Below are positions 1 through 64,000 of a DNA stretch of 64,000 bases, one piece after another; positions within the stretch are counted from its first letter, which is position 1; each line of letters starts with the position of its first letter. The notes below the pieces were generated by a model. That model saw nothing but the letters and a program-made list of their open reading frames with translations. It searched no databases and had not been told where the DNA came from. The position numbers and the translations under genes are program-made. Source of the DNA: Acetivibrio saccincola (GTDB lineage: Bacteria; Bacillota; Clostridia; Acetivibrionales; Acetivibrionaceae); the NCBI RefSeq assembly GCF_002844395.1, contig NZ_CP025197.1, forward strand, positions 868,001 to 932,000. The letters are read 5' to 3'.

Positions 1-2
1 TT

Positions 3-1166
3 AATGAAAGCATTGATGAGGAATTATTAAATATCAGAACCTCTGAGCCAATTCTAATTACACCACAAAAAGCTGTATCTCCTATTGAAGAATCAAAAAC
101 ACCTGTAACAAAAGCCGTATCAAAATCATTCAGAGGGATGTTCTATGGAAACGAAACTGTGAGCTTAAGCAACAATGGTTTTCATTCCATGGATGAATTC
201 CTGAGAACACTTCACTCAGGCAGAGCCGACAACAGGCTAATAAATGCCAGTATGGTGGAAGGGATACCTGAATTCGGCGGATATTCCGTACCGGAGGAAT
301 ACGGAGCCTTCCTGATGGATAAATCCCTGGAGAATGAAATCATCCGTCCCAGAGCAACAGTATGGGCAATGGGAAGTGAAACAAAGAAAGTACCAGCCTT
401 CGATGGAGCAGACAGGACCAATCACCTATTCGGCGGTATCTCAGGAGAATGGATGGAGGAAGGGCAGACAGGCACACGAAAAACAGCCAAGCTAAGGCTG
501 ATCCAGTTAAAAGCCAAGAAGCTGGCTTGTTTCTCACAGGCATCCAATGAACTTATTGCAGATGGGATGTCCTTTGAAGAAATGTTAGCTGGAGCACTCA
601 TTAAAGGCTTGGGCTGGTACATGGACTATGCATTTATCAATGGAACCGGTGAAGGCCAGCCTCTTGGTATTATAAATGACCCGGCGCTGATTACTGTAAA
701 TAAAGAGGACTCTCAAGAACCAGCTACAATTACCTATCAGAATGTTGTCAATATGTTCTCAAGGCTTGCTCCGTCCTGTTTTACCAATGCGGTATGGCTC
801 GCCAATCCATCGGTAATACCACAACTACTTACCATGACTATCACCATTGGTACCGGTGGCGCTCAGATACCGGTATTCAGGGAAGAGAGCGGGAAATTCA
901 CACTTCTGGGTAAAGAGGTTTTATTCACTGAGAAATGCCCCGCATTGGGTGCTAAGGGAGATTTAATTCTAGCAGATCTTTCTCAGTATGCCATAGGCAT
1001 GAGGAAAGAGATTGCTCTTGACCGTTCCAATGTTCCCGGCTGGATGGAGGATATGACCGACTACAGAGTGATTGTGCGTGTAGATGGTCAGGGAACCTGG
1101 GATAAACCTATAACACCGAAAAACGGAGCAACGCTCTCATGGGCAGTAGCTCTGGAAGCGAGATAG
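3..1166 (+). CDS. phage major capsid protein, HK97 fold (5' end outside window)
   Basis: The frame is already open at base 3, so the gene starts before the window; the ATG at 138 is internal. The visible part is about 387 residues. Residues before the ATG are a charged linker of the kind found between the N-terminal delta/scaffold segment and the capsid core. The core follows with features of HK97-like capsids: GIPEFGGYSVPEEY near the start, an INGTGEGQPLGI loop, and a C-terminal TDYRVIVRVDGQGTW stretch. It would form the icosahedral shell of a tailed phage. No portal, protease or tail gene is visible here, so it is probably part of a decayed prophage. The family call is by sequence feel, without a search. 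Confidence 0.8.
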   Translation, partial: NESIDEELLNIRTSEPILITPQKAVSPIEESKTPVTKAVSKSFRGMFYGNETVSLSNNGFHSMDEFLRTLHSGRADNRLINASMVEGIPEFGGYSVPEEYGAFLMDKSLENEIIRPRATVWAMGSETKKVPAFDGADRTNHLFGGISGEWMEEGQTGTRKTAKLRLIQLKAKKLACFSQASNELIADGMSFEEMLAGALIKGLGWYMDYAFINGTGEGQPLGIINDPALITVNKEDSQEPATITYQNVVNMFSRLAPSCFTNAVWLANPSVIPQLLTMTITIGTGGAQIPVFREESGKFTLLGKEVLFTEKCPALGAKGDLILADLSQYAIGMRKEIALDRSNVPGWMEDMTDYRVIVRVDGQGTWDKPITPKNGATLSWAVALEAR

Positions 1167-1477
1167 TCTGCTGAAATTTTATCCAAAGTCATCACTGAAC
1201 CCAGTTTTGGGGTAAATGAGTGAATACTTATTTCATTGCCACAGAACCCAATTTGAGCATAAGCAATACTTAGGGTGAAATGAGCAAATTGGAAGTGCTG
1301 CTCCTGCTGAGAAAGGCTTTTGACAGGGGTAGTGACCTTACCCACTGGTATGCTTTAATCTCTTGAAACTCTTAAGAATACTGGATTCATGAGTAGAATT
1401 GACTTGCTATATCAGTGGTTCAGAGTGATGAATGTTACTGCGGAATAAAGGCTTTAACCGTAGGAAGGGGTGAAAGC
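1167..1477. other. non-coding stretch after capsid gene, possible structured RNA or element remnant
   Basis: About 310 bases without a convincing gene. It contains an inverted repeat, CCAATTTG at 1248-1255 with CAAATTGG at 1285-1292, and two related short motifs, GGGTAAATGAG near 1210 and GGGTGAAATGAG near 1273. The spacing suggests a folded RNA or the end of a lost mobile element, but I do not recognise a known class. Confidence 0.25.
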
Positions 1478-1780
1478 GTGAGAGCAAAGATTACCACAAC
1501 CATAGAGGAAGCCTTATTAAATCAAGCCAAGGTACTTGCTAAACAAGAGGGTTTGTCTGGTGCCAATGCCATTATTGAAAGGGCTCTGGAGTTGTATTTT
1601 ACCAGTATTCAAAGTGAAGTATGGGAAAAATCGTTGCCCAGCGGCTGGATAAAGAAACTGGTTCTCAAAGGGGATTCTATTCTGTACGAAAACATCAAGT
1701 GCAGAAAAGCCATGGAGAACTGCAGGCCGGATGATTACACACCTGAAAGCCTAAAAGCAAAAGGCTGGAAGAAGGTTTAG
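1478..1780 (+). CDS. small ribbon-helix-helix-like protein
   Basis: I chose the GTG at 1478 because GGAAGGGG lies just upstream (1463-1470). An earlier in-frame start at 1415 has no ribosome binding site. The product is about 100 residues. Its first 50 residues (VRAKITTTIEEALLNQAK...ANAIIERALELYF) look like a ribbon-helix-helix DNA-binding domain, as in phage or plasmid regulators and antitoxins. The second half is basic and of unknown function, with an ESLKAKGWKKV tail. No toxin partner is seen next to it; the IS110-type element follows directly. Exact role unknown. Confidence 0.5.
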   Translation: MRAKITTTIEEALLNQAKVLAKQEGLSGANAIIERALELYFTSIQSEVWEKSLPSGWIKKLVLKGDSILYENIKCRKAMENCRPDDYTPESLKAKGWKKV

Positions 1781-1799
1781 CAGCCAGTAAAAGAACTCT

Positions 1800-2133
1800 G
1801 TATTGCTCCCTGAAACGTAAAAGCGTAGGTTGCAGCCGTAAGCTTTGTTGAAACAGAAAGGGCAAATAAAGAGGATTTTGTTGCGGTTGCAGCAGTTATA
1901 AGTACAGAAGTTATATCAGTCAGAAATGTTAAGAAATTTGTGTCCATGCGAAGCAGTAAAAGACCTTTGAAATCAAATGAACTAAGGCTCGTGATGCCTT
2001 AAATCACGTAATTTGTCACACCAGGAATAGATAGGTTGGCGTTCCCTTGCGAGGATTAAGGTTGAAGGACACTTCTTTACAAGAAATGTCCCTAATCGAA
2101 TCTAACGCTCTTAAATTGAGGTTGCCGGTATGA
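1800..2133 (+). ncRNA. candidate IS110 bridge RNA region
   Basis: IS110-group elements encode a bridge (seek) RNA in the non-coding end upstream of the transposase. This stretch of about 330 bases has no gene and shows two hairpins. One is CGTGAT (1990-1995) with ATCACG (2003-2008), competing with AAGGC (1984-1988)/GCCTT (1996-2000). The other is GGACACTTCTT/AAGAAATGTCC at 2067-2091, with one mismatch and a short loop. Function is inferred from family knowledge and position; the guide loops were not matched to target and donor sites. Confidence 0.45.
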
Positions 2134-3390
2134 GTGGTGGAGACATTGGAAAAGGAGAGGATAAATATTTATCATAAACGAAACACCTGCTTTGTTGGAA
2201 TTGATATGCACAAGGATACCCACTGTGCAGTTGTTATAGATTGCTGGATGAATAAACTGGGTGAGATTAACTTTGAAAACAGACCATCCAGATACCCTGC
2301 ATTCGTTGAGGATGTTAGGAAGATTTGCGGGACAAAGGAAATTGTATTCGGACTTGAAGATACCAGAGGCTTTGGCAGAAACCTTGCTGCCTATCTGGTG
2401 GGCAGGAAGTTTGAAGTCAAGCACGTAAACCCTGCATATACAAGCGCTGTAAGGCTTGCAAACCCTATCATTTACAAGGATGACTCCTATGATGCCTATT
2501 GTGTGGCAAGGGTTCTTCGGGATATGGTAGACACTCTGCAGGATGCCAAACATGAGGATATATTCTGGACAATACGGCAGATAGTTAAAAGGCGGGATTT
2601 GATTGTAAAGAGCAATGTGATGAACAAGAACCAGCTCCACAGCCAGCTTGCTTATAGCTACCCGTCTTACAGGAAATTCTTTGCCATAATTGATTCCAAG
2701 AGTGCCTTATGTTTCTGGGAGAACTACCCGTCACCAGAGTATATATGGAACACAACACCGGAAGAAATATATCACACAATAAAGCCGGTGCATCAGGCAC
2801 TTAAAATACAGCGCATTCATGAGATTATATCCATGATTGAAAGGGATGGAGACACAAGAAAGGACTATCAGCCCGAAAGAGATTTTATAGTCAGAAACAT
2901 CGTAAAGGATATCAGGCACAACAAGGAGTTGATTGCCGAAATTGACGATGAACTAAGAAAGCTGATACCTTTGACAGGCTATAAGCTACATACAATGCCG
3001 GGAATCGACCTTGTTACAGAAGCGCAAATAATATCTGAAATCGGGGATATTAACCGTTTCCCTGACTCAGACAAGCTGGCTCGGTTTATGGGCTTGGCAC
3101 CGGTGCAATTCAGCTCTGCCGGAAAGGGTAAAGACCAAAGATGCAGGAATGGCAACAGGGCACTAAATGCGATATTTCACTTTCTCGCAATCCAGATGGT
3201 AGCAGTATCGGCCTCAGGAAAGCCAAGACACCCGGTATTCAGGGAGTATTTTGAGCAGAAAGTTAAAGAGGGCAAGAACAAGCCACAGGCGCTTGTGTGC
3301 GTGGCAAGGCGGCTTGTGAGGATAATTTACGGCATGATGAAAACTAAGACTGAATACAGGCCATATGAAAAGGTTGATGACAAGAACTGA
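2134..3390 (+). CDS. IS110-family transposase
   Basis: A 418-residue protein with the two IS110 domains. The N-terminal DEDD RuvC-like domain begins at FVGIDMHKDTHCAVVID (around residue 20) and includes the LEDTRGFGRNLAAYL and DDSYDAYCVARVL segments. The C-terminal transposase_20 domain contains TMPGIDLVTEAQIISEIGDI and FMGLAPVQFSSAGKGK, with the serine expected in that domain. Length is normal for the family and the gene looks intact. The GTG at 2134 gives the longest frame but has no good ribosome binding site, so the true start could be slightly downstream. It catalyses RNA-guided insertion and excision of the element. Confidence 0.9.
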   Translation: MVETLEKERINIYHKRNTCFVGIDMHKDTHCAVVIDCWMNKLGEINFENRPSRYPAFVEDVRKICGTKEIVFGLEDTRGFGRNLAAYLVGRKFEVKHVNPAYTSAVRLANPIIYKDDSYDAYCVARVLRDMVDTLQDAKHEDIFWTIRQIVKRRDLIVKSNVMNKNQLHSQLAYSYPSYRKFFAIIDSKSALCFWENYPSPEYIWNTTPEEIYHTIKPVHQALKIQRIHEIISMIERDGDTRKDYQPERDFIVRNIVKDIRHNKELIAEIDDELRKLIPLTGYKLHTMPGIDLVTEAQIISEIGDINRFPDSDKLARFMGLAPVQFSSAGKGKDQRCRNGNRALNAIFHFLAIQMVAVSASGKPRHPVFREYFEQKVKEGKNKPQALVCVARRLVRIIYGMMKTKTEYRPYEKVDDKN

Positions 3391-3448
3391 TTTCATATTC
3401 TGGAAGTAAAGCGATGGAAGAAAATTCTTTTTTGATTGAGTTATGGTA

Positions 3449-3821
3449 GCAGGAATTATATAATAGATATAGTCCTTGTAGTGAGGGAACGCGTAGTACT
3501 GGTACAGATTTAGCACGGCAGCTTGGGAAAGAGGGAGAAGCAGCAGCGGGAATCATAAATCCTAAACAACGAATACCGTCCTTATCTGGTACTGCAAAAT
3601 ACAGAATTCCTGATGAGCTTTTGCATGACCAAAAAATATTAAGAGAAATTAAAAATGTTAGTAGCCAAAGCTATACAAATCAGCTAAAAGATTTTAATGC
3701 ATGGGCAAAGCAGAATGGGTACCAATTTATTCTTGAAGTAAGACCAGGAGCAAAATTATCAGGACCACTTCAGGAGGCAATTAAAAATGGTGAAATAATA
3801 CTAAAGTATATTGGTCAGTAG
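3449..3821 (+). pseudogene. C-terminal fragment of polymorphic toxin, Tox-REase-7-like nuclease domain
   Basis: An open frame without a start codon begins just after the IS110 element and runs to the TAG at 3819. Its sequence (GKEGEAAAG...IPSLSGTAKYRIPDELL...LREIKNVSSQSYTNQLKDF...FILEVRPGA) fits the restriction-endonuclease-fold toxin domain Tox-REase-7. The catalytic E-x-K is in the REIKNV motif. The rest of the toxin (Rhs or other delivery region, and HINT) is missing. It stands directly before an intact immunity-type gene. It is best read as an orphan toxin tip truncated by the transposon. Confidence 0.7.
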
Positions 3822-3835
3822 TTTGGAGGATGCAT

Positions 3836-4408
3836 ATGGGAAGACTTGATAAAGAAAAGTTAATTCAAGAGGTTAGAGAAAAAGGTGTTGAAATCACTAA
3901 TATCAATGATTTAATGAAAATCAATATGAAGTATAGGGACTTAGTTCCTATACTTCTAAAACACTTGAATGAAGTCACTGATGAAAGTGATAAGGAATTT
4001 ATAGTAAGATGCTTAGGGGTGAAAGGCTTTGTCGAAGCTGCTAAGCCATTAATTAGTGAATTCTATAAATCAAACAATGTTAGTTTTAAGTGGGCAATTG
4101 GCAACAGTCTATCAATTATCGCAGATGAGGAATCTTTACCAGAAATGATTAAAATAGCACAAGAAAAGGAGCACGGTATTGCACGACAAATGATAGTTGA
4201 TGGTTTAGGGGCGTTTAAAAGAGAAGATGTAAAATCTGTATTAGTAAAATTACTAAATGATGATGATGTAGTTGGACACGCAATCTCAGGCATTTCAAAA
4301 ACTGGAGATAAGGACTTAATAAAGTATATTGAACCATTTATAACATATAAAATTAAATGGATCAGAAATGAAGCGCGAAAAGCAATAAAAAAGCTTGAAA
4401 AGGCCTAA
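3836..4408 (+). CDS. HEAT-repeat immunity protein
   Basis: A 190-residue, all-helical protein with HEAT-like repeats (for example LVPILLKHLNEVTDES..., EFIVRCLGVKGFVEAAKPLI, IARQMIVDGLGAFKRE). I prefer the ATG at 3836 over the one at 3830, because GGAGG at 3825-3829 abuts the earlier codon and has normal spacing to the later one. It follows the REase-7-like toxin tip by 14 bases, the usual toxin-immunity order, so it most likely neutralises that nuclease. HEAT-repeat proteins are a known class of polymorphic toxin immunity proteins. The toxin is truncated, so this gene may be a retained orphan immunity. Confidence 0.65.
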   Translation: MGRLDKEKLIQEVREKGVEITNINDLMKINMKYRDLVPILLKHLNEVTDESDKEFIVRCLGVKGFVEAAKPLISEFYKSNNVSFKWAIGNSLSIIADEESLPEMIKIAQEKEHGIARQMIVDGLGAFKREDVKSVLVKLLNDDDVVGHAISGISKTGDKDLIKYIEPFITYKIKWIRNEARKAIKKLEKA

Positions 4409-4527
4409 TATTTCAGGCCACACAATTTCGGCTGAAGTGGTTTCATTCTTGTATACACTGATAATATGAGATAAAACCTACCAGGCAAGCCAATAAAACG
4501 GTAAGCCGGGTTTCTTTTTACTTATGC

Positions 4528-4557
4528 TTGACAAAATGCAATACATTGTAATACGAT
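4528..4557 (+). promoter_or_regulatory. probable promoter for the phage-like gene pair
   Basis: TTGACA at 4528-4533 and TACGAT at 4552-4557 with 18 bases between them. The start codon of the next gene is at 4589, with AGGAGGTG before it. The -10 matches the consensus at four of six positions. Confidence 0.4.
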
Positions 4558-4588
4558 AAAACCAACAAGAAATACAGGAGGTGCAATA

Positions 4589-4978
4589 GTGTCTACAGAA
4601 AAGGATAGTATGTTACGGGTAAGGCTTACAAAAAGGCAGTCGGATGAATTGGATGCCATCATTAATGAGCTTCAGGCTCAGATGCCGGAAGCAAGCGTTA
4701 CCACATCAAGCATAGCAAGATACGCTCTGGAGAAGTATGTGATCGACCATATCGCCAAGCGTGACGGAACAAAGATTTTCATTGAAATCAGCACAGCAGA
4801 TGCCACAGAAGAGGACATAAAGAATCTCTACGACCTTCTTTCCAAGTTGTTTGACGAAACAAAGGAGAATTACTCACCAACGGTTCATTACATGGTTGGA
4901 GAGATATTAGAGCCAGTGATGATGAAGATGGCAAGCCTCATGAAACCAAAAAAACCGGAGGTGAAGGCAGGTGAGTAA
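4589..4978 (+). CDS. ribbon-helix-helix-like phage/plasmid protein
   Basis: A 129-residue product starting at GTG, preceded by AGGAGGTG at a good distance. The N-terminal half (DSMLRVRLTKRQSDELDAII...SSIARYALEKYVIDHI) resembles a ribbon-helix-helix domain. The C-terminal half is acidic then basic (MKPKKPEVKAGE). The stop overlaps the start of the following zinc-ribbon gene, so the two are translationally coupled. A decayed relative of this gene pair stands at 23873-24396. Probable phage replication or regulatory module; exact function unknown. Confidence 0.5.
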   Translation: MSTEKDSMLRVRLTKRQSDELDAIINELQAQMPEASVTTSSIARYALEKYVIDHIAKRDGTKIFIEISTADATEEDIKNLYDLLSKLFDETKENYSPTVHYMVGEILEPVMMKMASLMKPKKPEVKAGE

Positions 4979-5108
4979 GAAAAAGTACATTGTACGCTGC
5001 CCTCATTGCAATCACAGGGTATTTGATGCCGATTATGCTGATGTTGAAATCAAATGCCTGGTGTGCAGAAAGGTTTTTGAAGTAAAGCTGGAGAAAAAGG
5101 CGGGGTAA
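4971..5108 (+). CDS. 45-residue zinc-ribbon protein
   Basis: Starts at a GTG overlapping the stop codon of the preceding gene. It carries two CxxC knuckles (CPHC and CLVC) about 24 residues apart, the pattern of a small zinc ribbon similar to phage Com-type proteins. The same protein, damaged by a one-base deletion, is found at 24272-24396, with the stretch NHRVFDADYADVEIKC identical. It lies immediately before the primase gene, and the same order is found in the second copy. It probably binds nucleic acid; role unknown. Confidence 0.6.
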   Translation: MSKKKYIVRCPHCNHRVFDADYADVEIKCLVCRKVFEVKLEKKAG

Positions 5109-5160
5109 AAAGTGAATAAATCTGGCACAGAGCCACAAAGGGAGCGAATGACTCACCTAT

Positions 5161-5201
5161 AGAGCCTGGCAGATAGTCTTAAAAACTATTTGTAAGGCTC
5201 T
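5161..5201 (+). promoter_or_regulatory. stem-loop before primase gene
   Basis: AGAGCCT (5161-5167) pairs with AGGCTCT (5195-5201), with an inner ATAGT/ACTAT pair. It sits 27 bases before the primase start and its GGAGGAGG site. It could be an attenuator; there is no strong T run. Confidence 0.3.
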
Positions 5202-5228
5202 ATTTATGTTCTCGGAGGAGGTGAGAAT

Positions 5229-6747
5229 TTGAAAGTGACAATGATGGACGCAGCATTAAAATATGCAGAAGCCAATATCCCGGTTATACCTCTGCACTGG
5301 ATTTGTGCGGATGGCTCCTGCTCCTGCAAGGCAGGGAGTGATTGCGACAGCAAGGGAAAGCATCCGCTATATACCGGCTGGTACAAGAATTCCACTACTG
5401 ATGTTGAGCAAATAAAGAAATGATGGACGAAAACACCCAATGCCAATATAGGCATTCCTACAGGTGACAAGTCCGGCTGGCTGGTGCTTGATGTGGACGA
5501 TGGCGGCAATGAAACCCTATCTGCACTTGAGGCAATACATGGAAAACTTAAGAACACTGTAACTGCTGTTACAGGAAGTGGTGGTCGTCATTATATCTTT
5601 AAATACCCTCAATGCAGGAGCATTCCTAATAAAACAAAGTTCGCACCGGGACTTGATACCCGTTCAACAGGTGGACTGATTGTCGTATCTCCAAGCATTC
5701 ATGTAAGCGGTAATCGGTATGAATGGATAAAGGATCATTCTCCCTTTGACAGAACCCCGGCAGAAGCTCCAGCATGGTTATTAAAGCTCATGGAAAGGGT
5801 GGAAGTATTGCTTACACCCTTTGAAGGTAGCAGTATTGCAGCCGAGATTAAGGAAGGCAGCCGAAACAGTACCCTGACAAGCCTTGCAGGAACCATGAGG
5901 GCAAGAGGAATGACAGAAGAGAGCATCTATGCAGCATTGCTTGCTGAAAACAACGCAAGGTGCAATCCTCCGCTTGATGAAGCGGAAGTTAAAAAGATAG
6001 CGCACAGTGTCAGCCGATACCAGCCAAATCCTCCGATGAAGAAGCATTACCACAGGACAGACAGCGGTAATGCAGAAAGGCTGCGTGACCGGTTTGGTTC
6101 AATCATAAGGTATTGTCCGGCTTTCAAATACTGGTTGGTATATGACGGTTGCTGCTGGAAGAGAGAAACCGGAGAACTTATGCAGTTTGCTATAAAAACA
6201 GCAAGAGACATGCTCGCAGAAGCAAGCCGGATAGAAGATGAAGCCATGAGGAAAGAATTAGTGCGCCATGCCATGCAGTCTGAAAACGCAGGCAGGCTTA
6301 AAGCCATGATTGATGTTGCTTCAAACCTTGAAGGCTTGGTAATCATGCCAGATGAGCTGGATGCAGATATATGGAAGCTGAACTGTAAGAATGGTGTCGT
6401 AAATTTAAAGACAGGGGAGCTCCTTCCTCATAAGCGGGAGTACTATATGAGCAAAATCTGCCCTGTTGAATATAAACCAAGCAGCAAGGCTCCCAGATGG
6501 ATGGATTTTCTGAATACCATTACGGGAGGAAGCAACGAGCTTGTAAGATACCTTCAAAAAGCTGTAGGCTCATCTTTAAGCGGAGATATTTCAGAGCAAG
6601 CCTTATTCGTCCTTTATGGAACAGGAGCAAACGGAAAAAGCACATTTCTAAACACCATCTCCGAACTGTTGGGAGATTATGCAAGAAATACTCCGTCCGA
6701 AACCTTTATGGCTAAAAGAATAGAAGCGATAGGAAATGATATCGCAA
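5229..6747 (+). pseudogene. phage D5-type primase/helicase, broken by a TGA and fused to Rhs
   Basis: The start at 5229 (TTG, with GGAGGAGG upstream) opens a PrimPol-type primase: ALKYAEANIPVIPLHW, a Cys-rich insert, then a TGA at 5421-5423. The frame resumes at once with WTKTPNANIGIPTG, and relatives usually have a Trp at the stop, so it looks like a single TGG-to-TGA change. Downstream are the PrimPol metal site (LVLDVDDGG), SGGRHYIF, a PriCT-like helical segment (STLTSLAGTMRARGM), a D5_N segment, and Walker A GTGANGKST at about 6618. The helicase then stops abruptly after GNDIA and the frame passes into Rhs repeats. The sensor and arginine-finger half of the helicase is missing, so primase function is lost. 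Confidence 0.75.
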
Positions 6748-9700
6748 GTAAAGAAACCGTTTACAAGTACGACAGCAGAGGTAATTTAATTTCAGAAACA
6801 GACCCTGAAGGCAATACGAAGAGTTATAAATATGATTCAATGGGAAATAAAATTTCCGAAACGGATGCCAACGGAAATGAAGTTTTATACAAATATAACA
6901 GTAATGGTTGTATGACGTCAAAAACAGAGATTGACAAAGTTACCGGAAAAGAAATTAAGACAGAATATATTTATGACTCAATGAACCGGCTTATAGGAAT
7001 GATTGACGGCAACGGAAAAAGTATAAGAATTGAGTACAATGCGGCAGGACAGCAATCAGCCCTTATTGATAAAACCGGCAACAGAACGGAATATGAGTAT
7101 GATGCCTTTGGAAATCTTATACTTGTTAGATATGCTGACGGTACCACTGAAAAGTCTACTTATGATGCAGAAGGAAGAGAGACTTCATCAACGGACAGAT
7201 TGGGCAGAACCACAAGGTATGAGTATGATAAACTGGGAAGGTTGATAAAGACTATAAACCCTGACGGTTCTTGTGTTGAAAATGAATATGACCCGTTAGG
7301 CAGGATAATATCCGTAAAAGATGAGCGGGGAAATGTAACAAAATATAAGTATGATGAAGTTGGCAATACAACTGAAGTTATTGACGCCCTTGGAAACGTG
7401 ACAAAATATGAGTATGACAAAAACGGCAACAGGACAAAAATGATTGATGCCAACGGAAATGTTATTACCTTTGAATACGACAGCGACAATAACCCGGTAA
7501 GAACTATTTTCCCGGACGGCACTTATACATCTTATGAATACAACAGCATAGGTCAAAAAATATCAGAGCGGGATCAGGCAGGGTTAATTACGGTTTATGA
7601 ATATGATGCAGCAGGAAGGGTTACAAAGGTTATTGACCCGTTAGGAAATGAAACCTGCTTTGAGTATGATGCTAAGGGAAATAGAATTTCCCAGACGGAT
7701 GCCAATGGAAACAAAGTGAGATTTGAATATGACAAAATAGGAAATGTAACAAAGCAAATACTACCGTTAGGCTATGAAGAAGTAATCACATATGATGGTG
7801 AAGGCAGGGTAACGTCAAAAACAGATTTTAACGGCAATAAAATAGAATTTGAATACGATGTCGATGGAAACCTGATAAAGAAAACATATCCTGACGGAAA
7901 GAGTGAAGTTTACACATACACCCTTTCAGGACAAAGGGAGTCAGTTACTGATGAAAGGGGTACTACCTATTATGAATATGACCTGATGGACAGATTAATA
8001 AAACAAATAAATCCGGATGGAACCCAAATAACGTATACATACGACAAAGCCGGCAATTGTACAAGTGTTACCGTTCCGTCAGGCACCACATATTACACAT
8101 ATGATGAGTTAAACAGGCTAAAGTCCGTTACAGACCCGGACGGAAACACAACTACTTATACATACGATGCCATAGGCAACAGAAAAAGCGTTACTTATCC
8201 TAATAAAACAACAACCGAATATGAATATGACTATTTAAGCAGATTGATATCCCTGCTAAACCGCAATGAAGCAGGGGAAATAATTTCATCGTATAAATAT
8301 ACCCTTGGTCCTGCAGGCAACAGAATCAGGACGGAAGAAAACAACGGAAGGGTAATAAAATACACATATGATGATACTTACAAATTAATTAAAGAGGAAA
8401 TAGAAAACCCTGACGGAGACAAGACAATAATAGAGTATACATATGATGCAGTTGGAAACAGGCTTTCAAAATCCGTAAACGGTGTGGTGACAGAATACAC
8501 ATATGACGAAAACAACAGGCTTATAACCGAAGGGCAGACTGTCTATACCTATGACAAAAACGGAAACACACTGTCTAAAAAGACAAAAACGGGAGAAGAA
8601 GTAACATATACATATGATTACAATAACAGGCTTACAAAAGTTAATATTACAGGTGCTAAAGACGCATCCACAGTTGAATATGCTTATAATGTAGATGGCA
8701 TAAGAGTTCAAAAGGTAGTTGACGGTATAGAGGTAACTAATTATCTGGTTGATGAAAACAGACTGTATGCCCAGGTATTAGAAGAAAGGGACGGCGAAGG
8801 CAACTTAACAGTAAGCTATATTTACGGTGACGATTTGATAAGCCAAAAAAGAGGGGATAGTTTTAGTTATTACCACTATGACGGAATAGGAAGTACCAGG
8901 GCATTAACCGATATACATGGAAACATAACGGACACATACACATATGACTCCTTTGGAATGCTGACATCCAGGACAGGAACAACAGAAAACGACTATCTCT
9001 TTACAGGAGAGCAGTACGATGCAAATGTAAACTTCTACTATTTGAGGGCAAGGTATATGAATCCGGCATTGGGAAGATTCCTGACTATGGATTCATGGGG
9101 AGGTATTATAACTGACCCAATTACCCTGCATAAATACCTGTATGCAGATTGTGACCCGGTGAACAAAATCGACCCGTCAGGACATTTTTCGATTTTAGGA
9201 ACCTTGGCACTTGTAACGTATACAGTCTCAATAGCAGCTATTGCATTACCTGTTTTTGCAGGAATATACCTTACAATAGTAAATAAAGTATCAGTGTTGG
9301 ATTACATTTCAGCACTGTGTTCGGAAGATGTATGGATAGAGGCGGCCATAGGTATTGGAATGGGAGCAGTATTAGGATTGGGGATTAAGGCAATAGCCAA
9401 AAAACTAGCATGTGAAGTGGTGGCATTTATAGGAGTGATTATGTCCCTGTGGAGCCTTTACCAGTCAATTGATTTAAGTATTAATATGATAAAGGGAGGG
9501 GTATCACGGGAGCAGGTAGCCAGATACCTGGCAGTACTTACGGCAACGGTAATACTGACTACAATAATAGGAAAGGTATGCTTCACTGAGGATACCCTTA
9601 TTAAGACGGAGGACGGCTATAAAGAAATCAAAGATATAGAGGTAGGGGATTTAGTTTACTCAGAAGACCCGCTGACAGGAGAAAAAGGACTAAAGAGGGT

Positions 9701-10361
9701 AACTAATATATTTGTAAATGAAACCAGCGTTATAGTAAGGATTTATGCAGGAGATGAAGAAATAGAAACAACACCCACCCATCCGTTTTGGGTAATAGGA
9801 AAGGGATGGGTAGCAGCAGGTGACATAGAAGCAGGAGATAAGGTATACTTATATTCAGGAGAAGGAAGAGAAGTAAAGGAAGTAAGGTTTGAGTATTTAG
9901 ATACGCCAATAAAGGTATATAACTTTGAAGTTGAAGACTGGCATACATACTTTGTATCAGAGCTGGATGTATTTGTACATAATAGTTGTAAGGGAAAGAG
10001 TAATTCTAATGGAAGTTCACAAGCTGATGTATTGGCAAATAATCGTGCACAAGGAAGAGCCTTTGAGCAGCAGGAATTTGCCAAGTTTAGTAGCAACAAT
10101 ACAAATGCTGTAGAACAAATTACAATTAAAACATCTAATGGAACAAAAATACGAGTTGATGCAATTGGGTTAGATGCAAATGGAAATATTGTTATAAATG
10201 AGTTTAAATCGTCGACTACAGCACCGTTAACACAAAACCAAAAAATTGGATTTCCTGAATTGTTTAGTGGTGGAGGTACCGTTGTTGGCAAAGAAAAAGG
10301 GATGTTTACTGGAGGTTATCAAATATCTCCTGGAATAGAGGTGATAATAGTTAGACCATAA
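5484..10361 (+). CDS. chimeric primase-Rhs polymorphic toxin with HINT and PD-(D/E)XK nuclease tip
   Basis: An uninterrupted 1625-codon frame. Residues 1-420 are the primase remnant described separately. Residues about 424-1150 are YD repeats (many YxYDxxGN units). The Rhs core follows (YHYDGIGSTRALTD, YLRARYMNPALGRFLTMDSWG), then a hydrophobic region of about 130 residues, and a HINT pretoxin domain from Cys1366 (CFTEDTLIKT) to His-Asn 1499-1500. The toxin starts at Ser1501. Its RVDAIG...IVINEFKSSTTAPLTQNQK motif gives D and ExK residues of a PD-(D/E)XK nuclease. The normal N-terminal export region of an Rhs protein is absent and replaced by phage sequence, so whether it is made or exported is unclear. 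Two immunity-type genes follow. Confidence 0.8.
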   Translation: MLDVDDGGNETLSALEAIHGKLKNTVTAVTGSGGRHYIFKYPQCRSIPNKTKFAPGLDTRSTGGLIVVSPSIHVSGNRYEWIKDHSPFDRTPAEAPAWLLKLMERVEVLLTPFEGSSIAAEIKEGSRNSTLTSLAGTMRARGMTEESIYAALLAENNARCNPPLDEAEVKKIAHSVSRYQPNPPMKKHYHRTDSGNAERLRDRFGSIIRYCPAFKYWLVYDGCCWKRETGELMQFAIKTARDMLAEASRIEDEAMRKELVRHAMQSENAGRLKAMIDVASNLEGLVIMPDELDADIWKLNCKNGVVNLKTGELLPHKREYYMSKICPVEYKPSSKAPRWMDFLNTITGGSNELVRYLQKAVGSSLSGDISEQALFVLYGTGANGKSTFLNTISELLGDYARNTPSETFMAKRIEAIGNDIASKETVYKYDSRGNLISETDPEGNTKSYKYDSMGNKISETDANGNEVLYKYNSNGCMTSKTEIDKVTGKEIKTEYIYDSMNRLIGMIDGNGKSIRIEYNAAGQQSALIDKTGNRTEYEYDAFGNLILVRYADGTTEKSTYDAEGRETSSTDRLGRTTRYEYDKLGRLIKTINPDGSCVENEYDPLGRIISVKDERGNVTKYKYDEVGNTTEVIDALGNVTKYEYDKNGNRTKMIDANGNVITFEYDSDNNPVRTIFPDGTYTSYEYNSIGQKISERDQAGLITVYEYDAAGRVTKVIDPLGNETCFEYDAKGNRISQTDANGNKVRFEYDKIGNVTKQILPLGYEEVITYDGEGRVTSKTDFNGNKIEFEYDVDGNLIKKTYPDGKSEVYTYTLSGQRESVTDERGTTYYEYDLMDRLIKQINPDGTQITYTYDKAGNCTSVTVPSGTTYYTYDELNRLKSVTDPDGNTTTYTYDAIGNRKSVTYPNKTTTEYEYDYLSRLISLLNRNEAGEIISSYKYTLGPAGNRIRTEENNGRVIKYTYDDTYKLIKEEIENPDGDKTIIEYTYDAVGNRLSKSVNGVVTEYTYDENNRLITEGQTVYTYDKNGNTLSKKTKTGEEVTYTYDYNNRLTKVNITGAKDASTVEYAYNVDGIRVQKVVDGIEVTNYLVDENRLYAQVLEERDGEGNLTVSYIYGDDLISQKRGDSFSYYHYDGIGSTRALTDIHGNITDTYTYDSFGMLTSRTGTTENDYLFTGEQYDANVNFYYLRARYMNPALGRFLTMDSWGGIITDPITLHKYLYADCDPVNKIDPSGHFSILGTLALVTYTVSIAAIALPVFAGIYLTIVNKVSVLDYISALCSEDVWIEAAIGIGMGAVLGLGIKAIAKKLACEVVAFIGVIMSLWSLYQSIDLSINMIKGGVSREQVARYLAVLTATVILTTIIGKVCFTEDTLIKTEDGYKEIKDIEVGDLVYSEDPLTGEKGLKRVTNIFVNETSVIVRIYAGDEEIETTPTHPFWVIGKGWVAAGDIEAGDKVYLYSGEGREVKEVRFEYLDTPIKVYNFEVEDWHTYFVSELDVFVHNSCKGKSNSNGSSQADVLANNRAQGRAFEQQEFAKFSSNNTNAVEQITIKTSNGTKIRVDAIGLDANGNIVINEFKSSTTAPLTQNQKIGFPELFSGGGTVVGKEKGMFTGGYQISPGIEVIIVRP
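7626..9989 (+). repeat. 2.36-kb direct repeat, copy 1 (Rhs repeats to HINT end)
   Basis: Aligns base for base, with a constant offset of 16,995, to 24621-26984. Only scattered substitutions are visible by eye. It covers YD repeats, Rhs core, hydrophobic region and HINT, and stops where the toxin domains diverge. Confidence 0.9.
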
Positions 10362-10389
10362 AAAAATCTGATTGATGAAAGGAGTAGTT

Positions 10390-10710
10390 ATGTCAGTAGT
10401 TGATATTAACAAAGTTGATGGTATAGGAATAAGCAAAGATGGTAATAAACTTATGCTACTTATTACAGACCATCTTGATTGGACAAATGAGTATGAGCAT
10501 ATAATTCATTTGCAAAATAAGATTAATGCTTATATAAATTTTTTGGAAACTGAGCAGTATAAAGAGGTATACCCCAATAAGCAATTTGAGCATTATTGTA
10601 TTGAAATCCACTTTAAATATGAATTGTCTTCAAATTGCTTGAAGTTTATTAATGTAGTCAATGAACAGCTTAAAAAAAATCACATTACTATTGAAACAAT
10701 AGTTGTATAA
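10390..10710 (+). CDS. DUF6572 immunity protein
   Basis: A 106-residue protein. I chose the ATG at 10390 because AAAGGAG lies six to seven bases upstream; the earlier in-frame ATG at 10372 has none. The sequence (VDINKVDGIGISKDG...LLITDHLDW...EYEHIIHLQNKINAYINFLE) matches DUF6572, a small family found next to polymorphic toxins. It starts 28 bases after the PD-(D/E)XK toxin stop, so it is the likely cognate immunity protein acting in the cytoplasm of the producing cell. Confidence 0.75.
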   Translation: MSVVDINKVDGIGISKDGNKLMLLITDHLDWTNEYEHIIHLQNKINAYINFLETEQYKEVYPNKQFEHYCIEIHFKYELSSNCLKFINVVNEQLKKNHITIETIVV

Positions 10711-10727
10711 TTTTGAGGAGTGATAAG

Positions 10728-11369
10728 ATGACAAAAGAGGAAAAGGAAGTTTTAAAAGAAATCCAGAAGGCAGTAAAGCGTGGTATTAAACAAAATGTAA
10801 GCCGAGCAGAATGCAAATTGGTATCAAACAGCATTTATAAAAAACTCGATGATTATTTTATAAGTGCGATATACTTTGTGCATTTCAGTTATAATCAGTA
10901 CAAATTAACTCTTCGGTACAATATTAAGCTATACTGCTACGATAATATATTTTGGGATGTTATAGACATGAAAGAGAACGCATTCCAAAAAGACAGCTTA
11001 AGAGCAAATGGTGCATATGTTGCACCTTCCATACAGTGGGACGAAAAAACATATACAATAACAAACATAAATGAAGCGGAACTAGTTTGTATCGAGGCGA
11101 TTAATGACTTTAATATTCAGAGTAAAATAATTATAAATAAAATCTTATCCGAATATGGTAGTTTTGATTCCTATGTTTTAAAACAAGAAGGAATAATGGA
11201 TGAGAAGCTACTTAAAATGCTGGCTTATATTAATATGAAAAAGTATGAAGCCGCTGAAATTATTGCTAATACAGAATTAGAACAAGGACGAGGAGGTAGA
11301 TTTCAAAACAAAGGAATTTATATTAATGAATATGTTCTAATGTATTGTAGAGGGAAACAGTTAAAGTAA
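10728..11369 (+). CDS. unknown protein of the first toxin cassette, possible second immunity
   Basis: A 213-residue protein starting at the ATG at 10728, with GAGGAG at 10715-10720. It begins with a basic helical stretch, has a beta-rich middle (YNQYKLTLRYNIKLYCYDNIFWDVI) and a helical end. There is no signal peptide or membrane segment. It lies 17 bases after the DUF6572 gene and ends before a long stem-loop, so the two form one transcription unit with the toxin. I do not recognise the family. Confidence 0.5.
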   Translation: MTKEEKEVLKEIQKAVKRGIKQNVSRAECKLVSNSIYKKLDDYFISAIYFVHFSYNQYKLTLRYNIKLYCYDNIFWDVIDMKENAFQKDSLRANGAYVAPSIQWDEKTYTITNINEAELVCIEAINDFNIQSKIIINKILSEYGSFDSYVLKQEGIMDEKLLKMLAYINMKKYEAAEIIANTELEQGRGGRFQNKGIYINEYVLMYCRGKQLK

Positions 11370-11394
11370 TTGTATATCTGAGGCAATATATCAA

Positions 11395-11478
11395 AAAGGA
11401 AAGCTATAACATCATATAAGCTTATGTGGATAATTATTAACCCTTGCATAGCTAATAACGGTGTTATAGCTTTCTTTT
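11395..11478 (+). terminator. long stem-loop, probable terminator of cassette 1
   Basis: AAGCTATAACAT near 11401-11412 pairs with GTGTTATAGCTT near 11461-11472, extended by A-rich and T-rich flanks and followed by TTCTTTTG. A smaller self-complementary element (TAAGCTTA) lies in the loop. Confidence 0.5.
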
Positions 11479-11500
11479 GTCTATAATTATGTGTTGTAAA

Positions 11501-12311
11501 CATAAATACCTGTATGTAGATTTGGACCTGGTGAAAAAAATTGGCCAGCCAGGATACTTCTTAATTTTAGGAGTAATGACGGCGATAACGGTTACTACTG
11601 CAATAGCTTCTATAGCAATATCTATTTTCACGGGAGTATACCTTGCAGTTCTATGTTCGGAAGAAGACTCTATAACTAGGGAAAAGAGACTTAAAAAGTA
11701 ACGAAGGTATTTGTAAATGAAACCAGCGTTATAGTAAGGATTTATGTAGGAGATGAAGAAATAGAGACAACACCGACCCATACGTTTTGGGTAATAGGAA
11801 AAGGCTGGGTAGCAGCAGGTGACATAGAAGCAGGAGATAAGGTATACTTATATTCAGGAGAAGGAAAAGAAGTAAAGGAAGTAAAGTTTGAGTATTTAGA
11901 TACACCAATAAAAGTATATAATTTTGAAGTTGAAGACTGGCATACCTACTTTGTATCAGAGCAGGATGTATTTGTACATAATAGTTGTAAGGGTAAGGGA
12001 ACGGAAAAACCTGAAGAATTTGTAAATTTAGCAAGCGATTCTAGAACAAACCATATTCTTTATGGGATGAAACAGGTGGAGGACATTTGTGGCCTGGAAA
12101 GTCCGGTAAATCGGTATTCCCAGAATCATGGGATGCTAATAAGGTAATGCATAATGTGTCTGATATTGCAACAGAACCGGAAATAATTTAAAAAAAAGGA
12201 AGAGTTATTAATAGTATACAAAGATATGAGGTTGTTGGTATAAGGGATGGTATAAAAATAAAAGTTATAACAGATGGTATAGACATAATTACTGCCTTTC
12301 CTATATATTAA
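11501..12311 (+). pseudogene. broken HINT-EndoU toxin cassette
   Basis: Begins with a decayed copy of the Rhs core/hydrophobic region (HKYLYVDLDLVKKIGQPG..., 11501-11701), shortened and frameshifted. A HINT tail then runs from about 11702 to His-Asn at 11977-11982. The toxin reads NHILYG, loses one G near 12064, and continues in the next frame as DETGGGHLWPGKSGKSVFPESW...IMHNVSDIA-type sequence, then a TAA near 12190, then RYEVVGIRDGIKIKV...DIITAFPIY to 12311. This is the bacterial EndoU ribonuclease pattern. A frameshift, a nonsense codon and lack of a start make it non-functional as it stands, yet its immunity gene is intact. Confidence 0.7.
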
Positions 12312-12323
12312 GGAGGATGTTAC

Positions 12324-12563
12324 ATGGACTTTAATAAAATTTTAGTTATTGCGAAAAGAAATAATTTACCACATAACGACATTGAAACTATTAGAGAGTA
12401 TCTCGAACATAGAGAGTGGGGAATTGCTTTTGAACAACTTTGTAGTGCAATTGAAGATGAAGAAATAGTTATAACAGAAGATGATTATGCATTGATTGAA
12501 GAGATTGGAAATATTATGAATATGGATAAAAAATTGTGGAGATGTTTAAAACATAAGAAATAA
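12324..12563 (+). CDS. MafI-family immunity protein
   Basis: A 79-residue acidic helical protein (IETIREYLEHREWGIAFEQLCSAIEDEEI...) preceded by AAGGAGG and starting 13 bases after the EndoU remnant. It resembles the MafI immunity proteins that accompany MafB toxins with EndoU tips in Neisseria. The pairing of EndoU-like toxin and MafI-like immunity supports both calls. It may protect against EndoU toxins of relatives even though the local toxin is broken. Confidence 0.7.
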   Translation: MDFNKILVIAKRNNLPHNDIETIREYLEHREWGIAFEQLCSAIEDEEIVITEDDYALIEEIGNIMNMDKKLWRCLKHKK

Positions 12564-12873
12564 GTGTAAATAAAGATTAACTTAGTAGTTATTCAAGTTT
12601 ATAATACAATAATTACATGGATTGAATAATTCAAATTATAAATCAATCACATTTTTACTGTTAATAAGCCATACACTTTTTGTACGCTAAAACTAATTTT
12701 TTCCAGGATTAGTCAAGATGTTTAAAATAAATGAAGTGTAGTGAGATATTTAAAAATTTAAAAAGACAAATACGGGAGAAGAGGTAACCTATACATATGA
12801 TTACAATAACAGGCTTGTAAAGGTTGCAATTACAGGAGCTAAAGACGCATCCACAGTTGAATATGCTTATGAT

Positions 12874-14448
12874 GTGGATGGTATAAGAGTTCAAAAGGTA
12901 GTTGACGGAACGAATATAACTAATTATCTGGTTGATGAAAACAGACTGTATGCCCAGGTATTAGAAGAAAGGGACGGCGAAGGCAACTTAACAGTAAGTT
13001 ATGTTTACGGTGACGATTTGATAAGCCAAAAAAGAGGGGATAGTTTTAGTTATTACCACTATGACGGAATAGGAAGTACCAGGGCATTAACCGATATACA
13101 TGGAAACATAACGGACACATACACATATGACTCCTTTGGAATGCTGACATCCAGGACAGGAACAACAGAAAACGACTATCTCTTTACAGGAGAGCAGTAC
13201 GATGCAAATGTAAACTTCTACTATTTAAGAGCAAGGTATATGAATCCGGCATTGGGAAGATTCCTGACAATGGATTCATGGGGAGGTATTATAACTGACC
13301 CAATTACCCTGCATAAATACCTGTATGCAGATTGCGACCCGGTAAATAAAATTGACCCGTCAGGACACTTTTCGATTTTAGGAGTAATGACGGCGATAAC
13401 AATTACTGCCACAATAGCTTCCATAGCAATACCTGTTTTCACGGGAATATACCTTGCAATAGTAAATAAAGTATCAGTGTTGGATTACATTGCAGCACTG
13501 TGTTCGGAAGATGTATGGATAGAGGCGGCCATAGGTATTGGAATGGGAGCAGTATTAGGATTGGGGATTAAGGCAATAGCCAAAAAACTAGCATGTGAAG
13601 TGGTGGCATTTATAGGAGTGATTATGTCCTTGTGGAGTCTCTATCAGTCAATTAATTTAAGTATTGACATGATAAATGGAGGAGTGTCACGAGAGCAGGT
13701 AGCCAGATACTTAGCTGTACTTACAGCAACAGTAATATTGACTACAATAATAGGGAAGGTATGTTTTACTGAGGATACCTTGATTAAGACGGATGATGGT
13801 TATAAGGAAATTAAGGATATAGAGGTAGGGGATTTAGTCTACTCGGAAGATCCACTAACAGGAGAGAAGGGACTTAAGAAAGTAACAAATGTATTTGTAA
13901 ATGAAACTAGCGTTATAGTGAGGGTGTTTGTAGAAGATGAAGAAATAGAGACAACACCAACCCATCCATTTTGGGTAATAGGAAAAGGCTGGGTAGCAGC
14001 AGGTGACATGGAAGTAGGAGATAAGGTATACTTATATTCAGGTGAAGGAAGAGAAATAAAGGAGTTAAAGTTTGAGCATTTAGATTCACCAATAAAGGTA
14101 TACAACTTCGAAGTTGAAGACTGGCACACATATTTTGTATCAGAGCAGGATGTATTTGTACATAATAGCTGTGGGGGTAATAACCTTATTGATGGTGAAA
14201 ATATGACAACCAATCAAGCACTGAGTGGAGCAGATAATTTTCTTGGGGCAGGGTATCAAGAGGTGGCACCAGGAGTTTTTCGTTCGAAAGATAGATTACG
14301 ACAGATAAGGATGACGAATTCAGATATTACGGGTGCACATGGTGGTGGTCCTCATATGAATTTTGAAATTGGTAAGTCAATTACTAACCCAAATGGAAGA
14401 GTGACGTTTAAAGTAACTGACAACATTCATATTTATCTAACAGATTAA
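12874..14448 (+). CDS. Rhs core-HINT-toxin cassette without N-terminus, unclassified toxin tip
   Basis: The frame is open from 12754 (KTNTGEEVTYTYDYNN) after a TAA. The GTG at 12874 is only the first start-like codon, with no ribosome binding site, so this is probably a silent donor cassette. It holds the last YD repeat, the Rhs core, the hydrophobic region, HINT (CFTEDTLIKTDDGYKEIKD) and HN-SC. The toxin after 14167 is about 93 residues: TTNQALSGADNFLGAGYQEVAPGVF...DITGAHGGGPHMNFE...VTDNIHIYLTD. Conserved-looking His residues (GAHGGGPHM, NIHIYL) suggest a metal-independent nuclease or RNase, but I cannot name the family. Its HINT belongs to the sequence variant with MEVGDK and FEHLDSP. Confidence 0.7.
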   Translation: MDGIRVQKVVDGTNITNYLVDENRLYAQVLEERDGEGNLTVSYVYGDDLISQKRGDSFSYYHYDGIGSTRALTDIHGNITDTYTYDSFGMLTSRTGTTENDYLFTGEQYDANVNFYYLRARYMNPALGRFLTMDSWGGIITDPITLHKYLYADCDPVNKIDPSGHFSILGVMTAITITATIASIAIPVFTGIYLAIVNKVSVLDYIAALCSEDVWIEAAIGIGMGAVLGLGIKAIAKKLACEVVAFIGVIMSLWSLYQSINLSIDMINGGVSREQVARYLAVLTATVILTTIIGKVCFTEDTLIKTDDGYKEIKDIEVGDLVYSEDPLTGEKGLKKVTNVFVNETSVIVRVFVEDEEIETTPTHPFWVIGKGWVAAGDMEVGDKVYLYSGEGREIKELKFEHLDSPIKVYNFEVEDWHTYFVSEQDVFVHNSCGGNNLIDGENMTTNQALSGADNFLGAGYQEVAPGVFRSKDRLRQIRMTNSDITGAHGGGPHMNFEIGKSITNPNGRVTFKVTDNIHIYLTD

Positions 14449-14459
14449 AGGAGGAAAAA

Positions 14460-14735
14460 TTGTTGAATGAAAAAATTAAAGAACTGAAAATGTGTTACAA
14501 AAAACTCTTTGGAGAGGGCATTTATAGTAAGTGCTATATTGAAGTAACGGATAGAGATGAGATCGTATTATCCGCTAATAAAGAAGGATTACTATTACTG
14601 GTAGAAGAAATTATTACACTTTGTGAGAATGAGCAATTGGGAAGTCATTATCATTTGGATGGAGCAGGAATGGCGAATAAATGCGATAAACCTTTAGTTA
14701 TACAGCTTATCAAGGCTCCGTGGCAAAATGATTGA
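14460..14735 (+). CDS. Imm32-like immunity protein
   Basis: About 91 residues, starting at one of two adjacent TTG codons (14460 or 14463) after AAAGGAGG at 14447-14454, immediately behind the toxin stop. The GSHYHLDGAGMANKCDKPLVIQLI end fits the Imm32 family, which has a conserved HxLD-type motif near the C-terminus. It is the likely partner of the unclassified toxin just upstream. Confidence 0.6.
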   Translation: MLNEKIKELKMCYKKLFGEGIYSKCYIEVTDRDEIVLSANKEGLLLLVEEIITLCENEQLGSHYHLDGAGMANKCDKPLVIQLIKAPWQND

Positions 14736-14771
14736 GTTTGTACCTATTTTTACATATTTCAATTAAAAACC

Positions 14772-14795
14772 AGAGGGGTCAGCAATGACTCCTCT
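14772..14795 (-). terminator. stem-loop, T run on the minus strand
   Basis: AGAGGGGTCA pairs with TGACTCCTCT across a four-base loop (one G-T pair). On the minus strand it is followed by GGTTTTTAATTG; on the plus strand there is no T run. Confidence 0.3.
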
Positions 14796-15126
14796 AAAAC
14801 CTTTGAAACAATACGTTATTTTATAAAATTCAACTCCCATTATGACCCCTTTGTTGCAAAGACAATTTTAACGCTAATTCTAACGCCTATATGATTTCAG
14901 CACACTCAGGGTTGAAGGTATAGAATGGGTAGATTCAGGGAGGTTTGAAAACTGATGACAGGTTTGTAATATACTCAGGGGACATACTTAAGGTAAAGAA
15001 AGCCTTTGGTGAGTATCTGAACATACTACTAAAATTGTATAATTTTGAAGAATTACGTAAATATACCGTTAGGTTTTTTATAATTAATTAATGTGGTAAT
15101 TTTAAATTTTAATACTAACTAATTAA
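14796..15126. other. gene-free spacer between toxin cassettes
   Basis: No supported gene. The last 60 bases (about 15065-15120, with TTAATTAATGTGGTAATTTTAAA) resemble the bases just before the HINT stub at about 18300-18340 (TTAATTAATTGGGTAATTTTAAA). This suggests that the two cassette borders share an origin. Confidence 0.4.
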
Positions 15127-15525
15127 GAAATCAAGGGGGTAAAGTTTGAACATTTAGATTCACCAATAAAGGTATACAATTTTGAAGTTGAAGACTGGCA
15201 CACCTACTTTGTGTCAGATCAGGATGTATTTGTACATAATAGTTGTGGAGGCAAATATCCAAAAGATTTTCAATCCAATAAGACAGCACAAAAAGGTGCG
15301 AAATTTAACAGCCAAGGAGAAGCACGTTCAATTGCAAGAACAAAGGTTGGGAGAGATCCTGTAAATATTGGAGATAATAAACTGAGAAGTCAAAACGGTA
15401 AATGGCAATATCGTAGTGAGCCAGGAGAATTATCAGGTCATGGGAAAGGGCAACCTCATATTCACTTAGAGAAGCTCGATCCAATTACAGGAGAAATAAT
15501 AGAAAACTGGCATTTATATTGGTAG
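15127..15525 (+). pseudogene. HINT tail with unclassified toxin tip
   Basis: Open only from 15127 after a TAA, with no start codon or ribosome binding site before the HINT tail (KFEHLDSPIKVYNFEVEDWH). The HINT ends at HN and the toxin starts at 15241: about 94 residues, GEARSIARTKVGRDPVNIGDNKLRSQNGKWQYRSEP...GQPHIHLEKLDPITGEIIENWHLYW. The HIHLE and WHLYW motifs with several Arg/Lys suggest an RNase-like polymorphic toxin. I recall similar tips in Bacillus toxins but cannot assign a Pfam name. It is a silent tip usable only after recombination at HINT. Confidence 0.6.
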
Positions 15526-15545
15526 TGATGAAAGGGGTTTTTTTA

Positions 15546-15998
15546 GTGAAAAGATATACTAGTATTACTGGAGAGATGTTATTAAAAAGTTATGAATCAA
15601 AGTCTTGGGAATTAATAATTGAAATAAATCCAGAAGACATTGTTTCATTTTATATGGAACTCCAGCTACTTAAGTCAGAATTATGTGAAACTGTTACAAT
15701 AAAATCTTCAAGTACTTTTTGTGATGTTAATATAAGCATGTCAGATGTGGGAAATGATTCTATAATTAAGGTTATTGATAAAAGTTACAAAGTACGCTTA
15801 AGTAATAATTCTGTTGATGTAATTTTAGCATTTATCCTTAAATATTATAAAGATTTTTGTGCACCTGTTAGTCATTTGCATATTGAATTGTCTGATAATA
15901 AAATATTAGGAGTGGATGGTTCATTGACTATAATTGCTAGTAATTCAGCAAAACCTATAAGTGGAGATGATGCAAAAAAGCTTTTGGGAATAGATTAA
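15546..15998 (+). CDS. unknown immunity protein
   Basis: 150 residues from the GTG at 15546, with AAAGGGG about nine bases before it; an ATG at 15528 is in frame but has no binding site. The protein is mixed alpha/beta (SWELIIEINPEDIVSFYMELQLLKSELCETVTIK), soluble, with no signal peptide. It lies directly behind the toxin tip ending at 15525 and is inferred to be its immunity. Family not recognised. Confidence 0.5.
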   Translation: MKRYTSITGEMLLKSYESKSWELIIEINPEDIVSFYMELQLLKSELCETVTIKSSSTFCDVNISMSDVGNDSIIKVIDKSYKVRLSNNSVDVILAFILKYYKDFCAPVSHLHIELSDNKILGVDGSLTIIASNSAKPISGDDAKKLLGID

Positions 15999-16045
15999 TA
16001 AATAGTAAAATTATTAATTCTAAAAATGCAGTAAAATGCAATTAG

Positions 16046-16648
16046 AAGAGAGTAACAAATGTATTTGAAAATGAAACTAGCGTTATAGTAAGGATGTTTG
16101 TAGAAGATGAAGAAATAGAGACAACACCAACCCATCCATTTTGGGTAATAGGAAAAGGCTGGGTAGCAGCAGGTGACATGGAAGTAGGAGATAAGGTATA
16201 CTTATATTCAGGTGAAGGAAGAGAAATAAAGGAGTTAAAGTTTGAGCATTTAGATTCACCAATAAAGGTATACAACTTCGAAGTTGAAGACTGGCACACA
16301 TATTTTGTGTCAGAGCAGGATGTATTTGTACATAATGCGTGTGGAGGCAAGGGAGCAGATGGAAAAGGAAGATCGGGTAATAAGTTAAAACCCGATGCAG
16401 AAGCTACAGGTCCTCATACGACATTTAAAAGAGATCCTAATACGGGGAAAATAACCAATTATGAAACATGGGGAAAAACTGACCCAAGAAACCCCAATCC
16501 TTTTGAAAGTAAAATAAGGTTTGACGGAACAGGTAAACCACATTTTAATAAAGTTACAGGAGAAAAACTATTACCACACGTTCATGATAAAACTATCCTA
16601 GGGGGTGTTAGGGAACCATTTCTATGGGAAATACCTTTCGGATACTAA
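16046..16648 (+). pseudogene. HINT tail with toxin tip (cassette partnered with Imm53)
   Basis: Open from 16046 behind a TAG; the only start-like codon inside (16094) lies in HINT and has no binding site. HINT ends at HN and the next residues are Ala-Cys rather than Ser-Cys. The toxin (16337-16648, about 103 residues) reads GPHTTFKRDPNTGKITNYETW...GKPHFNKVTGEKLLPHVHDKTILGGVREPFLWEIPFGY. It has paired His residues (PHVHD) and resembles a polymorphic toxin class I have seen annotated as type 24, though I am not certain. It shares its plan with the toxin at 17454-17729. Confidence 0.6.
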
Positions 16649-16668
16649 AACAAAAGGAGGATAAATTC

Positions 16669-16959
16669 ATGGATTTAATTAAGTGGATAGAAGAATGGTA
16701 TTTAAGCAATTGTAATAATGACTGGGAACATTGTTATGGAGTTAAAATAGATAATATTGATAATCCAGGATGGACAATTAATATTGATTTAATTGATACG
16801 CCTTTGGAAAATAAAGATTTTAAAAAGGTTGAATTTAACAGGGATAAAAACGATTGGTTCATATGTAAAGTTAAAAACAATGTTTTCCAATGTATTGGTG
16901 GCCCTAGAAATCTCGGAGAAATGTTATCTGTATTTAAACAGTGGGTCGAAAGTAATTAA
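16669..16959 (+). CDS. Imm53-family immunity protein
   Basis: 96 residues from the ATG at 16669 with AAAGGAGG at 16653-16660; the longer frame from 16624 overlaps the toxin and is unlikely. The pattern LIKWIEEWYLSNCNNDWEHCYGVKIDNIDNPGW is the hallmark of Imm53 (W-Y, C-x-x-DWEH-x-YG, LDNPGW). It stands 20 bases behind its toxin tip. A confident family call from motif alone. Confidence 0.85.
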   Translation: MDLIKWIEEWYLSNCNNDWEHCYGVKIDNIDNPGWTINIDLIDTPLENKDFKKVEFNRDKNDWFICKVKNNVFQCIGGPRNLGEMLSVFKQWVESN

Positions 16960-17045
16960 TAAAAATTAATATGATAAAATGGTACGGTACTATAATGGAA
17001 TAAGAATTGAAGTACATATAAGAAACTATTGTGCAGTGTTGAGGT

Positions 17046-17174
17046 GATTTTTTTTAGGAGCAATTATGTCCCTGTGGAGTAGTAGATTTAAGTATTGATA
17101 TAATAAACGGTGTGGGATTCCAATAGCAGGAAGCCAGATATTTAGTTAAAAGCACAGCTAAATATCTGGCTTAA
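17046..17174 (+). pseudogene. decayed Rhs hydrophobic region with a new inverted repeat
   Basis: Matches the segment that precedes HINT in intact copies (IGVIMSLWS...), but with stops and deletions. A perfect 13-base inverted repeat (17133-17145 and 17158-17170) replaces the expected sequence. Confidence 0.5.
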
Positions 17175-17729
17175 ATAATAGAGAAGATATGTTTTGCGGA
17201 AGATACTCTGATTAAAACAGAAGATGGCTACAAAAAAACAACACCAACCCATCCATTTTGGGTAATAGGAAAAGGCTGGGTAGCAGCAGGTGACATGGAA
17301 GTAGGAGATAAGGTATACTTATACTCAGGTGATGCGAGAGAAATAAAGGAGTTAAAGTTTGAGCATTTAGATTCACCAATAAAGGTATACAACTTCGAAG
17401 TTGAAGACTGGCACACCTACTTTGTATCAGAGCAGGATGTATTTGTACATAATAGCTGTGGAGATAAATCTAGAAATAAGCCTAAACAATCGGGACACCC
17501 CAATTCTGTTGAGATTCAAAGAGATGCAAATGGGAATATTACAAAATATACTGAATTTGGACCAAACGGAGAATTTGTAAAAGAAGTGAGGATAACAGGA
17601 AAGGAACACGGTAATATTCCTAGACCAAATGTTAAAATACCAGATTTCAACACGAATCCCAAAACAGGTGAAACTTTTTTAAATCGTTACATAGTGAGAG
17701 CAATTGAAGAATGGGAACTGCCCAAATAA
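17175..17729 (+). pseudogene. HINT with internal deletion plus toxin tip
   Basis: The frame starts after a TAA at 17172. It reads IIEKICFAEDTLIKTEDGYKK and jumps directly to TTPTHPFWVIGKGW, so about 50 residues of the HINT core are deleted in frame. HINT ends at HN-SC and the toxin (17454-17729, about 91 residues) follows: GHPNSVEIQRDANGNITKYTEF...KEVRITGKEHGNIPRPNVKIPDFNTNPKTGETF...VRAIEEWELPK. The outline matches the toxin partnered with Imm53, but the downstream gene is unrelated to Imm53. There is no start codon with a binding site, so it is probably a silent cassette. Confidence 0.6.
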
Positions 17730-17816
17730 TATATGGGCAGTACAGTTATCAAGATTAATGATGTTTAAAAACAAAGATATTTGAAAAAAATAAATTTTAT
17801 AGAAAAAGGTGATTTT

Positions 17817-18272
17817 ATGAGCTTATTTAAAGATGAAATAGTGGGAGAGTTTTTGGAATGGAAAAATGCTAATCCCGATAATTTTACATGGTGGAATTTT
17901 GTAAATATAAAAGCTGATATAGATACTGCATTGGCGTTTGCTAAATTTTATTCTCCAGAATTATTGGAGATTGAAGGATATTGTTTATTAAAAGATAAAT
18001 TTTCTCCAAATGTTTTTGAAGGTTGGAAAAGATCGTGTCAAAATAATAAAGAATGTGTAGAGAAAATGATGAACATTTATCAAATAAGAGACTTTTTTCA
18101 TATTAATACTATTGATTCAGAAAACGAAAACGAAAAATTTAAAGCATTGGGAAGGATTTTGAAATTTTTTTGGGAAATATCTTTTGAAAAAAACTATCCT
18201 GAAAAAAAATTAAAGGTGCATCTTTTTGAAGAAGATGATGGGGAATTTTTTATTACAGTTTATAGTTTGTGA
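17817..18272 (+). CDS. unknown immunity protein
   Basis: 151 residues from the ATG at 17817, with AAAAAGGTG just upstream; the TTG at 17781 is a worse start. The protein is rich in aromatic residues (EFLEWKNANPDNFTWWNFVNI) and acidic, with a C-terminal LKVHLFEEDDGEFFITVYSL strand pair. No membrane segment. It is placed behind the toxin tip ending at 17729 and is inferred to be its immunity. I do not recognise the family. Confidence 0.5.
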   Translation: MSLFKDEIVGEFLEWKNANPDNFTWWNFVNIKADIDTALAFAKFYSPELLEIEGYCLLKDKFSPNVFEGWKRSCQNNKECVEKMMNIYQIRDFFHINTIDSENENEKFKALGRILKFFWEISFEKNYPEKKLKVHLFEEDDGEFFITVYSL

Positions 18273-18339
18273 TTTATATTAATATATTTATTGGTAGATT
18301 TTTAAAAATTAATTAATTGGGTAATTTTAAAATCCAATA

Positions 18340-18386
18340 CCAACTCATCCATTTTGGGTAATAGGAAAAGGCTGGGTGTTAGCGTA
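18340..18386 (+). pseudogene. HINT stub at the left edge of the ISLre2 element
   Basis: The bases encode PTHPFWVIGKGWV, the middle of HINT, and are cut by the left inverted repeat of the transposon at 18378. The HINT resumes on the other side at 20641. Confidence 0.75.
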
Positions 18387-18432
18387 AAGTTATTGTAGGG
18401 AATGAGACATAAAATACCATATATAATTGAAA

Positions 18433-18498
18433 AGAAGATGACATCCTGTTAAGATATTAATTAACCAAAAATAATAAATAGAAAGGATGACATCTTCT
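18433..18498 (+). promoter_or_regulatory. inverted repeat burying the transposase start region
   Basis: AGAAGATGACATCCT (18433-18447) and AGGATGACATCTTCT (18484-18498) are complementary at 14 of 15 positions. The second arm holds the only AAAGGA-like site and abuts the ATG at 18499. In the mRNA this would hide the ribosome binding site. Confidence 0.55.
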
Positions 18499-19938
18499 AT
18501 GTATAATAGTATACAACATTTTAATGAATTTGGGGTAAAAAGAATTAAAAAAAAGATAAAAAATTTTATTGAAGAAGGAAAAGACTTAGCTGATCTTGTT
18601 CTTGGTCTAAAAGAAGATTTATTTAAACTTGGACGCGATATACTTAAAGAAGTGCTTGAAGATATGGATGAATATTTCCGTAACTGTGAAATAAGGAAAC
18701 AGTATTGGGAAATTATAAGAAAAGATAAAACAGCTATTTTAACGACATTTGGAACACTAAGTTATAACAGGACATATTTTAAGCATAAGGAAAATGGTAA
18801 TAGACAACACCTAGTCGACAGGATTGTAGGTGTAGAACCACATGACAGAGTAAGTGCCGATGTTGTAATTAATGCAATAGATGAAGCAGCTGACAGCAGC
18901 TACAGAAAGGCAGGAGAAAAGGCGACATATATTGATGAAATCAGCAAACAAGCAGTGATGAATAAAATACATAATATTGAAATAGTTGAGCCTGAAATAA
19001 AAGTAGATAAAAAGAGAGAAGTAAAAATATTGTATGTTGAGGCCGATGAGGACCATGTAGCATTACAACAAAAAAGTATATTGAGACAGAATGAGAAGGG
19101 CAAGAGAAATACAATTATGCCAAAACTTGTATATGTGCATGAGGGAATTGACTTTGAAAAAAGTAATAAGAAGAGAAAAGTATTAAAGAATGTTCGATAT
19201 TTTGGGGGTGTGTATAATAATTCAGAAAATTTGTGGCTTGAAGTATCGGAATACATATATAAACAATATGACGTTGATTTTTTAGAGACGGTGTATATAT
19301 TAGGAGATGGGGCGTCATGGATAAGGCAAGGAGTTAACTGGCTTTCAAAAAGTAAATTTGTACTTGATAGATACCATCTTCAAAAATACGTAAGAGTTGC
19401 AACCACACATTTAAATGATGAAGCAATAAGCCAAGATTTACAGGACGCATTGAATTTATCTGATAAAAAAAAGCTAACAAAGGTTTTTAAAAAGATAATC
19501 GAAAAGACAGGCGATAATGAAAGTAAAATAAAGGCTATAAAAAATGCAAAGCGATATATTTTAAATAATTGGGATGGTATAGAAATAAGGTCAAACAGAG
19601 GAATAGTGGGTTGTAGTGCTGAAGGTCATGTGAGTCATGTATTTTCATCCCGTTTAAGTTCAAGACCTAAAGGCTGGTCGAGAAAAGGTGTAGAAAAGAT
19701 GTCAAAGCTGATAATATACAAGAAGAATGGCGGTAAGGTATATGACATAGTTATGGCACAAAAACAAAAAAAGTTAGCAGCTAGTAGGCAAGAAATTCAG
19801 GAAAAATTAATTAAGGAATTAAAGAAGTCATCAAACAGGTATGAGAGTGTATGGAATAGTAATTTAACTGTTATTCATAAGGGGTGTAAAACTGGTTTAT
19901 ATAAAGAATTAAGGCGTATTATAGGTATATGCGGATAG
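18499..19938 (+). CDS. ISLre2-family (UPF0236) transposase
   Basis: 479 residues from the ATG at 18499; the ATG four codons earlier (18487) touches the AAAGG site with no spacing. Features of ISLre2 transposases are present: TTFGTLSYNRTYFKHK, KILYVEADEDHVALQ, YILGDGASWIRQGVNWL, FVLDRYHLQKYVR, and the C-terminal SCAEGHVSHVFSSRLSSRPKGWS-like block. DGASW and LDRYH carry acidic residues expected in the catalytic core. The gene looks full length and without frameshift, so the element may still move. Confidence 0.9.
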   Translation: MYNSIQHFNEFGVKRIKKKIKNFIEEGKDLADLVLGLKEDLFKLGRDILKEVLEDMDEYFRNCEIRKQYWEIIRKDKTAILTTFGTLSYNRTYFKHKENGNRQHLVDRIVGVEPHDRVSADVVINAIDEAADSSYRKAGEKATYIDEISKQAVMNKIHNIEIVEPEIKVDKKREVKILYVEADEDHVALQQKSILRQNEKGKRNTIMPKLVYVHEGIDFEKSNKKRKVLKNVRYFGGVYNNSENLWLEVSEYIYKQYDVDFLETVYILGDGASWIRQGVNWLSKSKFVLDRYHLQKYVRVATTHLNDEAISQDLQDALNLSDKKKLTKVFKKIIEKTGDNESKIKAIKNAKRYILNNWDGIEIRSNRGIVGCSAEGHVSHVFSSRLSSRPKGWSRKGVEKMSKLIIYKKNGGKVYDIVMAQKQKKLAASRQEIQEKLIKELKKSSNRYESVWNSNLTVIHKGCKTGLYKELRRIIGICG

Positions 19939-20254
19939 GGATGAGGTAATAATAAAGCAAAAATTACGGGAAAGTTTACAAGTAAGCCTATCCAATAGGA
20001 ATTATACATATCTAAAAAAAGACAAAGAAAAAGAAAAAACATAAAAAAAGAAAAAGAAAAGAAAAAAGCAAAACTTTAGTACCATGACCCGCGAAGCCCT
20101 ACTACTTGTCAAGGCCGGGCTTTGCCCGCTTGTTTTAGCCTTGACAAAATGGAAAATGGTACAATAGAAATACTTTTTTCTTTTAAAAGTAGCGTTAAAA
20201 TGTGAAGGAACATAGATAACAAAATGTACTGATTTGTGACAATCATTGAGTAAA
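19939..20254. other. non-coding 3' part of the ISLre2 element
   Basis: No gene. It contains a purine-rich run of AAAGAAAAAG type at about 20020-20065 and a hairpin-like GGCCGGGCTTTGCCCGCTT segment near 20125, which may end the transposase transcript. Confidence 0.4.
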
Positions 20255-20640
20255 ATGGATTCTTTATAGGAAGAAAGAGTTATATGGTATAATAGAGAAT
20301 AAGTTAGAGGAGTTATAAAAGAAAATAATTAGCTCAGCATGCAAATTATGCAAAATACTCTCGTTACTAAGAGACCGTTATTTGAAATAGTTGTATAAAA
20401 AATGGGATGCCATCTACTTTTCTTTTTCCTACAATAAATTGACGCTATCATGAATTCTTTATAGAAAGAAAGAGTTATATGGTATAATAGACAATAAGTT
20501 AGAGGAATTATAAAAGAAAATAAGGCTCAAAATGATGTAAAACACTTTCGTTACTAAGAGACCGTTATTTGAAATAGTTGCACAAATAAAAAATGGGATG
20601 CCATCTACTTTTCTTTTTCCTACAATAAATTGACGCTATC
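20255..20640 (+). repeat. tandem duplication of the ISLre2 right end
   Basis: Unit 1 at 20255-20449 (195 bases) and unit 2 at 20450-20640 (191 bases) are close copies. Each contains GGTATAATAG and GTTACTAAGAGACCGTTATT, and each ends in the 22-base right inverted repeat (20428-20449 and 20619-20640). Unit 1 has an extra AT-rich insertion near 20330. Confidence 0.85.
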
Positions 20641-21118
20641 GGGATGGGTAGCAGCAGGTGACATAGAAGCAGGAGATAAGGTATACTTATATTCAGGAGA
20701 AGGAAGAGAAGTAAAGGAAGTAAGGTTTGAGTATTTAGATACGCCAATAAAGGTATATAACTTTGAAGTTGAAGATTGGCATACATATTTTGTATCAGAG
20801 CAGGATGTATTTGTACATAATAGTTGTAAGGGTAAGGGAAATAGCAGAACTAGTTCAAAATATGAAGATATTACATCTAAACGCAGTCGTTACACCAACA
20901 AATCAACAGATGTAACTAAAGTGGAATTTGAAAAAAATTTATTAGAAAATGGTTGGACTAAGTCTATAAGTAAGGATGGTAAAACGATAATTCTTGAGAA
21001 AGATGGAGCAAAATATGTGCTTCGAGATTTTTCTAAATCAACTGGTGGACCAACAGCGGATTTTTATAAAGCAGGAAGTAAGTCCTTTTATATAAAGATA
21101 AGGTTGGGTGGAAATTAG
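20641..21118 (+). pseudogene. HINT tail with unclassified toxin tip, 5' part cut by ISLre2
   Basis: The frame can be read from a TTG inside the transposon end (20630), but the biological sequence starts at 20641 with GWVAAGDIEAGDKVYLY. HINT ends at HN-SC and the toxin (20822-21118) reads YEDITSKRSRYTNKSTDVTKVEFEKN...GWTKSISKDGKTIILEKDGAKYVLRDFSKSTGGPTADFY...SFYIKIRL. A basic, beta-rich domain with RDFSKSTGGPTADFY looks like a conserved core, but I cannot name it. The preceding Rhs part is beyond the transposon, reduced to a stub. Confidence 0.65.
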
Positions 21119-21119
21119 T

Positions 21120-21728
21120 ATGAACGTGAAGAACTTATTTATATACGATGTGGATGAGTATAAAAAATTTATTAATTTAATTAATAATGTATTCAAAACA
21201 TCTGTTGATCTTCCTGAAAATATTTTTAGGGATTGCTACAATAACTTTTTATTTGAAGAATTTGATTGGACAATGACTGAAGAATTTTCTGAAAAGCTAA
21301 AGCAATTGACAAAAGAGACAAATGACCCATTTGTATTAACTGCAGTAATAGAGCCAGACCCATTTGATTATTATTTAAATGAATTTGGCTATTTTAATTG
21401 GTTTAAAATACCTACTGATGAATTAGGAAAATATTATTTAGAGGCTTTAATGCATTATCCGGAGGAAAGTGTTGCAGATAGTATTCTTTATAATTCGCAA
21501 AAAATTGTTTGGATTGTTCCGTCAGCAAAATGGGCGATTTGGGGAGATAGGAGCTATGAGATTTGTATTTTTGGATGTCAGGTGGGATATCAAATAAAAA
21601 ATGCTCACACTTTAAAAACTTGGGAAACAGTAGAAAATGCATTGGAGTTTTGGATAAAATTATCTTTTAAGGATCAAATTATTTCAAAAGATTTTAGACA
21701 ACAGATGATTTATAATTATAAAAAGTAA
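21120..21728 (+). CDS. unknown immunity protein
   Basis: 202 residues from the ATG at 21120, two bases after the toxin stop, with GGGTGGA upstream; a GTG at 21108 overlaps the toxin. Acidic and aromatic protein (FIYDVDEYKKFINLINNVFKT...WIVPSAKWAIWGDRSYEICIFG). No signal peptide. Tight linkage to the toxin tip suggests it is the immunity protein. Family not recognised. Confidence 0.55.
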   Translation: MNVKNLFIYDVDEYKKFINLINNVFKTSVDLPENIFRDCYNNFLFEEFDWTMTEEFSEKLKQLTKETNDPFVLTAVIEPDPFDYYLNEFGYFNWFKIPTDELGKYYLEALMHYPEESVADSILYNSQKIVWIVPSAKWAIWGDRSYEICIFGCQVGYQIKNAHTLKTWETVENALEFWIKLSFKDQIISKDFRQQMIYNYKK

Positions 21729-21879
21729 GGGCAAAAAAGAAATACTTAAGTGCTTAACTGTAAATACTAATTTTTTTATTATATAACATTAAATAAAAGA
21801 TAGTGTAAATATAACAAAACAAATTTTTGAAATTTAGTTAAAATCCTCAAAACAAATGATATAGTGAGATATTTAAAAA

Positions 21880-23225
21880 ATATATAAGAAAAAACAGAGA
21901 AAGAAGTAACATATACACATGATTACAATAACAGGCTTACAAAAGTTAACATTATAGGAACTAAAGACGCATCCGTAGTTGAATATGCTTATGATGTAAA
22001 TCGTATAAGAGTTCAAAAGATAGTTGGCGGCACAGAGGTAACTAATTATCTGGTTGATGCAAACAGACTGTATGCTCAGGAATTAGAGGAAAGGGACGGC
22101 AATAAAGGCTACTGCCACAATAGCTTCCATTGCAATACCTGTTTTTGCAGGAATATACCTTACAATAGTAAATAAAGTATCAGTGTTGGATTACATTTCA
22201 GCACTGTGTTCGGAAGATGTATGGATAGAGGCGGCCATAGGTATTGGAATGGGAGCAGTATTAGGATTGGGGATTAAGGCAATAGCCAAAAAACTAGCAT
22301 GTGAAGTGGTGGCATTTATAGGAGTGATTATGTCCCTGTGGAGCCTTTACCAGTCAATTGATTTAAGTATTAATATGATAAAGGGAGGGGTATCACGGGA
22401 GCAGGTAGCCAGATACCTGGCAGTACTTACGGCAACGATAATACTGACTACATTAATAGGAAAGGTATGTTTCACTGAGGATACCCTTATTAAGACGGAG
22501 GACGCTATAAAGAAATCAAAGATATAGAGGTAGGGGATTTAGTTTACTCAGAAGACCCGCTGACAGGAGAAAAAGGACTAAAGAGAGTAACCAATGTATT
22601 TGTAAATGAAACCAGCGTTTTAGTAAGAATTTATGTAGAAGATGAAGAAATAGAGACAACACCGACCCATCCGTTTTGGGTAATAGGAAAGGGATGGGTA
22701 GCAGCAGGTGACATAGAAGCAGGAGATAAGGTATACTTATATTCAGGAGAAGGAAAAGAAGTAAAGGAAGTAAGGTTTGAGTACTTAGATACACCAATAA
22801 AGGTATACAACTTTGAAGTTGAAGACTGGCATACATATTTTGTATCAGAGCAGGATGTATTTGTACATAATAGTTGTAAGGGTAAGGGAACGAGTAAGAC
22901 TACAGGATACAGATATGTAAGTGAAGGGGAATTAAATGTTATAAAAAAGACAGGTACAATACCAAATACTGATAGGGCAGGAAACCTTAAAGATGTGTTT
23001 GTATCTCCCAATAAGTATAATACAGTTTCAGGCGCAGAAAAAGGTTTGCAGATAGGAAAACAAAATCCATTTGGTGCAACAGATTCTCCTATGTATAGAG
23101 TGGAATTTGATATGAGTGCAGTAAAATTTAAGTACGGTGGAAATGTTCAAGGCGGTACAGGAATTGAGCTTATTACCGAACAGGTAATACCTGTTGATTT
23201 GTCAAAAATATTTAGGTTAAGGTAG
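21880..23225 (+). pseudogene. broken Rhs-HINT cassette with ADP-ribosyltransferase-like toxin tip
   Basis: Starts in the same YD repeat as the cassette at 12754 (KTEKEVTYTHDYNNRL) and loses the whole Rhs core by a deletion near 22105. It runs through the hydrophobic region (22120-22460), has a one-base deletion at about 22504 (GAGGACGC for GAGGACGGC) inside HINT, and continues in the next frame to HN-SC. The toxin (22872-23225) reads TGYRYVSEGELNVIKKTGTIPNTDRAGNLKDVFVSPNKY...GATDSPMYRVEFDMSAVKF...GIELITEQVIPVDLSKIF. The RYVSEGEL and VFVSP pattern resembles ADP-ribosyltransferase-type toxins such as Tox-ART-HYD1; this is a guess from shape. Confidence 0.6.
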
Positions 23226-23232
23226 GTGCTAT

Positions 23233-23700
23233 ATGAGTATATTCCCCGATAATATAACAATAAAGATATTAGATAAGATAAGAAATACATCAGTAGCTGG
23301 AATAGCAGCAAAGGTAAGATTGTTTTCTAACCATAAGAACGATTATTACTTTATATTGCCACTTTCAGATGATAAAGGCCGCATTGTTATCACAAAGAGG
23401 TGGTTGAGCGAAGAAATTAAAAAAGAAAAAAATATGTTCATAATGGATTATTCATCGGAGTTAGAAGACTGTAAATCGCAGATAGAAATAATTATACTAG
23501 ATAAAAACTCACTTTCACGAGCAATATCAGCCATGGAATTATACCAAGATGAATTAGATATTAGTGATGAAGATATTTTGAAATATAAAAATGCTAGTAA
23601 TTATAAATACACTGCTAGAAGTGAAGTTTTTATACTAGATTCATCAAAATCTGATATAGAAATAAATATGAGCATAGAAGAGCAGGGTATACAAACGTAA
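23233..23700 (+). CDS. unknown immunity protein
   Basis: 155 residues from an ATG seven bases behind the toxin stop, with TAGGTG upstream. Beta-rich N-terminal half (NITIKILDKIRNTSVAGIAAKVRLF...YYFILPLSDDKGRIVITKRWL) resembling a carboxypeptidase-regulatory or transthyretin-like fold, then a helical acidic part. No signal peptide. It is inferred to be the immunity for the ART-like tip. Followed by a terminator-like stem-loop. Confidence 0.5.
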   Translation: MSIFPDNITIKILDKIRNTSVAGIAAKVRLFSNHKNDYYFILPLSDDKGRIVITKRWLSEEIKKEKNMFIMDYSSELEDCKSQIEIIILDKNSLSRAISAMELYQDELDISDEDILKYKNASNYKYTARSEVFILDSSKSDIEINMSIEEQGIQT

Positions 23701-23731
23701 AAATTTACTTGGTCAGTATAATAGCTATTTG

Positions 23732-23763
23732 AAGACGGTTATCTATAAACAGGTAGCCGTCTT
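23732..23763 (+). terminator. stem-loop terminator
   Basis: AAGACGG (23732-23738) pairs with CCGTCTT (23757-23763), extended by weaker pairs inside, and is followed by TCCTTCT. Confidence 0.55.
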
Positions 23764-23872
23764 TCCTTCTGCTTAAAAATAAATAGTAGATACATTAATA
23801 GAAGATTAGTACTTATATTTAAAACATAATGTGATACATTTAATCTATCAAATAACAAAGGAGGCTATATAA

Positions 23873-24396
23873 ATGCCGGATTTAATCAATATTAGACTCA
23901 CAAAGGACAGCAGAACATGACTATCAAACGCTGGGCGCAGGACGCTGCCAAAGCAGCAGTGTGGGGAAGTAATCCCGAAGTACTTATCGAGTTTTCAACT
24001 ACAGAGGCTGGCACAATACCACCAAAGGAACTGTATGAAATGGCTTATCAGTTAGCTTTTGATACAGAAGCGAAGGAGCGTGCGGCAATGTTGCAGAATA
24101 AAATTTCCGCAGGTATTCCGCTTAAGAATGAAGATGACAAAGCTTTCTATGAAAAGTATAGGCATAAGTATGGCAGTGTTCAAAAAGAGCAGGAGGATGA
24201 TTCCTTTGCATACTGGGAAAGTGAAATGACAGAGATAGAAGCTTTGGAGAAATTCAAAGGGGGTAAAGGTAATGACAAAAAGAAACAAAATGTATACTGT
24301 GAGATGCCCCGCTGCAATCACAGAGTATTTGATGCCGATTATGCTGATGTTGAAATCAAATGCCCTGAGTGTAGGAAAGTCTTTGAAGTCAAATAA
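23873..24396 (+). pseudogene. decayed phage gene pair (ribbon-helix-helix-type protein and zinc ribbon)
   Basis: AAAGGAGG precedes the ATG at 23873, which reads MPDLINIRLTKDSRT and stops. A second frame from 23917 gives 159 residues (NPEVLIEFSTTEAGTIPPKELYEMAYQ...EALEKFKGGKGN) that run into the zinc ribbon in the wrong register. The zinc ribbon itself would start at ATG 24272 (MTKRNKMYTVRCP), but one C is missing from a C run at about 24307, so its second half (NHRVFDADYADVEIKCPEC) is read in the other frame. Compared with 4589-5108, this is a diverged and damaged copy of the same module. Confidence 0.6.
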
Positions 24397-24404
24397 TCCT
24401 TGTT

Positions 24405-24620
24405 CCAGTAACGCAAAGGACTACCTTTCAATCGGACTTGCCAGGATGCTGTGTTCAAGGCTCTTTGGAACGGTGAATACCAAAGCGACAAATGCACCAG
24501 TGAGAGTGAAGCCGACCTTGCACTAATGGGTAAGCTGCTGTACTGGTGCTCCGTAATGCAGATGCAGCCATTGAAGCCTTTATAAATTAACCCTATGAAG
24601 CAGCGAAAGATACTATACCG
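24405..24620 (+). pseudogene. phage primase remnant joined to Rhs
   Basis: Read with frameshifts, the bases give KDYLSIGL, DAVFKALWNGEYQSDK, TSESEADLALMGKLLYWC and NADAAIEAFIN, then a TAA, then PYEAAKDTIP. This is the conserved segment found after the PrimPol domain in phage D5-type primases. At 24621 it passes directly, and in frame, into Rhs YD repeats (KVIDPLGNETCFEYD). The gene is clearly dead. Confidence 0.6.
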
Positions 24621-26984
24621 AAGGTTATTGACCCGTTAGGAAATGAAACCTGCTTTGAGTATGATGCTAAGGGAAATAGAATTTCCCAGACGGATGCCAA
24701 TGGAAACAAAGTGAGATTTGAATATGACAAAATAGGAAATGTAACAAAGCAAATACTACCGTTAGGCTATGAAGAAGTAATCACATATGATGGTGAAGGC
24801 AGGGTAATGTCAAAAACGGATTTTAACGGCAGCAAAATAGAATTTGAATACGATGTCGATGGAAACCTGATAAAGAAAACATATCCTGACGGAAAGAGTG
24901 AAGTTTACACATACACCCTTTCAGGACAAAGGGAGTCCGTTACTGATGAAAGGGGTACTACCTATTATGAATATGACTTGATGGACAGATTAATAAAACA
25001 AATAAATCCGGATGGAACCCAAATAACGTATACATACGACAAAGCCGGCAATTGTACAAGTGTTACCGTTCCGTCAGGCACCACATATTACACATATGAT
25101 GAGTTAAACAGGCTAAAGTCCGTTACAGACCCGGACGGAAACACAACTACTTATACATACGATGCCATAGGCAACAGAAAAAGCGTTACTTATCCTAATA
25201 AAACAACAACCGAATATGAATATGACTATTTAAGCAGATTGATATCCCTGCTAAACCGCAATGAAGCAGGGGAAATAATTTCATCGTATAAATATACCCT
25301 TGGTCCTGCAGGCAACAGAATCAGGACGGAAGAAAACAACGGAAGGGTAATAAAATACACATATGATGATACTTACAAATTGATTAAAGAGGAAATAGAA
25401 AACCCTGACGGAGACAAGACAATAATAGAGTATACATATGATGCAGTTGGAAACAGGCTTTCAAAATCCGTAAACGGTGTGGTGACAGAATACACATATG
25501 ACGCAAACAACAGGCTTATAACCGAAGGGCAGACTGTCTATACCTATGACAAAAACGGAAACACACTGTCTAAAAAGACAAATACAGGAGAAGAAGTAAC
25601 ATATACATATGATTACAATAATAGGCTTACAAAAGTTAATATTACAGGTGCTAAAGACGCATCCACAGTTGAATATGCTTATAATGTAGATGGTATAAGA
25701 GTTCAAAAGGTAGTTGACGGAACGAATATAACTAATTATCTGGTTGATGAAAACAGACTGTATGCCCAGGTATTAGAAGAAAGGGACGGCGAAGGCAACT
25801 TAACAGTAAGCTATATTTACGGTGACGATTTGATAAGCCAAAAAAGAGGGGATAGTTTTAGTTATTACCACTATGACGGAATAGGAAGTACCAGGGCATT
25901 AACCGATATACATGGAAACATAACGGACACATACACATATGACTCCTTTGGAATGCTGACATCCAGGACAGGAACAACAGAAAACGACTATCTCTTTACA
26001 GGAGAGCAGTACGATGCAAATGTAAACTTCTACTATTTGAGGGCAAGATATATGAATCCGGCATTGGGAAGATTCCTGACTATGGATTCATGGGGAGGTA
26101 TTATAACTGACCCAATTACCCTGCATAAATACCTGTATGCAGATTGTGACCCGGTAAATAAAATCGACCCGTCAGGACACTTTTCGATTTTAGGAACCTT
26201 GGCACTTGTAACGTATACAGTCTCAATAGCAGCTATTGCATTACCTGTTTTTGCAGGAATATACCTTACAATAGTAAATAAAGTATCAGTGTTGGATTAC
26301 ATTTCAGCACTGTGTTCGGAAGATGTATGGATAGAGGCGGCCATAGGTATTGGAATGGGAGCAGTATTAGGATTGGGGATTAAGGCAATAGCCAAAAAAC
26401 TAGCATGTGAAGTGGTGGCATTTATAGGAGTGATTATGTCCCTGTGGAGCCTTTACCAGTCAATTGATTTAAGTATTAATATGATAAAGGGAGGGGTATC
26501 ACGGGAGCAGGTAGCCAGATACCTGGCAGTACTTACGGCAACGATAATACTGACTACAATAATAGGAAAGGTATGTTTCACTGAGGATACCCTGATTAAG
26601 ACGGAGGACGGCTATAAAGAAATCAAAGATATAGAGGTAGGGGATTTAGTTTACTCAGAAGACCCGCTGACAGGAGAAAAAGGACTAAAGAGGGTAACTA
26701 ATATATTTGTAAATGAAACCAGCGTTTTAGTAAGGATTTATGTAGGAGATGAAGAAATAGAAACAACACCGACCCATCCATTCTGGGTAATAGGAAAAGG
26801 CTGGGTAGCAGCAGGTGACATAGAAGCAGGAGATAAGGTATACTTATATTCAGGAGAAGAAAGAGAAGTAAAGGAAGTAAGATTTGAGTACTTAGATACA
26901 CCAATAAAGGTATACAACTTTGAAGTTGAAGATTGGCATACATATTTTGTATCAGAGCAGGATGTATTTGTACATAATAGTTGT
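24621..26984 (+). repeat. 2.36-kb direct repeat, copy 2
   Basis: Copy of 7626-9989 with no net insertion or deletion and only scattered substitutions. It starts exactly at the primase-Rhs border and ends at the HINT-toxin border. Confidence 0.9.
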
Positions 26985-27314
26985 GATGTGTCAGATGAAA
27001 CACTCGAATGGCTAAATAAAGGAGATCCTGAGAATACTGTTTATTATGGAATGCAAAATGAAAAAGGAGCATATACAGGAATTACCAAACAAGATTTAAA
27101 TAAACGACTGTATCAGCATAACTATAATGGCAAAAATTTTGACAGTTTGTCAGAACAATATGTTGGACTTACAAGAAACCAAGCGAGGGCTATAGAACAA
27201 TATTTTATTGAAAATGGTACTGCCAATGCACTAAATAAGGCTAATAGTATAAGTCCAAAATCAAAATATTACTCAGAAGCTTTGAAATGGGCAAAGAACT
27301 TTATTGGAAATTGA
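24711..27314 (+). CDS. Rhs-HINT polymorphic toxin with GIY-YIG nuclease tip
   Basis: The frame is open from 24591 (after a TAA), so the GTG at 24711 is only the first start-like codon; there is no clear binding site and the export region is missing. Order: about 20 YD repeats, Rhs core (26030-26090), hydrophobic region, HINT from CFTEDTLIKTEDG to HN, and toxin from 26979. The toxin (about 110 residues) has TVYYGMQN...AYTGIT (the two halves of GIY-YIG), KRLYQH with the catalytic Arg, ARAIEQYFIE with the metal-binding Glu, and NKANSISP. It would cut DNA or RNA. An Imm26-type gene follows directly. Confidence 0.8.
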   Translation: MRFEYDKIGNVTKQILPLGYEEVITYDGEGRVMSKTDFNGSKIEFEYDVDGNLIKKTYPDGKSEVYTYTLSGQRESVTDERGTTYYEYDLMDRLIKQINPDGTQITYTYDKAGNCTSVTVPSGTTYYTYDELNRLKSVTDPDGNTTTYTYDAIGNRKSVTYPNKTTTEYEYDYLSRLISLLNRNEAGEIISSYKYTLGPAGNRIRTEENNGRVIKYTYDDTYKLIKEEIENPDGDKTIIEYTYDAVGNRLSKSVNGVVTEYTYDANNRLITEGQTVYTYDKNGNTLSKKTNTGEEVTYTYDYNNRLTKVNITGAKDASTVEYAYNVDGIRVQKVVDGTNITNYLVDENRLYAQVLEERDGEGNLTVSYIYGDDLISQKRGDSFSYYHYDGIGSTRALTDIHGNITDTYTYDSFGMLTSRTGTTENDYLFTGEQYDANVNFYYLRARYMNPALGRFLTMDSWGGIITDPITLHKYLYADCDPVNKIDPSGHFSILGTLALVTYTVSIAAIALPVFAGIYLTIVNKVSVLDYISALCSEDVWIEAAIGIGMGAVLGLGIKAIAKKLACEVVAFIGVIMSLWSLYQSIDLSINMIKGGVSREQVARYLAVLTATIILTTIIGKVCFTEDTLIKTEDGYKEIKDIEVGDLVYSEDPLTGEKGLKRVTNIFVNETSVLVRIYVGDEEIETTPTHPFWVIGKGWVAAGDIEAGDKVYLYSGEEREVKEVRFEYLDTPIKVYNFEVEDWHTYFVSEQDVFVHNSCDVSDETLEWLNKGDPENTVYYGMQNEKGAYTGITKQDLNKRLYQHNYNGKNFDSLSEQYVGLTRNQARAIEQYFIENGTANALNKANSISPKSKYYSEALKWAKNFIGN

Positions 27315-27336
27315 AAATGGGAAGAGGAGGATATAT

Positions 27337-27948
27337 ATGATTAAGAAAAATGAAAATCCACTAGCGAAGGAATGGGAAAAAAGGTATTCGGAACAACCTG
27401 CAGACATAAAACAAAAGCTGGACGAATTGTATCAAATAAATCCCAAGAAATACCAATTACGGGTAATTAAAAAAACGAAAGTAAAGTTAAAAGAGGGGGA
27501 TGTTTTTGTTTTAAGTCCCAGAGAAAATATTTATTTTTACGGTAAAGTCCTGAAGACAAATATAGATCATAAAGAAAAAGATACTTTTGTACATGGAAAA
27601 AATGTAGTATTTATTTTTAAAAATAAAACCACCGTACCCAGTATAGATGATTTTAAACCGGATTATTCCCAATTACTGATTAGACCTGCTATTGTGGATA
27701 TAAGTTACTGGAATAAAGGTTTCTTTTATAATGTGGGAAATACAGGTATATCTGACTATGAAAAAAATTTAGATTATGGTTTTTATAGAATAGGTATTAA
27801 GTCAGATTGGTATTGTAAAGAAGATGGAACTGTGTTAGAAACCAAGCCTAAAATTCTTGGACTTTATGGAATTACGACAATAACTGGGATTGCTCGGCTA
27901 GTTGAAAAAGAGTTAATAATTAATCCTAAATTACTGGAGTTTGATTAA
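27337..27948 (+). CDS. Imm26-family immunity protein
   Basis: 203 residues from the ATG at 27337, with AAGAGGAGG upstream; the longer frame from 27304 overlaps the toxin. VKLKEGDVFVLSPRENIYFYGKVL is the typical Imm26 opening (K-x-GDVF, then a glycine-containing strand). Beta-rich and soluble. It starts 22 bases behind the GIY-YIG toxin and is its likely inhibitor. Confidence 0.75.
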   Translation: MIKKNENPLAKEWEKRYSEQPADIKQKLDELYQINPKKYQLRVIKKTKVKLKEGDVFVLSPRENIYFYGKVLKTNIDHKEKDTFVHGKNVVFIFKNKTTVPSIDDFKPDYSQLLIRPAIVDISYWNKGFFYNVGNTGISDYEKNLDYGFYRIGIKSDWYCKEDGTVLETKPKILGLYGITTITGIARLVEKELIINPKLLEFD

Positions 27949-28014
27949 TTATTTATGATCAGAGAGTTTTGATTAATGAATGTTTATTGAAAACAAATAC
28001 AAGGAGGAAGTATC

Positions 28015-28527
28015 ATGGATGCAAATAAGTTTTGGGAACTAATTGAAGATAGTAAAAAAAAGAGTGAAGGTGATCCAGAAAAGCAAATTAAGATTTTAGT
28101 TTCTAATATTGCAAAGTTACCTGAAGAAGAAATCTATGAATTTGATAGAATATTCAATACATATTACTTTGCTTCATACACATCTGAACTTTGGGCGGCA
28201 GCGTATATTATAAATGGTGGATGTTCTGATGATGGATTTGACTATTTTAGAGGATGGTTGATAGCCCAGGGAAGAGAAGTTTACGAAAACGCTCTAAAAG
28301 ACCCACAGAGTCTTGCTGAAGATATAAGTGAAGATGAGGCCGGTGATATCGAACTTGAAGATATACTGTCTGTTTCTTATGATGCCTACAAACTAAAAAC
28401 CGGAAAAGATGATTTTTATGACAAAGTTGAAGTATCAGAGTATCCCGAAATAGAATTAAATTGGAGTGAGGATGAAAGAGAGCTGGAGAAAATGTTTCCA
28501 AAACTTATAAAGAAATTTTGGAAGTAG
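28015..28527 (+). CDS. DUF4240 protein, immunity-type
   Basis: 170 residues with a strong AAGGAGG before the ATG. The KFWELIEDSKKKSEGD...FDRIFNTYYFASYTSELWAAAYIINGGCSDDGFDYFRGWLIAQGREVYENAL pattern is DUF4240, a family frequent in polymorphic toxin loci and linked to immunity. It lies behind Imm26 and may be a second immunity gene left from an earlier cassette. Confidence 0.75.
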   Translation: MDANKFWELIEDSKKKSEGDPEKQIKILVSNIAKLPEEEIYEFDRIFNTYYFASYTSELWAAAYIINGGCSDDGFDYFRGWLIAQGREVYENALKDPQSLAEDISEDEAGDIELEDILSVSYDAYKLKTGKDDFYDKVEVSEYPEIELNWSEDERELEKMFPKLIKKFWK

Positions 28528-28711
28528 ATGTTTTATAATTTTGCTTTTGTGTAGTTTTAGCTTAGTAGACACTTAACTGGAGTGAATAACAACATCATGA
28601 GAGAAATTTATACTCTTTTGTATTAACAGATTTTGCCTAGTGTTACAGATAAAGATTGTAGTATGCTCATACAAAATAATGGATAAAATTAATAAATTAA
28701 GAAGTAACTAG

Positions 28712-29637
28712 AAAATGCACTTTGCCCTATATAAATACCTGTATGCGTATTGGGACCCGGTAAATAAATTTAACCTGTCAGGACAATTTTCAATTTTAGG
28801 GGTAATGAAGGTGATTACGGTTTCTGCCACGATAGTCTCCATAACAATAACTATTTTTCATGGGAACATCATTGTGGTGACAATAATTGTTAGTATTGGA
28901 TTACCATGTAACATTGTCTTTGGAAGATGTTTGGATAGAGGCGACCATAGGTATTGGATAAACGTGGGAATATCCTAATTAAGACGGATGATGGCTATAA
29001 AGAGATTAAGGATATAGAGGTAGGGGATCTGGTTTATTCAGAAGATCCGCTGACAGGAGAAAAGGGACTTAAGAGAGTAACCAATGTATTTGTAAATGAA
29101 ACCAGCGTTATAGTAAGGATTTATGCAGGAGATGAAGAAATAGAAACAACACCCACCCATCCGTTTTGGGTAATAGAAAAAGGCTGGGTAGCAGCAGGTG
29201 ACATAGAAGCAGGAGATAAGGTATACTTATATTCAGGAGAAGGAAGAGAAGTAAAAGAAGTAAGATTTGAGTATTTAGATACGCCAATAAAGGTATATAA
29301 CTTTGAAGTTGAAGACTGGCATACCTACTTTGTATCAGAGCAGGACGTATTTGTACATAATAGCTGCTGAGAAAAGGGAACGTCTAAAACTCAGAAGCCT
29401 ATTGGAAAAGAATTTGACCCTAAAGGGAAAACAGTACAAGAGGGCATTGATCCAAATACCTTAAAACCTGTAAAGGATCTGGATACACTAGACCCAATTA
29501 GGCAAAAGAATGCTATTAAGTATGCGGGAGATAAACCTATCATAGTAGATAGAAATGGCAATGTACTTGATGGTCATCATCGCCTTAAAGATGCTATACA
29601 GAATGGCCGTGCTGTAGATGTGCAAATTGGTTATTAG
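28712..29637 (+). pseudogene. broken Rhs/HINT cassette with ParB-like nuclease tip
   Basis: 28712-28950 is a decayed Rhs core/hydrophobic region (YKYLYAYWDPVNKFNLSGQFSILGVM...) that jumps by deletion into HINT (ILIKTDDGYKEIKDIEVGDLVY, from about 28974). HINT ends HN-SC, but the next codon is TGA (29368-29370), so the toxin cannot be made with it. After the stop the same frame continues to 29637: KEFDPKGKTVQEGIDPNTLKPV...NAIKYAGDKPIIVDRNGNVLDGHHRLKDAIQNGRAVDVQIGY. The VDRNGNVLDGHHRLKDAI motif is that of ParB/sulfiredoxin-like nucleases. Nucleophile Cys of HINT is also lost. Confidence 0.7.
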
Positions 29638-29647
29638 GAGGATAAAA

Positions 29648-30193
29648 ATGAACGAGAAGTATAAAAATGTTACATGCTTTATGTTAGGATTTCAACGCAT
29701 TTTCATAGTGATTCGTTCAAGTATTAAAAACCCTTATAATATAGGTTTACTTGAAAAAATAAGTAAGTATTGTTTATTATTAAAAGAGGGCCATTCGACT
29801 AAATTTGAGACTTTTAAATCGGAAATTATTGAAGTTGTAAAAGAGTATGAGGAAACTAAGAAGTTACTTGAAAATGCACTAAAGGTTTGTGAAATCAGTT
29901 TTATTACTAATAATTTATGTGAAATAAACCGCTATTTATCAATTATAAGTGAGACAGCTTTAGAAGCATGTAGACAACTAATACAAAAAAATTTCGATAG
30001 AGCATATGATTTGGTTGATGCTATTCATTGTTTGCCAGAGGCATTAATAAGCAAAAAACAATGGAAACCAAAGACATACTGGAAAATATACATTAGACCT
30101 TATAGAGAAAAGTGGGATAAGCAGTTTCTTATGGATTATGAAAAAGAATTTTTTAAAGCCGGTTTTTTTAATTTTTTTAGTCATGGGCGTTGA
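29648..30193 (+). CDS. unknown immunity protein
   Basis: 181 residues from the ATG at 29648, with AGGAGG overlapping the toxin stop. An all-helical protein (NVTCFMLGFQRIFIVIRSSI..., EVVKEYEETKKLLENALKV, DRAYDLVDAIHCLPEALI) with a basic Trp-rich C-terminal part. No membrane segment is certain. It follows the ParB-like tip by ten bases and is inferred to be its immunity, still intact although the toxin has a stop. A strong terminator follows. Confidence 0.55.
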   Translation: MNEKYKNVTCFMLGFQRIFIVIRSSIKNPYNIGLLEKISKYCLLLKEGHSTKFETFKSEIIEVVKEYEETKKLLENALKVCEISFITNNLCEINRYLSIISETALEACRQLIQKNFDRAYDLVDAIHCLPEALISKKQWKPKTYWKIYIRPYREKWDKQFLMDYEKEFFKAGFFNFFSHGR

Positions 30194-30284
30194 AATAATA
30201 AATATTTTAGATATAGATTATACAATTTCAGTTGATATGCTTTCTTTTTCATGTTTGTAATAAATGTTGGGCAGGTATAAAAAT

Positions 30285-30338
30285 AAAAAAATTCCTAATA
30301 TAAATTGAATTATTATCAATTTATGTTGGGAATTTTTA
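30285..30338 (+). terminator. strong stem-loop terminator
   Basis: A stem of about 22 pairs, AAATTCCTAATATAAATTGA against TCAATTTATGTTGGGAATTT with two G-T pairs, loop of about seven bases, then TTTAAA. The A and T flanks would make it work on both strands. Confidence 0.7.
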
Positions 30339-30463
30339 AAATAAAATCGAACAGAAACAAACGAATATTGGAGAATTATTAAAAAAATTCCCAAAACAAA
30401 AAAGAACAATAACCGGTTTTCTAACAAATAGGCACGATGTAAATTTTAGATATCTATTTTTTA

Positions 30464-31229
30464 TATGAATCCGGCATTGGGAAGATTCCTGACAATGGAT
30501 TCATGGGGAGGTATTATAACTGACCCAATTACCCTGCATAAATACCTGTATGCAGATTGCGACCCGGTAAATAAAATTGACCCGTCAGGACACTTTTCGA
30601 TTTTAGGAGTAATGACGGCGATAACAATTACTGCCACAATAGCTTCCATAGCAATACCTGTTTTCACGGGAATATACCTTGCAATAGTAAATAAAGTATC
30701 AGTGTTGGATTACATTTCAGCATTATGCTCTGAAGATGTATGGATAGAGGCGGCCATAGGTATTGGAATGGGAACGATAGTAGGATTGGGGATAAAAGCA
30801 ATAGCCAAAAAACTGGCATGCGAAGTAGTGGCATTTATAGGAGTAATCATGTCCCTGTGGAGCTTTTATCAGTCAATTAACTTGAGTATTGAAATGATCA
30901 ACGGGGGAATGGCGCAAGAACAGGTACCAAGGTATCTGGCAGTACTTACAGAAACGGTAATACTGACTACAATAATAGGAAAGGTATGTTTCACTGAGGA
31001 TACCCTAATTAAGACGGAGGATGGCTATAAAGAAATTAAAGATATAGAGGTAGGGGATTTAGTTTACTCAGAAGACCCGCTGACAGGAGAAAAGGGACTT
31101 AAGAGAGTAACCAATGTATTTGTAAATGAAACCGGCGTTATAGTAAGGATTTATGTAGGAGATGAAGAGATAGAGACAACACCCACCCATCCGTTTTGGG
31201 TAATAGGAAAAGGGTGGGTTATACAGTAA
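30464..31229 (+). pseudogene. truncated Rhs core-HINT cassette without toxin
   Basis: Starts abruptly at MNPALGRFLTMDSWGG with no binding site. It keeps the hydrophobic region and HINT from CFTEDTLIKTEDG to PTHPFWVIGKGWV, then IQ and a stop. The end is at the same HINT position where ISLre2 is inserted in the other cassette. No toxin or immunity gene follows, only a terminator. This is the last element of the array. Confidence 0.75.
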
Positions 31230-31272
31230 AAATACTGTAGAAACTTCTCTGGATAAGTAACTCATAGTTTTC

Positions 31273-31314
31273 TTCAAAAAACCCGTTCAAATAGAAAGAA
31301 CGGGTTTTTTTGAA
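31273..31314 (+). terminator. intrinsic terminator closing the toxin array
   Basis: TTCAAAAAACCCGTTC (31273-31288) pairs with GAACGGGTTTTTTTGAA (31298-31314), leaving a nine-base loop. Works in both directions. Confidence 0.85.
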
Positions 31315-31470
31315 GAATATTGTTTGTTAAAAATTGAATTATTGACTAAAATTAAAAGAAGTAATAATATAAAATAACTAATACAGTAATAATATAAGAT
31401 AATTAATACGAATATCTTTATAAAGATTACACTCTATAATAAGCGGAAGGGGATAGACAGGAGGATATAT

Positions 31471-32193
31471 ATGAATAAAGCAAACATTGCAAGACAGGAA
31501 CAATCAGAAGATTTAGAAGAATTGAGTGTTTTAGAAAGAATTACAGGAGTTTTTATATCACCTGGGAAAGTAATGAAGTGGCTGGCTAAAAACCCAAAGA
31601 TACTGTTGCCGATAATAATAAGTGCTATAGTACCTTTGTTTACATTGATTTTAAACTACCCATCTTTTAAAGAAGCGTTGATGACAGCTATAGAAACCGA
31701 ACTGGCAAATATGGGTGAAGAACTTATTCCGGGAACAGAAAGGATACTGGAGATTTTTTTGGCGGCAGGGGCAATAATGGGAGCAGTGGGAACGGTGCTT
31801 TTGGATATATTAACTATCTCTCTGTTATTGTGGGGAATAATAAAATTATTTAAAGGCGGAGGGGAATTAAAGCAATATATATCAATTGTGTCCCATGCAG
31901 GATTGATATCACTTTTGGTTTTTATAGTGATATCTGTAGTATCATTTATCATGGGGAAATTTACTTTGGATGTTTCCATAACAAGTTTGGCGGTTATTAT
32001 ACCTGAAAGTTTACAGGGAACTTTTATTTATGGAGTATTAAATAATGTAGAAATTTTTACTATTTGGCAGTATTTTGTCATTGGTATAGGCACTTCAGAA
32101 GTGAGTGGTTTTGGCAAAGGCAAATCATATGCAATTGCAGGGGGAGTATACCTTGCAACATTGCTGCTGGCAGGTGTTATGAATGCTGTGTAA
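31471..32193 (+). CDS. Yip1-family membrane protein
   Basis: 240 residues, ATG at 31471 with AGGAGG upstream. A charged N-terminal tail with LSVLERITGVFISPGKVMKWLAKNPKILLPI leads into about five membrane segments (LLPIIISAIVPLFTLIL, AAGAIMGAVGTVLLDILTI, LISLLVFIVISVVSFI, and two near the C-terminus). The N-terminal signature and topology fit bacterial Yip1 domain proteins. Role in the membrane is unknown. First clearly chromosomal gene after the toxin array, with its own promoter region at 31320-31440. Confidence 0.75.
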   Translation: MNKANIARQEQSEDLEELSVLERITGVFISPGKVMKWLAKNPKILLPIIISAIVPLFTLILNYPSFKEALMTAIETELANMGEELIPGTERILEIFLAAGAIMGAVGTVLLDILTISLLLWGIIKLFKGGGELKQYISIVSHAGLISLLVFIVISVVSFIMGKFTLDVSITSLAVIIPESLQGTFIYGVLNNVEIFTIWQYFVIGIGTSEVSGFGKGKSYAIAGGVYLATLLLAGVMNAV

Positions 32194-32284
32194 TGTTACA
32201 TTACACAGCATATTAATAGGATTTTAATAGGATTGATTAAAAAACATAAGCTTCCTTTTTTATTTATAAAATTATACCTACCGT

Positions 32285-32410
32285 TTATTTTAACCCTTGC
32301 AAGACCGCAACTGAAACTAAATCTTCATCATATGCATAAACAGCCTCCGGCAGCAATATTAACGTTGCCATAATTACAACAAGAAAAATATTTATGAATT
32401 TTTTTAGCAT
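32285..32410 (-). CDS. 41-residue secreted peptide or 5' fragment
   Basis: Reads MLKKFINIFLVVIM...TLILLPEAVYA then YDEDLVSVAVLQGLK and a stop. The first 26 residues form a clear signal peptide with an AVYA-type cleavage site. No strong ribosome binding site precedes it. The mature part would be 15 residues. It may be a short exported peptide, or the N-terminus of a protein whose other part has been lost; a short membrane-anchored remnant lies just upstream on the same strand. Confidence 0.35.
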   Translation of the reverse strand: MLKKFINIFLVVIMATLILLPEAVYAYDEDLVSVAVLQGLK

Positions 32411-32500
32411 ATCACAAACTCTTTTTGTATTTATTGACAACATTATACACTGGTTTTATAAACAATGTCATTTTTTATATAGGCTATCACATTCAACCGG

Positions 32501-32737
32501 TTACTTAACATCAGAGTCCTTATTATTAGAACCGGGGTCTTCATCATTAGAACCGGAGATTTTATCATTATACTTGAGTTTTTTATCACTTTTTTGTTTA
32601 ATTTTTTTTCTGATAAATCTTTTGTATATAAGAAATACTATGATAAAAATAATTCCAAGGAGAAATAAAGCTGGAAGTGCTGCAACAACACCTATTATAA
32701 ATTCTGCACAAAAATCAACAACCTCTTCAAAGCTCTC
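32501..32737 (-). pseudogene. small membrane protein remnant
   Basis: A 78-codon minus-strand frame without a start codon, directly after a TAA. AAAGGAGG (minus strand, at about 32747-32754) stands just before it but no ATG, GTG or TTG is in the right frame. It encodes ESFEEVVDFCAEFIIGVV, a membrane segment (ALFLLGIIFIIVFLIY), then a very basic and Ser/Asp/Asn-rich tail. Probably a gene that lost its start; the overlapping plus-strand frame is less protein-like. Confidence 0.35.
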
Positions 32738-32928
32738 TTATAAAACCTCCTTTTATTTATAAGACGCATGCTAATGTAAAAAGTTCCACCAAAATTGTAA
32801 ATTAAATTAGTAAATTAGAAAATTTTATAAAGCATAAATTATTTTATTAACCTGTTAAAAAAGAAAGAGACATAAAGTATAATGGTATTAAATATGCCGT
32901 ATCATTATTTTAAAGGAGCTTAGTAAAT

Positions 32929-33411
32929 ATGAGCAGAACAGAAGAAACTTTTACCGGTTATATTGATACTCCCATAGGATTGCTTGAAATCAAGGGTACA
33001 AAAAAAGAAATAGTTTCTGTTTCATTTACTGATAAAAAATCTAAAACTTCTTGCCTTTCAGAAGAAGTGGAAAAGTGTAGAAAAGAATTAAAAGAATATT
33101 TTGAGGGAAAAAGGCATAATTTTACATGCAAAATCCGTCTTGAGGGCACGGATTTTCAAAAAAAAGTGTGGCAGGAATTATTAAATATAGGCTACGGGGA
33201 AGTTGCTTCATATAAAGAAGTTGCTTGTAAGATAGGAAAAGATAATGCCTGCAGGGCAGTTGGAAATGCCAACAACAAAAATAAGATATCTATAATAGTT
33301 CCTTGTCACAGGGTTGTAGGTGCAGGAGGGGAATTAACCGGCTATGCAGCAGGGTTGTGGAGAAAAAAGTGGCTGCTTGACCACGAGAAAAAACATATAA
33401 ATGCCTTTTAG
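32929..33411 (+). CDS. ogt: methylated-DNA--[protein]-cysteine S-methyltransferase
   Basis: 160 residues, ATG with AAAGGAG at good spacing. It takes the alkyl group from O6-methylguanine (and O4-methylthymine) onto its own cysteine in a suicidal repair reaction. The active site is Cys126 in IIVPCHRVVG. The C-terminal domain is complete (DFQKKVWQELLNIGYGEVASYKEVA, ACRAVGNANNKN, GGELTGYAAGLWRKKWLLDHE), and the N-terminal domain is short, as in Ogt. It ends convergently with the DUF554 gene, the two stop codons overlapping. Confidence 0.95.
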   Translation: MSRTEETFTGYIDTPIGLLEIKGTKKEIVSVSFTDKKSKTSCLSEEVEKCRKELKEYFEGKRHNFTCKIRLEGTDFQKKVWQELLNIGYGEVASYKEVACKIGKDNACRAVGNANNKNKISIIVPCHRVVGAGGELTGYAAGLWRKKWLLDHEKKHINAF

Positions 33412-34136
33412 CCAATTAAAATTCGAATTAAATAATAAATAATCGGCAAAAACACCGCCGGAAGCATATTGCCTACTTTAATAGTGCGGATTTTTAGGAT
33501 ATTTAAACCAATACCTAAAATAAGAATATTTCCCACAAGGGACATCTGATTTATCACATCAGGAGTCAGTAAGGGTTTTAAAATTCCTGCAAGGAGGGTA
33601 ATTGAGCCCTGGTAAAGGAGAACCGGAACAGATGAAAAAAGAACTCCTATACCTAAAGTAGCGCTGAAAATTATAGAGCTTGTACCGTCCAAAATTGACT
33701 TGGCATAAAGTGTATCGGCATTTCCGGTCAGGCCTTCTTCTAAAGAACCTACAATTGCCATTGCTCCTACACAAAAAAGGAGGGTAGCGGTTACAAAGCC
33801 TACAGAGAAATTACCTTCTGAACCGGGAAGCTTCTTTTGAGCAAAGTTTGCAAACCTGTTGAGTTTTTCTTCAATATCTATGGCTTCACCTATTATAGAG
33901 CCTAAAACAAGAAAAATTATCATTGTCATTATATTGTTGTTTTCAAGAGTGCCGTTTGAAGCAACTTTGAAAATAGCAGAAAGTGTGCCGGATAACCCAA
34001 TAATGATAACAGCTAAACCTAATGCCTGCATTATGGTTGTTTTGAATTTTTCAGATAATTTACCTTTTATAAGTATACCTAACATGGTACCGGCTATTAC
34101 AGCAACGGCATTTACTATACTTCCTTTAGGCATCAT
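33408..34136 (-). CDS. DUF554-family membrane protein (YqgA/YdfK-like)
   Basis: About 242 residues. Two adjacent ATG codons (34136 and 34133) follow GGGAGGG, and either could be used; the longer frame from 34169 has no binding site. PKGSIVNAVAVIAGTMLGILIKGKL at the start and several membrane segments (LGLAVIIIGLSGTL, MTMIIFLVLGSIIGE, LLFCVGAMAIVGSLEEG, LGIGVLFSSVPVLLYQG, ILILGIGLNIL) are typical of DUF554. Function unknown; a transport role has been suggested for the family. Confidence 0.85.
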   Translation of the reverse strand: MMPKGSIVNAVAVIAGTMLGILIKGKLSEKFKTTIMQALGLAVIIIGLSGTLSAIFKVASNGTLENNNIMTMIIFLVLGSIIGEAIDIEEKLNRFANFAQKKLPGSEGNFSVGFVTATLLFCVGAMAIVGSLEEGLTGNADTLYAKSILDGTSSIIFSATLGIGVLFSSVPVLLYQGSITLLAGILKPLLTPDVINQMSLVGNILILGIGLNILKIRTIKVGNMLPAVFLPIIYYLIRILIG

Positions 34137-34193
34137 AAAACCCTCCCTTAAACACAAAAATATTATCATAAAACATTTTATATGCCAATATCA

Positions 34194-34241
34194 AGAAAAC
34201 TCCACGGCGACGAAAGTCTGTGGTCAAGCCGTGGGTTTTCT
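34194..34241. repeat. inverted repeat, possible terminator or IS200/IS605-like end
   Basis: AGAAAACTCCACGGC (34194-34208) pairs with GCCGTGGGTTTTCT (34228-34241), with one bulged base and a 19-base loop. It lies behind the tryptophanase-like gene on the minus strand. The composition is reminiscent of ends of IS200/IS605 elements, but no transposase or TnpB is near. Confidence 0.4.
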
Positions 34242-34316
34242 AAATGACTTTAAGCATTAATTTTGTTTTGTGATTATGATTATTTTAAAATAATACATAA
34301 AATTATAATATAAATA

Positions 34317-35765
34317 TTATAAACTGTCACCAAAATCAGCTTTGAATTTTTCAACTAATTTAGTCTGCCAGTCTGAAACAGGCTCTAATTTACCAAAGAA
34401 GAAGCGTAAAACTTTAGGTTCTTCTACAAAGGATAATCCTCCGATTAGTTTGCGGTTTTCATAAAGCCATCTGATTCGGTCTACAGCGTATTCCACCTGT
34501 GAAAGGGTGAATACACGTCTTGGAAGAGCCAAGCGCAGCAATTCCGTGTTGGCAAAATGTTCGCTTCCGTCTTCGTTTCTTTGCTCAGATATAGTTCCTC
34601 TTTCCATACCACGTACGCCACTTACAAGGTACAGTGCTGACGCAAGTGCACCGGCAGGATACTGGCTTTGAGGAATATGGTCAACAAACTCCATAGCATT
34701 AAGGTGGCATCCTAAGCCCCCTGGCGGTGTAATAACAGGTATGCCATGTTCTTTAAGTTTTTCGCACATATAAGCAATAAACTGAGGTCCTTGATTTATC
34801 ATGTTTTCATCCATGGTTTCTTCAAGTCCTACAGCAATGGCTTCTATTTCCCTTATGGACATTCCACCGTATGTGAGGAATCCTTCATATAGTGTAACCA
34901 GTTCACGAAGTTTCATATATACATCTTTGTTATTTGTACAAATACCGCCGCCCCGTGCACATCCAAGTTTTCGTGCTGAAAAGTAAATAATATCTGAAAG
35001 TTCAGCTATAGCACGGGTAATTTCCCTTATGCTCATATCTTTACATGCTTCTTCACGTTTTTTGATAAAGTAAAGATTGTCTGCTAAAAGACTTGCATCT
35101 AAGACAAGCATAATACCATATTCATCACAGACTTTTTTAACTTCCCGCATATTTTCAAGGGAGTGAGGCTGACCTCCGATTAGATTTGTACCTGTTTCTA
35201 TACGTACAAAGGCAATTTTTTCAGGACCGTGCTTAGCAATAAGAGCTCTTAGTTTTTCAACATCCATATTGCCTTTAAAAGGATAGTCACTGGTTGTTTT
35301 TAATCCTTCATCTATAATTAATTCTTCAACTGTACCACCATTTAACGTAATATGGGCTTTAGTTGTAGTAAAGTGGTAATTCATAGGAACAATAGTTCCT
35401 GGCTTAACATATGCCTGGGAAATGATGTTTTCACAAGCCCTTCCCTGGTGGGCCGGAAGAAAATATTCCATTCCAAAAATTTCTTTAATTTTGTTTTCCA
35501 GTCTTGTATAGGATGCAGAACCCGCATAGCTGTCATCTGATTCCATCATAGCAGCCAGCTGCTTATCACTCATGGCATTTACACCGCTATCAGTGAGCAT
35601 GTCAAGATAAATGTCTTGGTTTTTTAATAAGAAAGTGTTGTTACCAGCCTCTTTTATGGCTTCAAGGCGGCGTTCAATGGGAACAAGATCTAACTTTTGT
35701 ACAATTCTTACCTTATGCATCTCTAAAGGTACGTTGCCGCCATAAAAAAATTTAACTTCAGACAT
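34317..35765 (-). CDS. tryptophanase / tyrosine phenol-lyase family PLP enzyme
   Basis: 482 residues. The family breaks Trp to indole, or Tyr to phenol, plus pyruvate and ammonia, with pyridoxal phosphate. Family features include the N-terminal HKVRIVQKLDLVPIERR-type segment, the LLKNQDIYLDMLTDSGVNAMS block, GSASYTRLE, FLPAHQGRACENI and LDASLLADNLYFIK. The PLP lysine is probably Lys266, in YFSARKLGCARGGG, which differs from the SGKKD context of classical TnaA and Tpl. Substrate therefore cannot be told. The start codon follows GGGG on the minus strand. It is monocistronic, with a gene-free region of over 400 bases upstream. Confidence 0.8.
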   Translation of the reverse strand: MSEVKFFYGGNVPLEMHKVRIVQKLDLVPIERRLEAIKEAGNNTFLLKNQDIYLDMLTDSGVNAMSDKQLAAMMESDDSYAGSASYTRLENKIKEIFGMEYFLPAHQGRACENIISQAYVKPGTIVPMNYHFTTTKAHITLNGGTVEELIIDEGLKTTSDYPFKGNMDVEKLRALIAKHGPEKIAFVRIETGTNLIGGQPHSLENMREVKKVCDEYGIMLVLDASLLADNLYFIKKREEACKDMSIREITRAIAELSDIIYFSARKLGCARGGGICTNNKDVYMKLRELVTLYEGFLTYGGMSIREIEAIAVGLEETMDENMINQGPQFIAYMCEKLKEHGIPVITPPGGLGCHLNAMEFVDHIPQSQYPAGALASALYLVSGVRGMERGTISEQRNEDGSEHFANTELLRLALPRRVFTLSQVEYAVDRIRWLYENRKLIGGLSFVEEPKVLRFFFGKLEPVSDWQTKLVEKFKADFGDSL

Positions 35766-36204
35766 AAATAAATACCCCCTAATTTATTTTTATATGAATT
35801 TTTAAGGATGGTATTATAGTATTATAATCATTAATTGGGTAATGGAGTACTATGCTTAAAAATTACTGTAAAATACAAAAACACCCTTTATAAGGGTATT
35901 TATAGAGAAAGTTTTAAATATCTGATTCTTATATGGTTATTATTATGTGGTCTTTGTATTGCTGGATTATTGCAATAAAAAATCTGCAAACCGTGCTACC
36001 CGCATACAAGGTTATCTAGCTGTATAAACTATGTTGACCGGAAACCTTACATACTTAACAAAACTTTCTACTATAATACCATGCTACTAACTATATTTTA
36101 TAACTAATTATCAAAAAATTCAATGGCTATAAATTTAATGAACATAATTTTAAGGGGGCGGAAAATTTTTTCCCGCCCCCTTGTAGTATCTAAAGACTTT
36201 TAAA
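35766..36204. other. gene-free region upstream of the tryptophanase-like gene
   Basis: No gene seen. It holds the leader of the minus-strand lyase gene, a small hairpin ACCCTT/AAGGGT at about 35881-35896, and at its far end the GC-rich terminator of the spermidine synthase gene. Confidence 0.4.
36152..36182 (-). terminator. GC-rich terminator of spermidine synthase gene
   Basis: AAGGGGGCGG (36152-36161) pairs with CCGCCCCCTT (36173-36182) across an A/T loop. It stands just behind the stop at 36205. The T run is weak. Confidence 0.6.
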
Positions 36205-37068
36205 TTATTCTAAAACATACTTGAACATATTAGGTAATTTGAAACAGGACTGAAAAACACCCTCATTGATGTACTTTGTATTGGTTTTAAGTTTCATTAC
36301 ATCCACCTCAAGAGGGTCATTCTTTAAAGAAGCAAGGGTAAAGCTCCATATGCCGCCAGGATAGCTTGGCACAATGGCATAATATGTTCTTACTATAGGA
36401 TATAATTCATTTAAAATTTTATGGGTGTTTCTAAGTATATCTTTATTAAACAGGGGGGATTGGCTCTGGCATACCATTATCCCGTCTTCTTTAAGGCAAT
36501 TTTTTGCATTTTGATAAAATTCCCTTGAAAACAATTGAACTGCCGGACCTACAGGGTCGGATGAATCCACTAATATCACGTCATAAAGGTTTTTTTTATC
36601 TTCTACAAATTTTACCCCGTCTGTAAATATAAAATTCACTCTGTTGTCTTGGGATGTTGTCCCCGCAATTTCGGGAATATGTTCAACACATTCCTTTACC
36701 ACCAATTCATCAATTTCAACAAAATCAACTTTCTTAACCTCTTCATATTTTAGTACTTCATTTGCAACACCACAGTCCCCGCCCCCGATTATCAGTACAT
36801 CTTGCGGGTTATCATGGGTTACAATGGGTATATGGGAAATCATTTCATTATATATATGACCGTCCAATACTGTAGATTGGATTGCCCCGTCAAGCACCAA
36901 ACATTTTCCAAAATCGTATAAATCCACTATATCTATTTGCTGGAATGGTGACTTTACAGATGAGATTAACTCCTTAGCCCTGTACTCTAATTTCATGTTA
37001 TTTCTGTCAGTTTCCACAAACCAGATGTCTCCGTCTTCGTATTTAAAATATTTGCCTAATTCCTTCAT
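36205..37068 (-). CDS. speE: spermidine synthase
   Basis: Transfers aminopropyl from decarboxylated S-adenosylmethionine to putrescine. I chose the ATG at 37068 (287 residues, the usual length, starting MKELGKYFKYEDGDIWF); the frame is open to a TTG at 37137. The conserved SpeE blocks are present: LVLDGAIQSTVLDGHIYNEM, VLIIGGGDCG (nucleotide loop), VDFVEIDELV, YDVILVDSSDPVGPA (catalytic Asp) and SQSPLF. A strong GGAGG lies at about 37118 with no start codon at the right distance, so the start is the least certain part. Confidence 0.9.
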   Translation of the reverse strand: MKELGKYFKYEDGDIWFVETDRNNMKLEYRAKELISSVKSPFQQIDIVDLYDFGKCLVLDGAIQSTVLDGHIYNEMISHIPIVTHDNPQDVLIIGGGDCGVANEVLKYEEVKKVDFVEIDELVVKECVEHIPEIAGTTSQDNRVNFIFTDGVKFVEDKKNLYDVILVDSSDPVGPAVQLFSREFYQNAKNCLKEDGIMVCQSQSPLFNKDILRNTHKILNELYPIVRTYYAIVPSYPGGIWSFTLASLKNDPLEVDVMKLKTNTKYINEGVFQSCFKLPNMFKYVLE

Positions 37069-37189
37069 TGCCAATTTTCCCGGTATCTTGTATAAAATAT
37101 CAAATACCGGTTTTTTCCCTCCTCTCTTATGTGCCAAAAAATATGTGCTTAAAATTAATTAATTTGTATTATACCACAATAAACAGTTT

Positions 37190-37487
37190 AAAGCCACTTT
37201 AAGACCGGCGGATTTATAATATTCATAAGAAACCTGATGATAAAGCTTCCACCGTACATTGGCATATTAAATAAATACTCTTTTGAAACTGCCGGAACAC
37301 AATAGGCGACATAGGTTTTAGACAATTGTCCAGTTGCATGCTGGGTAATTCAACCAAAAAACGGAGATGTAATGCAATTTTCCAATTCATGGCTCAATTC
37401 CACTACAAGGGCATACTTCTTTTTAGTTTCTTCAACAGCCTGTTCATTTTTTACCCAGTATAGCTCTATAATTTCACAATTCTCCAT
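37190..37487 (-). pseudogene. sigma-factor-like N-terminal fragment and decayed remainder
   Basis: The minus-strand ATG at 37487, with AAGGGG before it, opens a 45-residue frame (MENCEIIELYWVKNEQAVEE...) ending in a TGA at 37350. The start resembles region 2 of small ECF-type sigma factors (IIELYWxRNEQAI-type), then departs. Beyond the stop the strand still encodes gene-like sequence (SKTYVAYCVPAVSKEYLFNM...GGSFIIRFLMNI) without a start. Likely the remains of one or two genes. Confidence 0.4.
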
Positions 37488-37604
37488 GTTTTTACCCCTT
37501 TCTTTTATTTTGATGAGTCCTTCACCTATTAAGACAGATTTTGTTTAAATAGGTTGCATTAAATTAAATGAGGAGGGTAGGAGGGACCTTAAAAAGCTTT
37601 GCAC

Positions 37605-37646
37605 AAAAAAAGAAGCTGTGCACCGATAAATTAGTGCAACAGCTCC
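37605..37646 (-). terminator. intrinsic terminator of the TerD-AIM24 cluster
   Basis: On the minus strand GGAGCTGTTGCAC pairs with GTGCACAGCTTC and is followed by TTTTTTT. It lies just behind the stop at 37666. Confidence 0.8.
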
Positions 37647-37665
37647 TTTGTTTTATATACATAAT

Positions 37666-38781
37666 TTATTGTACTCTTACTCCGTACCTTATGCATAATC
37701 CCATTAGGTCGTCTGCTGTACCGTCTCCCACAGGATTAAATTTCCATTCATTATTATATCGGTAGATTTCTCCAACCACCATGGAAATAACATTTGGATA
37801 ATATTCCGTAAGGTTATATCTTACAAGCTCTCTGTTGGAAGACAGGTCAACTATCCTGATATAGGCATTGGAAACTTGTCCAAAATTATGGCCTCTGGCG
37901 ACAGCATCATCTATAGTAACCACAAATACAAGTTTTTGAACTTGCGGTGATACTTTTGACAACTGAACTTTTATAGTTTCATCGTCACCTTCACCAAATC
38001 CTGTTCTGTTGTCCCCGGAGTGTACAACACTTCCATCAGGGCTGGTAAGTTTGTTATAGAAAACAAACCAGTCGTCTCCAATTACCTTATCATTTGCTCC
38101 CAGCATGAAAACTTCTACGTCCAGATCATATGGTATACCGGTATTTTGTGCTGTATCCCATCCTAATCCAACTAATATATTGTCCAAATTGTTGTTGAAC
38201 TTTGTGAGACTTACCTTTTGGCCTTTTTTTAGTGAAACTCCCACAGAGCCACTTCCACCTTGCGGCTGAGCCATTTGGGGTTGCTGCATTTGGGGCTGTC
38301 CCATTTGCGGCTGAGCCATTTGGGGTTGCTGCATTTGGGGTTGCTGCATTTGGGGCTGTCCCATCTGAGGCTGAGCCATTTGGGGTTGCTGCATTTGGGG
38401 CTGTCCCATTTGCGGCTGAGCCATTTGGGGTTGCTGCATTTGGGGCTGTCCCATCTGAGGCTGAGCCATTTGAGGTTGCTGCATTTGCGGCTGTCCCATC
38501 TGAGGTTGAGCCATTTGAGGTTGCTGCATTTGCGGCTGTCCCATCTGAGGTTGAGCCATCTGGGGTTGCTGCATTTGGGGCTGTCCCATCTGAGGTTGAG
38601 CCATCTGGGGTTGCTGCATTTGGGGCTGTCCCATTTGCGGCTGAGCCATTTGAGGTTGTTGCATTTGTTGCTGGTTTATTTGCTGTAAATTATTCTGATC
38701 TGAATTTATTTGATTATCATTTTGGCTGCCTGAACTAAATGAGAAAGCCGGTTTGGTATTATTCTTCACTCCAAAATCCAT
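37666..38781 (-). CDS. TerD-family protein with Gln/Pro/Met repeat
   Basis: 371 residues from the ATG at 38781 (AGGAAGGAGA upstream). Residues 1-45 are polar and Gln-rich. Residues about 45-180 are tandem repeats of a 15-residue unit, QQPQMAQPQMGQPQM, with eight full units. The rest is a complete TerD domain: VGVSLKKGQKVSLTK, VGLGWDT, DLDVEVFMLG, VVHSGDNRTGFGEGDDE (Ca-binding), LVFVVTIDDA and AYIRIVDLSSNRELVRYNL. TerD domains bind calcium and occur in stress and tellurite-resistance clusters. The repeat is likely a disordered multivalent or surface-interaction segment; that is inference. It lies in one minus-strand cluster with a second TerD gene and an AIM24 gene. Confidence 0.9.
   Translation of the reverse strand: MDFGVKNNTKPAFSFSSGSQNDNQINSDQNNLQQINQQQMQQPQMAQPQMGQPQMQQPQMAQPQMGQPQMQQPQMAQPQMGQPQMQQPQMAQPQMGQPQMQQPQMAQPQMGQPQMQQPQMAQPQMGQPQMQQPQMAQPQMGQPQMQQPQMQQPQMAQPQMGQPQMQQPQMAQPQGGSGSVGVSLKKGQKVSLTKFNNNLDNILVGLGWDTAQNTGIPYDLDVEVFMLGANDKVIGDDWFVFYNKLTSPDGSVVHSGDNRTGFGEGDDETIKVQLSKVSPQVQKLVFVVTIDDAVARGHNFGQVSNAYIRIVDLSSNRELVRYNLTEYYPNVISMVVGEIYRYNNEWKFNPVGDGTADDLMGLCIRYGVRVQ
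38262..38660 (-). repeat. 45-base tandem repeat inside the TerD gene
   Basis: About eight and a half copies of a 45-base unit encoding QQPQMAQPQMGQPQM, with a partial unit breaking the register once. Copies differ by third-base changes, so slippage and point mutation both operate. Confidence 0.9.
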
Positions 38782-38813
38782 ATTTATCTCCTTCCTGAAA
38801 AGCAATTACTAAA

Positions 38814-39389
38814 TCATTTTTTTGTAAGATCCAAATCAAAATCATTTGCAATTGCCTCTAATCCTCCTGAAAAAGGTACTCCTACAGCGTCAAAATACCA
38901 TTCGTTATTAAACTTTGCAATATCTGCAATTACCACAGAGGTAGCACTATAAAACTCTTTTTCCAAATTGTATCTTAGTATTTCTTTTCCTGTTTTGGCA
39001 TCAACAACTCTTATGTATGCATCGTTAACTCTTCCAAAGGTTTGCTGTCTTTCAAGGGCTTTGTGGATTGTCACCACAAATGTGATATGACCAATTTCCG
39101 GAGGTACTGCTTTCATGTTTACTGTAATTTGTTCACAATCTCCTTCCCCTCCGGTTACATTGTCCCCACTGTGCTGCAGGACGCCTGATATATCGGATAA
39201 ATTATTGTAGAAAACAAAGTCCTTTTTGTTTCTTACCTGGTTATCATGGGTAAGCATAAATGCACTGGCGTCTAAATCGAATTCTTCTCCAGAAGCGTCT
39301 ACTTTCCATCCTAAACCTACTTTCAATACTTCAAAATCCGGCAATAAGTCTGATAGCTTTACCTTTTGGTCTCTTTGTACTATATTCAT
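38814..39389 (-). CDS. TerD-family calcium-binding stress protein
   Basis: 191 residues, a single TerD domain: VGLGWKVDASGEEFDLDASAFML, DFVFYNNLSDISGVLQHSGDNVTGGEGDCEQ, ITFVVTIHKALE, VNDAYIRVVDAKTGKEILRYNL and a VVIADIAKFNNEWYF end. Acidic clusters in the GDNVTGGEGD loop are the calcium ligands in this family. ATG at 39389 follows GAGGTG. Upstream partner of the repeat-bearing TerD and downstream of AIM24, probably co-transcribed. Cytoplasmic; role in stress response inferred from family. Confidence 0.9.
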   Translation of the reverse strand: MNIVQRDQKVKLSDLLPDFEVLKVGLGWKVDASGEEFDLDASAFMLTHDNQVRNKKDFVFYNNLSDISGVLQHSGDNVTGGEGDCEQITVNMKAVPPEIGHITFVVTIHKALERQQTFGRVNDAYIRVVDAKTGKEILRYNLEKEFYSATSVVIADIAKFNNEWYFDAVGVPFSGGLEAIANDFDLDLTKK

Positions 39390-39428
39390 AATGCTTCACC
39401 TCAAGTTATAATGATAGTTTTTTAATAA

Positions 39429-40295
39429 TTAAAAACGCCCGCTTAATATATTACCTAATAAATTTCCAATGCCTCCGCCACTTCCGGCGCTTCCACTGCT
39501 TCCAAATCCCTGGTTACCTCCAAATCCTTGATTGCTGCTAAAGCTTTGGTTTTGATTGGAGTTAAAGCTTCCAAAGGTATTTTGCAAGTTTTGTCTTGTA
39601 TTTTGAAACGCACTTGACTGGGTATCCGGTCTATATCTTTTATCATCAATGCCGATTTTAAGACCTGATTCTCTTTCAGAAGGCTGCACCAGAACTTTTT
39701 GACCTGGGTTTTTAAATTCAAGCATATATGATTCCCCGGATGTTTGCCCAATAAATGTCTTCCAGTTCAAATCAAGTTTAAATCCTGGATCCGGACCTGT
39801 CCAGCATATTACCGCATCCGGGTCAACACAGCATGGAGAATCTAGAACCAGAGGGTTTCCGTCACTTAACACAGCCACCTGTGCATTAGGACCTTTTCCT
39901 GTAAGTTTGGAAGTAAACAAACCCTTCTGGGATATTACTCCAACACCTATTGGCCTTACACCGTAATCACAGGTATCTGTAAATGCAAGTAAGTTTTCAC
40001 TTTCCACACCTATACTTTCACCAGGATTCAGGTTTATAACTGTAACGTGTTTTGCTAATTCAGCAAAAAAACAATTTCCCTGACCTGTCACTTTCATAAG
40101 TTCCATGTATTCTCCTGTTAATCTTCTGGCGATATTGCTAATTATTGCTGAAACAAGATTTTTACCAGGTCCTATTAATAGCTTTTCAAATTTAAAATGT
40201 CCCTGGTATGCTATCATGGCACCTTTTTTTGCATACATGAGACCTTGTCCTTGAGCAAACAGACTCAACTCATTTACAGTTTGCAGATTAAACAT
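39429..40295 (-). CDS. AIM24-family protein
   Basis: 288 residues from the ATG at 40295; AGAGGTG precedes it, and the upstream GTG at 40304 lies inside that site. The AIM24 beta-structure is recognisable: AYQGHFKFEKLL, GEYMELMKVTGQGNCFFAE, VTVINLNPGESIGVESENLLAFTD, GLFTSKLTGKGP and VLSDGNPLVLD. The last 80 residues are low complexity (Asn/Gln/Ser/Gly-rich, FGGNQGFGSSGSAGSGGG), like the tail added to the neighbouring TerD. AIM24 proteins commonly sit beside TerD genes in Firmicutes. Probably first gene of the three-gene minus-strand unit. Confidence 0.85.
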   Translation of the reverse strand: MFNLQTVNELSLFAQGQGLMYAKKGAMIAYQGHFKFEKLLIGPGKNLVSAIISNIARRLTGEYMELMKVTGQGNCFFAELAKHVTVINLNPGESIGVESENLLAFTDTCDYGVRPIGVGVISQKGLFTSKLTGKGPNAQVAVLSDGNPLVLDSPCCVDPDAVICWTGPDPGFKLDLNWKTFIGQTSGESYMLEFKNPGQKVLVQPSERESGLKIGIDDKRYRPDTQSSAFQNTRQNLQNTFGSFNSNQNQSFSSNQGFGGNQGFGSSGSAGSGGGIGNLLGNILSGRF

Positions 40296-40853
40296 GTGTT
40301 TCACCTCTTTAATTTTTATTATGGTATGTTTTATTAAAGCAAAATTCTCTTGATAAATATCACCATTACAGAAAAAGCAGATTAAGTTTACTTATCAAAA
40401 GAATAATATTTATCATAATTTGTCAAAGAATAAATAAAAGGAGCGATAAAACCATGTAAAGCATAGTGGGGGCTACATTTCAGATTAATATGTTGAATAA
40501 TAAAAAAGTCATATTAATCACAATAATATTATATTCTTTTATAGATTAAATTTCAACAATTTTTTCAAAAAATATATCACTTTAGAAAAAATTTTTTTAT
40601 TTCTATCTTTTAAAAAGCCGGTACTTAAGTGTTTTATTTGTATATGCATTATAAATAAAGGAGAGTGCGAATTATATTATTAGAGGTGGGGGGTGAGAAG
40701 TGGGAGGTTAGAGATTAGAGGTTGGAAATTGGAGGTGAAAAGTTGGTGCAATGTTTTATTTATTAGTGTAAAATATAATATAGAAGCATTTAATATAGAA
40801 GCATTTATTGCAAGTTTACATATAATTTTAAAATTTTTTATGGAGGTGTATGT
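40296..40853. other. intergenic region between AIM24 and the first cellulosomal gene
   Basis: Divergent promoters must lie here. At 40684-40755 the plus strand is purine/G-rich with many GG steps (GGTGGGGGGTGAG, then repeated GAGGTT/GGAGGT-like units), which could form a two-layer quadruplex or a degenerate minisatellite. No gene is supported. Confidence 0.4.
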
Positions 40854-42974
40854 ATGAAGAAGGTCAGCCTGGCCATCTTGGTTATTCTTAGTATTGTAAA
40901 CATAATGCCCCAATGGGTTTGGGGAGAGGAAGCAAAATTCAATTACGTGGATGCGTTTGCTAAATCAATTCTCTTTTATGAAGCAAACTGGTGTGGACCT
41001 GATGCAGGAAACAACAGGATTAAATGGCGGGGTCCATGTCATGTTGATGATGGAAAAGATGTTGGGCTTGATTTAACAGGCGGTTTTCACGATTGCGGGG
41101 ACCATGTAAAATTCGGATTGCCCCAATGTAATTCAGCGTCCACACTTGCGTGGGCATATTATGAGTTTAAGGATGTATTTATTGAAAAAGGTCAGGATGA
41201 ATACATGCTGAATATTTTAAAAAATTTTTGTGACTACTTTATGAGATGTTTTCCTGACAAAGAGACATTTTATTACCAGGTGGGAGATGGTGACATAGAC
41301 CATGAGTACTGGGGACCTCCGGAACTTCAAAAATGTGAAAGACCTACATATTATGTTGCAACCCCGGAGAACCCTGGTTCAGACGTGGCAGGAAGTGCAG
41401 CGGCAACCCTGGCACTAATGTACTTAAACTATAAAGACAGGGATTTGGAATATGCAGAAAAGTGCCTTAAATACGCAAAAGACCTTTATGAATTTGGAAT
41501 GAAGTACAGGGGAAACAGTAAAGGACAAACTTACTACAGACCCATGGATTACCTGGACGAGCTTATGTGGGGTTCTATCTGGCTGTATGTTGCTACAAAT
41601 GACCAGAAATACATGGACAACCTTGAATCATTAATGGCGGACAAAAACATCACTGACGGCAACCGCTTTAATGACCATTGGACACAGTGCTGGGATTATG
41701 TTATGACTGGTGTATTTACGAAGCTTGCTACTTTGTCGCCTAATCCAATGTATAAGGAGATTGCCGAAGAACATTTTGACTACTGGCAAAACGGTATAAG
41801 ATCCACTCCCGGAGGTCTGAAATTTCTGGACAGCTGGGGAGTTGCAAAATATCCTGCAGCAGAAAGTTTTGTTCAGCTTGTATATTACAAGGATACAGGG
41901 GAGAAGGATAAGAAATATCTTGATTTTGCAAAAAGTCAAATTGACTACATTCTTGGAGATAATCCTAAAAACATGTCATACATGGTAGGTTTTGGGGAAA
42001 ACTACCCTAAATTTCCCCACCACAGAGCTTCAAGCGGAAGGTTGGAGGGACCGCCTGCTGATGAACATAAATCAATGCCTCAGAGGCATATACTTTACGG
42101 TGCTTTGGTGGGTGGACCTGATATGAATGATGAATACACTGATGATGTTGATGCTTATGTTCATACTGAGACAGGGCTAGATTACAATGCTGGTTTTGTT
42201 GGTGCATTAGCAGGTATGTCCAAGTATTTTGGTCAGAATCAGTTTCCTGAAGATACTCCGGGTATAGAAGGTGAGCCGACAGAATATTATATTGAAGCAA
42301 AGATATATGAAGAAACATCAACAGGGGTTACCATCGACCTTAATTTGTACAATATAGTTACATCACCGCCCCAGTATGAAGAGGGACTGTCATTTAAATA
42401 CTTTCTTGATTTATCAGAGTATGTTGAAGAGGGAATAAATATTTCAAAATTCACCACAGATGTGTACTATTCCCCGGCCAATGCGCAAATATCAGGGCTT
42501 AAGCCTTGGGATGAGGATAAAAACATTTATTATGTAGAGGTAACTTTCCCTGGTGAAGGGTTGTATGTAAGAACCTATGTACAGTTTGCTATAAATTTCT
42601 ATGAAAACAAATTATGGGATTCTTCCAATGACTTTTCAACAAAGGAGATAACAGATACTTATTCAAAAATAGAAACCATACCAATTTACAAAGACGGGGT
42701 TATGGTATATGGAAAAGATCCTTCAGGAAATGAGGCAACAGAACCTTTACCGTCTGAATATCTTTTAGGGGATTTAAACGGGGATGAATTGGTTGATTCC
42801 AGAGACTGTGTTTTATTATCCAGATACCTTTTAGAGATTACAACTGATTTTTCCTATGAACATGCCTTAAAAGCAGCGGATGTTGACGGAAACGGCGATG
42901 TTAATACAGTGGATTATGCTTATATAAGCAGATATGTTTTAGGTATTATTACTGAATTTCCTAAGGGTAAGTAA
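40854..42974 (+). CDS. cellulosomal GH9 endoglucanase with CBM3c-like module and dockerin
   Basis: 706 residues with GGAGGTG before the ATG. Residues 1-24 are a signal peptide. GH9 catalytic module about 27-460: TGGFHDCGDHVKFGLPQ with Asp80 and Asp83 (base), HHRASSGR, and Glu439 (acid) in VHTETGLDYNAGF. Residues about 470-625 are a family 3 carbohydrate-binding module, of the 3c kind fused to processive GH9 enzymes. Residues about 638-706 form a type I dockerin with two calcium repeats (GDLNGDELVDSRD and ADVDGNGDVNTVD). The enzyme cleaves beta-1,4-glucan in the cellulosome outside the cell. A related GH9 gene follows after 54 bases, so the two are likely one operon. Confidence 0.95.
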   Translation: MKKVSLAILVILSIVNIMPQWVWGEEAKFNYVDAFAKSILFYEANWCGPDAGNNRIKWRGPCHVDDGKDVGLDLTGGFHDCGDHVKFGLPQCNSASTLAWAYYEFKDVFIEKGQDEYMLNILKNFCDYFMRCFPDKETFYYQVGDGDIDHEYWGPPELQKCERPTYYVATPENPGSDVAGSAAATLALMYLNYKDRDLEYAEKCLKYAKDLYEFGMKYRGNSKGQTYYRPMDYLDELMWGSIWLYVATNDQKYMDNLESLMADKNITDGNRFNDHWTQCWDYVMTGVFTKLATLSPNPMYKEIAEEHFDYWQNGIRSTPGGLKFLDSWGVAKYPAAESFVQLVYYKDTGEKDKKYLDFAKSQIDYILGDNPKNMSYMVGFGENYPKFPHHRASSGRLEGPPADEHKSMPQRHILYGALVGGPDMNDEYTDDVDAYVHTETGLDYNAGFVGALAGMSKYFGQNQFPEDTPGIEGEPTEYYIEAKIYEETSTGVTIDLNLYNIVTSPPQYEEGLSFKYFLDLSEYVEEGINISKFTTDVYYSPANAQISGLKPWDEDKNIYYVEVTFPGEGLYVRTYVQFAINFYENKLWDSSNDFSTKEITDTYSKIETIPIYKDGVMVYGKDPSGNEATEPLPSEYLLGDLNGDELVDSRDCVLLSRYLLEITTDFSYEHALKAADVDGNGDVNTVDYAYISRYVLGIITEFPKGK

Positions 42975-43028
42975 AGGTAAATAATAACTTTAAAATTGTG
43001 CGCTAGCACAGAGGGGAGATGATGTTTT

Positions 43029-45884
43029 ATGATAAAAATAAAAAAAGGGAGAAGTAAATTTTCAATTTTTTTAACATTTATATTTATTTTAGGACAGTTA
43101 ACCAGCTTAAGCTTTGCACATTCAGCACCGCCGGAGGATTTTACCCCGGCTCCGGGTTGGGAGGACTATGATTATTTTAACTTTGCCGAGGCGCTGCAAA
43201 AATCAATTTATTTTTACGATGCACAAAAATGCGGCCCGGAGGCTGATTGTGAGAACGGAGGAAGGCTTGAGTGGAGGGGTGCATGTCACGAAGATGATGC
43301 AAGAATTCCTCTTACAGAGTCAAACCTTTCAGAAGAATTTATTGAAAAGTACAAGCATATTTTAGACCCTGACGGAGACGGGACAATGGATTTACACGGA
43401 GGGTTTCACGATGCAGGAGACCACGTAAGATTTGGCTTGCCGCAAAGTTATACCTCCGGTACTTTAGGATGGGGATTTCTGGAATTCAGAGACTCCTTTA
43501 AGGCAATCGGGGAAGAAGAACATATGCTGGAAATTTTAAAACATTTTACAGATACATATTTAAGGTGTACCTTTCTTGATGAAGACGGCAATGTTATTGC
43601 ATTTGCATACATGATAGGGGAAGGGGATGCAGACCACACTTACTGGGGTCCTCCGGAACTGTATCCTGACTACATTCCAAGACCTGCGGAATTTGCAACT
43701 GAAGAAGCTCCGGGAAGTGATGTTTGTGCCAGCACCGCAGCATCCCTTTGCACATCATATTTGATTTTTAAAGATTCAGATCCGGAATATGCAGAAGAAT
43801 GTCTCACCGTTGCTAAGGCATTGTATGAGTTTGCAAAGAAATACAGGGGTTTGAGTACTGCTGATGGTTACTACATATCCAGTTATGATGAAGATGAGAT
43901 GTCATGGGCTGCAGCATGGCTTTATGAATGTACAGGAAACATGGAATACATAGACGATATTATGTCGACTGACGAAAGTGGCGAGTATACCGGATATATA
44001 AAAAGAATTATACCGGAAACTTATAATACAAATATTTGGTACAATTCATGGACACATTGCTGGGACACTGTATGGGCAGGTGCATTTTTAAAACTACATC
44101 AGCTGTTTCCTGAAAATGAGCTGTATAAATTTATCGCACGCTGGAATGTGGAGTATTTATCCGGCGGTGCGGCAAAGCATGAAGACCCAAGTGATGTAAA
44201 TTACGTTATAACATCCCCTGCAGGATATACAATGTTAAACGGATGGGGCTCTGCCCGCTACAATACTGCCATCCAGCTGTGTGCCCTTGTATATATGAAA
44301 TACAATCCTGAAAGAACGGATTTTGGTGAGTGGGCAAAGGGGCAGATGGAATATCTGATGGGAAGAAACCCTATGGGATATTCATATATAGTTGGTTACG
44401 GATATGAGCGGGGATTGCCTTTTGCAAAACATCCACACCACAGAGCTGCTCACGGTTCAAAGACAAACAGTATGAATGACCCTGAAGAACACAGGCATAT
44501 TTTATGGGGGGCACTTGCAGGAGGACCGGACTTAAATGACTATCACATAGATTCAACCACAGAATATGCGTATAATGAAGTAGCTTCTGACTATAATGCC
44601 GCTTTTGTAGGGGCTTGTGCCGGACTGTATCATTACTATGGTGAAGGACATGAACCTATACCGGATTTCCCTCATAAAGAAGAAAGAGTTGATGATTACT
44701 TCTGTATGTCGCGTATTGAGAGGGAAACTGAGTCAAGCACACAAATTGTATTGAGAGTACACAATGAGACCACTCAGCCTCCGCGCTATCAAACCGGACT
44801 GATGGTAAAATATTTTTTCAACATTAGTGAGCTTATATTAAATGAACAGAGCATAGATGATGTGGTATTTGCCATTGAGTATGACGAACAGCTTTCCATG
44901 CAGCAAAATCCTGTAGAGTACAGAGGACCTTTTAAATGGGATGACGGCGGAACATATTATTATGAATTGGATTGGAGTGGAAATGAAATATACGGTGACA
45001 GGGAATTGCAAATTTCCTTTACAGCAAAACAAGACTCCAACTATATGACCCACTGGGATTCAAGCAATGACTATAGTAGAAAAGGTGTTACAGATACTTT
45101 TGAAATTAACAGGAATATACCGGTATATATAAATGGTGTAAAGGTGTTTGGAGAAGAGCCGCCAAAACTTACTGAATTGCCGGAACCTGAGGATGATCCT
45201 GATAATCCGGTTGAAAAAGTAGCTTTAATAGATGTAGAATACAGATGCGGTGCAAAAGATAATACCCAAAACACAATACGTGCTGCAGTTAACATTAAGA
45301 ATGTGGGAAATGTTCCAATAGATTTATCCGATATAACCCTGCGCTACTGGTTCACAAATGACGGCAATGAACAAAACATTTTTACATGTGAATATGCGCC
45401 TTTTGGAGAGGGAAATGTTATAGGAGAAATACATTATATAGAAAACCCTGTTGAGGGTGCAGATACATATTGTGAAATCAGCTTTACAAGTGAAGCAGGC
45501 AGGCTTCCGGTGGGGGCAAGTACAGGAGAAATACCATTTAGAATTGAATGCGGTGAGTCTGTCTATAATCAGGAAAATGACTATTCAGCTGTACTGACAA
45601 TGACGGAACTTGGCAAAAACGAAAAAATAACAGCTTATATAAATGGAGAGCTTAAATACGGAATTGAGCCTGTTGAGGTGAGTACTGTTATCCTTGGGGA
45701 TGTAGATGGCAACGGAAGTATAGACACAATAGATTTAGCCATTATGCAAAGGCATATACTTGAAATTAAAGCTATGGATGACAAATATATTAAAGTGGCG
45801 GATGTAAATAAAGATAATGTTGTGGATTCAATGGATTATATGTTGATACAAAGATATGTTTTAGAAATTATAAATTCTTTTTAA
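43029..45884 (+). CDS. cellulosomal GH9 cellulase with two CBM3 modules and dockerin
   Basis: 951 residues, ATG after GGGGAGA. Signal peptide of about 29 residues. GH9 catalytic module about 45-545, with GGFHDAGDHVRFGLPQ (Asp128, Asp131) and Glu517 in YNEVASDYNAAF. Residues about 560-710 are a CBM3c-like module. Residues about 728-880 are a second, more distant CBM3-like module (VALIDVEYRCGAKDNTQN..., ITLRYWFTNDG), likely for cellulose anchoring. A type I dockerin ends the protein (GDVDGNGSIDTID and ADVNKDNVVDSMD). A long insertion precedes the catalytic Asp motif compared with the upstream GH9. It works with that enzyme on crystalline cellulose. Confidence 0.95.
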   Translation: MIKIKKGRSKFSIFLTFIFILGQLTSLSFAHSAPPEDFTPAPGWEDYDYFNFAEALQKSIYFYDAQKCGPEADCENGGRLEWRGACHEDDARIPLTESNLSEEFIEKYKHILDPDGDGTMDLHGGFHDAGDHVRFGLPQSYTSGTLGWGFLEFRDSFKAIGEEEHMLEILKHFTDTYLRCTFLDEDGNVIAFAYMIGEGDADHTYWGPPELYPDYIPRPAEFATEEAPGSDVCASTAASLCTSYLIFKDSDPEYAEECLTVAKALYEFAKKYRGLSTADGYYISSYDEDEMSWAAAWLYECTGNMEYIDDIMSTDESGEYTGYIKRIIPETYNTNIWYNSWTHCWDTVWAGAFLKLHQLFPENELYKFIARWNVEYLSGGAAKHEDPSDVNYVITSPAGYTMLNGWGSARYNTAIQLCALVYMKYNPERTDFGEWAKGQMEYLMGRNPMGYSYIVGYGYERGLPFAKHPHHRAAHGSKTNSMNDPEEHRHILWGALAGGPDLNDYHIDSTTEYAYNEVASDYNAAFVGACAGLYHYYGEGHEPIPDFPHKEERVDDYFCMSRIERETESSTQIVLRVHNETTQPPRYQTGLMVKYFFNISELILNEQSIDDVVFAIEYDEQLSMQQNPVEYRGPFKWDDGGTYYYELDWSGNEIYGDRELQISFTAKQDSNYMTHWDSSNDYSRKGVTDTFEINRNIPVYINGVKVFGEEPPKLTELPEPEDDPDNPVEKVALIDVEYRCGAKDNTQNTIRAAVNIKNVGNVPIDLSDITLRYWFTNDGNEQNIFTCEYAPFGEGNVIGEIHYIENPVEGADTYCEISFTSEAGRLPVGASTGEIPFRIECGESVYNQENDYSAVLTMTELGKNEKITAYINGELKYGIEPVEVSTVILGDVDGNGSIDTIDLAIMQRHILEIKAMDDKYIKVADVNKDNVVDSMDYMLIQRYVLEIINSF

Positions 45885-45900
45885 GAAAAGCACTAATAAA

Positions 45901-45942
45901 CCCCTGGATGTGCTAACTGGTAAAAGTCTGCACATCCAGGGG
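45901..45942. terminator. bidirectional terminator between GH9 operon and oxidoreductase
   Basis: CCCCTGGATGTGC (45901-45913) pairs perfectly with GCACATCCAGGGG (45930-45942), then TTTAT. It serves the plus-strand GH9 genes and probably the convergent minus-strand gene. Confidence 0.85.
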
Positions 45943-45956
45943 TTTATCTGTTTAAT

Positions 45957-47045
45957 CTATTGTATATAAGGCGCTGTGGATTCTTGAATTTCTTTTAGCT
46001 TTATATCTTTAAAAGGAGGAGGGGTGTCAACATAAATTACTTCTTTACTTGAAATGGATTTTAAAATATCAAAAACCATTTTAACATCCCCGTATTCAAC
46101 CTCAGGTGTAACTGATATTTCCTCAGTGCCGTTCAGGGCATTATAAAAGTTTAAAAGCTCATTGTAAAAACCTCTTTCAGGGGTGTATTTTATTTGTTCG
46201 GAAGTGCCCTCATTATAAAAGATATTTATAATCCCGCAGGATTTATCTTCTAAATATATTTGACCATTTGTTCCGTAAATCCTGAATCCTACCGGAGGTT
46301 TCTGAGTTTCAATTCCGGACGGGAAATAAGTATACTGACCTATTATACCGTTTTCAAAAAGTATATTGGAGTTTATAGAATAATAGGGGTTAAAATCATG
46401 CGGCTGAGGTTTTCCAAAGGCATGGACGCATTGTACGGCCCCAAAAATGTGGCGCATTGCAGCAATATCATGAAGGGCTGCATCTAAAAAGGCACCCCCT
46501 TCAAATTTAGGATGCTGCCTCCACTCAGCAGCTGCAAAGGTGTCCTTTGTCATTTCGCAGGGGAAGCAACTGACATTATTACGAATAAAGTATATAACAT
46601 CCCCTATTTTTTTACTTTCCACAAGTTCTTTTATTATATTGTTCTCTTCATTGTACCTGAAGTTTTCGGCAATCATTATTTTTACATTATACTTTTTTGA
46701 AAGTTCTAAGTATTTTTTTGCATCATCCATGTTAGATGCCATTGGCTTTTCGCAAATGAAGTCTTTTCCGGCCCTGGCAACTTTTTCTGATATTTCATAA
46801 TTGTATTCAATGGGAACGAGAATATCAACTGCATCGATATCCGGTCTTTTAAGCATTTCATCTAAGTTATCATAAACATTTTTTATATCAAGGTTTATTT
46901 TTTTTGCAAAATTTTCTGCATCTTTAAAAGTTCTGTTGCAGAGGGCTGCTATTTCATATTTGTCCCCAAGTTCTGAAATAGCAGGGTAATGAAGTCTTTC
47001 CCACGCCATTCCTGTTCCTATTACTCCAAGACGGATTTTTTTCAT
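45957..47045 (-). CDS. Gfo/Idh/MocA-family oxidoreductase
   Basis: 362 residues. An NAD(P)-binding Rossmann domain starts at MKKIRLGVIGTGMAWERLHYPAI (GxGxxx). The family EKP motif is in DFICEKPMASNMDDAKKYLEL, with the catalytic-site Lys, and the second domain contains GGAFLDAALHDIAAMRHIFG with the conserved Asp/His pair. Such enzymes oxidise or reduce sugars, inositols or sugar nucleotides; substrate cannot be told. Minus strand, GGGTGAT before the ATG. Position between cellulosomal genes suggests a sugar role, but this is inference. Confidence 0.9.
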   Translation of the reverse strand: MKKIRLGVIGTGMAWERLHYPAISELGDKYEIAALCNRTFKDAENFAKKINLDIKNVYDNLDEMLKRPDIDAVDILVPIEYNYEISEKVARAGKDFICEKPMASNMDDAKKYLELSKKYNVKIMIAENFRYNEENNIIKELVESKKIGDVIYFIRNNVSCFPCEMTKDTFAAAEWRQHPKFEGGAFLDAALHDIAAMRHIFGAVQCVHAFGKPQPHDFNPYYSINSNILFENGIIGQYTYFPSGIETQKPPVGFRIYGTNGQIYLEDKSCGIINIFYNEGTSEQIKYTPERGFYNELLNFYNALNGTEEISVTPEVEYGDVKMVFDILKSISSKEVIYVDTPPPFKDIKLKEIQESTAPYIQ

Positions 47046-47117
47046 TTTTAATCACCCTTTAAATGTGCTTGTGTAAATTACTTGTGCTAAATATAATTTC
47101 CTTAAAGACTGATAATT

Positions 47118-47149
47118 ATTCCGTATGTATGTAATTCCGTATGTATGTA
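47118..47149 (+). repeat. two perfect 16-base tandem repeats
   Basis: ATTCCGTATGTATGTA is repeated twice without change (47118-47133, 47134-47149), in the leader of the oxidoreductase gene. Function unknown. Confidence 0.8.
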
Positions 47150-47247
47150 ATAAATATGCACCGGATATGCAAAATAGACTTATAACATATGTGCATAACA
47201 GGTATAAGTAACAGGTATGTATACAAGGTAAACCGAAATCGTATTAA

Positions 47248-48978
47248 TCAGGTTATGCTTTGAATTTCTAATATATGACGGCTTAAAAGAGCATAGTCCA
47301 GTGTATTTATAATACCATCTTTGTTAATATCAGCAACAATTTGCCAGTTACTATTAGGGAAGGAATCAATAATATCTAAAATATACCTTTGAAGCAAAAC
47401 GCAATCATTAGAGTCAATTATACCATCCCCTGTAATATCACCAATGATATATTGAGGGGTGTCCTCCACCTTTACCAGCTTCCAATGCTGGTTTTCGCCG
47501 TTTGCATCAGACCACTGCTGAACGGTTGCACCATCATCGGTGGACCACTTATATACATCAAGTAGTTTACCACTTCCACGGCTTTTTATCTTATAGTATC
47601 CATTTCCTATATCAATGAACTCCCAGTGCTGGTTGTGACCGCCGGTGCTTGTATACTGTATGAGCAAACCGCCGTTGTCTTTGGATTCATCTTTAACATC
47701 AAGGGCAAATCCTGTTTTAGCGTTTACAATTTTTTTGTACCCGTTTCCTACGTCCACTATATACCACTGTTGGCTCAGGCTGTCGTTATCACTCCACTGT
47801 ACAATTGGTGCCGCATTATCCGTTGAAGAATCTTTTACGTCCAAAACTTTGCCGCTGTGTCTGTTTACAATTTTGTAGCGGGTTTTATCCGGCATGTATT
47901 CTGTGATGGTTCCTGCCTGGACATTAATTTCAATGGCATCGTAATAAGGCAGAACCAGCTTTGTGTCAGAAAGAAATACAAGTGGAAGCCATACATATTG
48001 GGATTCATTTACACGTCCGCCCCATGCACCTGCCCACCTGTCTCCTGCATAGAGGTATGATGTGCCGGATGTACCCTGGACAGGTAAAACATAAGTGGGC
48101 TGTGACCTGTATGTAGTTGAGTTTCCTAAATTGTAAAGTTCGGACCACCCACTCCTTAAATCTTTTGAGTAGGCATATTTGGCCTGGTTTGGATCCCAGC
48201 CTGTACATCCTGATGTTACAAGATAATAGTAGCCATTTCTCTTAAAAAGGCATGGTGCTTCCCTTTGTTTTCCCACATATAGTTTGGCAGCAAGGGAGGC
48301 AATATCTTTGTAGTCAGGGGTTAATTCATATAAATGCAAGTCCATGTTTTCATTGGAAGAGGACAAAAAGTAGCCTTTTCCGTCTGTATCCACAAAAACA
48401 GTACAGTCCCTGGACATGTAGCCTGGACGACCATGGTCCTCAACCCCTGAGTTTTGGTAGGGACGGAAACTTCCCTTATATGTATATTTGCCGTCGGGGG
48501 TGCTGCAGTATGCAACAGCAGCCCTTGCTTCACCATAGTGGATACCGTTTTCCCAGTGCATCCACATTACAAACTCTTTTGTAAATTGATTGTACATAAC
48601 TTTAGGACGTTCTATATTTACCCTGTTTAGCTCAGGGTGTGAATCAGGAGACAAAACTTCCCCCCTGTATTCCCAATTTACCAAATCTTTAGAACGGTAG
48701 CAGCGGACTCCTTTAAAAAGGTTTGATTGGTCTCTGTATTCCCCGTACCAGTAGTAGTAATCCCCATATTTTAAAAACCCTCCGCCATGTGCATGAATGA
48801 TGTTGCCTGAGGTGTCTTTGAACTGTGTCCCGTTTATAATCACATTGTTGCCGGATGTTTCGGCAAAAGCATTTCCCAAACCTGAAATGTTTCCTAGGCT
48901 ACCGGAAAGAACAATGGCGGTGATAATAATTAGGCATAATTTTATTTTGTTTTTAGACAAGATTTTCCCCTTAAACAA
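47248..48978 (-). CDS. cellulosomal GH43 enzyme with ricin-type CBM13 and dockerin
   Basis: 576 residues from a TTG at 48978, chosen because AGGAGGGGG lies six bases before it; an ATG at 49017 is in frame but has no site. A signal peptide (IKLCLIIITAIVLSGSL...NAFA) is followed by a GH43 module of about 300 residues (HAHGGGFLKYGDYYYWYGEYR, SRDCTVFVDTDGKGYFLSSS, REAPCLFKRNGYYYLVTSG). Three beta-trefoil repeats with QxW motifs (SQQWYIV, NQHWEFI, NQHWKLV) form a CBM13. A type I dockerin with two calcium repeats ends it (GDITGDGIIDSND, ADINKDGIINTLD). This architecture matches the exo-beta-1,3-galactanase of C. thermocellum, so arabinogalactan side chains are a plausible substrate. Confidence 0.9.
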   Translation of the reverse strand: MFKGKILSKNKIKLCLIIITAIVLSGSLGNISGLGNAFAETSGNNVIINGTQFKDTSGNIIHAHGGGFLKYGDYYYWYGEYRDQSNLFKGVRCYRSKDLVNWEYRGEVLSPDSHPELNRVNIERPKVMYNQFTKEFVMWMHWENGIHYGEARAAVAYCSTPDGKYTYKGSFRPYQNSGVEDHGRPGYMSRDCTVFVDTDGKGYFLSSSNENMDLHLYELTPDYKDIASLAAKLYVGKQREAPCLFKRNGYYYLVTSGCTGWDPNQAKYAYSKDLRSGWSELYNLGNSTTYRSQPTYVLPVQGTSGTSYLYAGDRWAGAWGGRVNESQYVWLPLVFLSDTKLVLPYYDAIEINVQAGTITEYMPDKTRYKIVNRHSGKVLDVKDSSTDNAAPIVQWSDNDSLSQQWYIVDVGNGYKKIVNAKTGFALDVKDESKDNGGLLIQYTSTGGHNQHWEFIDIGNGYYKIKSRGSGKLLDVYKWSTDDGATVQQWSDANGENQHWKLVKVEDTPQYIIGDITGDGIIDSNDCVLLQRYILDIIDSFPNSNWQIVADINKDGIINTLDYALLSRHILEIQSIT

Positions 48979-49166
48979 GATTTCCCCCTCCTGAAATAAA
49001 AAATAATTATTATCCACTAAATTACAATTCGTAGAGACAACTAATTTTGAGTCAAGCTCCTTATATACATTTTAATATATATTAATTTTATATTAAAGAT
49101 ATATATTAATTTTTATGTAAAAGTAGAAAATTATATAAAAGCAGCGAATTTTAAAAGAACCTTGTT

Positions 49167-49205
49167 AAAAAAAGCCCTGTCCTTTAAAACTGTTGAAAGG
49201 CAGGC
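49167..49205 (-). terminator. minus-strand terminator-like hairpin upstream of GH43 gene
   Basis: On the minus strand GCCTGCCTTTC pairs with AAAGGACAGGGC and is followed by seven T. No minus-strand gene precedes it, so it may be an attenuator in a GH43 leader or stop antisense transcription. Confidence 0.5.
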
Positions 49206-49251
49206 GTAAAAGTGTTAGTCTAATAATAAATAGTGAATACAGGTGGGGGTT

Positions 49252-51390
49252 ATGGAGTATATAAGTGGGGTTGTTGAGAGAATTACATTTGCAAATGAAG
49301 AAAATGGTTTTTGTGTTATAAAAATAAAGTCTAAAGGCTTTAGTGACCTGGTAACAGTTGTGGGAAACCTTGCTTCTGTCAATGTGGGTTCAATTTTAAA
49401 GCTTAAAGGTCAGTGGAAAATGGACAGCAAGTACGGCAGGCAGTTTAATGCCTTTGACTACAGGGAAGTTGTTCCTGCAACTATTGCAGGGATTGAAAAA
49501 TATTTAGGAAGCGGGCTTATAAAAGGTATTGGTCCTAAATATGCAAAAAGAATTGTAAGATATTTTAAAGAAGACACCCTGCGTGTTATTGAAGAAGAAC
49601 CGGATAAACTTATTAATGTTGAAGGTATAGGTAAAAAACGGCTGGAGATGATAAAAAAAGCCTGGCAGGAACAAAAGGAAATAAAAAATGTCATGCTTTT
49701 TTTGCAAAGCCACGGGGTATCTACAGGATATGCCGTAAAAATTTATAAAACCTATGGGGATGAAAGTATAAATGTTGTCCGGGACAACCCTTACCGCTTA
49801 GCAGATGATATTTGGGGCATAGGCTTTAAGACGGCGGATAAAATTGCCCAGAAACTGGGATTTGATAAAAATTCATTTGAGCGCTGCAGGTCAGGTATAG
49901 CTTATGTACTAAATCAGCTTTCCAATGACGGCCACTGTTATGCAACAAGGGAGCAGCTAATATCAGAGACGGTAAAAATGCTGGAGATAGAAGAAAATTT
50001 AGTTGAAGGTACTTTGGATAAAATGATAGAGGACAAATTGGTAATACCTGATGAAAACAATTCTATTTACCTTCCGCCTTTTTACCATAGTGAAGCGGGA
50101 ACGGCAAAGAGAATACGGGAAATAGTAAATGCTAAATGTCCGTTGGCTTTGTCAGACTTAGATAAGATAATTGATGATATACAAAAAGAATACAATATAG
50201 TATACGACAAGGTGCAAATAGATGCAATCAAGGCGGCTGCCGCTTCAAAGTTTATGGTTTTAACGGGCGGCCCCGGGACGGGAAAAACCACAACAACCCT
50301 TGCAATAATTAAAATATTTCAAAAGATGGGAAAGACGGTGCTTCTTGCAGCACCTACAGGGCGGGCGGCAAAGAGAATGTCAGAGACAACCGGTATGGAG
50401 GCAAAGACTATACACCGGCTTTTAGAATACAGTCCATTGGAAGGATATCAAAAAAATGCAGAAAACAAATTGCAATGTGATGTGTTAATAATTGATGAAA
50501 CTTCCATGGTAGACATAATATTAATGTATAATTTATTAAAGGCTGTAAAAGATGAGACAATTGTCATTTTGGTAGGTGACGTGGATCAGCTTCCCTCTGT
50601 TGGGGCGGGCAACGTTTTAAAAGACATTATTGATTCGGGTCAGGTAACATTTGTAAGACTCACCAGGATATTCAGGCAGGCTTTGGGAAGTGCAATAATA
50701 ACCAATGCCCATCTTATAAACAAAGGCATTAAGCCAAGGCTTAAATGCGGCAAAAAGAGTGACTTTTTCTTTGTAGAAGAGGAAGACCCGGAAAAAATAC
50801 CTGAAGTAATTAAAGGACTTTGTACAAGAAGGCTTCCCTCTTATTTTAATGTGGATCCCGTAAATGATATCCAGGTGCTGACACCTATGCAAAGGGGAGT
50901 GGCAGGAGCACATAATTTGAATGTGGTTTTGCAGGAAGCGTTAAATCCGTCAGATGTTAAAATTAAATACGGCGGGACGGTATACTGCTTAAATGACAAA
51001 GTGATGCAGATTAAAAACAATTACGATAAAAATGTTTTTAACGGTGATATAGGAATCATTACCCATATAGACTTGGAGGACAAAACATTAATAATAAGCT
51101 TTGATGAAAATGATGTGGAATATGACCAAACTGAACTTGACCAGGTGGTTTTGGCTTATGCCACCACAGTTCATAAAAGCCAGGGAAGTGAATACCAGAT
51201 TGTGGTTGCACCCTTTACAACCCAGCATTATATGATGCTTCAAAGAAATCTTTTATATACCTGCGTCACCAGGGCAAAGAAGGCTTTTGTACTGGTGGGG
51301 ACTAAAAAGGCGGTGGCTATAGCTGTTTCAAACAATAAAATTCAAGAGAGGAATACAATGCTTTCAGAAAGACTTAAAATCAAAGAATAG
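49252..51390 (+). CDS. recD2: RecD2/YrrC-like SF1 DNA helicase
   Basis: 712 residues from the ATG at 49252 with GGTGGGGG upstream; a GTG three codons earlier lies inside that site. The N-terminal OB-like domain (YISGVVERITFANEENGFCVIKI) and helix-hairpin-helix repeats (KYLGSGLIKGIGPKYAKRIV, VEGIGKKRLEMI) are typical of the RecD2/YrrC form, which lacks RecBC partners. Walker A is GGPGTGKTTTT at about residue 338, then APTGRAAKRMSE, LIIDETSMVD, GDVDQLPSVGAG, LTRIFRQA and YATTVHKSQGSE. A 5'-3' helicase in replication and repair. Intact. Confidence 0.92.
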   Translation: MEYISGVVERITFANEENGFCVIKIKSKGFSDLVTVVGNLASVNVGSILKLKGQWKMDSKYGRQFNAFDYREVVPATIAGIEKYLGSGLIKGIGPKYAKRIVRYFKEDTLRVIEEEPDKLINVEGIGKKRLEMIKKAWQEQKEIKNVMLFLQSHGVSTGYAVKIYKTYGDESINVVRDNPYRLADDIWGIGFKTADKIAQKLGFDKNSFERCRSGIAYVLNQLSNDGHCYATREQLISETVKMLEIEENLVEGTLDKMIEDKLVIPDENNSIYLPPFYHSEAGTAKRIREIVNAKCPLALSDLDKIIDDIQKEYNIVYDKVQIDAIKAAAASKFMVLTGGPGTGKTTTTLAIIKIFQKMGKTVLLAAPTGRAAKRMSETTGMEAKTIHRLLEYSPLEGYQKNAENKLQCDVLIIDETSMVDIILMYNLLKAVKDETIVILVGDVDQLPSVGAGNVLKDIIDSGQVTFVRLTRIFRQALGSAIITNAHLINKGIKPRLKCGKKSDFFFVEEEDPEKIPEVIKGLCTRRLPSYFNVDPVNDIQVLTPMQRGVAGAHNLNVVLQEALNPSDVKIKYGGTVYCLNDKVMQIKNNYDKNVFNGDIGIITHIDLEDKTLIISFDENDVEYDQTELDQVVLAYATTVHKSQGSEYQIVVAPFTTQHYMMLQRNLLYTCVTRAKKAFVLVGTKKAVAIAVSNNKIQERNTMLSERLKIKE

Positions 51391-51571
51391 GCTATTTCTT
51401 TTATTTTTATTTTGTTGATTGTATTTGGTTTATTGCAAAATTTGCAAAAAAGTTTGAAAACCAATAAAAAAGATTATAAAATATAAATAAGAAAGACTAT
51501 AAAATAAGACAGATTATATAATATGACAAAATGGCAATGATTAAAAAAATTAAAATGTCAAACGGGATAAT

Positions 51572-54500
51572 ATGAGTTTAATTGTTTTTATTGATACAGA
51601 AATTCATCCAAAAAGCAGAAAGGTCATTGACACAGGGGGTATTAAGGAAGACGGCAGTCCTTTTCACTCTGGTTCTGTTACTGATTTTATTGACTTTATA
51701 AAGGATTCTGAATTTATCTGTGGTCACAATATTCTAAATCACGATTTAAAATATATTAAAGATGCACTGATAGGCAAAAAGACAGGTAATTTAAAGGTTA
51801 TTGACACTGTTTTTCTTTCACCTCTGTTATTTCCGGCAAAACCTTACCACTCTTTACTAAAAGACGATAAGATTCAGACAGAGGAGATGAACAATCCCTT
51901 AAACGATGCAATAAAAGCAAGGGATCTTTTCTATGATGAAGTTGAAGCCTTTAAAAATATAGATGAAGAACTAAAACAAATATTTTATATTTTATTAAAA
52001 GACAAAAAGGAATTTAGCGCTTTTTTTGAATATATCAAATACAACAATAACGAAATAAATGCAGAAAAACTAATTGAAAATAAATTTAATGCACAAATAT
52101 GTAAAAATGCCGATATTTCAAAAATAATTTCAGACCATCCCATAGAGCTTGCATACTGTCTGGCTTTGATAAATGCGGGAATAAAATATTCAATTACCCC
52201 TCCCTGGGTGTTAAAGCAGTTTCCTGAAACAAGAAAGGTTATGTTTCTTTTGAGGGACAACCCGTGCCTTAAGGGCTGCCCTTATTGTAATAAAGCCCAT
52301 GATATTTACAAGGGATTAAAAAAATTTTTTGGATTTGATTCTTTTAGAAAATACGGAGGTGAGCCCTTGCAGGAAAAGGCTGTAAAGGCTGCCGTGGAAA
52401 ACAAATCCCTTCTTGCTGTATTTCCCACCGGCGGGGGAAAATCCATTACATTTCAACTGCCTGCACTAATGAGCGGAGAAAATGTAAAAGGTCTAACGGT
52501 GGTTATATCCCCCTTGCAGTCTTTAATGAAAGACCAGGTGGACAACTTAGAAAGGAAGGGTATAACGGAGGCGGTAACTATAAACGGACTCCTTGACCCT
52601 ATTGAGCGGGCAGTGTCCATTGAAAGGATTGAAAACGGCTCTGCTTCCATCCTTTACATTTCACCGGAGTCTTTGCGTTCAAAGACAATGGAACGGCTTC
52701 TTTTAGGCCGGAATGTTGTCAGGTTTGTTATAGATGAAGCCCACTGTTTTTCAGCCTGGGGACAGGACTTTAGGGTTGACTACCTTTACATTGGGGATTT
52801 TATAAAATCACTAATGGAAAAGAAAAATTTGCAAAAACCAATTCCCGTCTCCTGCTTTACTGCAACGGCAAGGCAGAGGGTGATTGAAGATATATGCAAT
52901 TATTTTAAAGAAAAGCTTTCTCTTGAGTTGGAGGTTTTCAGGGCTGATGCTTCAAGAACCAACCTCCGCTACAAGGTACTTAATAAAAAGTCTGAAGAGG
53001 AAAAATACCAGTGTGTAAGGGAACTTCTTGAAGAAAAAAGATGCCCTACGATTATCTATGTTTCACGCACAAGACGAGCGTACCACCTGGCAGAACGGCT
53101 TACACAGGACGGTTATTGTGCAAAGCCTTACCACGGCAAAATGGACAAAAAGGAAAGAAGCCAAAATCAAGAAGAATTTATAAAGGGTCAGGTTCAGATT
53201 ATAGTGGCTACATCTGCCTTTGGAATGGGAGTCGATAAAAAGGATGTAGGAATGGTTATCCACTATGAAATTTCAAGTTCACTGGAAGACTACGTACAGG
53301 AAGCCGGAAGGGCAGGCAGGGATGAGAATATAACAGCCGACTGCTATGTGCTTTTCGATGAAGAGGATTTAGACAAGCACTTTATACTGTTAAACCAAAC
53401 AAAGGTCAGTATAAAAGAAATCCAGCAGGTGTGGAAAGCCATAAAAGACATAACAAAATTCCGGTTAAAAGTTTCCCAGTCTGCACTGGAAATTGCAAGG
53501 AAAGCCGGATGGGATGACGGTATTGAGGGAATAGAAACAAGGGTAAAGACCGCCATTGCAGCCTTAGAGGATGCAGGTTATATAAAAAGAGGGCAGAACA
53601 TGCCAAGGGTGTATGCCAACAGCATTCTTGCAAGAAATGCATGTGAGGCGATTTCTAAAATAAACAGGTCTGACAAATTCAATAAAAAACAAAAAGAAAA
53701 GGCAGTTAGAATTATAAGAAAGCTTATTTCTAATAAATACACCAAAGAACCAGGTGATGAAGAAGCAGAATCAAGGATTGACTATATAGCAGACCATTTA
53801 GGACTTGAAAAAAGAGAAGTGGTGGAGATTGTAGAATTACTTAAAGAAGAAAATATTTTGGCGGATTTAAAAGATTTAAAGATTTATATGAAGGAAGGCG
53901 CAAATGAAAAACGTGCATTACGCATATTAAAAACCTTTTTGCGTATTGAAAAATTTTTATTGTCAAATTTGGAGTACGGGGAAAAAGTTTACAACATTAA
54001 AGAGCTAAATGAACAGGCAGAAGAGGAAGGAATTGAAAACATTAGTTCTGAAAGCATAAAAACCATCATAAATTTTTGGAAAATCAAAGGCTGGATAAAA
54101 AGCCAGGTACTTAGCCACTCTAAAGATCTAATGGTGATTTACTGCAATTCCAAAATAGAAGACTTAAAAGAAAAGCTTTCAAAAAGATATGAATTGTCCC
54201 AATTTATTTTAGAATATCTTTATGATAAAAAGAGTAAAGATAAAAAGAAGGAGGAAAATGATAAAAATACGGAGGTAGTAAATTTTTCGGTTTTTGAATT
54301 AAAAAGGGCTTTTCAAAACAGGATAACTCTTTTTAAAACTGAAATAACCACTGAGGACGTAGAAGATGCTATTTTTTACTTGTCCAAAATAGAGATTTTG
54401 TTAATTGAGGGAGGATTTTTGGTTTTATACAATCCCATGGAAATAGAGCGTATAGAAAAAGACAATAAAAAGAGATACAGGCTGGAACACTACGAAAAAC

Positions 54501-56398
54501 TAAGGGAATACTATGAAAATAAAGTGCAGCAAATCCACATAGTAGGGGAATATGCAAAGAAAATGATAGAGGACTACAAAGAAGCCCTTCAATTTGTGGA
54601 TGATTATTTTAAACTTAATTACAGTTCTTTTTTAAATAAATATTTTAAAGGAGGCAGACAAAACGAAATTAAAAGAAATATTACCCCGGAAAAGTTTAGA
54701 CAGATTTTTGGGGAGCTTTCCCCGTCACAGTTGAAAATTATAAATGACAAAGAGTCTGAGTGCATTGTTGTGGCGGCAGGGCCAGGTAGCGGGAAGACGA
54801 GGATTTTGGTTCATAAATTAGCTTCCCTTCTTCTTATGGAAGATGTGAAGCATGAACAGCTGTTGATGCTCACCTTTTCCAGGTCTTCAGCCACCGAATT
54901 TAAAAAACGCTTGTTGGGGCTTATTGGGAATGCCGCAAATTTTGTTGATATAAAAACTTTTCACTCCTACTCCTTTGATTTGTTGGGGAGGGTGGGGACT
55001 TTGGAGAAGTCGGACAGAATAGTAAGGGAAGCGGTGGAAAAAATTAAAAAGGGAGAAGTTGAAAGAAGGAAAATAACAAAGACGGTTTTGGTAATTGATG
55101 AAGCCCAGGACATGGACGGGGATGAATTTGCCCTTATAAATGCCCTGATGGAACACAATGAAAATATGCGGGTAATTGCAGTGGGGGATGATGACCAGAA
55201 TATTTATGAATTCAGGGGTTCCAGCTCAAAGTATATGGAATATTTGATAAAAAGAAAAGGAGCAAAAGTCTACGAACTTTTAGAAAATTTCAGGAGCAAA
55301 AGAAATTTAGTTGATTTTACAAACCAGTTTGTAAAAAGAATATCTTACAGGCTAAAAAGCACCCCTATTGTTCCTTTTCAAAATGACAACGGGAAAATAA
55401 AACTGGTGGAATATAAAAGTTCCAATCTTATCACGCCTTTGGTGGCAGATATACTGTCTGAAGACCTTTCAGGTTCCACCTGTGTACTTACCAGAACCAA
55501 TGATGAGGCGCTGCAGATTACGGCACTGCTTCTGAAAAACGGGATGGAGGCAAAATTAATACAGTCAAATGAAGGGTTTGGCATACAAAATCTTTTGGAG
55601 GTAAGTTTCTTTTTAAATCAGCTAAAACTTGATGATTCTTACATGATAAGTGAGGAAGTCTGGGAAAAAGCAAAGGGGAATCTGAAAGAAACCTATGCTA
55701 AAAGTCCCAATTATGAAATTTGCGCTAATCTTATAAAGGATTTTGAATGTGTAAATAACAAAAATAAATACAAAACAGATTTGGAAGTTTTCATCCGGGA
55801 GTCAAAGCTTGAAGATTTTTATAGGGGAAGGGCAGAAACAATTTTGGTATCAACTTTTCACAGGGCAAAGGGAAGGGAGTTTGACAATGTGTACTTGATG
55901 CTGGACAGATTTAATATAAGGTCTGATGAGGATTTGAGACTTCTCTACGTTGCTATGACAAGGGCAAAAGAGAATTTGACAATTCACCACAACGGGGATT
56001 ATTTTAAATATATTAAGGCGGAAAAAATGGAAGTAATAAAAGATGAGAATACATATTTTCCGCCGGATGAATTGGTGGTACAGCCGGGATTTAAGGATGT
56101 TTGGCTGGACTTTTTTATACACTCCCAAAACCTGATTTTTAATCTTAATACCGGGGACGAACTTATAGTGGACGGTGATTATTGCTGCAATTTAAAGGGA
56201 CAAAAAATTTTATGTTTTTCAAAACAGTTTAAAAATAAAATCCGGTCTATAAATGAAGCGGGCTATGTGCCCTGCGGTGCAAAGATTAAATTTATCGTTT
56301 ACTGGCAAAGGGAAGATTCAGATTATAAAATACGTATAGTGCTTCCTGAAATACGTTTTACTTTTAACCCTATTGACAAAAAGGAAAATATCACATAA
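51572..56398 (+). CDS. exonuclease-RecQ-UvrD fusion helicase
   Basis: 1608 residues carrying three enzymes. Residues about 1-130 look like a DEDD 3'-5' exonuclease (IVFIDTEIHPKSRKVIDTGG, CGHNILNHDLKYI, PLNDAIKARDLF). A CLKGCPYC pair at about 230-240 may bind metal. Residues 260-800 are a RecQ helicase: FPTGGGKS at 284-291, SPLQSLMKDQ, VIDEAHCFSAWGQDFR, CFTATARQRV, ATSAFGMGVDK and QEAGRAGRD. From about 1055 there is a UvrD-type SF1 helicase: AAGPGSGKT near 1069, VLVIDEAQDM, AVGDDDQNIYEFRGS, VSTFHRAKGREFDNVY and LLYVAMTRAKE. The predicted role is DNA end processing or recombination. The start (ATG 51572) has only a weak site (GGGA). Confidence 0.85.
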   Translation: MSLIVFIDTEIHPKSRKVIDTGGIKEDGSPFHSGSVTDFIDFIKDSEFICGHNILNHDLKYIKDALIGKKTGNLKVIDTVFLSPLLFPAKPYHSLLKDDKIQTEEMNNPLNDAIKARDLFYDEVEAFKNIDEELKQIFYILLKDKKEFSAFFEYIKYNNNEINAEKLIENKFNAQICKNADISKIISDHPIELAYCLALINAGIKYSITPPWVLKQFPETRKVMFLLRDNPCLKGCPYCNKAHDIYKGLKKFFGFDSFRKYGGEPLQEKAVKAAVENKSLLAVFPTGGGKSITFQLPALMSGENVKGLTVVISPLQSLMKDQVDNLERKGITEAVTINGLLDPIERAVSIERIENGSASILYISPESLRSKTMERLLLGRNVVRFVIDEAHCFSAWGQDFRVDYLYIGDFIKSLMEKKNLQKPIPVSCFTATARQRVIEDICNYFKEKLSLELEVFRADASRTNLRYKVLNKKSEEEKYQCVRELLEEKRCPTIIYVSRTRRAYHLAERLTQDGYCAKPYHGKMDKKERSQNQEEFIKGQVQIIVATSAFGMGVDKKDVGMVIHYEISSSLEDYVQEAGRAGRDENITADCYVLFDEEDLDKHFILLNQTKVSIKEIQQVWKAIKDITKFRLKVSQSALEIARKAGWDDGIEGIETRVKTAIAALEDAGYIKRGQNMPRVYANSILARNACEAISKINRSDKFNKKQKEKAVRIIRKLISNKYTKEPGDEEAESRIDYIADHLGLEKREVVEIVELLKEENILADLKDLKIYMKEGANEKRALRILKTFLRIEKFLLSNLEYGEKVYNIKELNEQAEEEGIENISSESIKTIINFWKIKGWIKSQVLSHSKDLMVIYCNSKIEDLKEKLSKRYELSQFILEYLYDKKSKDKKKEENDKNTEVVNFSVFELKRAFQNRITLFKTEITTEDVEDAIFYLSKIEILLIEGGFLVLYNPMEIERIEKDNKKRYRLEHYEKLREYYENKVQQIHIVGEYAKKMIEDYKEALQFVDDYFKLNYSSFLNKYFKGGRQNEIKRNITPEKFRQIFGELSPSQLKIINDKESECIVVAAGPGSGKTRILVHKLASLLLMEDVKHEQLLMLTFSRSSATEFKKRLLGLIGNAANFVDIKTFHSYSFDLLGRVGTLEKSDRIVREAVEKIKKGEVERRKITKTVLVIDEAQDMDGDEFALINALMEHNENMRVIAVGDDDQNIYEFRGSSSKYMEYLIKRKGAKVYELLENFRSKRNLVDFTNQFVKRISYRLKSTPIVPFQNDNGKIKLVEYKSSNLITPLVADILSEDLSGSTCVLTRTNDEALQITALLLKNGMEAKLIQSNEGFGIQNLLEVSFFLNQLKLDDSYMISEEVWEKAKGNLKETYAKSPNYEICANLIKDFECVNNKNKYKTDLEVFIRESKLEDFYRGRAETILVSTFHRAKGREFDNVYLMLDRFNIRSDEDLRLLYVAMTRAKENLTIHHNGDYFKYIKAEKMEVIKDENTYFPPDELVVQPGFKDVWLDFFIHSQNLIFNLNTGDELIVDGDYCCNLKGQKILCFSKQFKNKIRSINEAGYVPCGAKIKFIVYWQREDSDYKIRIVLPEIRFTFNPIDKKENIT

Positions 56399-56405
56399 AA
56401 TAGTA

Positions 56406-56432
56406 TTAGCACTCAGAGGAAGTGAGTGCTAA
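56406..56432 (+). promoter_or_regulatory. perfect CIRCE element (HrcA operator)
   Basis: TTAGCACTC, nine bases, GAGTGCTAA: an exact match to the CIRCE consensus bound by the heat-shock repressor HrcA. It lies eight bases behind the helicase stop. TATAAT at 56443-56448 could be the -10 of a promoter overlapping it, with a poor -35. No groES, groEL or dnaK gene is downstream; the next gene starts at 56771. Confidence 0.8.
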
Positions 56433-56770
56433 AGCAAGTGTCTATAATATAAATGCATCGTTTATTTAACCGCATGTATTTATTTATTCTAAAGTACTCT
56501 TTTTAATGCTGTTTTTTTTTAGTACAATCACTTGTAAAAAGATATTTTTGTTTTTTAAATGCAGTGCCTATTTTCATATTTCTGTATTGCTTTTAGGCTT
56601 TGATTTTATTATTAAAGCTTTAAAGGTGTGTCTATTAGCCAATTGCAAATAAATAACAGGTTCACCGCTAATGAATAGTATATAGAATTACTACTGAAAT
56701 GGGCAATAAACATGAACACCATTAGATTTAATATATGCACTATAAATAAAAGCACTTAGGAGGGATAGCA
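56433..56770 (+). other. 338-base leader between CIRCE and the nucleotidyltransferase gene
   Basis: No gene is supported. AT-rich, with T-rich tracts near 56510-56560. If transcription starts near the CIRCE, this is a long 5' leader; otherwise it holds a second promoter or a small RNA. Confidence 0.4.
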
Positions 56771-57814
56771 ATGAAAGCATTATTTTTAGCAGGTGGGAAA
56801 GGTACCAGGCTAAGACCCATTACAAATGAATTGCCAAAGCCTATGGTACCAGTTGTTGGAAAACCTCTGTTGGAAAGGAATATAGAAAGACTAAAAGAAC
56901 ATGGTGTAGATGAAGTGGTACTTAGTACATGCTATAAGCCTTATAAAATTGAAAAATATTTTGGCAACGGGGAGAAGCTGGGAATAAAAATAAACTACAT
57001 ATCAGAGGACATACCTTTAGGGACAGCCGGCGCAATAAAAAATGCGGAAGAGTTTTTTGATGACACCTTTATTGTTTTTAATGCAGATATATTAAGCGAT
57101 ATAAATATTTCAGACATGATTAGATGGCACAAGGAAAAGGGTGCTTTTGCTACCATAGCAACAACGGAAGTGGACGATCCATCAGCGTACGGGGTTATTG
57201 AATATGATGAAAAAGGGTTTGTTACTGCTTTTAAGGAAAAGCCAAAGCCTCATGAGACAGACTCAAATCTTATAAATGCGGGTATTTATATATTTGAGCC
57301 GGAATTATTCAATGAAATACCTTCAGGCAGAACGGTTTCAATAGAGCGGGAAACGTATCCTCAGCTTCTTGAAAAAGGGAAAAAAATAGCGGTGTATAAT
57401 AAGTGTTCATATTGGTTAGACCTTGGAACGCCTGATAAATATATAAAGGCTCATAAGGACATACTAAACGGGGATTTTAAAATGTTAAATCATGACTTTA
57501 AGAAAAGCCCTCAGTATATAAGCAGTACTGCTAAAATACATCAAAATGCAAAAATTGTAGGGCCGTGTTATATTGGTGAGAATGTTGAGATTGGTGCCCA
57601 TGCTGTAGTGGGACCTGATACATTTTTAGGTGACAATTCACGTGTGGGCGCTAGTTCAAAGATTATAGGAAGTGTAATTTGGGACAATGCAAGGGTGGAA
57701 AAAGGAGCTTTAATTGCCAATTCAGTTATAATGTCAAATTGCAAAGTTGATATGAATACTGAAGAGCGCAATGTAATACTAACTGAAGGTGTTTGCCACC
57801 CGATTGCGGTATAA
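56771..57814 (+). CDS. sugar-1-phosphate nucleotidyltransferase, probable mannose-1-phosphate guanylyltransferase
   Basis: 347 residues with GGAGGGA before the ATG. The nucleotidyltransferase domain (1-235) begins LAGGKGTRLRPITNELPKP, with the activating Lys in PKPM, and has NADIL (metal Asp), YGVIEYDEKG, EKPKP, INAGIYIFEP and the SYWLDLGTPDKYIKAH motif. The last 100 residues are a left-handed beta-helix of hexapeptides (AKIHQNAKIVGPCYIGENVEIGAHAVVG). The set is typical of bacterial GDP-mannose pyrophosphorylases (GTP + mannose-1-P to GDP-mannose), although glucose-specific relatives exist. The neighbours (GT4, GH130) favour mannose. Confidence 0.85.
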   Translation: MKALFLAGGKGTRLRPITNELPKPMVPVVGKPLLERNIERLKEHGVDEVVLSTCYKPYKIEKYFGNGEKLGIKINYISEDIPLGTAGAIKNAEEFFDDTFIVFNADILSDINISDMIRWHKEKGAFATIATTEVDDPSAYGVIEYDEKGFVTAFKEKPKPHETDSNLINAGIYIFEPELFNEIPSGRTVSIERETYPQLLEKGKKIAVYNKCSYWLDLGTPDKYIKAHKDILNGDFKMLNHDFKKSPQYISSTAKIHQNAKIVGPCYIGENVEIGAHAVVGPDTFLGDNSRVGASSKIIGSVIWDNARVEKGALIANSVIMSNCKVDMNTEERNVILTEGVCHPIAV

Positions 57815-57904
57815 ATTGCAGGATAGGACCCTTAAGACAGGGTCTTTCCCCAGTCTTAAATTAAAAAATACAATTAACTGAAGAACAATAAGGAGGTATA
57901 AGAT

Positions 57905-59083
57905 ATGACATTAAACAGAATAAGAAACGTGGCATTTTTGAGCACATATCCTTCAAGGGAGTGTGGACTGGCAACATTTACACAGGACTTGGTCAGGGCT
58001 TTAGACGATGTGGATCTGATAGACAGCCCTAAAGTAATTGCGGTAAGTGATAGTGATGAGTATCAATATAGTGATAGAGTGATAATGGAAATTTCACAGT
58101 ATGACAGGAATAGTTATATTAAAGCAGCAAAGCAAATAAACAAATCCGATATAGAATTGGTTGTAATAGAGCATGAGTATGGAATTTTTGGTGGGGAAGC
58201 GGGAGAGTATATTTTAGACTTTGCAAAGAATTTAGAAATACCTTTTGTTACAACCCTTCACACAGTGCTTCCATGTCCGGGAGAAAAGGAAAGGGAAGTG
58301 TTAAGAGAGCTTGGTAAAAGAAGTGCAAAAGTTGTTACCATGGCTAAAAACACAAAGCCTCTTTTAAAAGATGTTTATGAAATGGATTTGTCCAAGGTAG
58401 AGGTTATTCACCATGGAGTTCCCTACAGGATTTTGGAGTCCCGGGAAAAGCTTAAAGAAAAACACGGTTTTTCAGGTAAAAATGTAATAAGTACTTTTGG
58501 ACTTTTAAGCCCTGGGAAAGGACTTGAATACGGAATAGAAGCAGTTGCTAAAGTTGTAAAAGAGCACAAGGATATGGTGTATCTCATTTTAGGCCAGACA
58601 CATCCTGCTATTAAAAAGAGATCAGGTGAAGAATACAGGGAAAAGCTTATTGCCAAAGTTAACGAACTAGGAATCGGGGATCATGTTATATTTGTTGATA
58701 AATACCTTACAAAGGATGAAATCATCCAATACTTAAGAATGTCAGACATATATATGACACCGTATTTAGGCAAAGACCAGGCAGTAAGCGGTACCCTTGC
58801 TTATGCTGTGGGATATGGCAGGGTAATAGTTTCAACCCCGTATAGATATGCAGAAGAAATGCTGTCAGAAGGCCGCGGTCTTTTAGCAGAGTTTAGGAAC
58901 TCTGATTCTTTAGCTGAAAAGTTGAAATATGTTATTGAAAATCCTGAAGAGAAAAAAGAAATGGAAAACAAGACCCTAAGTCTTGGCAGGACAATGATGT
59001 GGGAAGATATTGCTAGGCAATATGCTAAAATGTTCATTAAAACGGTTGAAGAAGTAAGGCTGAAAGACAGTGTAGTGGTGTAA
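57905..59083 (+). CDS. GT4-family glycosyltransferase
   Basis: 392 residues, ATG after AAGGAGGT. GT-B fold with an N-terminal acceptor domain (FLSTYPSRECGLATFTQDLVRAL, VIEHEYGIFGGEAG, PFVTTLHTVL) and the C-terminal nucleotide-sugar domain (FGLLSPGKGLEYGIEAVAKV, YLILGQTHP, YLTKDEIIQYLRMSDIYMTPYLGKDQAVSGTLAYAVG). The donor is probably GDP-mannose made by the upstream gene. The 90-base gap and same strand imply an operon. A degenerate repeat begins in its last codons (DSVVV-stop). Product polymer unknown. Confidence 0.88.
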   Translation: MTLNRIRNVAFLSTYPSRECGLATFTQDLVRALDDVDLIDSPKVIAVSDSDEYQYSDRVIMEISQYDRNSYIKAAKQINKSDIELVVIEHEYGIFGGEAGEYILDFAKNLEIPFVTTLHTVLPCPGEKEREVLRELGKRSAKVVTMAKNTKPLLKDVYEMDLSKVEVIHHGVPYRILESREKLKEKHGFSGKNVISTFGLLSPGKGLEYGIEAVAKVVKEHKDMVYLILGQTHPAIKKRSGEEYREKLIAKVNELGIGDHVIFVDKYLTKDEIIQYLRMSDIYMTPYLGKDQAVSGTLAYAVGYGRVIVSTPYRYAEEMLSEGRGLLAEFRNSDSLAEKLKYVIENPEEKKEMENKTLSLGRTMMWEDIARQYAKMFIKTVEEVRLKDSVVV

Positions 59084-59215
59084 ACAGTAAAGCGGCGTAA
59101 AATAGTATAGTGGTGTAAGCAATAAAGTGATGTAAACAGTAGAGCAGCGTAAAATAGTGTAGTGGCGTAAAAGTATATATAGTGGTGTAAATATAGTAAA
59201 GTGGTGTAATAAAAG
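59070..59215 (+). repeat. degenerate GTGGTGTAA minisatellite across the stop codon
   Basis: About eight imperfect units of 16-20 bases built on AGTGGTGTAAA plus AGTA (for example at 59076, 59091, 59109, 59126, 59142, 59159, 59182, 59201). The first unit contains the GT4 stop codon. Confidence 0.75.
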
Positions 59216-59291
59216 TGCCGTGATAAGCTAAAAGGCAGCACAATTTAGCAAAGAAGCAATACAATAAAAAATAGCAAAAGGTGATACAGTA

Positions 59292-60329
59292 ATGGAGAAT
59301 ACATTACCAGGTAAAGAAGAAAATAAAGAGATAAATGACCATTTTATTTTCCTCTTAACTGATGATACAGGTATATTTCAACATTCAAAATACGGGGTGC
59401 CCGACCCTAGATACGGATATACAACTGATGACAATGCCCGTGCCTTAATTATGGCAGTTATGCTGTATGAAAGGTACGGGGAGAAAAAGTATTTCGATTT
59501 AATACACAGATATTCTTCTTTCATGCTAAATGCTTTAAATGAAAGAGGAAGATTTAGAAACTTTATGAGCTATGACAGGAAATGGCTTGAAGAAGAGGGG
59601 TCAGAAGACAGCTATGGAAGGTCACTTTGGGCTTTAGGTTATGCCATTTCCAACCAGCACATCCCTTCAGGAGTAAAGGGGGCTTTAAGGTATATATTTA
59701 AAAAAGCCCTGCCCAACGTTACATCTCTGCAGCACCTAAGGGCTAAAGCCTATTCCATTATAGGAATGGAGTATTCAGGTGATGCTTCTTTAAAGGAATA
59801 TATTTTGAAACTGGCAGAAGAACTTAGTGACAGCTACTATAAAAGCAGAAGCAGTGACTGGAAATGGTTTGAAGATTGTATAACTTACAGCAACAGTGTA
59901 TTGCCCTGGTCACTTTTTAAAGCATACAAAGTTACAGGTAATAAAGAGTTTTTAGAAGTTGCAGAAGAAAGCCTTGGATTTTTAGAAAGTGTAACTTTTA
60001 AAGACGGTTTATTTAAGCCTGTAGGATGTAGCGGGTGGTTCATGAAGGGCAAAGAGCCTGCTAAATTTGATGAGCAGCCTGTCGAAGCCTGTGAAACTGT
60101 TTTAACATATTTAGAAGGTTATAATATTACAGGCAATGTAAGGTACAAAGATCAGGCAAAAAGGTGTCACAAATGGTATGAAGGTGAAAATATTAAAGGC
60201 ATAAGCCTGATAGATACTGAAACAGGCGGATGTTTTGACGGTCTTACAGAGGATGGGTATAACCGGAATAAAGGTTCTGAAAGCCTCATTTCTTACTATA
60301 TTTCCTATCTTAGCACTGTAGACATATAG
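59292..60329 (+). CDS. alpha/alpha-toroid-like protein, GT4 partner
   Basis: 345 residues, ATG after AAGGTGAT. A helical repeat protein with TTDDNARALIMAVMLYERYG, GRFRNFMSYDRKWLEEEGSEDSYGRSLWALGYA, DWKWFEDCITYSNSVLPWSLFKAYKVTG and FDEQPVEACETVLTYLEGYNITG. Acidic and aromatic residues lie at helix ends, as in six-hairpin glycosidases and epimerases. Similar proteins accompany or are fused to GT4 enzymes in other bacteria, sometimes annotated as glycosyltransferase. Enzymatic role not known; it may process or build the mannoside made by the two upstream genes. Confidence 0.6.
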   Translation: MENTLPGKEENKEINDHFIFLLTDDTGIFQHSKYGVPDPRYGYTTDDNARALIMAVMLYERYGEKKYFDLIHRYSSFMLNALNERGRFRNFMSYDRKWLEEEGSEDSYGRSLWALGYAISNQHIPSGVKGALRYIFKKALPNVTSLQHLRAKAYSIIGMEYSGDASLKEYILKLAEELSDSYYKSRSSDWKWFEDCITYSNSVLPWSLFKAYKVTGNKEFLEVAEESLGFLESVTFKDGLFKPVGCSGWFMKGKEPAKFDEQPVEACETVLTYLEGYNITGNVRYKDQAKRCHKWYEGENIKGISLIDTETGGCFDGLTEDGYNRNKGSESLISYYISYLSTVDI

Positions 60330-60364
60330 CAGTATTTGTTATAAAATAAAAGATTAGTGTTGAT

Positions 60365-60410
60365 AAATGTTCTAGCTAAAACTAAATATTTAGTTTTAGC
60401 TAGACATTTC
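60365..60410. terminator. perfect palindrome, probable terminator
   Basis: Bases 60371-60404 form a 34-base perfect palindrome centred on TAAATATTTA, with AAATG/CATTT pairing just outside and TTTTT at 60413-60417. Stands between the toroid gene and the kinase gene. Confidence 0.65.
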
Positions 60411-60462
60411 ACTTTTTAATATAAAAAATAATACGGGCTTTCAAGGAACAAGGAATGATATT

Positions 60463-62154
60463 ATGTTAAACAGGAAAATCAGTATAACAAGATACAGACA
60501 GATAATCACAGTGCTGACAAAGCACGGTTTTGGTCTGCTATTAGACCAGCTTGGAATTTTTAAATATTTAAAAATGAAAAAATTAAATTCAGAAGATGCG
60601 AGAAGTGATAAGGTCAAGCTTTCTACAGGGGAGAGGCTCCGCTTGTCATTAGAAGAGCTTGGACCTACATTTATTAAGCTAGGACAGGTATTGAGCACAA
60701 GGCCGGATATTTTGCCGGCAGATATTGTAGAAGAGCTGAAGAAGCTTCAGGATTCAGTTCCTTCAATTTCCTTTGATGAAGTAAAAAAAGTAATAGAAGA
60801 AGAGTTTAAAGAAGAGCTGAAAAATATCTACAAAGAATTTGAAGAAGAACCGATAGCAGCAGCTTCCATATCCCAGGTACACCGGGCAAGGCTTATTACA
60901 GGTCAAGAAGTTGCTGTTAAAGTACAAAGACCTGAAATAGAAAAAATAATAAAGCAGGATATAAATATTCTAAAAGACTTGGCAAGTTTTGTGGACAACC
61001 ATACCAAGTACGGCAAAACCTACAGCTTTAAGGAAATGGTTTTAGAGCTGGAAGGAGTAATTAAAAATGAATTGGATTTTACTAAAGAAGCAGAAAATTT
61101 AGACAGGTTTAAAGAGAATTTTGCTAAGGATGAAGGTGTTATTGTGCCAAATGTGAAGTGGGTTTACACCAAAAAACGTGTTCTTACTATGGAGTATGTG
61201 GAAGGTATTAAAATAGATGACCATGAGAAACTGGACAAGGCCGGTTTAGACAGGAATGAAATTGCAGAAAGGCTTGCAACTTCTATCTGCAATCAAATAT
61301 TAAGGGATGGTTTTTTTCATGCAGACCCACACCCGGGGAATATACGGATTTTACCTGATGGTACCATAATTTTCTTAGACTTAGGAATGGTTGGTACTTT
61401 AAGTGAGTCCAGAAAAAATATGATATTAAAATTTTTCATAGGGGTTACCTCTAGAAACAGCAAGTTAGTTGTTAAGTCAATAGTTGATATGGGGGCAATA
61501 CAAAATAAAAGTAATTTAAAAATGTTTGAAAAAGATGTGGATGAAATTATAGATAAATACCTGACAATGCCTCTAAAGGAAATAAAAATTGATGAAGCGG
61601 TTTATGAGATTTTTAATATAGCACATTCAAACCAAATTAGAATCCCAAGGGAATTTGCACTTTTAGCAAAGACATTAGGCACACTTCAAGGGGTACTTGA
61701 AAAACTGTCCCCGGATATTAACCCTGCTATAATTATTAAGCCAGTTGCAAAAAGGCTTATTTATAAATCTTTTACCTTAGAGAGAATAAGCAGGGATATA
61801 AGAAAGAATTTATGGAATTACAGGGAGCTGCTGTCTGAGCTTCCCTCTGCAATGCTAAATTTTTTAATGAAGATGGAAAATGAAAATTTTACTCTTCAGC
61901 TGGAGCTTAAAGAAATAGGGGAGATACAAAAAAGGTTTGAAAGAGCGTTAAACAGGATGTCCTTTAGTCTGGTTTTGCTTTCCATAAGTATTATAATTGC
62001 CGGGATTATAATAGGTTCAAGTTTAAGTGCTACAGCGGGAGTAGGAAGTGAGACATCCTTTTTAAATGTTGTAATATTAAGAGTGAGTTTGGCGGTGGCG
62101 TCAATTATAGTTATTGTAATGGCGATTTCAATGTTAAAGTCAAAAAATCCTTAA
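60463..62154 (+). CDS. ABC1/UbiB-family protein kinase-like protein
   Basis: 563 residues. Family motifs in order: LGPTFIKLGQVLSTRPDILP (KxGQ), ELKKLQDSVPS, PIAAASISQVHRARL (Ala-rich nucleotide loop), VAVKVQRP (Lys), ELDFTKEAEN (ExD), FHADPHPGNI (catalytic) and FLDLGMVG (metal Asp). Two C-terminal membrane segments (SLVLLSISIIIAGIIIG and VVILRVSLAVASIIVIVMAISML) anchor it. In other bacteria UbiB supports quinone biosynthesis and lipid handling; here no ubi gene is near and the organism is probably anaerobic, so the role may be lipid-related. Weak ribosome site (AAGGAA), ATG at 60463. Confidence 0.9.
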   Translation: MLNRKISITRYRQIITVLTKHGFGLLLDQLGIFKYLKMKKLNSEDARSDKVKLSTGERLRLSLEELGPTFIKLGQVLSTRPDILPADIVEELKKLQDSVPSISFDEVKKVIEEEFKEELKNIYKEFEEEPIAAASISQVHRARLITGQEVAVKVQRPEIEKIIKQDINILKDLASFVDNHTKYGKTYSFKEMVLELEGVIKNELDFTKEAENLDRFKENFAKDEGVIVPNVKWVYTKKRVLTMEYVEGIKIDDHEKLDKAGLDRNEIAERLATSICNQILRDGFFHADPHPGNIRILPDGTIIFLDLGMVGTLSESRKNMILKFFIGVTSRNSKLVVKSIVDMGAIQNKSNLKMFEKDVDEIIDKYLTMPLKEIKIDEAVYEIFNIAHSNQIRIPREFALLAKTLGTLQGVLEKLSPDINPAIIIKPVAKRLIYKSFTLERISRDIRKNLWNYRELLSELPSAMLNFLMKMENENFTLQLELKEIGEIQKRFERALNRMSFSLVLLSISIIIAGIIIGSSLSATAGVGSETSFLNVVILRVSLAVASIIVIVMAISMLKSKNP

Positions 62155-62191
62155 AGGATGAAAAAAACTATGAAATATTCACGGAACATAT

Positions 62192-62225
62192 AAAACCCCA
62201 GGGGAATATTCTCACCTGGGGTTTT
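62192..62225. terminator. bidirectional terminator between kinase and GH130 genes
   Basis: AAAACCCCAGG (62192-62202) pairs with CCTGGGGTTTT (62215-62225), 12-base loop, T and A runs outside. The two genes are convergent. Confidence 0.85.
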
Positions 62226-62245
62226 TACCACTTAGAATATCTAAT

Positions 62246-63706
62246 TTATTTTAACATTTTAAAATTATCAAAGAGTTCTTTTACAGGTACAGATGCAAAA
62301 CCTGAATTGGTGTCAGACATTGCATAAGGTATAATTAAGTGGTCATTATGAAGGAGAGCTCCGCAGGAGTATACCACATTTGGCACATACCCTTCACGTT
62401 CCTCCTCTGTCGGGGTCAAAAGAGGCTCCTCAAGAACACCGATTACCTTTGAAGGATCTTCTAAATCAAGTAAAATTGCACCGATGCAGTACTGACGCAT
62501 AGGTCCTACCCCGTGGGTGAGCAAAATCCAGCCTTCATCTGTTTCGATAGGAGAACCACAATTGCCAATCTGCATTATTTCCCATGGAAACTCAGGTTTT
62601 TTCAAAAGCTTGTGTTCATTCCAAAAATGTATATTGTCAGACTCCATTATAAACAACTGTTCTCCGTCTATCCTGGATATCATCATATACTTGCCGTTTA
62701 CCTTTCGTGGGAACAAAGCCATGCCTTTGTCTTTTACTGACTTTCCGTTTAATGTTATCATTTTAAAAGAAAGAAAATCTTTAGTTTCAAGTAATTGAGG
62801 CAAAATACTCTTACCATTGTATGCGGTATAAGTTGCATAATAGGTAACGCTTCCATTGTCATCTACAAATTTTACAAACCTTGCATCTTCAATCCCGTTG
62901 CTTTCATTACTTGACACAGGTACAATTACTCTTTCTGATAATTTTTGATCAAAACTGAATTGTATTTCATAATTTGACTCTGCCAGCCATTTTATATCAC
63001 TGATTGTCTTTTCAAATGCAGAAGTCAAAGAAACTTCACGTTTTTGTATAAGATTTATTGACGCTAAAAGTTCTGATAGTGTAAAACTATCACCCAGGTA
63101 TGAAAAGACCTCATTTACATGGTAATCCATGCAATTCATTTCCTTAAGCTTCATTAAAAAAGTGTGTTTGTCATAAGTAGGGTTTTTCAAAACCTTAGGT
63201 GTTTCAGCAAATCTGCTTACTTCATCAAGTTTTATGGATAGATTTTCGTCAATTACACCGCTTCTAAATTCAATAGAAGAAATATGATTTTCGCCCGTGG
63301 AGCGGAAACTTAATATAAATCTCAAAGAGCCGTCAGGCAATCCATGCTGGTTAAAATGCGGTACAATGGATGGGTTAAAAAAAGCAGCAGCCTGTATTGA
63401 ATATTCATTTGTGAAAGATGCTCCGATAAGTGCCCTTCTAGAATCACTTAAATGAACGCCTTCCGGTATTAAATGCTTTATGGCATTGAAATTTCTATCA
63501 AAAATACGCCATATATTTTTATGTCTGTGGGAGAAATTTTCTATAACTTTGTCAAGAATTGACTGCACTTCACTTTCAGAAAAGGACATGATTCTGTTTA
63601 GGACGTTTTTTACTCTTTCATCTTCTCTGGGGCGGTATAGTTTGGCGATAACTCTGCTCTTATCTAGGAAGAATTTGGGTTGCATACGGTTAACGTTTAC
63701 TGCCAT
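62246..63706 (-). CDS. GH130-family mannoside phosphorylase or mannosidase
   Basis: 486 residues, ATG with AGGAGAG upstream. The C-terminal 300 residues are a five-bladed beta-propeller with GH130 marks: NGIEDARFVKF, YYATYTAYNGKSILPQL, KDKGMALFPRKVNGKYMMISR, IGNCGSPIETDEGWILLTHG and YVPNVVYSCGALL. An N-terminal part of about 170 residues (LYRPREDERVKNVLNRIM...) is extra compared with short GH130 phosphorylases. GH130 enzymes act on beta-1,4- or beta-1,2-mannosides, with phosphate or water; subfamily and mechanism cannot be decided here. The convergent mannosyl-type gene set next to it suggests that it degrades or recycles the same product. Confidence 0.85.
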   Translation of the reverse strand: MAVNVNRMQPKFFLDKSRVIAKLYRPREDERVKNVLNRIMSFSESEVQSILDKVIENFSHRHKNIWRIFDRNFNAIKHLIPEGVHLSDSRRALIGASFTNEYSIQAAAFFNPSIVPHFNQHGLPDGSLRFILSFRSTGENHISSIEFRSGVIDENLSIKLDEVSRFAETPKVLKNPTYDKHTFLMKLKEMNCMDYHVNEVFSYLGDSFTLSELLASINLIQKREVSLTSAFEKTISDIKWLAESNYEIQFSFDQKLSERVIVPVSSNESNGIEDARFVKFVDDNGSVTYYATYTAYNGKSILPQLLETKDFLSFKMITLNGKSVKDKGMALFPRKVNGKYMMISRIDGEQLFIMESDNIHFWNEHKLLKKPEFPWEIMQIGNCGSPIETDEGWILLTHGVGPMRQYCIGAILLDLEDPSKVIGVLEEPLLTPTEEEREGYVPNVVYSCGALLHNDHLIIPYAMSDTNSGFASVPVKELFDNFKMLK

Positions 63707-63940
63707 ATGAACTCTCCTTTACATAAATACATCTCTATGTTCATTATACAATATTTTTTCCGGATAATAAATACTAATTTCAATATATGATATTATTAAT
63801 AATAAAAAAAATGTGCCATTCCATGAACTTTCCGCACATAATTGTATAGATACTACAAGTTTAAAAAAATTCCTGCAAATTTATGAAAGATATAAAAATA
63901 AAATTTTGTCACAGGAAAGATTAAAAAAACACGCAATTAC
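63707..63940. other. upstream region of the GH130 gene
   Basis: AT-rich region with no gene on either strand. It must contain the GH130 promoter (minus strand), for example around TATTTTTTC/ATTATACAA near 63740-63760, and possibly one for the gene entering at the right edge. Confidence 0.3.
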
Positions 63941-64000
63941 ATGGAGTGGAGGTGGCAGATAATACTTGAAGATGATGAAGGAAAAGTGATAAACTATTTA
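63941..64000 (+). CDS. start of an unidentified gene running off the window
   Basis: An open frame from an ATG reads MEWRWQIILEDDEGKVINYL and is still open at the last base. No good ribosome site is seen near the ATG (AGGAAAG is about 23 bases away). Too short for a function. Confidence 0.3.
   Translation, partial: MEWRWQIILEDDEGKVINYL

Follow-up and report, generated by a model that had tools for sequence, protein, structure and literature searches.

In Acetivibrio saccincola, an exact CIRCE, the operator sequence of the repressor HrcA, lies directly downstream of a sigma-A type promoter and ahead of three genes that appear to build and cut a glycan. We consider it likely, with a probability of roughly 0.6, that this is a working HrcA operator on a sigma-A promoter, controlling a three-gene transcript that serves a cytosolic mannan cycle fed by GDP-mannose. 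HrcA is known as a switch of protein-folding genes. The conservation of a glycan operon behind the CIRCE, together with the published induction of a likely orthologue, indicates that in a large bacterial group carbohydrate metabolism, too, lies within reach of the class I heat response.

The operator site and its predicted transcript

The host bacterium is related to the cellulose-eating clostridia. The window, which is the whole 64-kb stretch of its DNA that was analysed, contains the following features:

56373–56401, + strand: sigma-A type promoter predicted from sequence, TTGACA-N17-TAAAAT, which overlaps the 3′ end of the helicase gene lying upstream
56406–56432, no strand assigned: CIRCE, exact HrcA operator, 0 mismatches, one of four in the genome
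56433–56770, + strand: untranslated leader, 338 nt, with AGGAGG at 56758–56763
56771–57814, + strand: sugar-1-phosphate nucleotidyltransferase with C-terminal hexapeptide repeats, 347 aa (Pfam NTP_transferase)
57905–59083, + strand: GT4 glycosyltransferase, GT-B fold, 392 aa (Glycos_transf_1 domain and fold)
59069–59209, + strand: degenerate 17/35-bp tandem repeat between the GT4 and toroid genes
59292–60329, + strand: (α/α)6 toroid enzyme, 345 aa, with only a marginal Pfam match
60371–60404, + strand: terminator-like 15-bp stem with a T-rich tail, separating the toroid gene from its downstream neighbour
62246–63706, − strand: long-form GH130, 486 aa (PF04041), outside the CIRCE transcript

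The sequence TTAGCACTC-N9-GAGTGCTAA is matched exactly at 56406–56432, and this is the sole match with up to three mismatches in the 64 kb (mean of 0.04 matches in 100 shuffled sequences, four of which had a match). The initial annotation had placed an exact CIRCE before a nucleotidyltransferase, a GT4 and a toroid protein with no chaperone gene nearby. Sequence and gene positions are as described there, and a Pfam and NCBIfam scan of the six ORFs of 51572–63706 identified no chaperone.

The promoter hexamers, TTGACA at 56373–56378 and TAAAAT at 56396–56401, are separated by a 17-nt spacer. With a score of 11/12, this is the top promoter-like site within 56200–60600, a region in which the total number of such sites, weak ones counted, shows no excess (15 vs 15.5 in shuffles). 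Only 4 nt separate the −10 hexamer from the CIRCE directly 3′ of it, placing the predicted transcription start inside the operator or at its edge. A known riboswitch or structured leader was rejected, since the leader had no Rfam match at the gathering score and its predicted structure was no stronger than that of shuffled sequences (fold z-score −0.40). The stem at 60371–60404 probably marks the end of the transcript. The neighbouring ABC1 kinase gene is unlikely to be an operon member because this stem intervenes; among the 20 relatives, it is kept in the three same-genus ones that hold the unit.

The 3,604,547-base (3.60 Mb) genome contains four CIRCEs at up to three mismatches, all of them exact, while the reversed CIRCE had no match in the whole genome. 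The other three precede hrcA-grpE-dnaK, groESL (groES-groEL) and htpG, as identified through the Pfam families HrcA, GrpE, HSP70, Cpn10, Cpn60 and HSP90. With hrcA present and CIRCEs at the chaperone operons, the genome has an HrcA–CIRCE regulon. The site described here resembles the class I regulon of Bacillota in operator sequence, spacing and the sigma-A promoter just upstream, but differs in its target, a glycan operon that includes no chaperone gene. Candidate targets outside the chaperones have been described elsewhere: for Lactobacillus plantarum, HrcA is predicted to control an integrase gene and one whose function is unknown (PMC3842655).

Conservation among relatives

Of 180 loci, 176 were left after removal of four in which no GT4 ORF was called (L105, L122, L130 and L215), and 167 after removal of nine that duplicated another locus across 1.2 kb at the start of GT4. 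Close relatives stay in the counts, for example L042 and L044, which have identical GT4 proteins. The best 80 of 104 foreign rows were used from the phylum search and the best 80 of at least 589 loci from a further locus search. A CIRCE with up to two mismatches was found within 3 kb upstream of GT4 in 22 of the 26 loci at ≥65% identity, in 21 of 45 at 54–65%, and in none of the 96 below 54%. As controls at the GT4 loci, the downstream side, the reversed motif and a set of 50 scrambled palindromes each gave 0. Locus L052 includes only 1.8 kb of upstream DNA; the sites of L091 (Clostridium sp. cel8) and L157 contain three mismatches, and both loci were scored as lacking a CIRCE. Two Eremiobacterota loci (L111 and L118) have three-mismatch sites downstream of GT4, which we take to be chance. 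The geometry of promoter and CIRCE in relatives is like that of 56373–56432: a promoter scoring at least 10/12, with its −10 hexamer ending at most 20 nt 5′ of the CIRCE, was present at 43 of 44 loci, compared to 58 of 4400 random places.

A GT4 orthologue was found in 20 of 59 relatives (the 60th genome being the window's own). The initial annotation would have been contradicted by absence of the CIRCE from close relatives; it is present in 16 of these 20, with one same-genus species lacking it. This species is Acetivibrio alkalicellulosi (L047/L063), in which the operon occurs without a CIRCE, as it does in L050 and L059. Since the CIRCE accompanies the glycan genes in 16 of 20 relatives, and the helicase lies upstream in only two of the 20 (L039 and L040), we rejected the possibility that the site belongs to the helicase gene. 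More generally, the upstream ORFs vary by species while the CIRCE stays at the glycan operon. A chance palindrome was rejected by the shuffles, the genome-wide count and the conservation in relatives. The earlier view that HrcA control outside groE and dnaK is uncommon may be generally valid; within the closest group, though, such control is the rule (22/26).

The pairing of CIRCE and operon is kept through many Clostridia and is present in some Negativicutes. The Paenibacillus and Sporomusaceae loci lack the CIRCE; its absence there and from the 96 distant loci implies that the basic role of the enzymes is not the heat response.

Published heat response

Genome G010, which from its gene order we take to be that of the Clostridium thermocellum array strain, has a CIRCE unit whose first and fifth genes fit Cthe_3112 (GH130) and Cthe_3116 (mannose-6-phosphate isomerase). 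A further non-chaperone CIRCE gene in G010 encodes a PF06541 protein (presumably the former DUF1113) and fits Cthe_1851. In arrays of a shift from 58 to 68 °C, all three of these genes are within the ten most induced (PMC3848806). Cthe_3112, listed as a “glycosidase related protein”, had values of −0.71, −2.61, −2.52 and −1.71 at 10, 30, 60 and 120 min, and Cthe_3116 (ManA) had −0.13, −2.78, −2.84 and −2.11, where negative values denote higher expression in heat (PMC3848806). The table in that source covers the top ten genes only and, of Cthe_3112–3116, shows these two; the main text, as available, does not mention CIRCE.

Control by HrcA and heat, as originally proposed, is thus well supported by the conserved CIRCE and promoter and by the published induction of two C. 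thermocellum genes that fit as orthologues. Induction might instead act through another regulator, with the CIRCE a relic or a chance palindrome. Other heat regulators do exist, since an Hsp20 gene fitting Cthe_3125 is heat-induced and has no CIRCE in L226. This explanation is very improbable, given that site and promoter geometry are conserved and absent from the controls, and that the PF06541 gene of G010 combines a CIRCE with a place in the heat top ten. The searchable open literature yielded no account of this metabolic branch of the HrcA regulon: none of the listed titles or abstract openings connects CIRCE or HrcA with these genes, and HrcA is not mentioned in the available part of PMC8457756.

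The enzymes of the operon

The nucleotidyltransferase is a probable mannose-1-phosphate guanylyltransferase, judged from its sequence; its best NCBIfam match, man1P_GTase_Rv, reached 318 bits against a cut-off of 440, and it is therefore assigned to the superfamily only. Both a Glycos_transf_1 domain and a GT-B fold were found in the second protein, placing it in GT4. It is 67–90% identical to its orthologues in 18 of the 20 relatives and 56% identical to that of G028, while the orthologue in G013 is split over two ORFs. Its fold neighbours include the mannosyltransferase ManT (7qsg), and the model is also similar to the UDP-sugar enzymes MshA and BshA. The neighbouring genes suggest that its donor would be GDP-mannose.

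The toroid protein is probably a glycan hydrolase. MmpH (7qsj) is among its fold neighbours in Foldseek and VIA-align with Z 25.3, as are GH76 mannanases with Z about 27; the best match, 7tem, has a title without a function, and epimerases (Z about 28) rank above the mannanases. PDB titles of AGE-type 2-epimerases name H247 and H248 mutants of the active-site histidine. We rejected an AGE epimerase, despite the similar fold, because no histidine is invariant in 55 toroids, whereas D24, D46, D47, D260, D316 and E330 are. MmpH has Asp47 and Asp50 in the first helix loop and Glu262 as a late acidic base (PMC9883506), for which the invariant D46, D47, D260 and E330 of the toroid are at most candidate counterparts.

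The mycobacterial methylmannose polysaccharide system likewise pairs a GT4 mannosyltransferase, ManT, with a primer-making hydrolase, MmpH (PMC9883506). The fold searches with the present GT4 and toroid list both of these structures, although the identity is only 18% for the GT4 and 8% for the toroid, and none of the three genes encodes a methyltransferase. We know of no heat control of the mycobacterial system. Its disruption affects growth rate at low temperature (PMC9883506).

GH130 and other mannose-related neighbours

The GH130 at 62246–63706 is the only one found in the genome (PF04041, 131 bits vs a cut-off of 26). Residues D274, R276, K327, R345, H398 and D465 are invariant in nine sequences, Thermoanaerobacter relatives included. 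The protein falls below the cut-offs of the β-1,2-mannobiose phosphorylase equivalogs (NF050092, 161/550 bits; NF052550, 150/450 bits). Most GH130 relatives with a solved structure are mannoside phosphorylases. The closest to this protein is 1,2-β-oligomannan phosphorylase; for the GH130 encoded in the G010 operon, the closest are TM1225, which has no assigned function, and a β-1,4-mannooligosaccharide phosphorylase. Long-form relatives adjoin GT4 genes in L108, L131 and L133, and in many relatives a GH130 gene lies inside the unit.

Of the 22 closest CIRCE loci, eight have a phosphomannomutase-like gene and seven a ManA gene on the same strand no more than 5 kb away; the G010 ManA scores 144 against an NCBIfam cut-off of 116. 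The toroid is followed by a protein with a ManC-like start in nine loci of Paenibacillus and in a single Bacilli MAG. The one Paenibacillus enzyme scanned scored 331 of 373 for TIGR01479, below the cut-off of a model that also spans an isomerase part, and it shares the NTP_transferase domain with the operon nucleotidyltransferase. From their sequences, these neighbours point to mannose. The mannose product of the initial annotation is therefore backed by neighbouring genes, but the nucleotidyltransferase itself remains below the guanylyltransferase cut-off.

A proposed heat-controlled mannan cycle and its alternatives

The presence of the operon behind a heat switch suggests that a mannose-based carbohydrate is made or remodelled under heat stress. 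In the mechanism that we propose, the CIRCE would overlap the start of the sigma-A promoter that drives the three-gene transcript. In unstressed cells, GroEL-activated HrcA would repress the operon along with hrcA-grpE-dnaK, groESL and htpG; in heat, misfolded protein would occupy GroEL and the operon would be released. The nucleotidyltransferase would then make GDP-mannose, from which GT4 would extend a cytosolic mannan by mannosyl units. The toroid would cut this chain and so supply primers or short chains, and mannose 1-phosphate would be returned by a GH130 phosphorylase, encoded here off the transcript. We infer HrcA binding at 56406–56432, as we do the donor sugar, the polymer, its location and its benefit in heat. 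By analogy with methylmannose polysaccharide or mannogen, we favour a mannan that GT4 would build, the toroid cut and GH130 recycle. The Leishmania mannogen is an intracellular mannan turned over by GH130-fold enzymes in the available text of PMC8950772, but its GT108 enzymes are dual glycosyltransferase-phosphorylases. Against the mannan cycle, linkages differ among the GH130 relatives, whose substrates are β-mannosides, and GT4 enzymes are retaining. More tentatively, the cycle could be self-contained and provide a heat-shock polysaccharide in Clostridia and some Negativicutes. The chaperone regulon would then regularly yield a carbohydrate, which might protect the cell or serve as a store of carbon and rapidly available energy during recovery.

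In a Thermoanaerobacter cluster, mpg, a GT4 and the following gene occur in the same order as here, with GH130 adjoining, and the authors proposed salvage of imported oligomannan (PMC4264767, as available). Applied to the present operon, GH130 would recycle imported β-1,2-oligomannan into GDP-mannose, and heat would merely raise this flux. Teth514_1788/1789 do phosphorolyse β-1,2-oligomannan, and their genes adjoin mpg, a GT4, a hypothetical gene and an ABC importer (Chiku 2014, PMC4264767, available text). We nevertheless consider salvage unlikely, although importers may lie nearby or elsewhere: several units carry PMM or ManA genes, giving mannose 1-phosphate from fructose 6-phosphate, and the GH130 genes of the Thermoanaerobacter cluster lie upstream of the CIRCE. 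In L071–L073, the CIRCE (two mismatches) lies downstream of the GH130 genes and directly precedes none of them but the nucleotidyltransferase gene instead, a site that the available text of PMC4264767 does not mention. That text also named no β-1,2-mannan source in the genus; the operon might supply the one that Chiku 2014 could not name.

GT4 enzymes and GDP-mannose are common to many envelope pathways, so the product might be a surface or secreted mannan or glycoconjugate that reinforces the envelope in heat. L. plantarum lacking CtsR or HrcA does show altered capsular polysaccharide transcripts (PMC3842655, available text). This is quite unlikely here, as there is no flippase or polymerase among the three genes from the CIRCE to the terminator-like stem, and the GT4 and toroid are fused into one protein, with matches to both parts, in 10 loci. 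The phosphate requirement of GH130 phosphorylases and their return of mannose 1-phosphate would also fit the cytosol.

Heat induction would equally suit a small compatible solute of the mannosylglycerate kind, as present in thermophiles. The usual two-step routes to such solutes include a phosphatase, which is lacking among the three genes, and the fold neighbours of the toroid include polymer-cutting mannanases, making a solute improbable as well. Genetic tools exist for C. thermocellum, and the mannan cycle is testable at once there and in Thermoanaerobacter kivui. Tools for T. kivui are described in PMC12044746, where, as a point against the proposal, deletion of hrcA did not significantly change growth at 72 °C.

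CIRCE Operators in the Genome

The initial annotation had claimed an exact CIRCE, the operator of HrcA, before a probable mannoside synthesis operon. The element is indeed present without mismatches, and is the sole match in the window at ≤3 mismatches, where shuffled sequences gave a mean of 0.04. The features of the region are:

56373–56401, promoter TTGACA-N17-TAAAAT, the best promoter-like site within 56200–60600
56406–56432, CIRCE, exact, from a pattern scan of the window
56771–57814, nucleotidyltransferase gene (NTPT), NTP_transferase domain and hexapeptide repeats
57905–59083, GT4 gene, from Pfam and NCBIfam profile searches
59292–60329, toroid gene, single marginal Pfam match
60371–60404, terminator-like stem of 15 bp, likely transcript end
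62246–63706, opposite strand, GH130 gene (486 aa), outside the CIRCE transcript

The −10 box ends 4 nt before the CIRCE, and the transcript, as read from the sequence, likely ends at the 15-bp stem. The 338-nt leader matched no Rfam family, and its folding showed no excess structure. A degenerate 17/35-bp tandem repeat (≈70% matches; 59069–59209) lies between the GT4 and toroid genes. Upstream, 51572–56398 encodes a 1608-aa fusion of RecQ-type and UvrD/PcrA-type helicases, seen at this locus only in G004 and G002 among the 20 relatives read there.

The whole genome (3,604,547 bases, one contig) contains four CIRCEs at ≤3 mismatches, all of them exact, while the reversed control pattern gave 0 matches. 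Since the other three precede htpG, hrcA-grpE-dnaK and groES-groEL (families by Pfam), the glycan operon is one of a four-site set that otherwise consists of chaperone operons. We consider CIRCE/HrcA control of the operon strongly supported, with a probability of about 0.93. The operon is a conserved metabolic branch of the known HrcA–CIRCE regulon. No prior description of such a branch was found in the open literature searched.

Conservation of the CIRCE

The GT4 search covered the window's genome together with 59 relatives, and 56 of these 60 genomes gave some match; an orthologue (56–90% identity) was present in 20 of the 59 relatives. The search of close relatives proposed in the initial annotation was positive, with a CIRCE (≤2 mismatches) upstream of the unit in 16 of these 20. 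None was found at the unit in the other four: L047 (same genus), L050, L052 (near a contig start) and L057. The promoter stretches of three relatives (L042–L044) are identical. The gene order is CIRCE-NTPT-GT4-toroid or CIRCE-GH130-NTPT-GT4-toroid, several relatives have a phosphomannomutase-like (454 aa) or ManA gene near the toroid gene, and the ORF 5′ of the CIRCE varies between species.

In a phylum-wide search, GT4 was found at E ≤ 1e−80 in 94 of 398 genomes, and the best 80 of 104 rows from other genomes were read. Among the best 80 of at least 589 loci, CIRCE units also occur in Pseudobacteroides, Thermoclostridium caenicola, Thermoanaerobacter and Propionispira, and in metagenome-assembled genomes (MAGs) named Megamonas, Herbinix and Lachnoclostridium. 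One Megamonas-named MAG has two unit copies (L085 and L096), one with a CIRCE and one without.

We counted 167 loci outside the window's genome; only identical loci had been removed, so they are not independent. A CIRCE (≤2 mismatches, ≤3 kb upstream of GT4) was present in 22/26 loci with GT4 identity ≥65%, in 21/45 at 54–65%, and in 0/96 below 54%. The controls, namely the 3 kb on the downstream side, the pattern in reverse and 50 scrambled palindromes, all gave 0. A promoter (≥10/12, with the −10 ending ≤20 nt from the CIRCE) was found at 43 of 44 CIRCE loci, the window included, compared to 58 of 4400 random places; in 18 of those 43 the gap is exactly 4 nt. A GT4 tree was built from 92 rows, of which 42 have a CIRCE, 48 have none and 2 were not counted. 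On it the CIRCE is clustered, since it requires at least 10 changes vs. 30.1 in shuffles (0/500 as low). Judging from these sequences, it is lost or never gained in the remaining parts of the tree.

Heat Induction

One relative's genome (G010; 3,843,301 bases) has the size of that of Clostridium thermocellum ATCC 27405 and is tentatively equated with it. Its five CIRCEs precede htpG, hrcA, groES, the glycan operon and a gene for a PF06541 membrane protein (L225:5329–6110), another non-chaperone; PF06541 is presumably the former DUF1113. The CIRCE of the glycan operon is followed by GH130, NTPT, GT4, toroid and ManA genes; beyond these lie three ORFs, a gene for pyruvate:ferredoxin oxidoreductase (TIGR02176), another four ORFs and an Hsp20 gene. 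PMC3492117 describes Cthe_3120 as a putative pyruvate:flavodoxin oxidoreductase, so GH130 fits Cthe_3112, ManA Cthe_3116 and Hsp20 Cthe_3125. According to PMC3848806, the ten most heat-induced genes include Cthe_3112 ("Glycosidase related protein"), Cthe_3116 ("Mannose-6-phosphate isomerase, class I") and likewise Cthe_1851 ("DUF1113"), which is probably the PF06541 gene of G010. Its main text names HrcA a single time, in connection with the dnaK operon, and never mentions CIRCE. Assuming gene totals of 2900–3200, the hypergeometric chance is ≈1e−4 for two of the five operon genes in the top ten and 5e−7 for three of six genes from both CIRCE units, although genes that share an operon are not independent of each other.

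Evidence for Mannose

The assignment of the pathway to mannose is a good one. The top NCBIfam match of the NTPT is a mannose-1-phosphate guanylyltransferase model (318 bits, below the cut-off of 440). The GT4 model (pLDDT 81.3) has MshA, PimB′, BshA, ManT (7qsg) and PimA as solved fold neighbors. Among the 22 closest CIRCE loci, same-strand genes within 5 kb encode a phosphomannomutase-like protein in 8, ManA in 7 and GH130 in 10; the ManA of G010 passes its NCBIfam model. The window's genome has ManA and phosphomannomutase-like genes elsewhere, away from the unit. Nine loci of Paenibacillus and one of a Bacilli MAG have GT4-toroid followed by a 359–360-aa protein, all with a like N-terminal start. 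One of these proteins (L088) was scanned and proved ManC-like, with matches to Pfam ManC_GMP_beta-helix (76 bits, cut-off 27) and TIGR01479 (331 bits, below the cut-off of 373); it has the NTP_transferase domain in common with the window's NTPT.

The GH130 at 62246–63706 is the only one found in its genome, and its nearest solved structure is a 1,2-β-oligomannan phosphorylase; for the GH130 of the G010 operon the nearest are TM1225 and a β-1,4-mannooligosaccharide phosphorylase. In PMC4264767, the two Thermoanaerobacter GH130s of the homologous cluster phosphorolyse β-1,2-oligomannan, for which its authors could name no source within the genus. GH130 matches also lie inside 917–1219-aa ORFs near GT4 genes in 27 loci; in the one scanned (L180:363–3923), GH130 is C-terminal and the ≈860 preceding residues match no Pfam family.

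A Possible Mannan Cycle

The toroid protein has a marginal C5-epimerase Pfam match (24.3 bits, cut-off 23.3) and a predicted (α/α)6 toroid fold (pLDDT 93.7). Its top solved fold is 7tem (YPO2471; Z = 37.7, RMSD = 2.3, 327 aligned), followed by the exo-glucosidase/glucosaminidase 6gdt (Z = 29.5), cellobiose 2-epimerases (Z = 28–29) and, further down, GH76 mannanases (Z ≈ 27) and MmpH 7qsj (Z = 25.3). Across 55 toroids, the acids D24, D46, D47, D260, D316 and E330 are invariant, and no invariant histidine was found.

In the proposed cycle, GT4 would synthesize mannan in the cytosol, the toroid enzyme would cut the chain, and GH130 would carry out the recovery step; we give this scheme an even chance. 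A weak point of the cycle is that GT4 and GH130 perhaps do not act on one bond, since GT4 enzymes are retaining and the GH130 relatives split β links. The closest worked example is the methylmannose polysaccharide of mycobacteria, where, according to PMC9883506, the GT4 enzyme ManT extends primers released by the endomannosidase MmpH, whose Asp47/Asp50 and Glu262 matter. The toroid has D46/D47 and D260/E330 among its invariant acids, which might correspond to these residues.

GT4 and toroid are fused into one protein of 727–869 aa in ten loci. These loci (L069, L108, L115, L120, L121, L123, L127, L128, L131 and L161) are from several phyla and Methanosarcina. GH130 genes adjoin several of the fusions (L108, Planctomycetes; L120, WOR-3; L123, Blastocatellia; L127, Methanosarcina). 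Thus, GT4 and toroid probably work together, and the basic role of the pair is probably wider than heat control.
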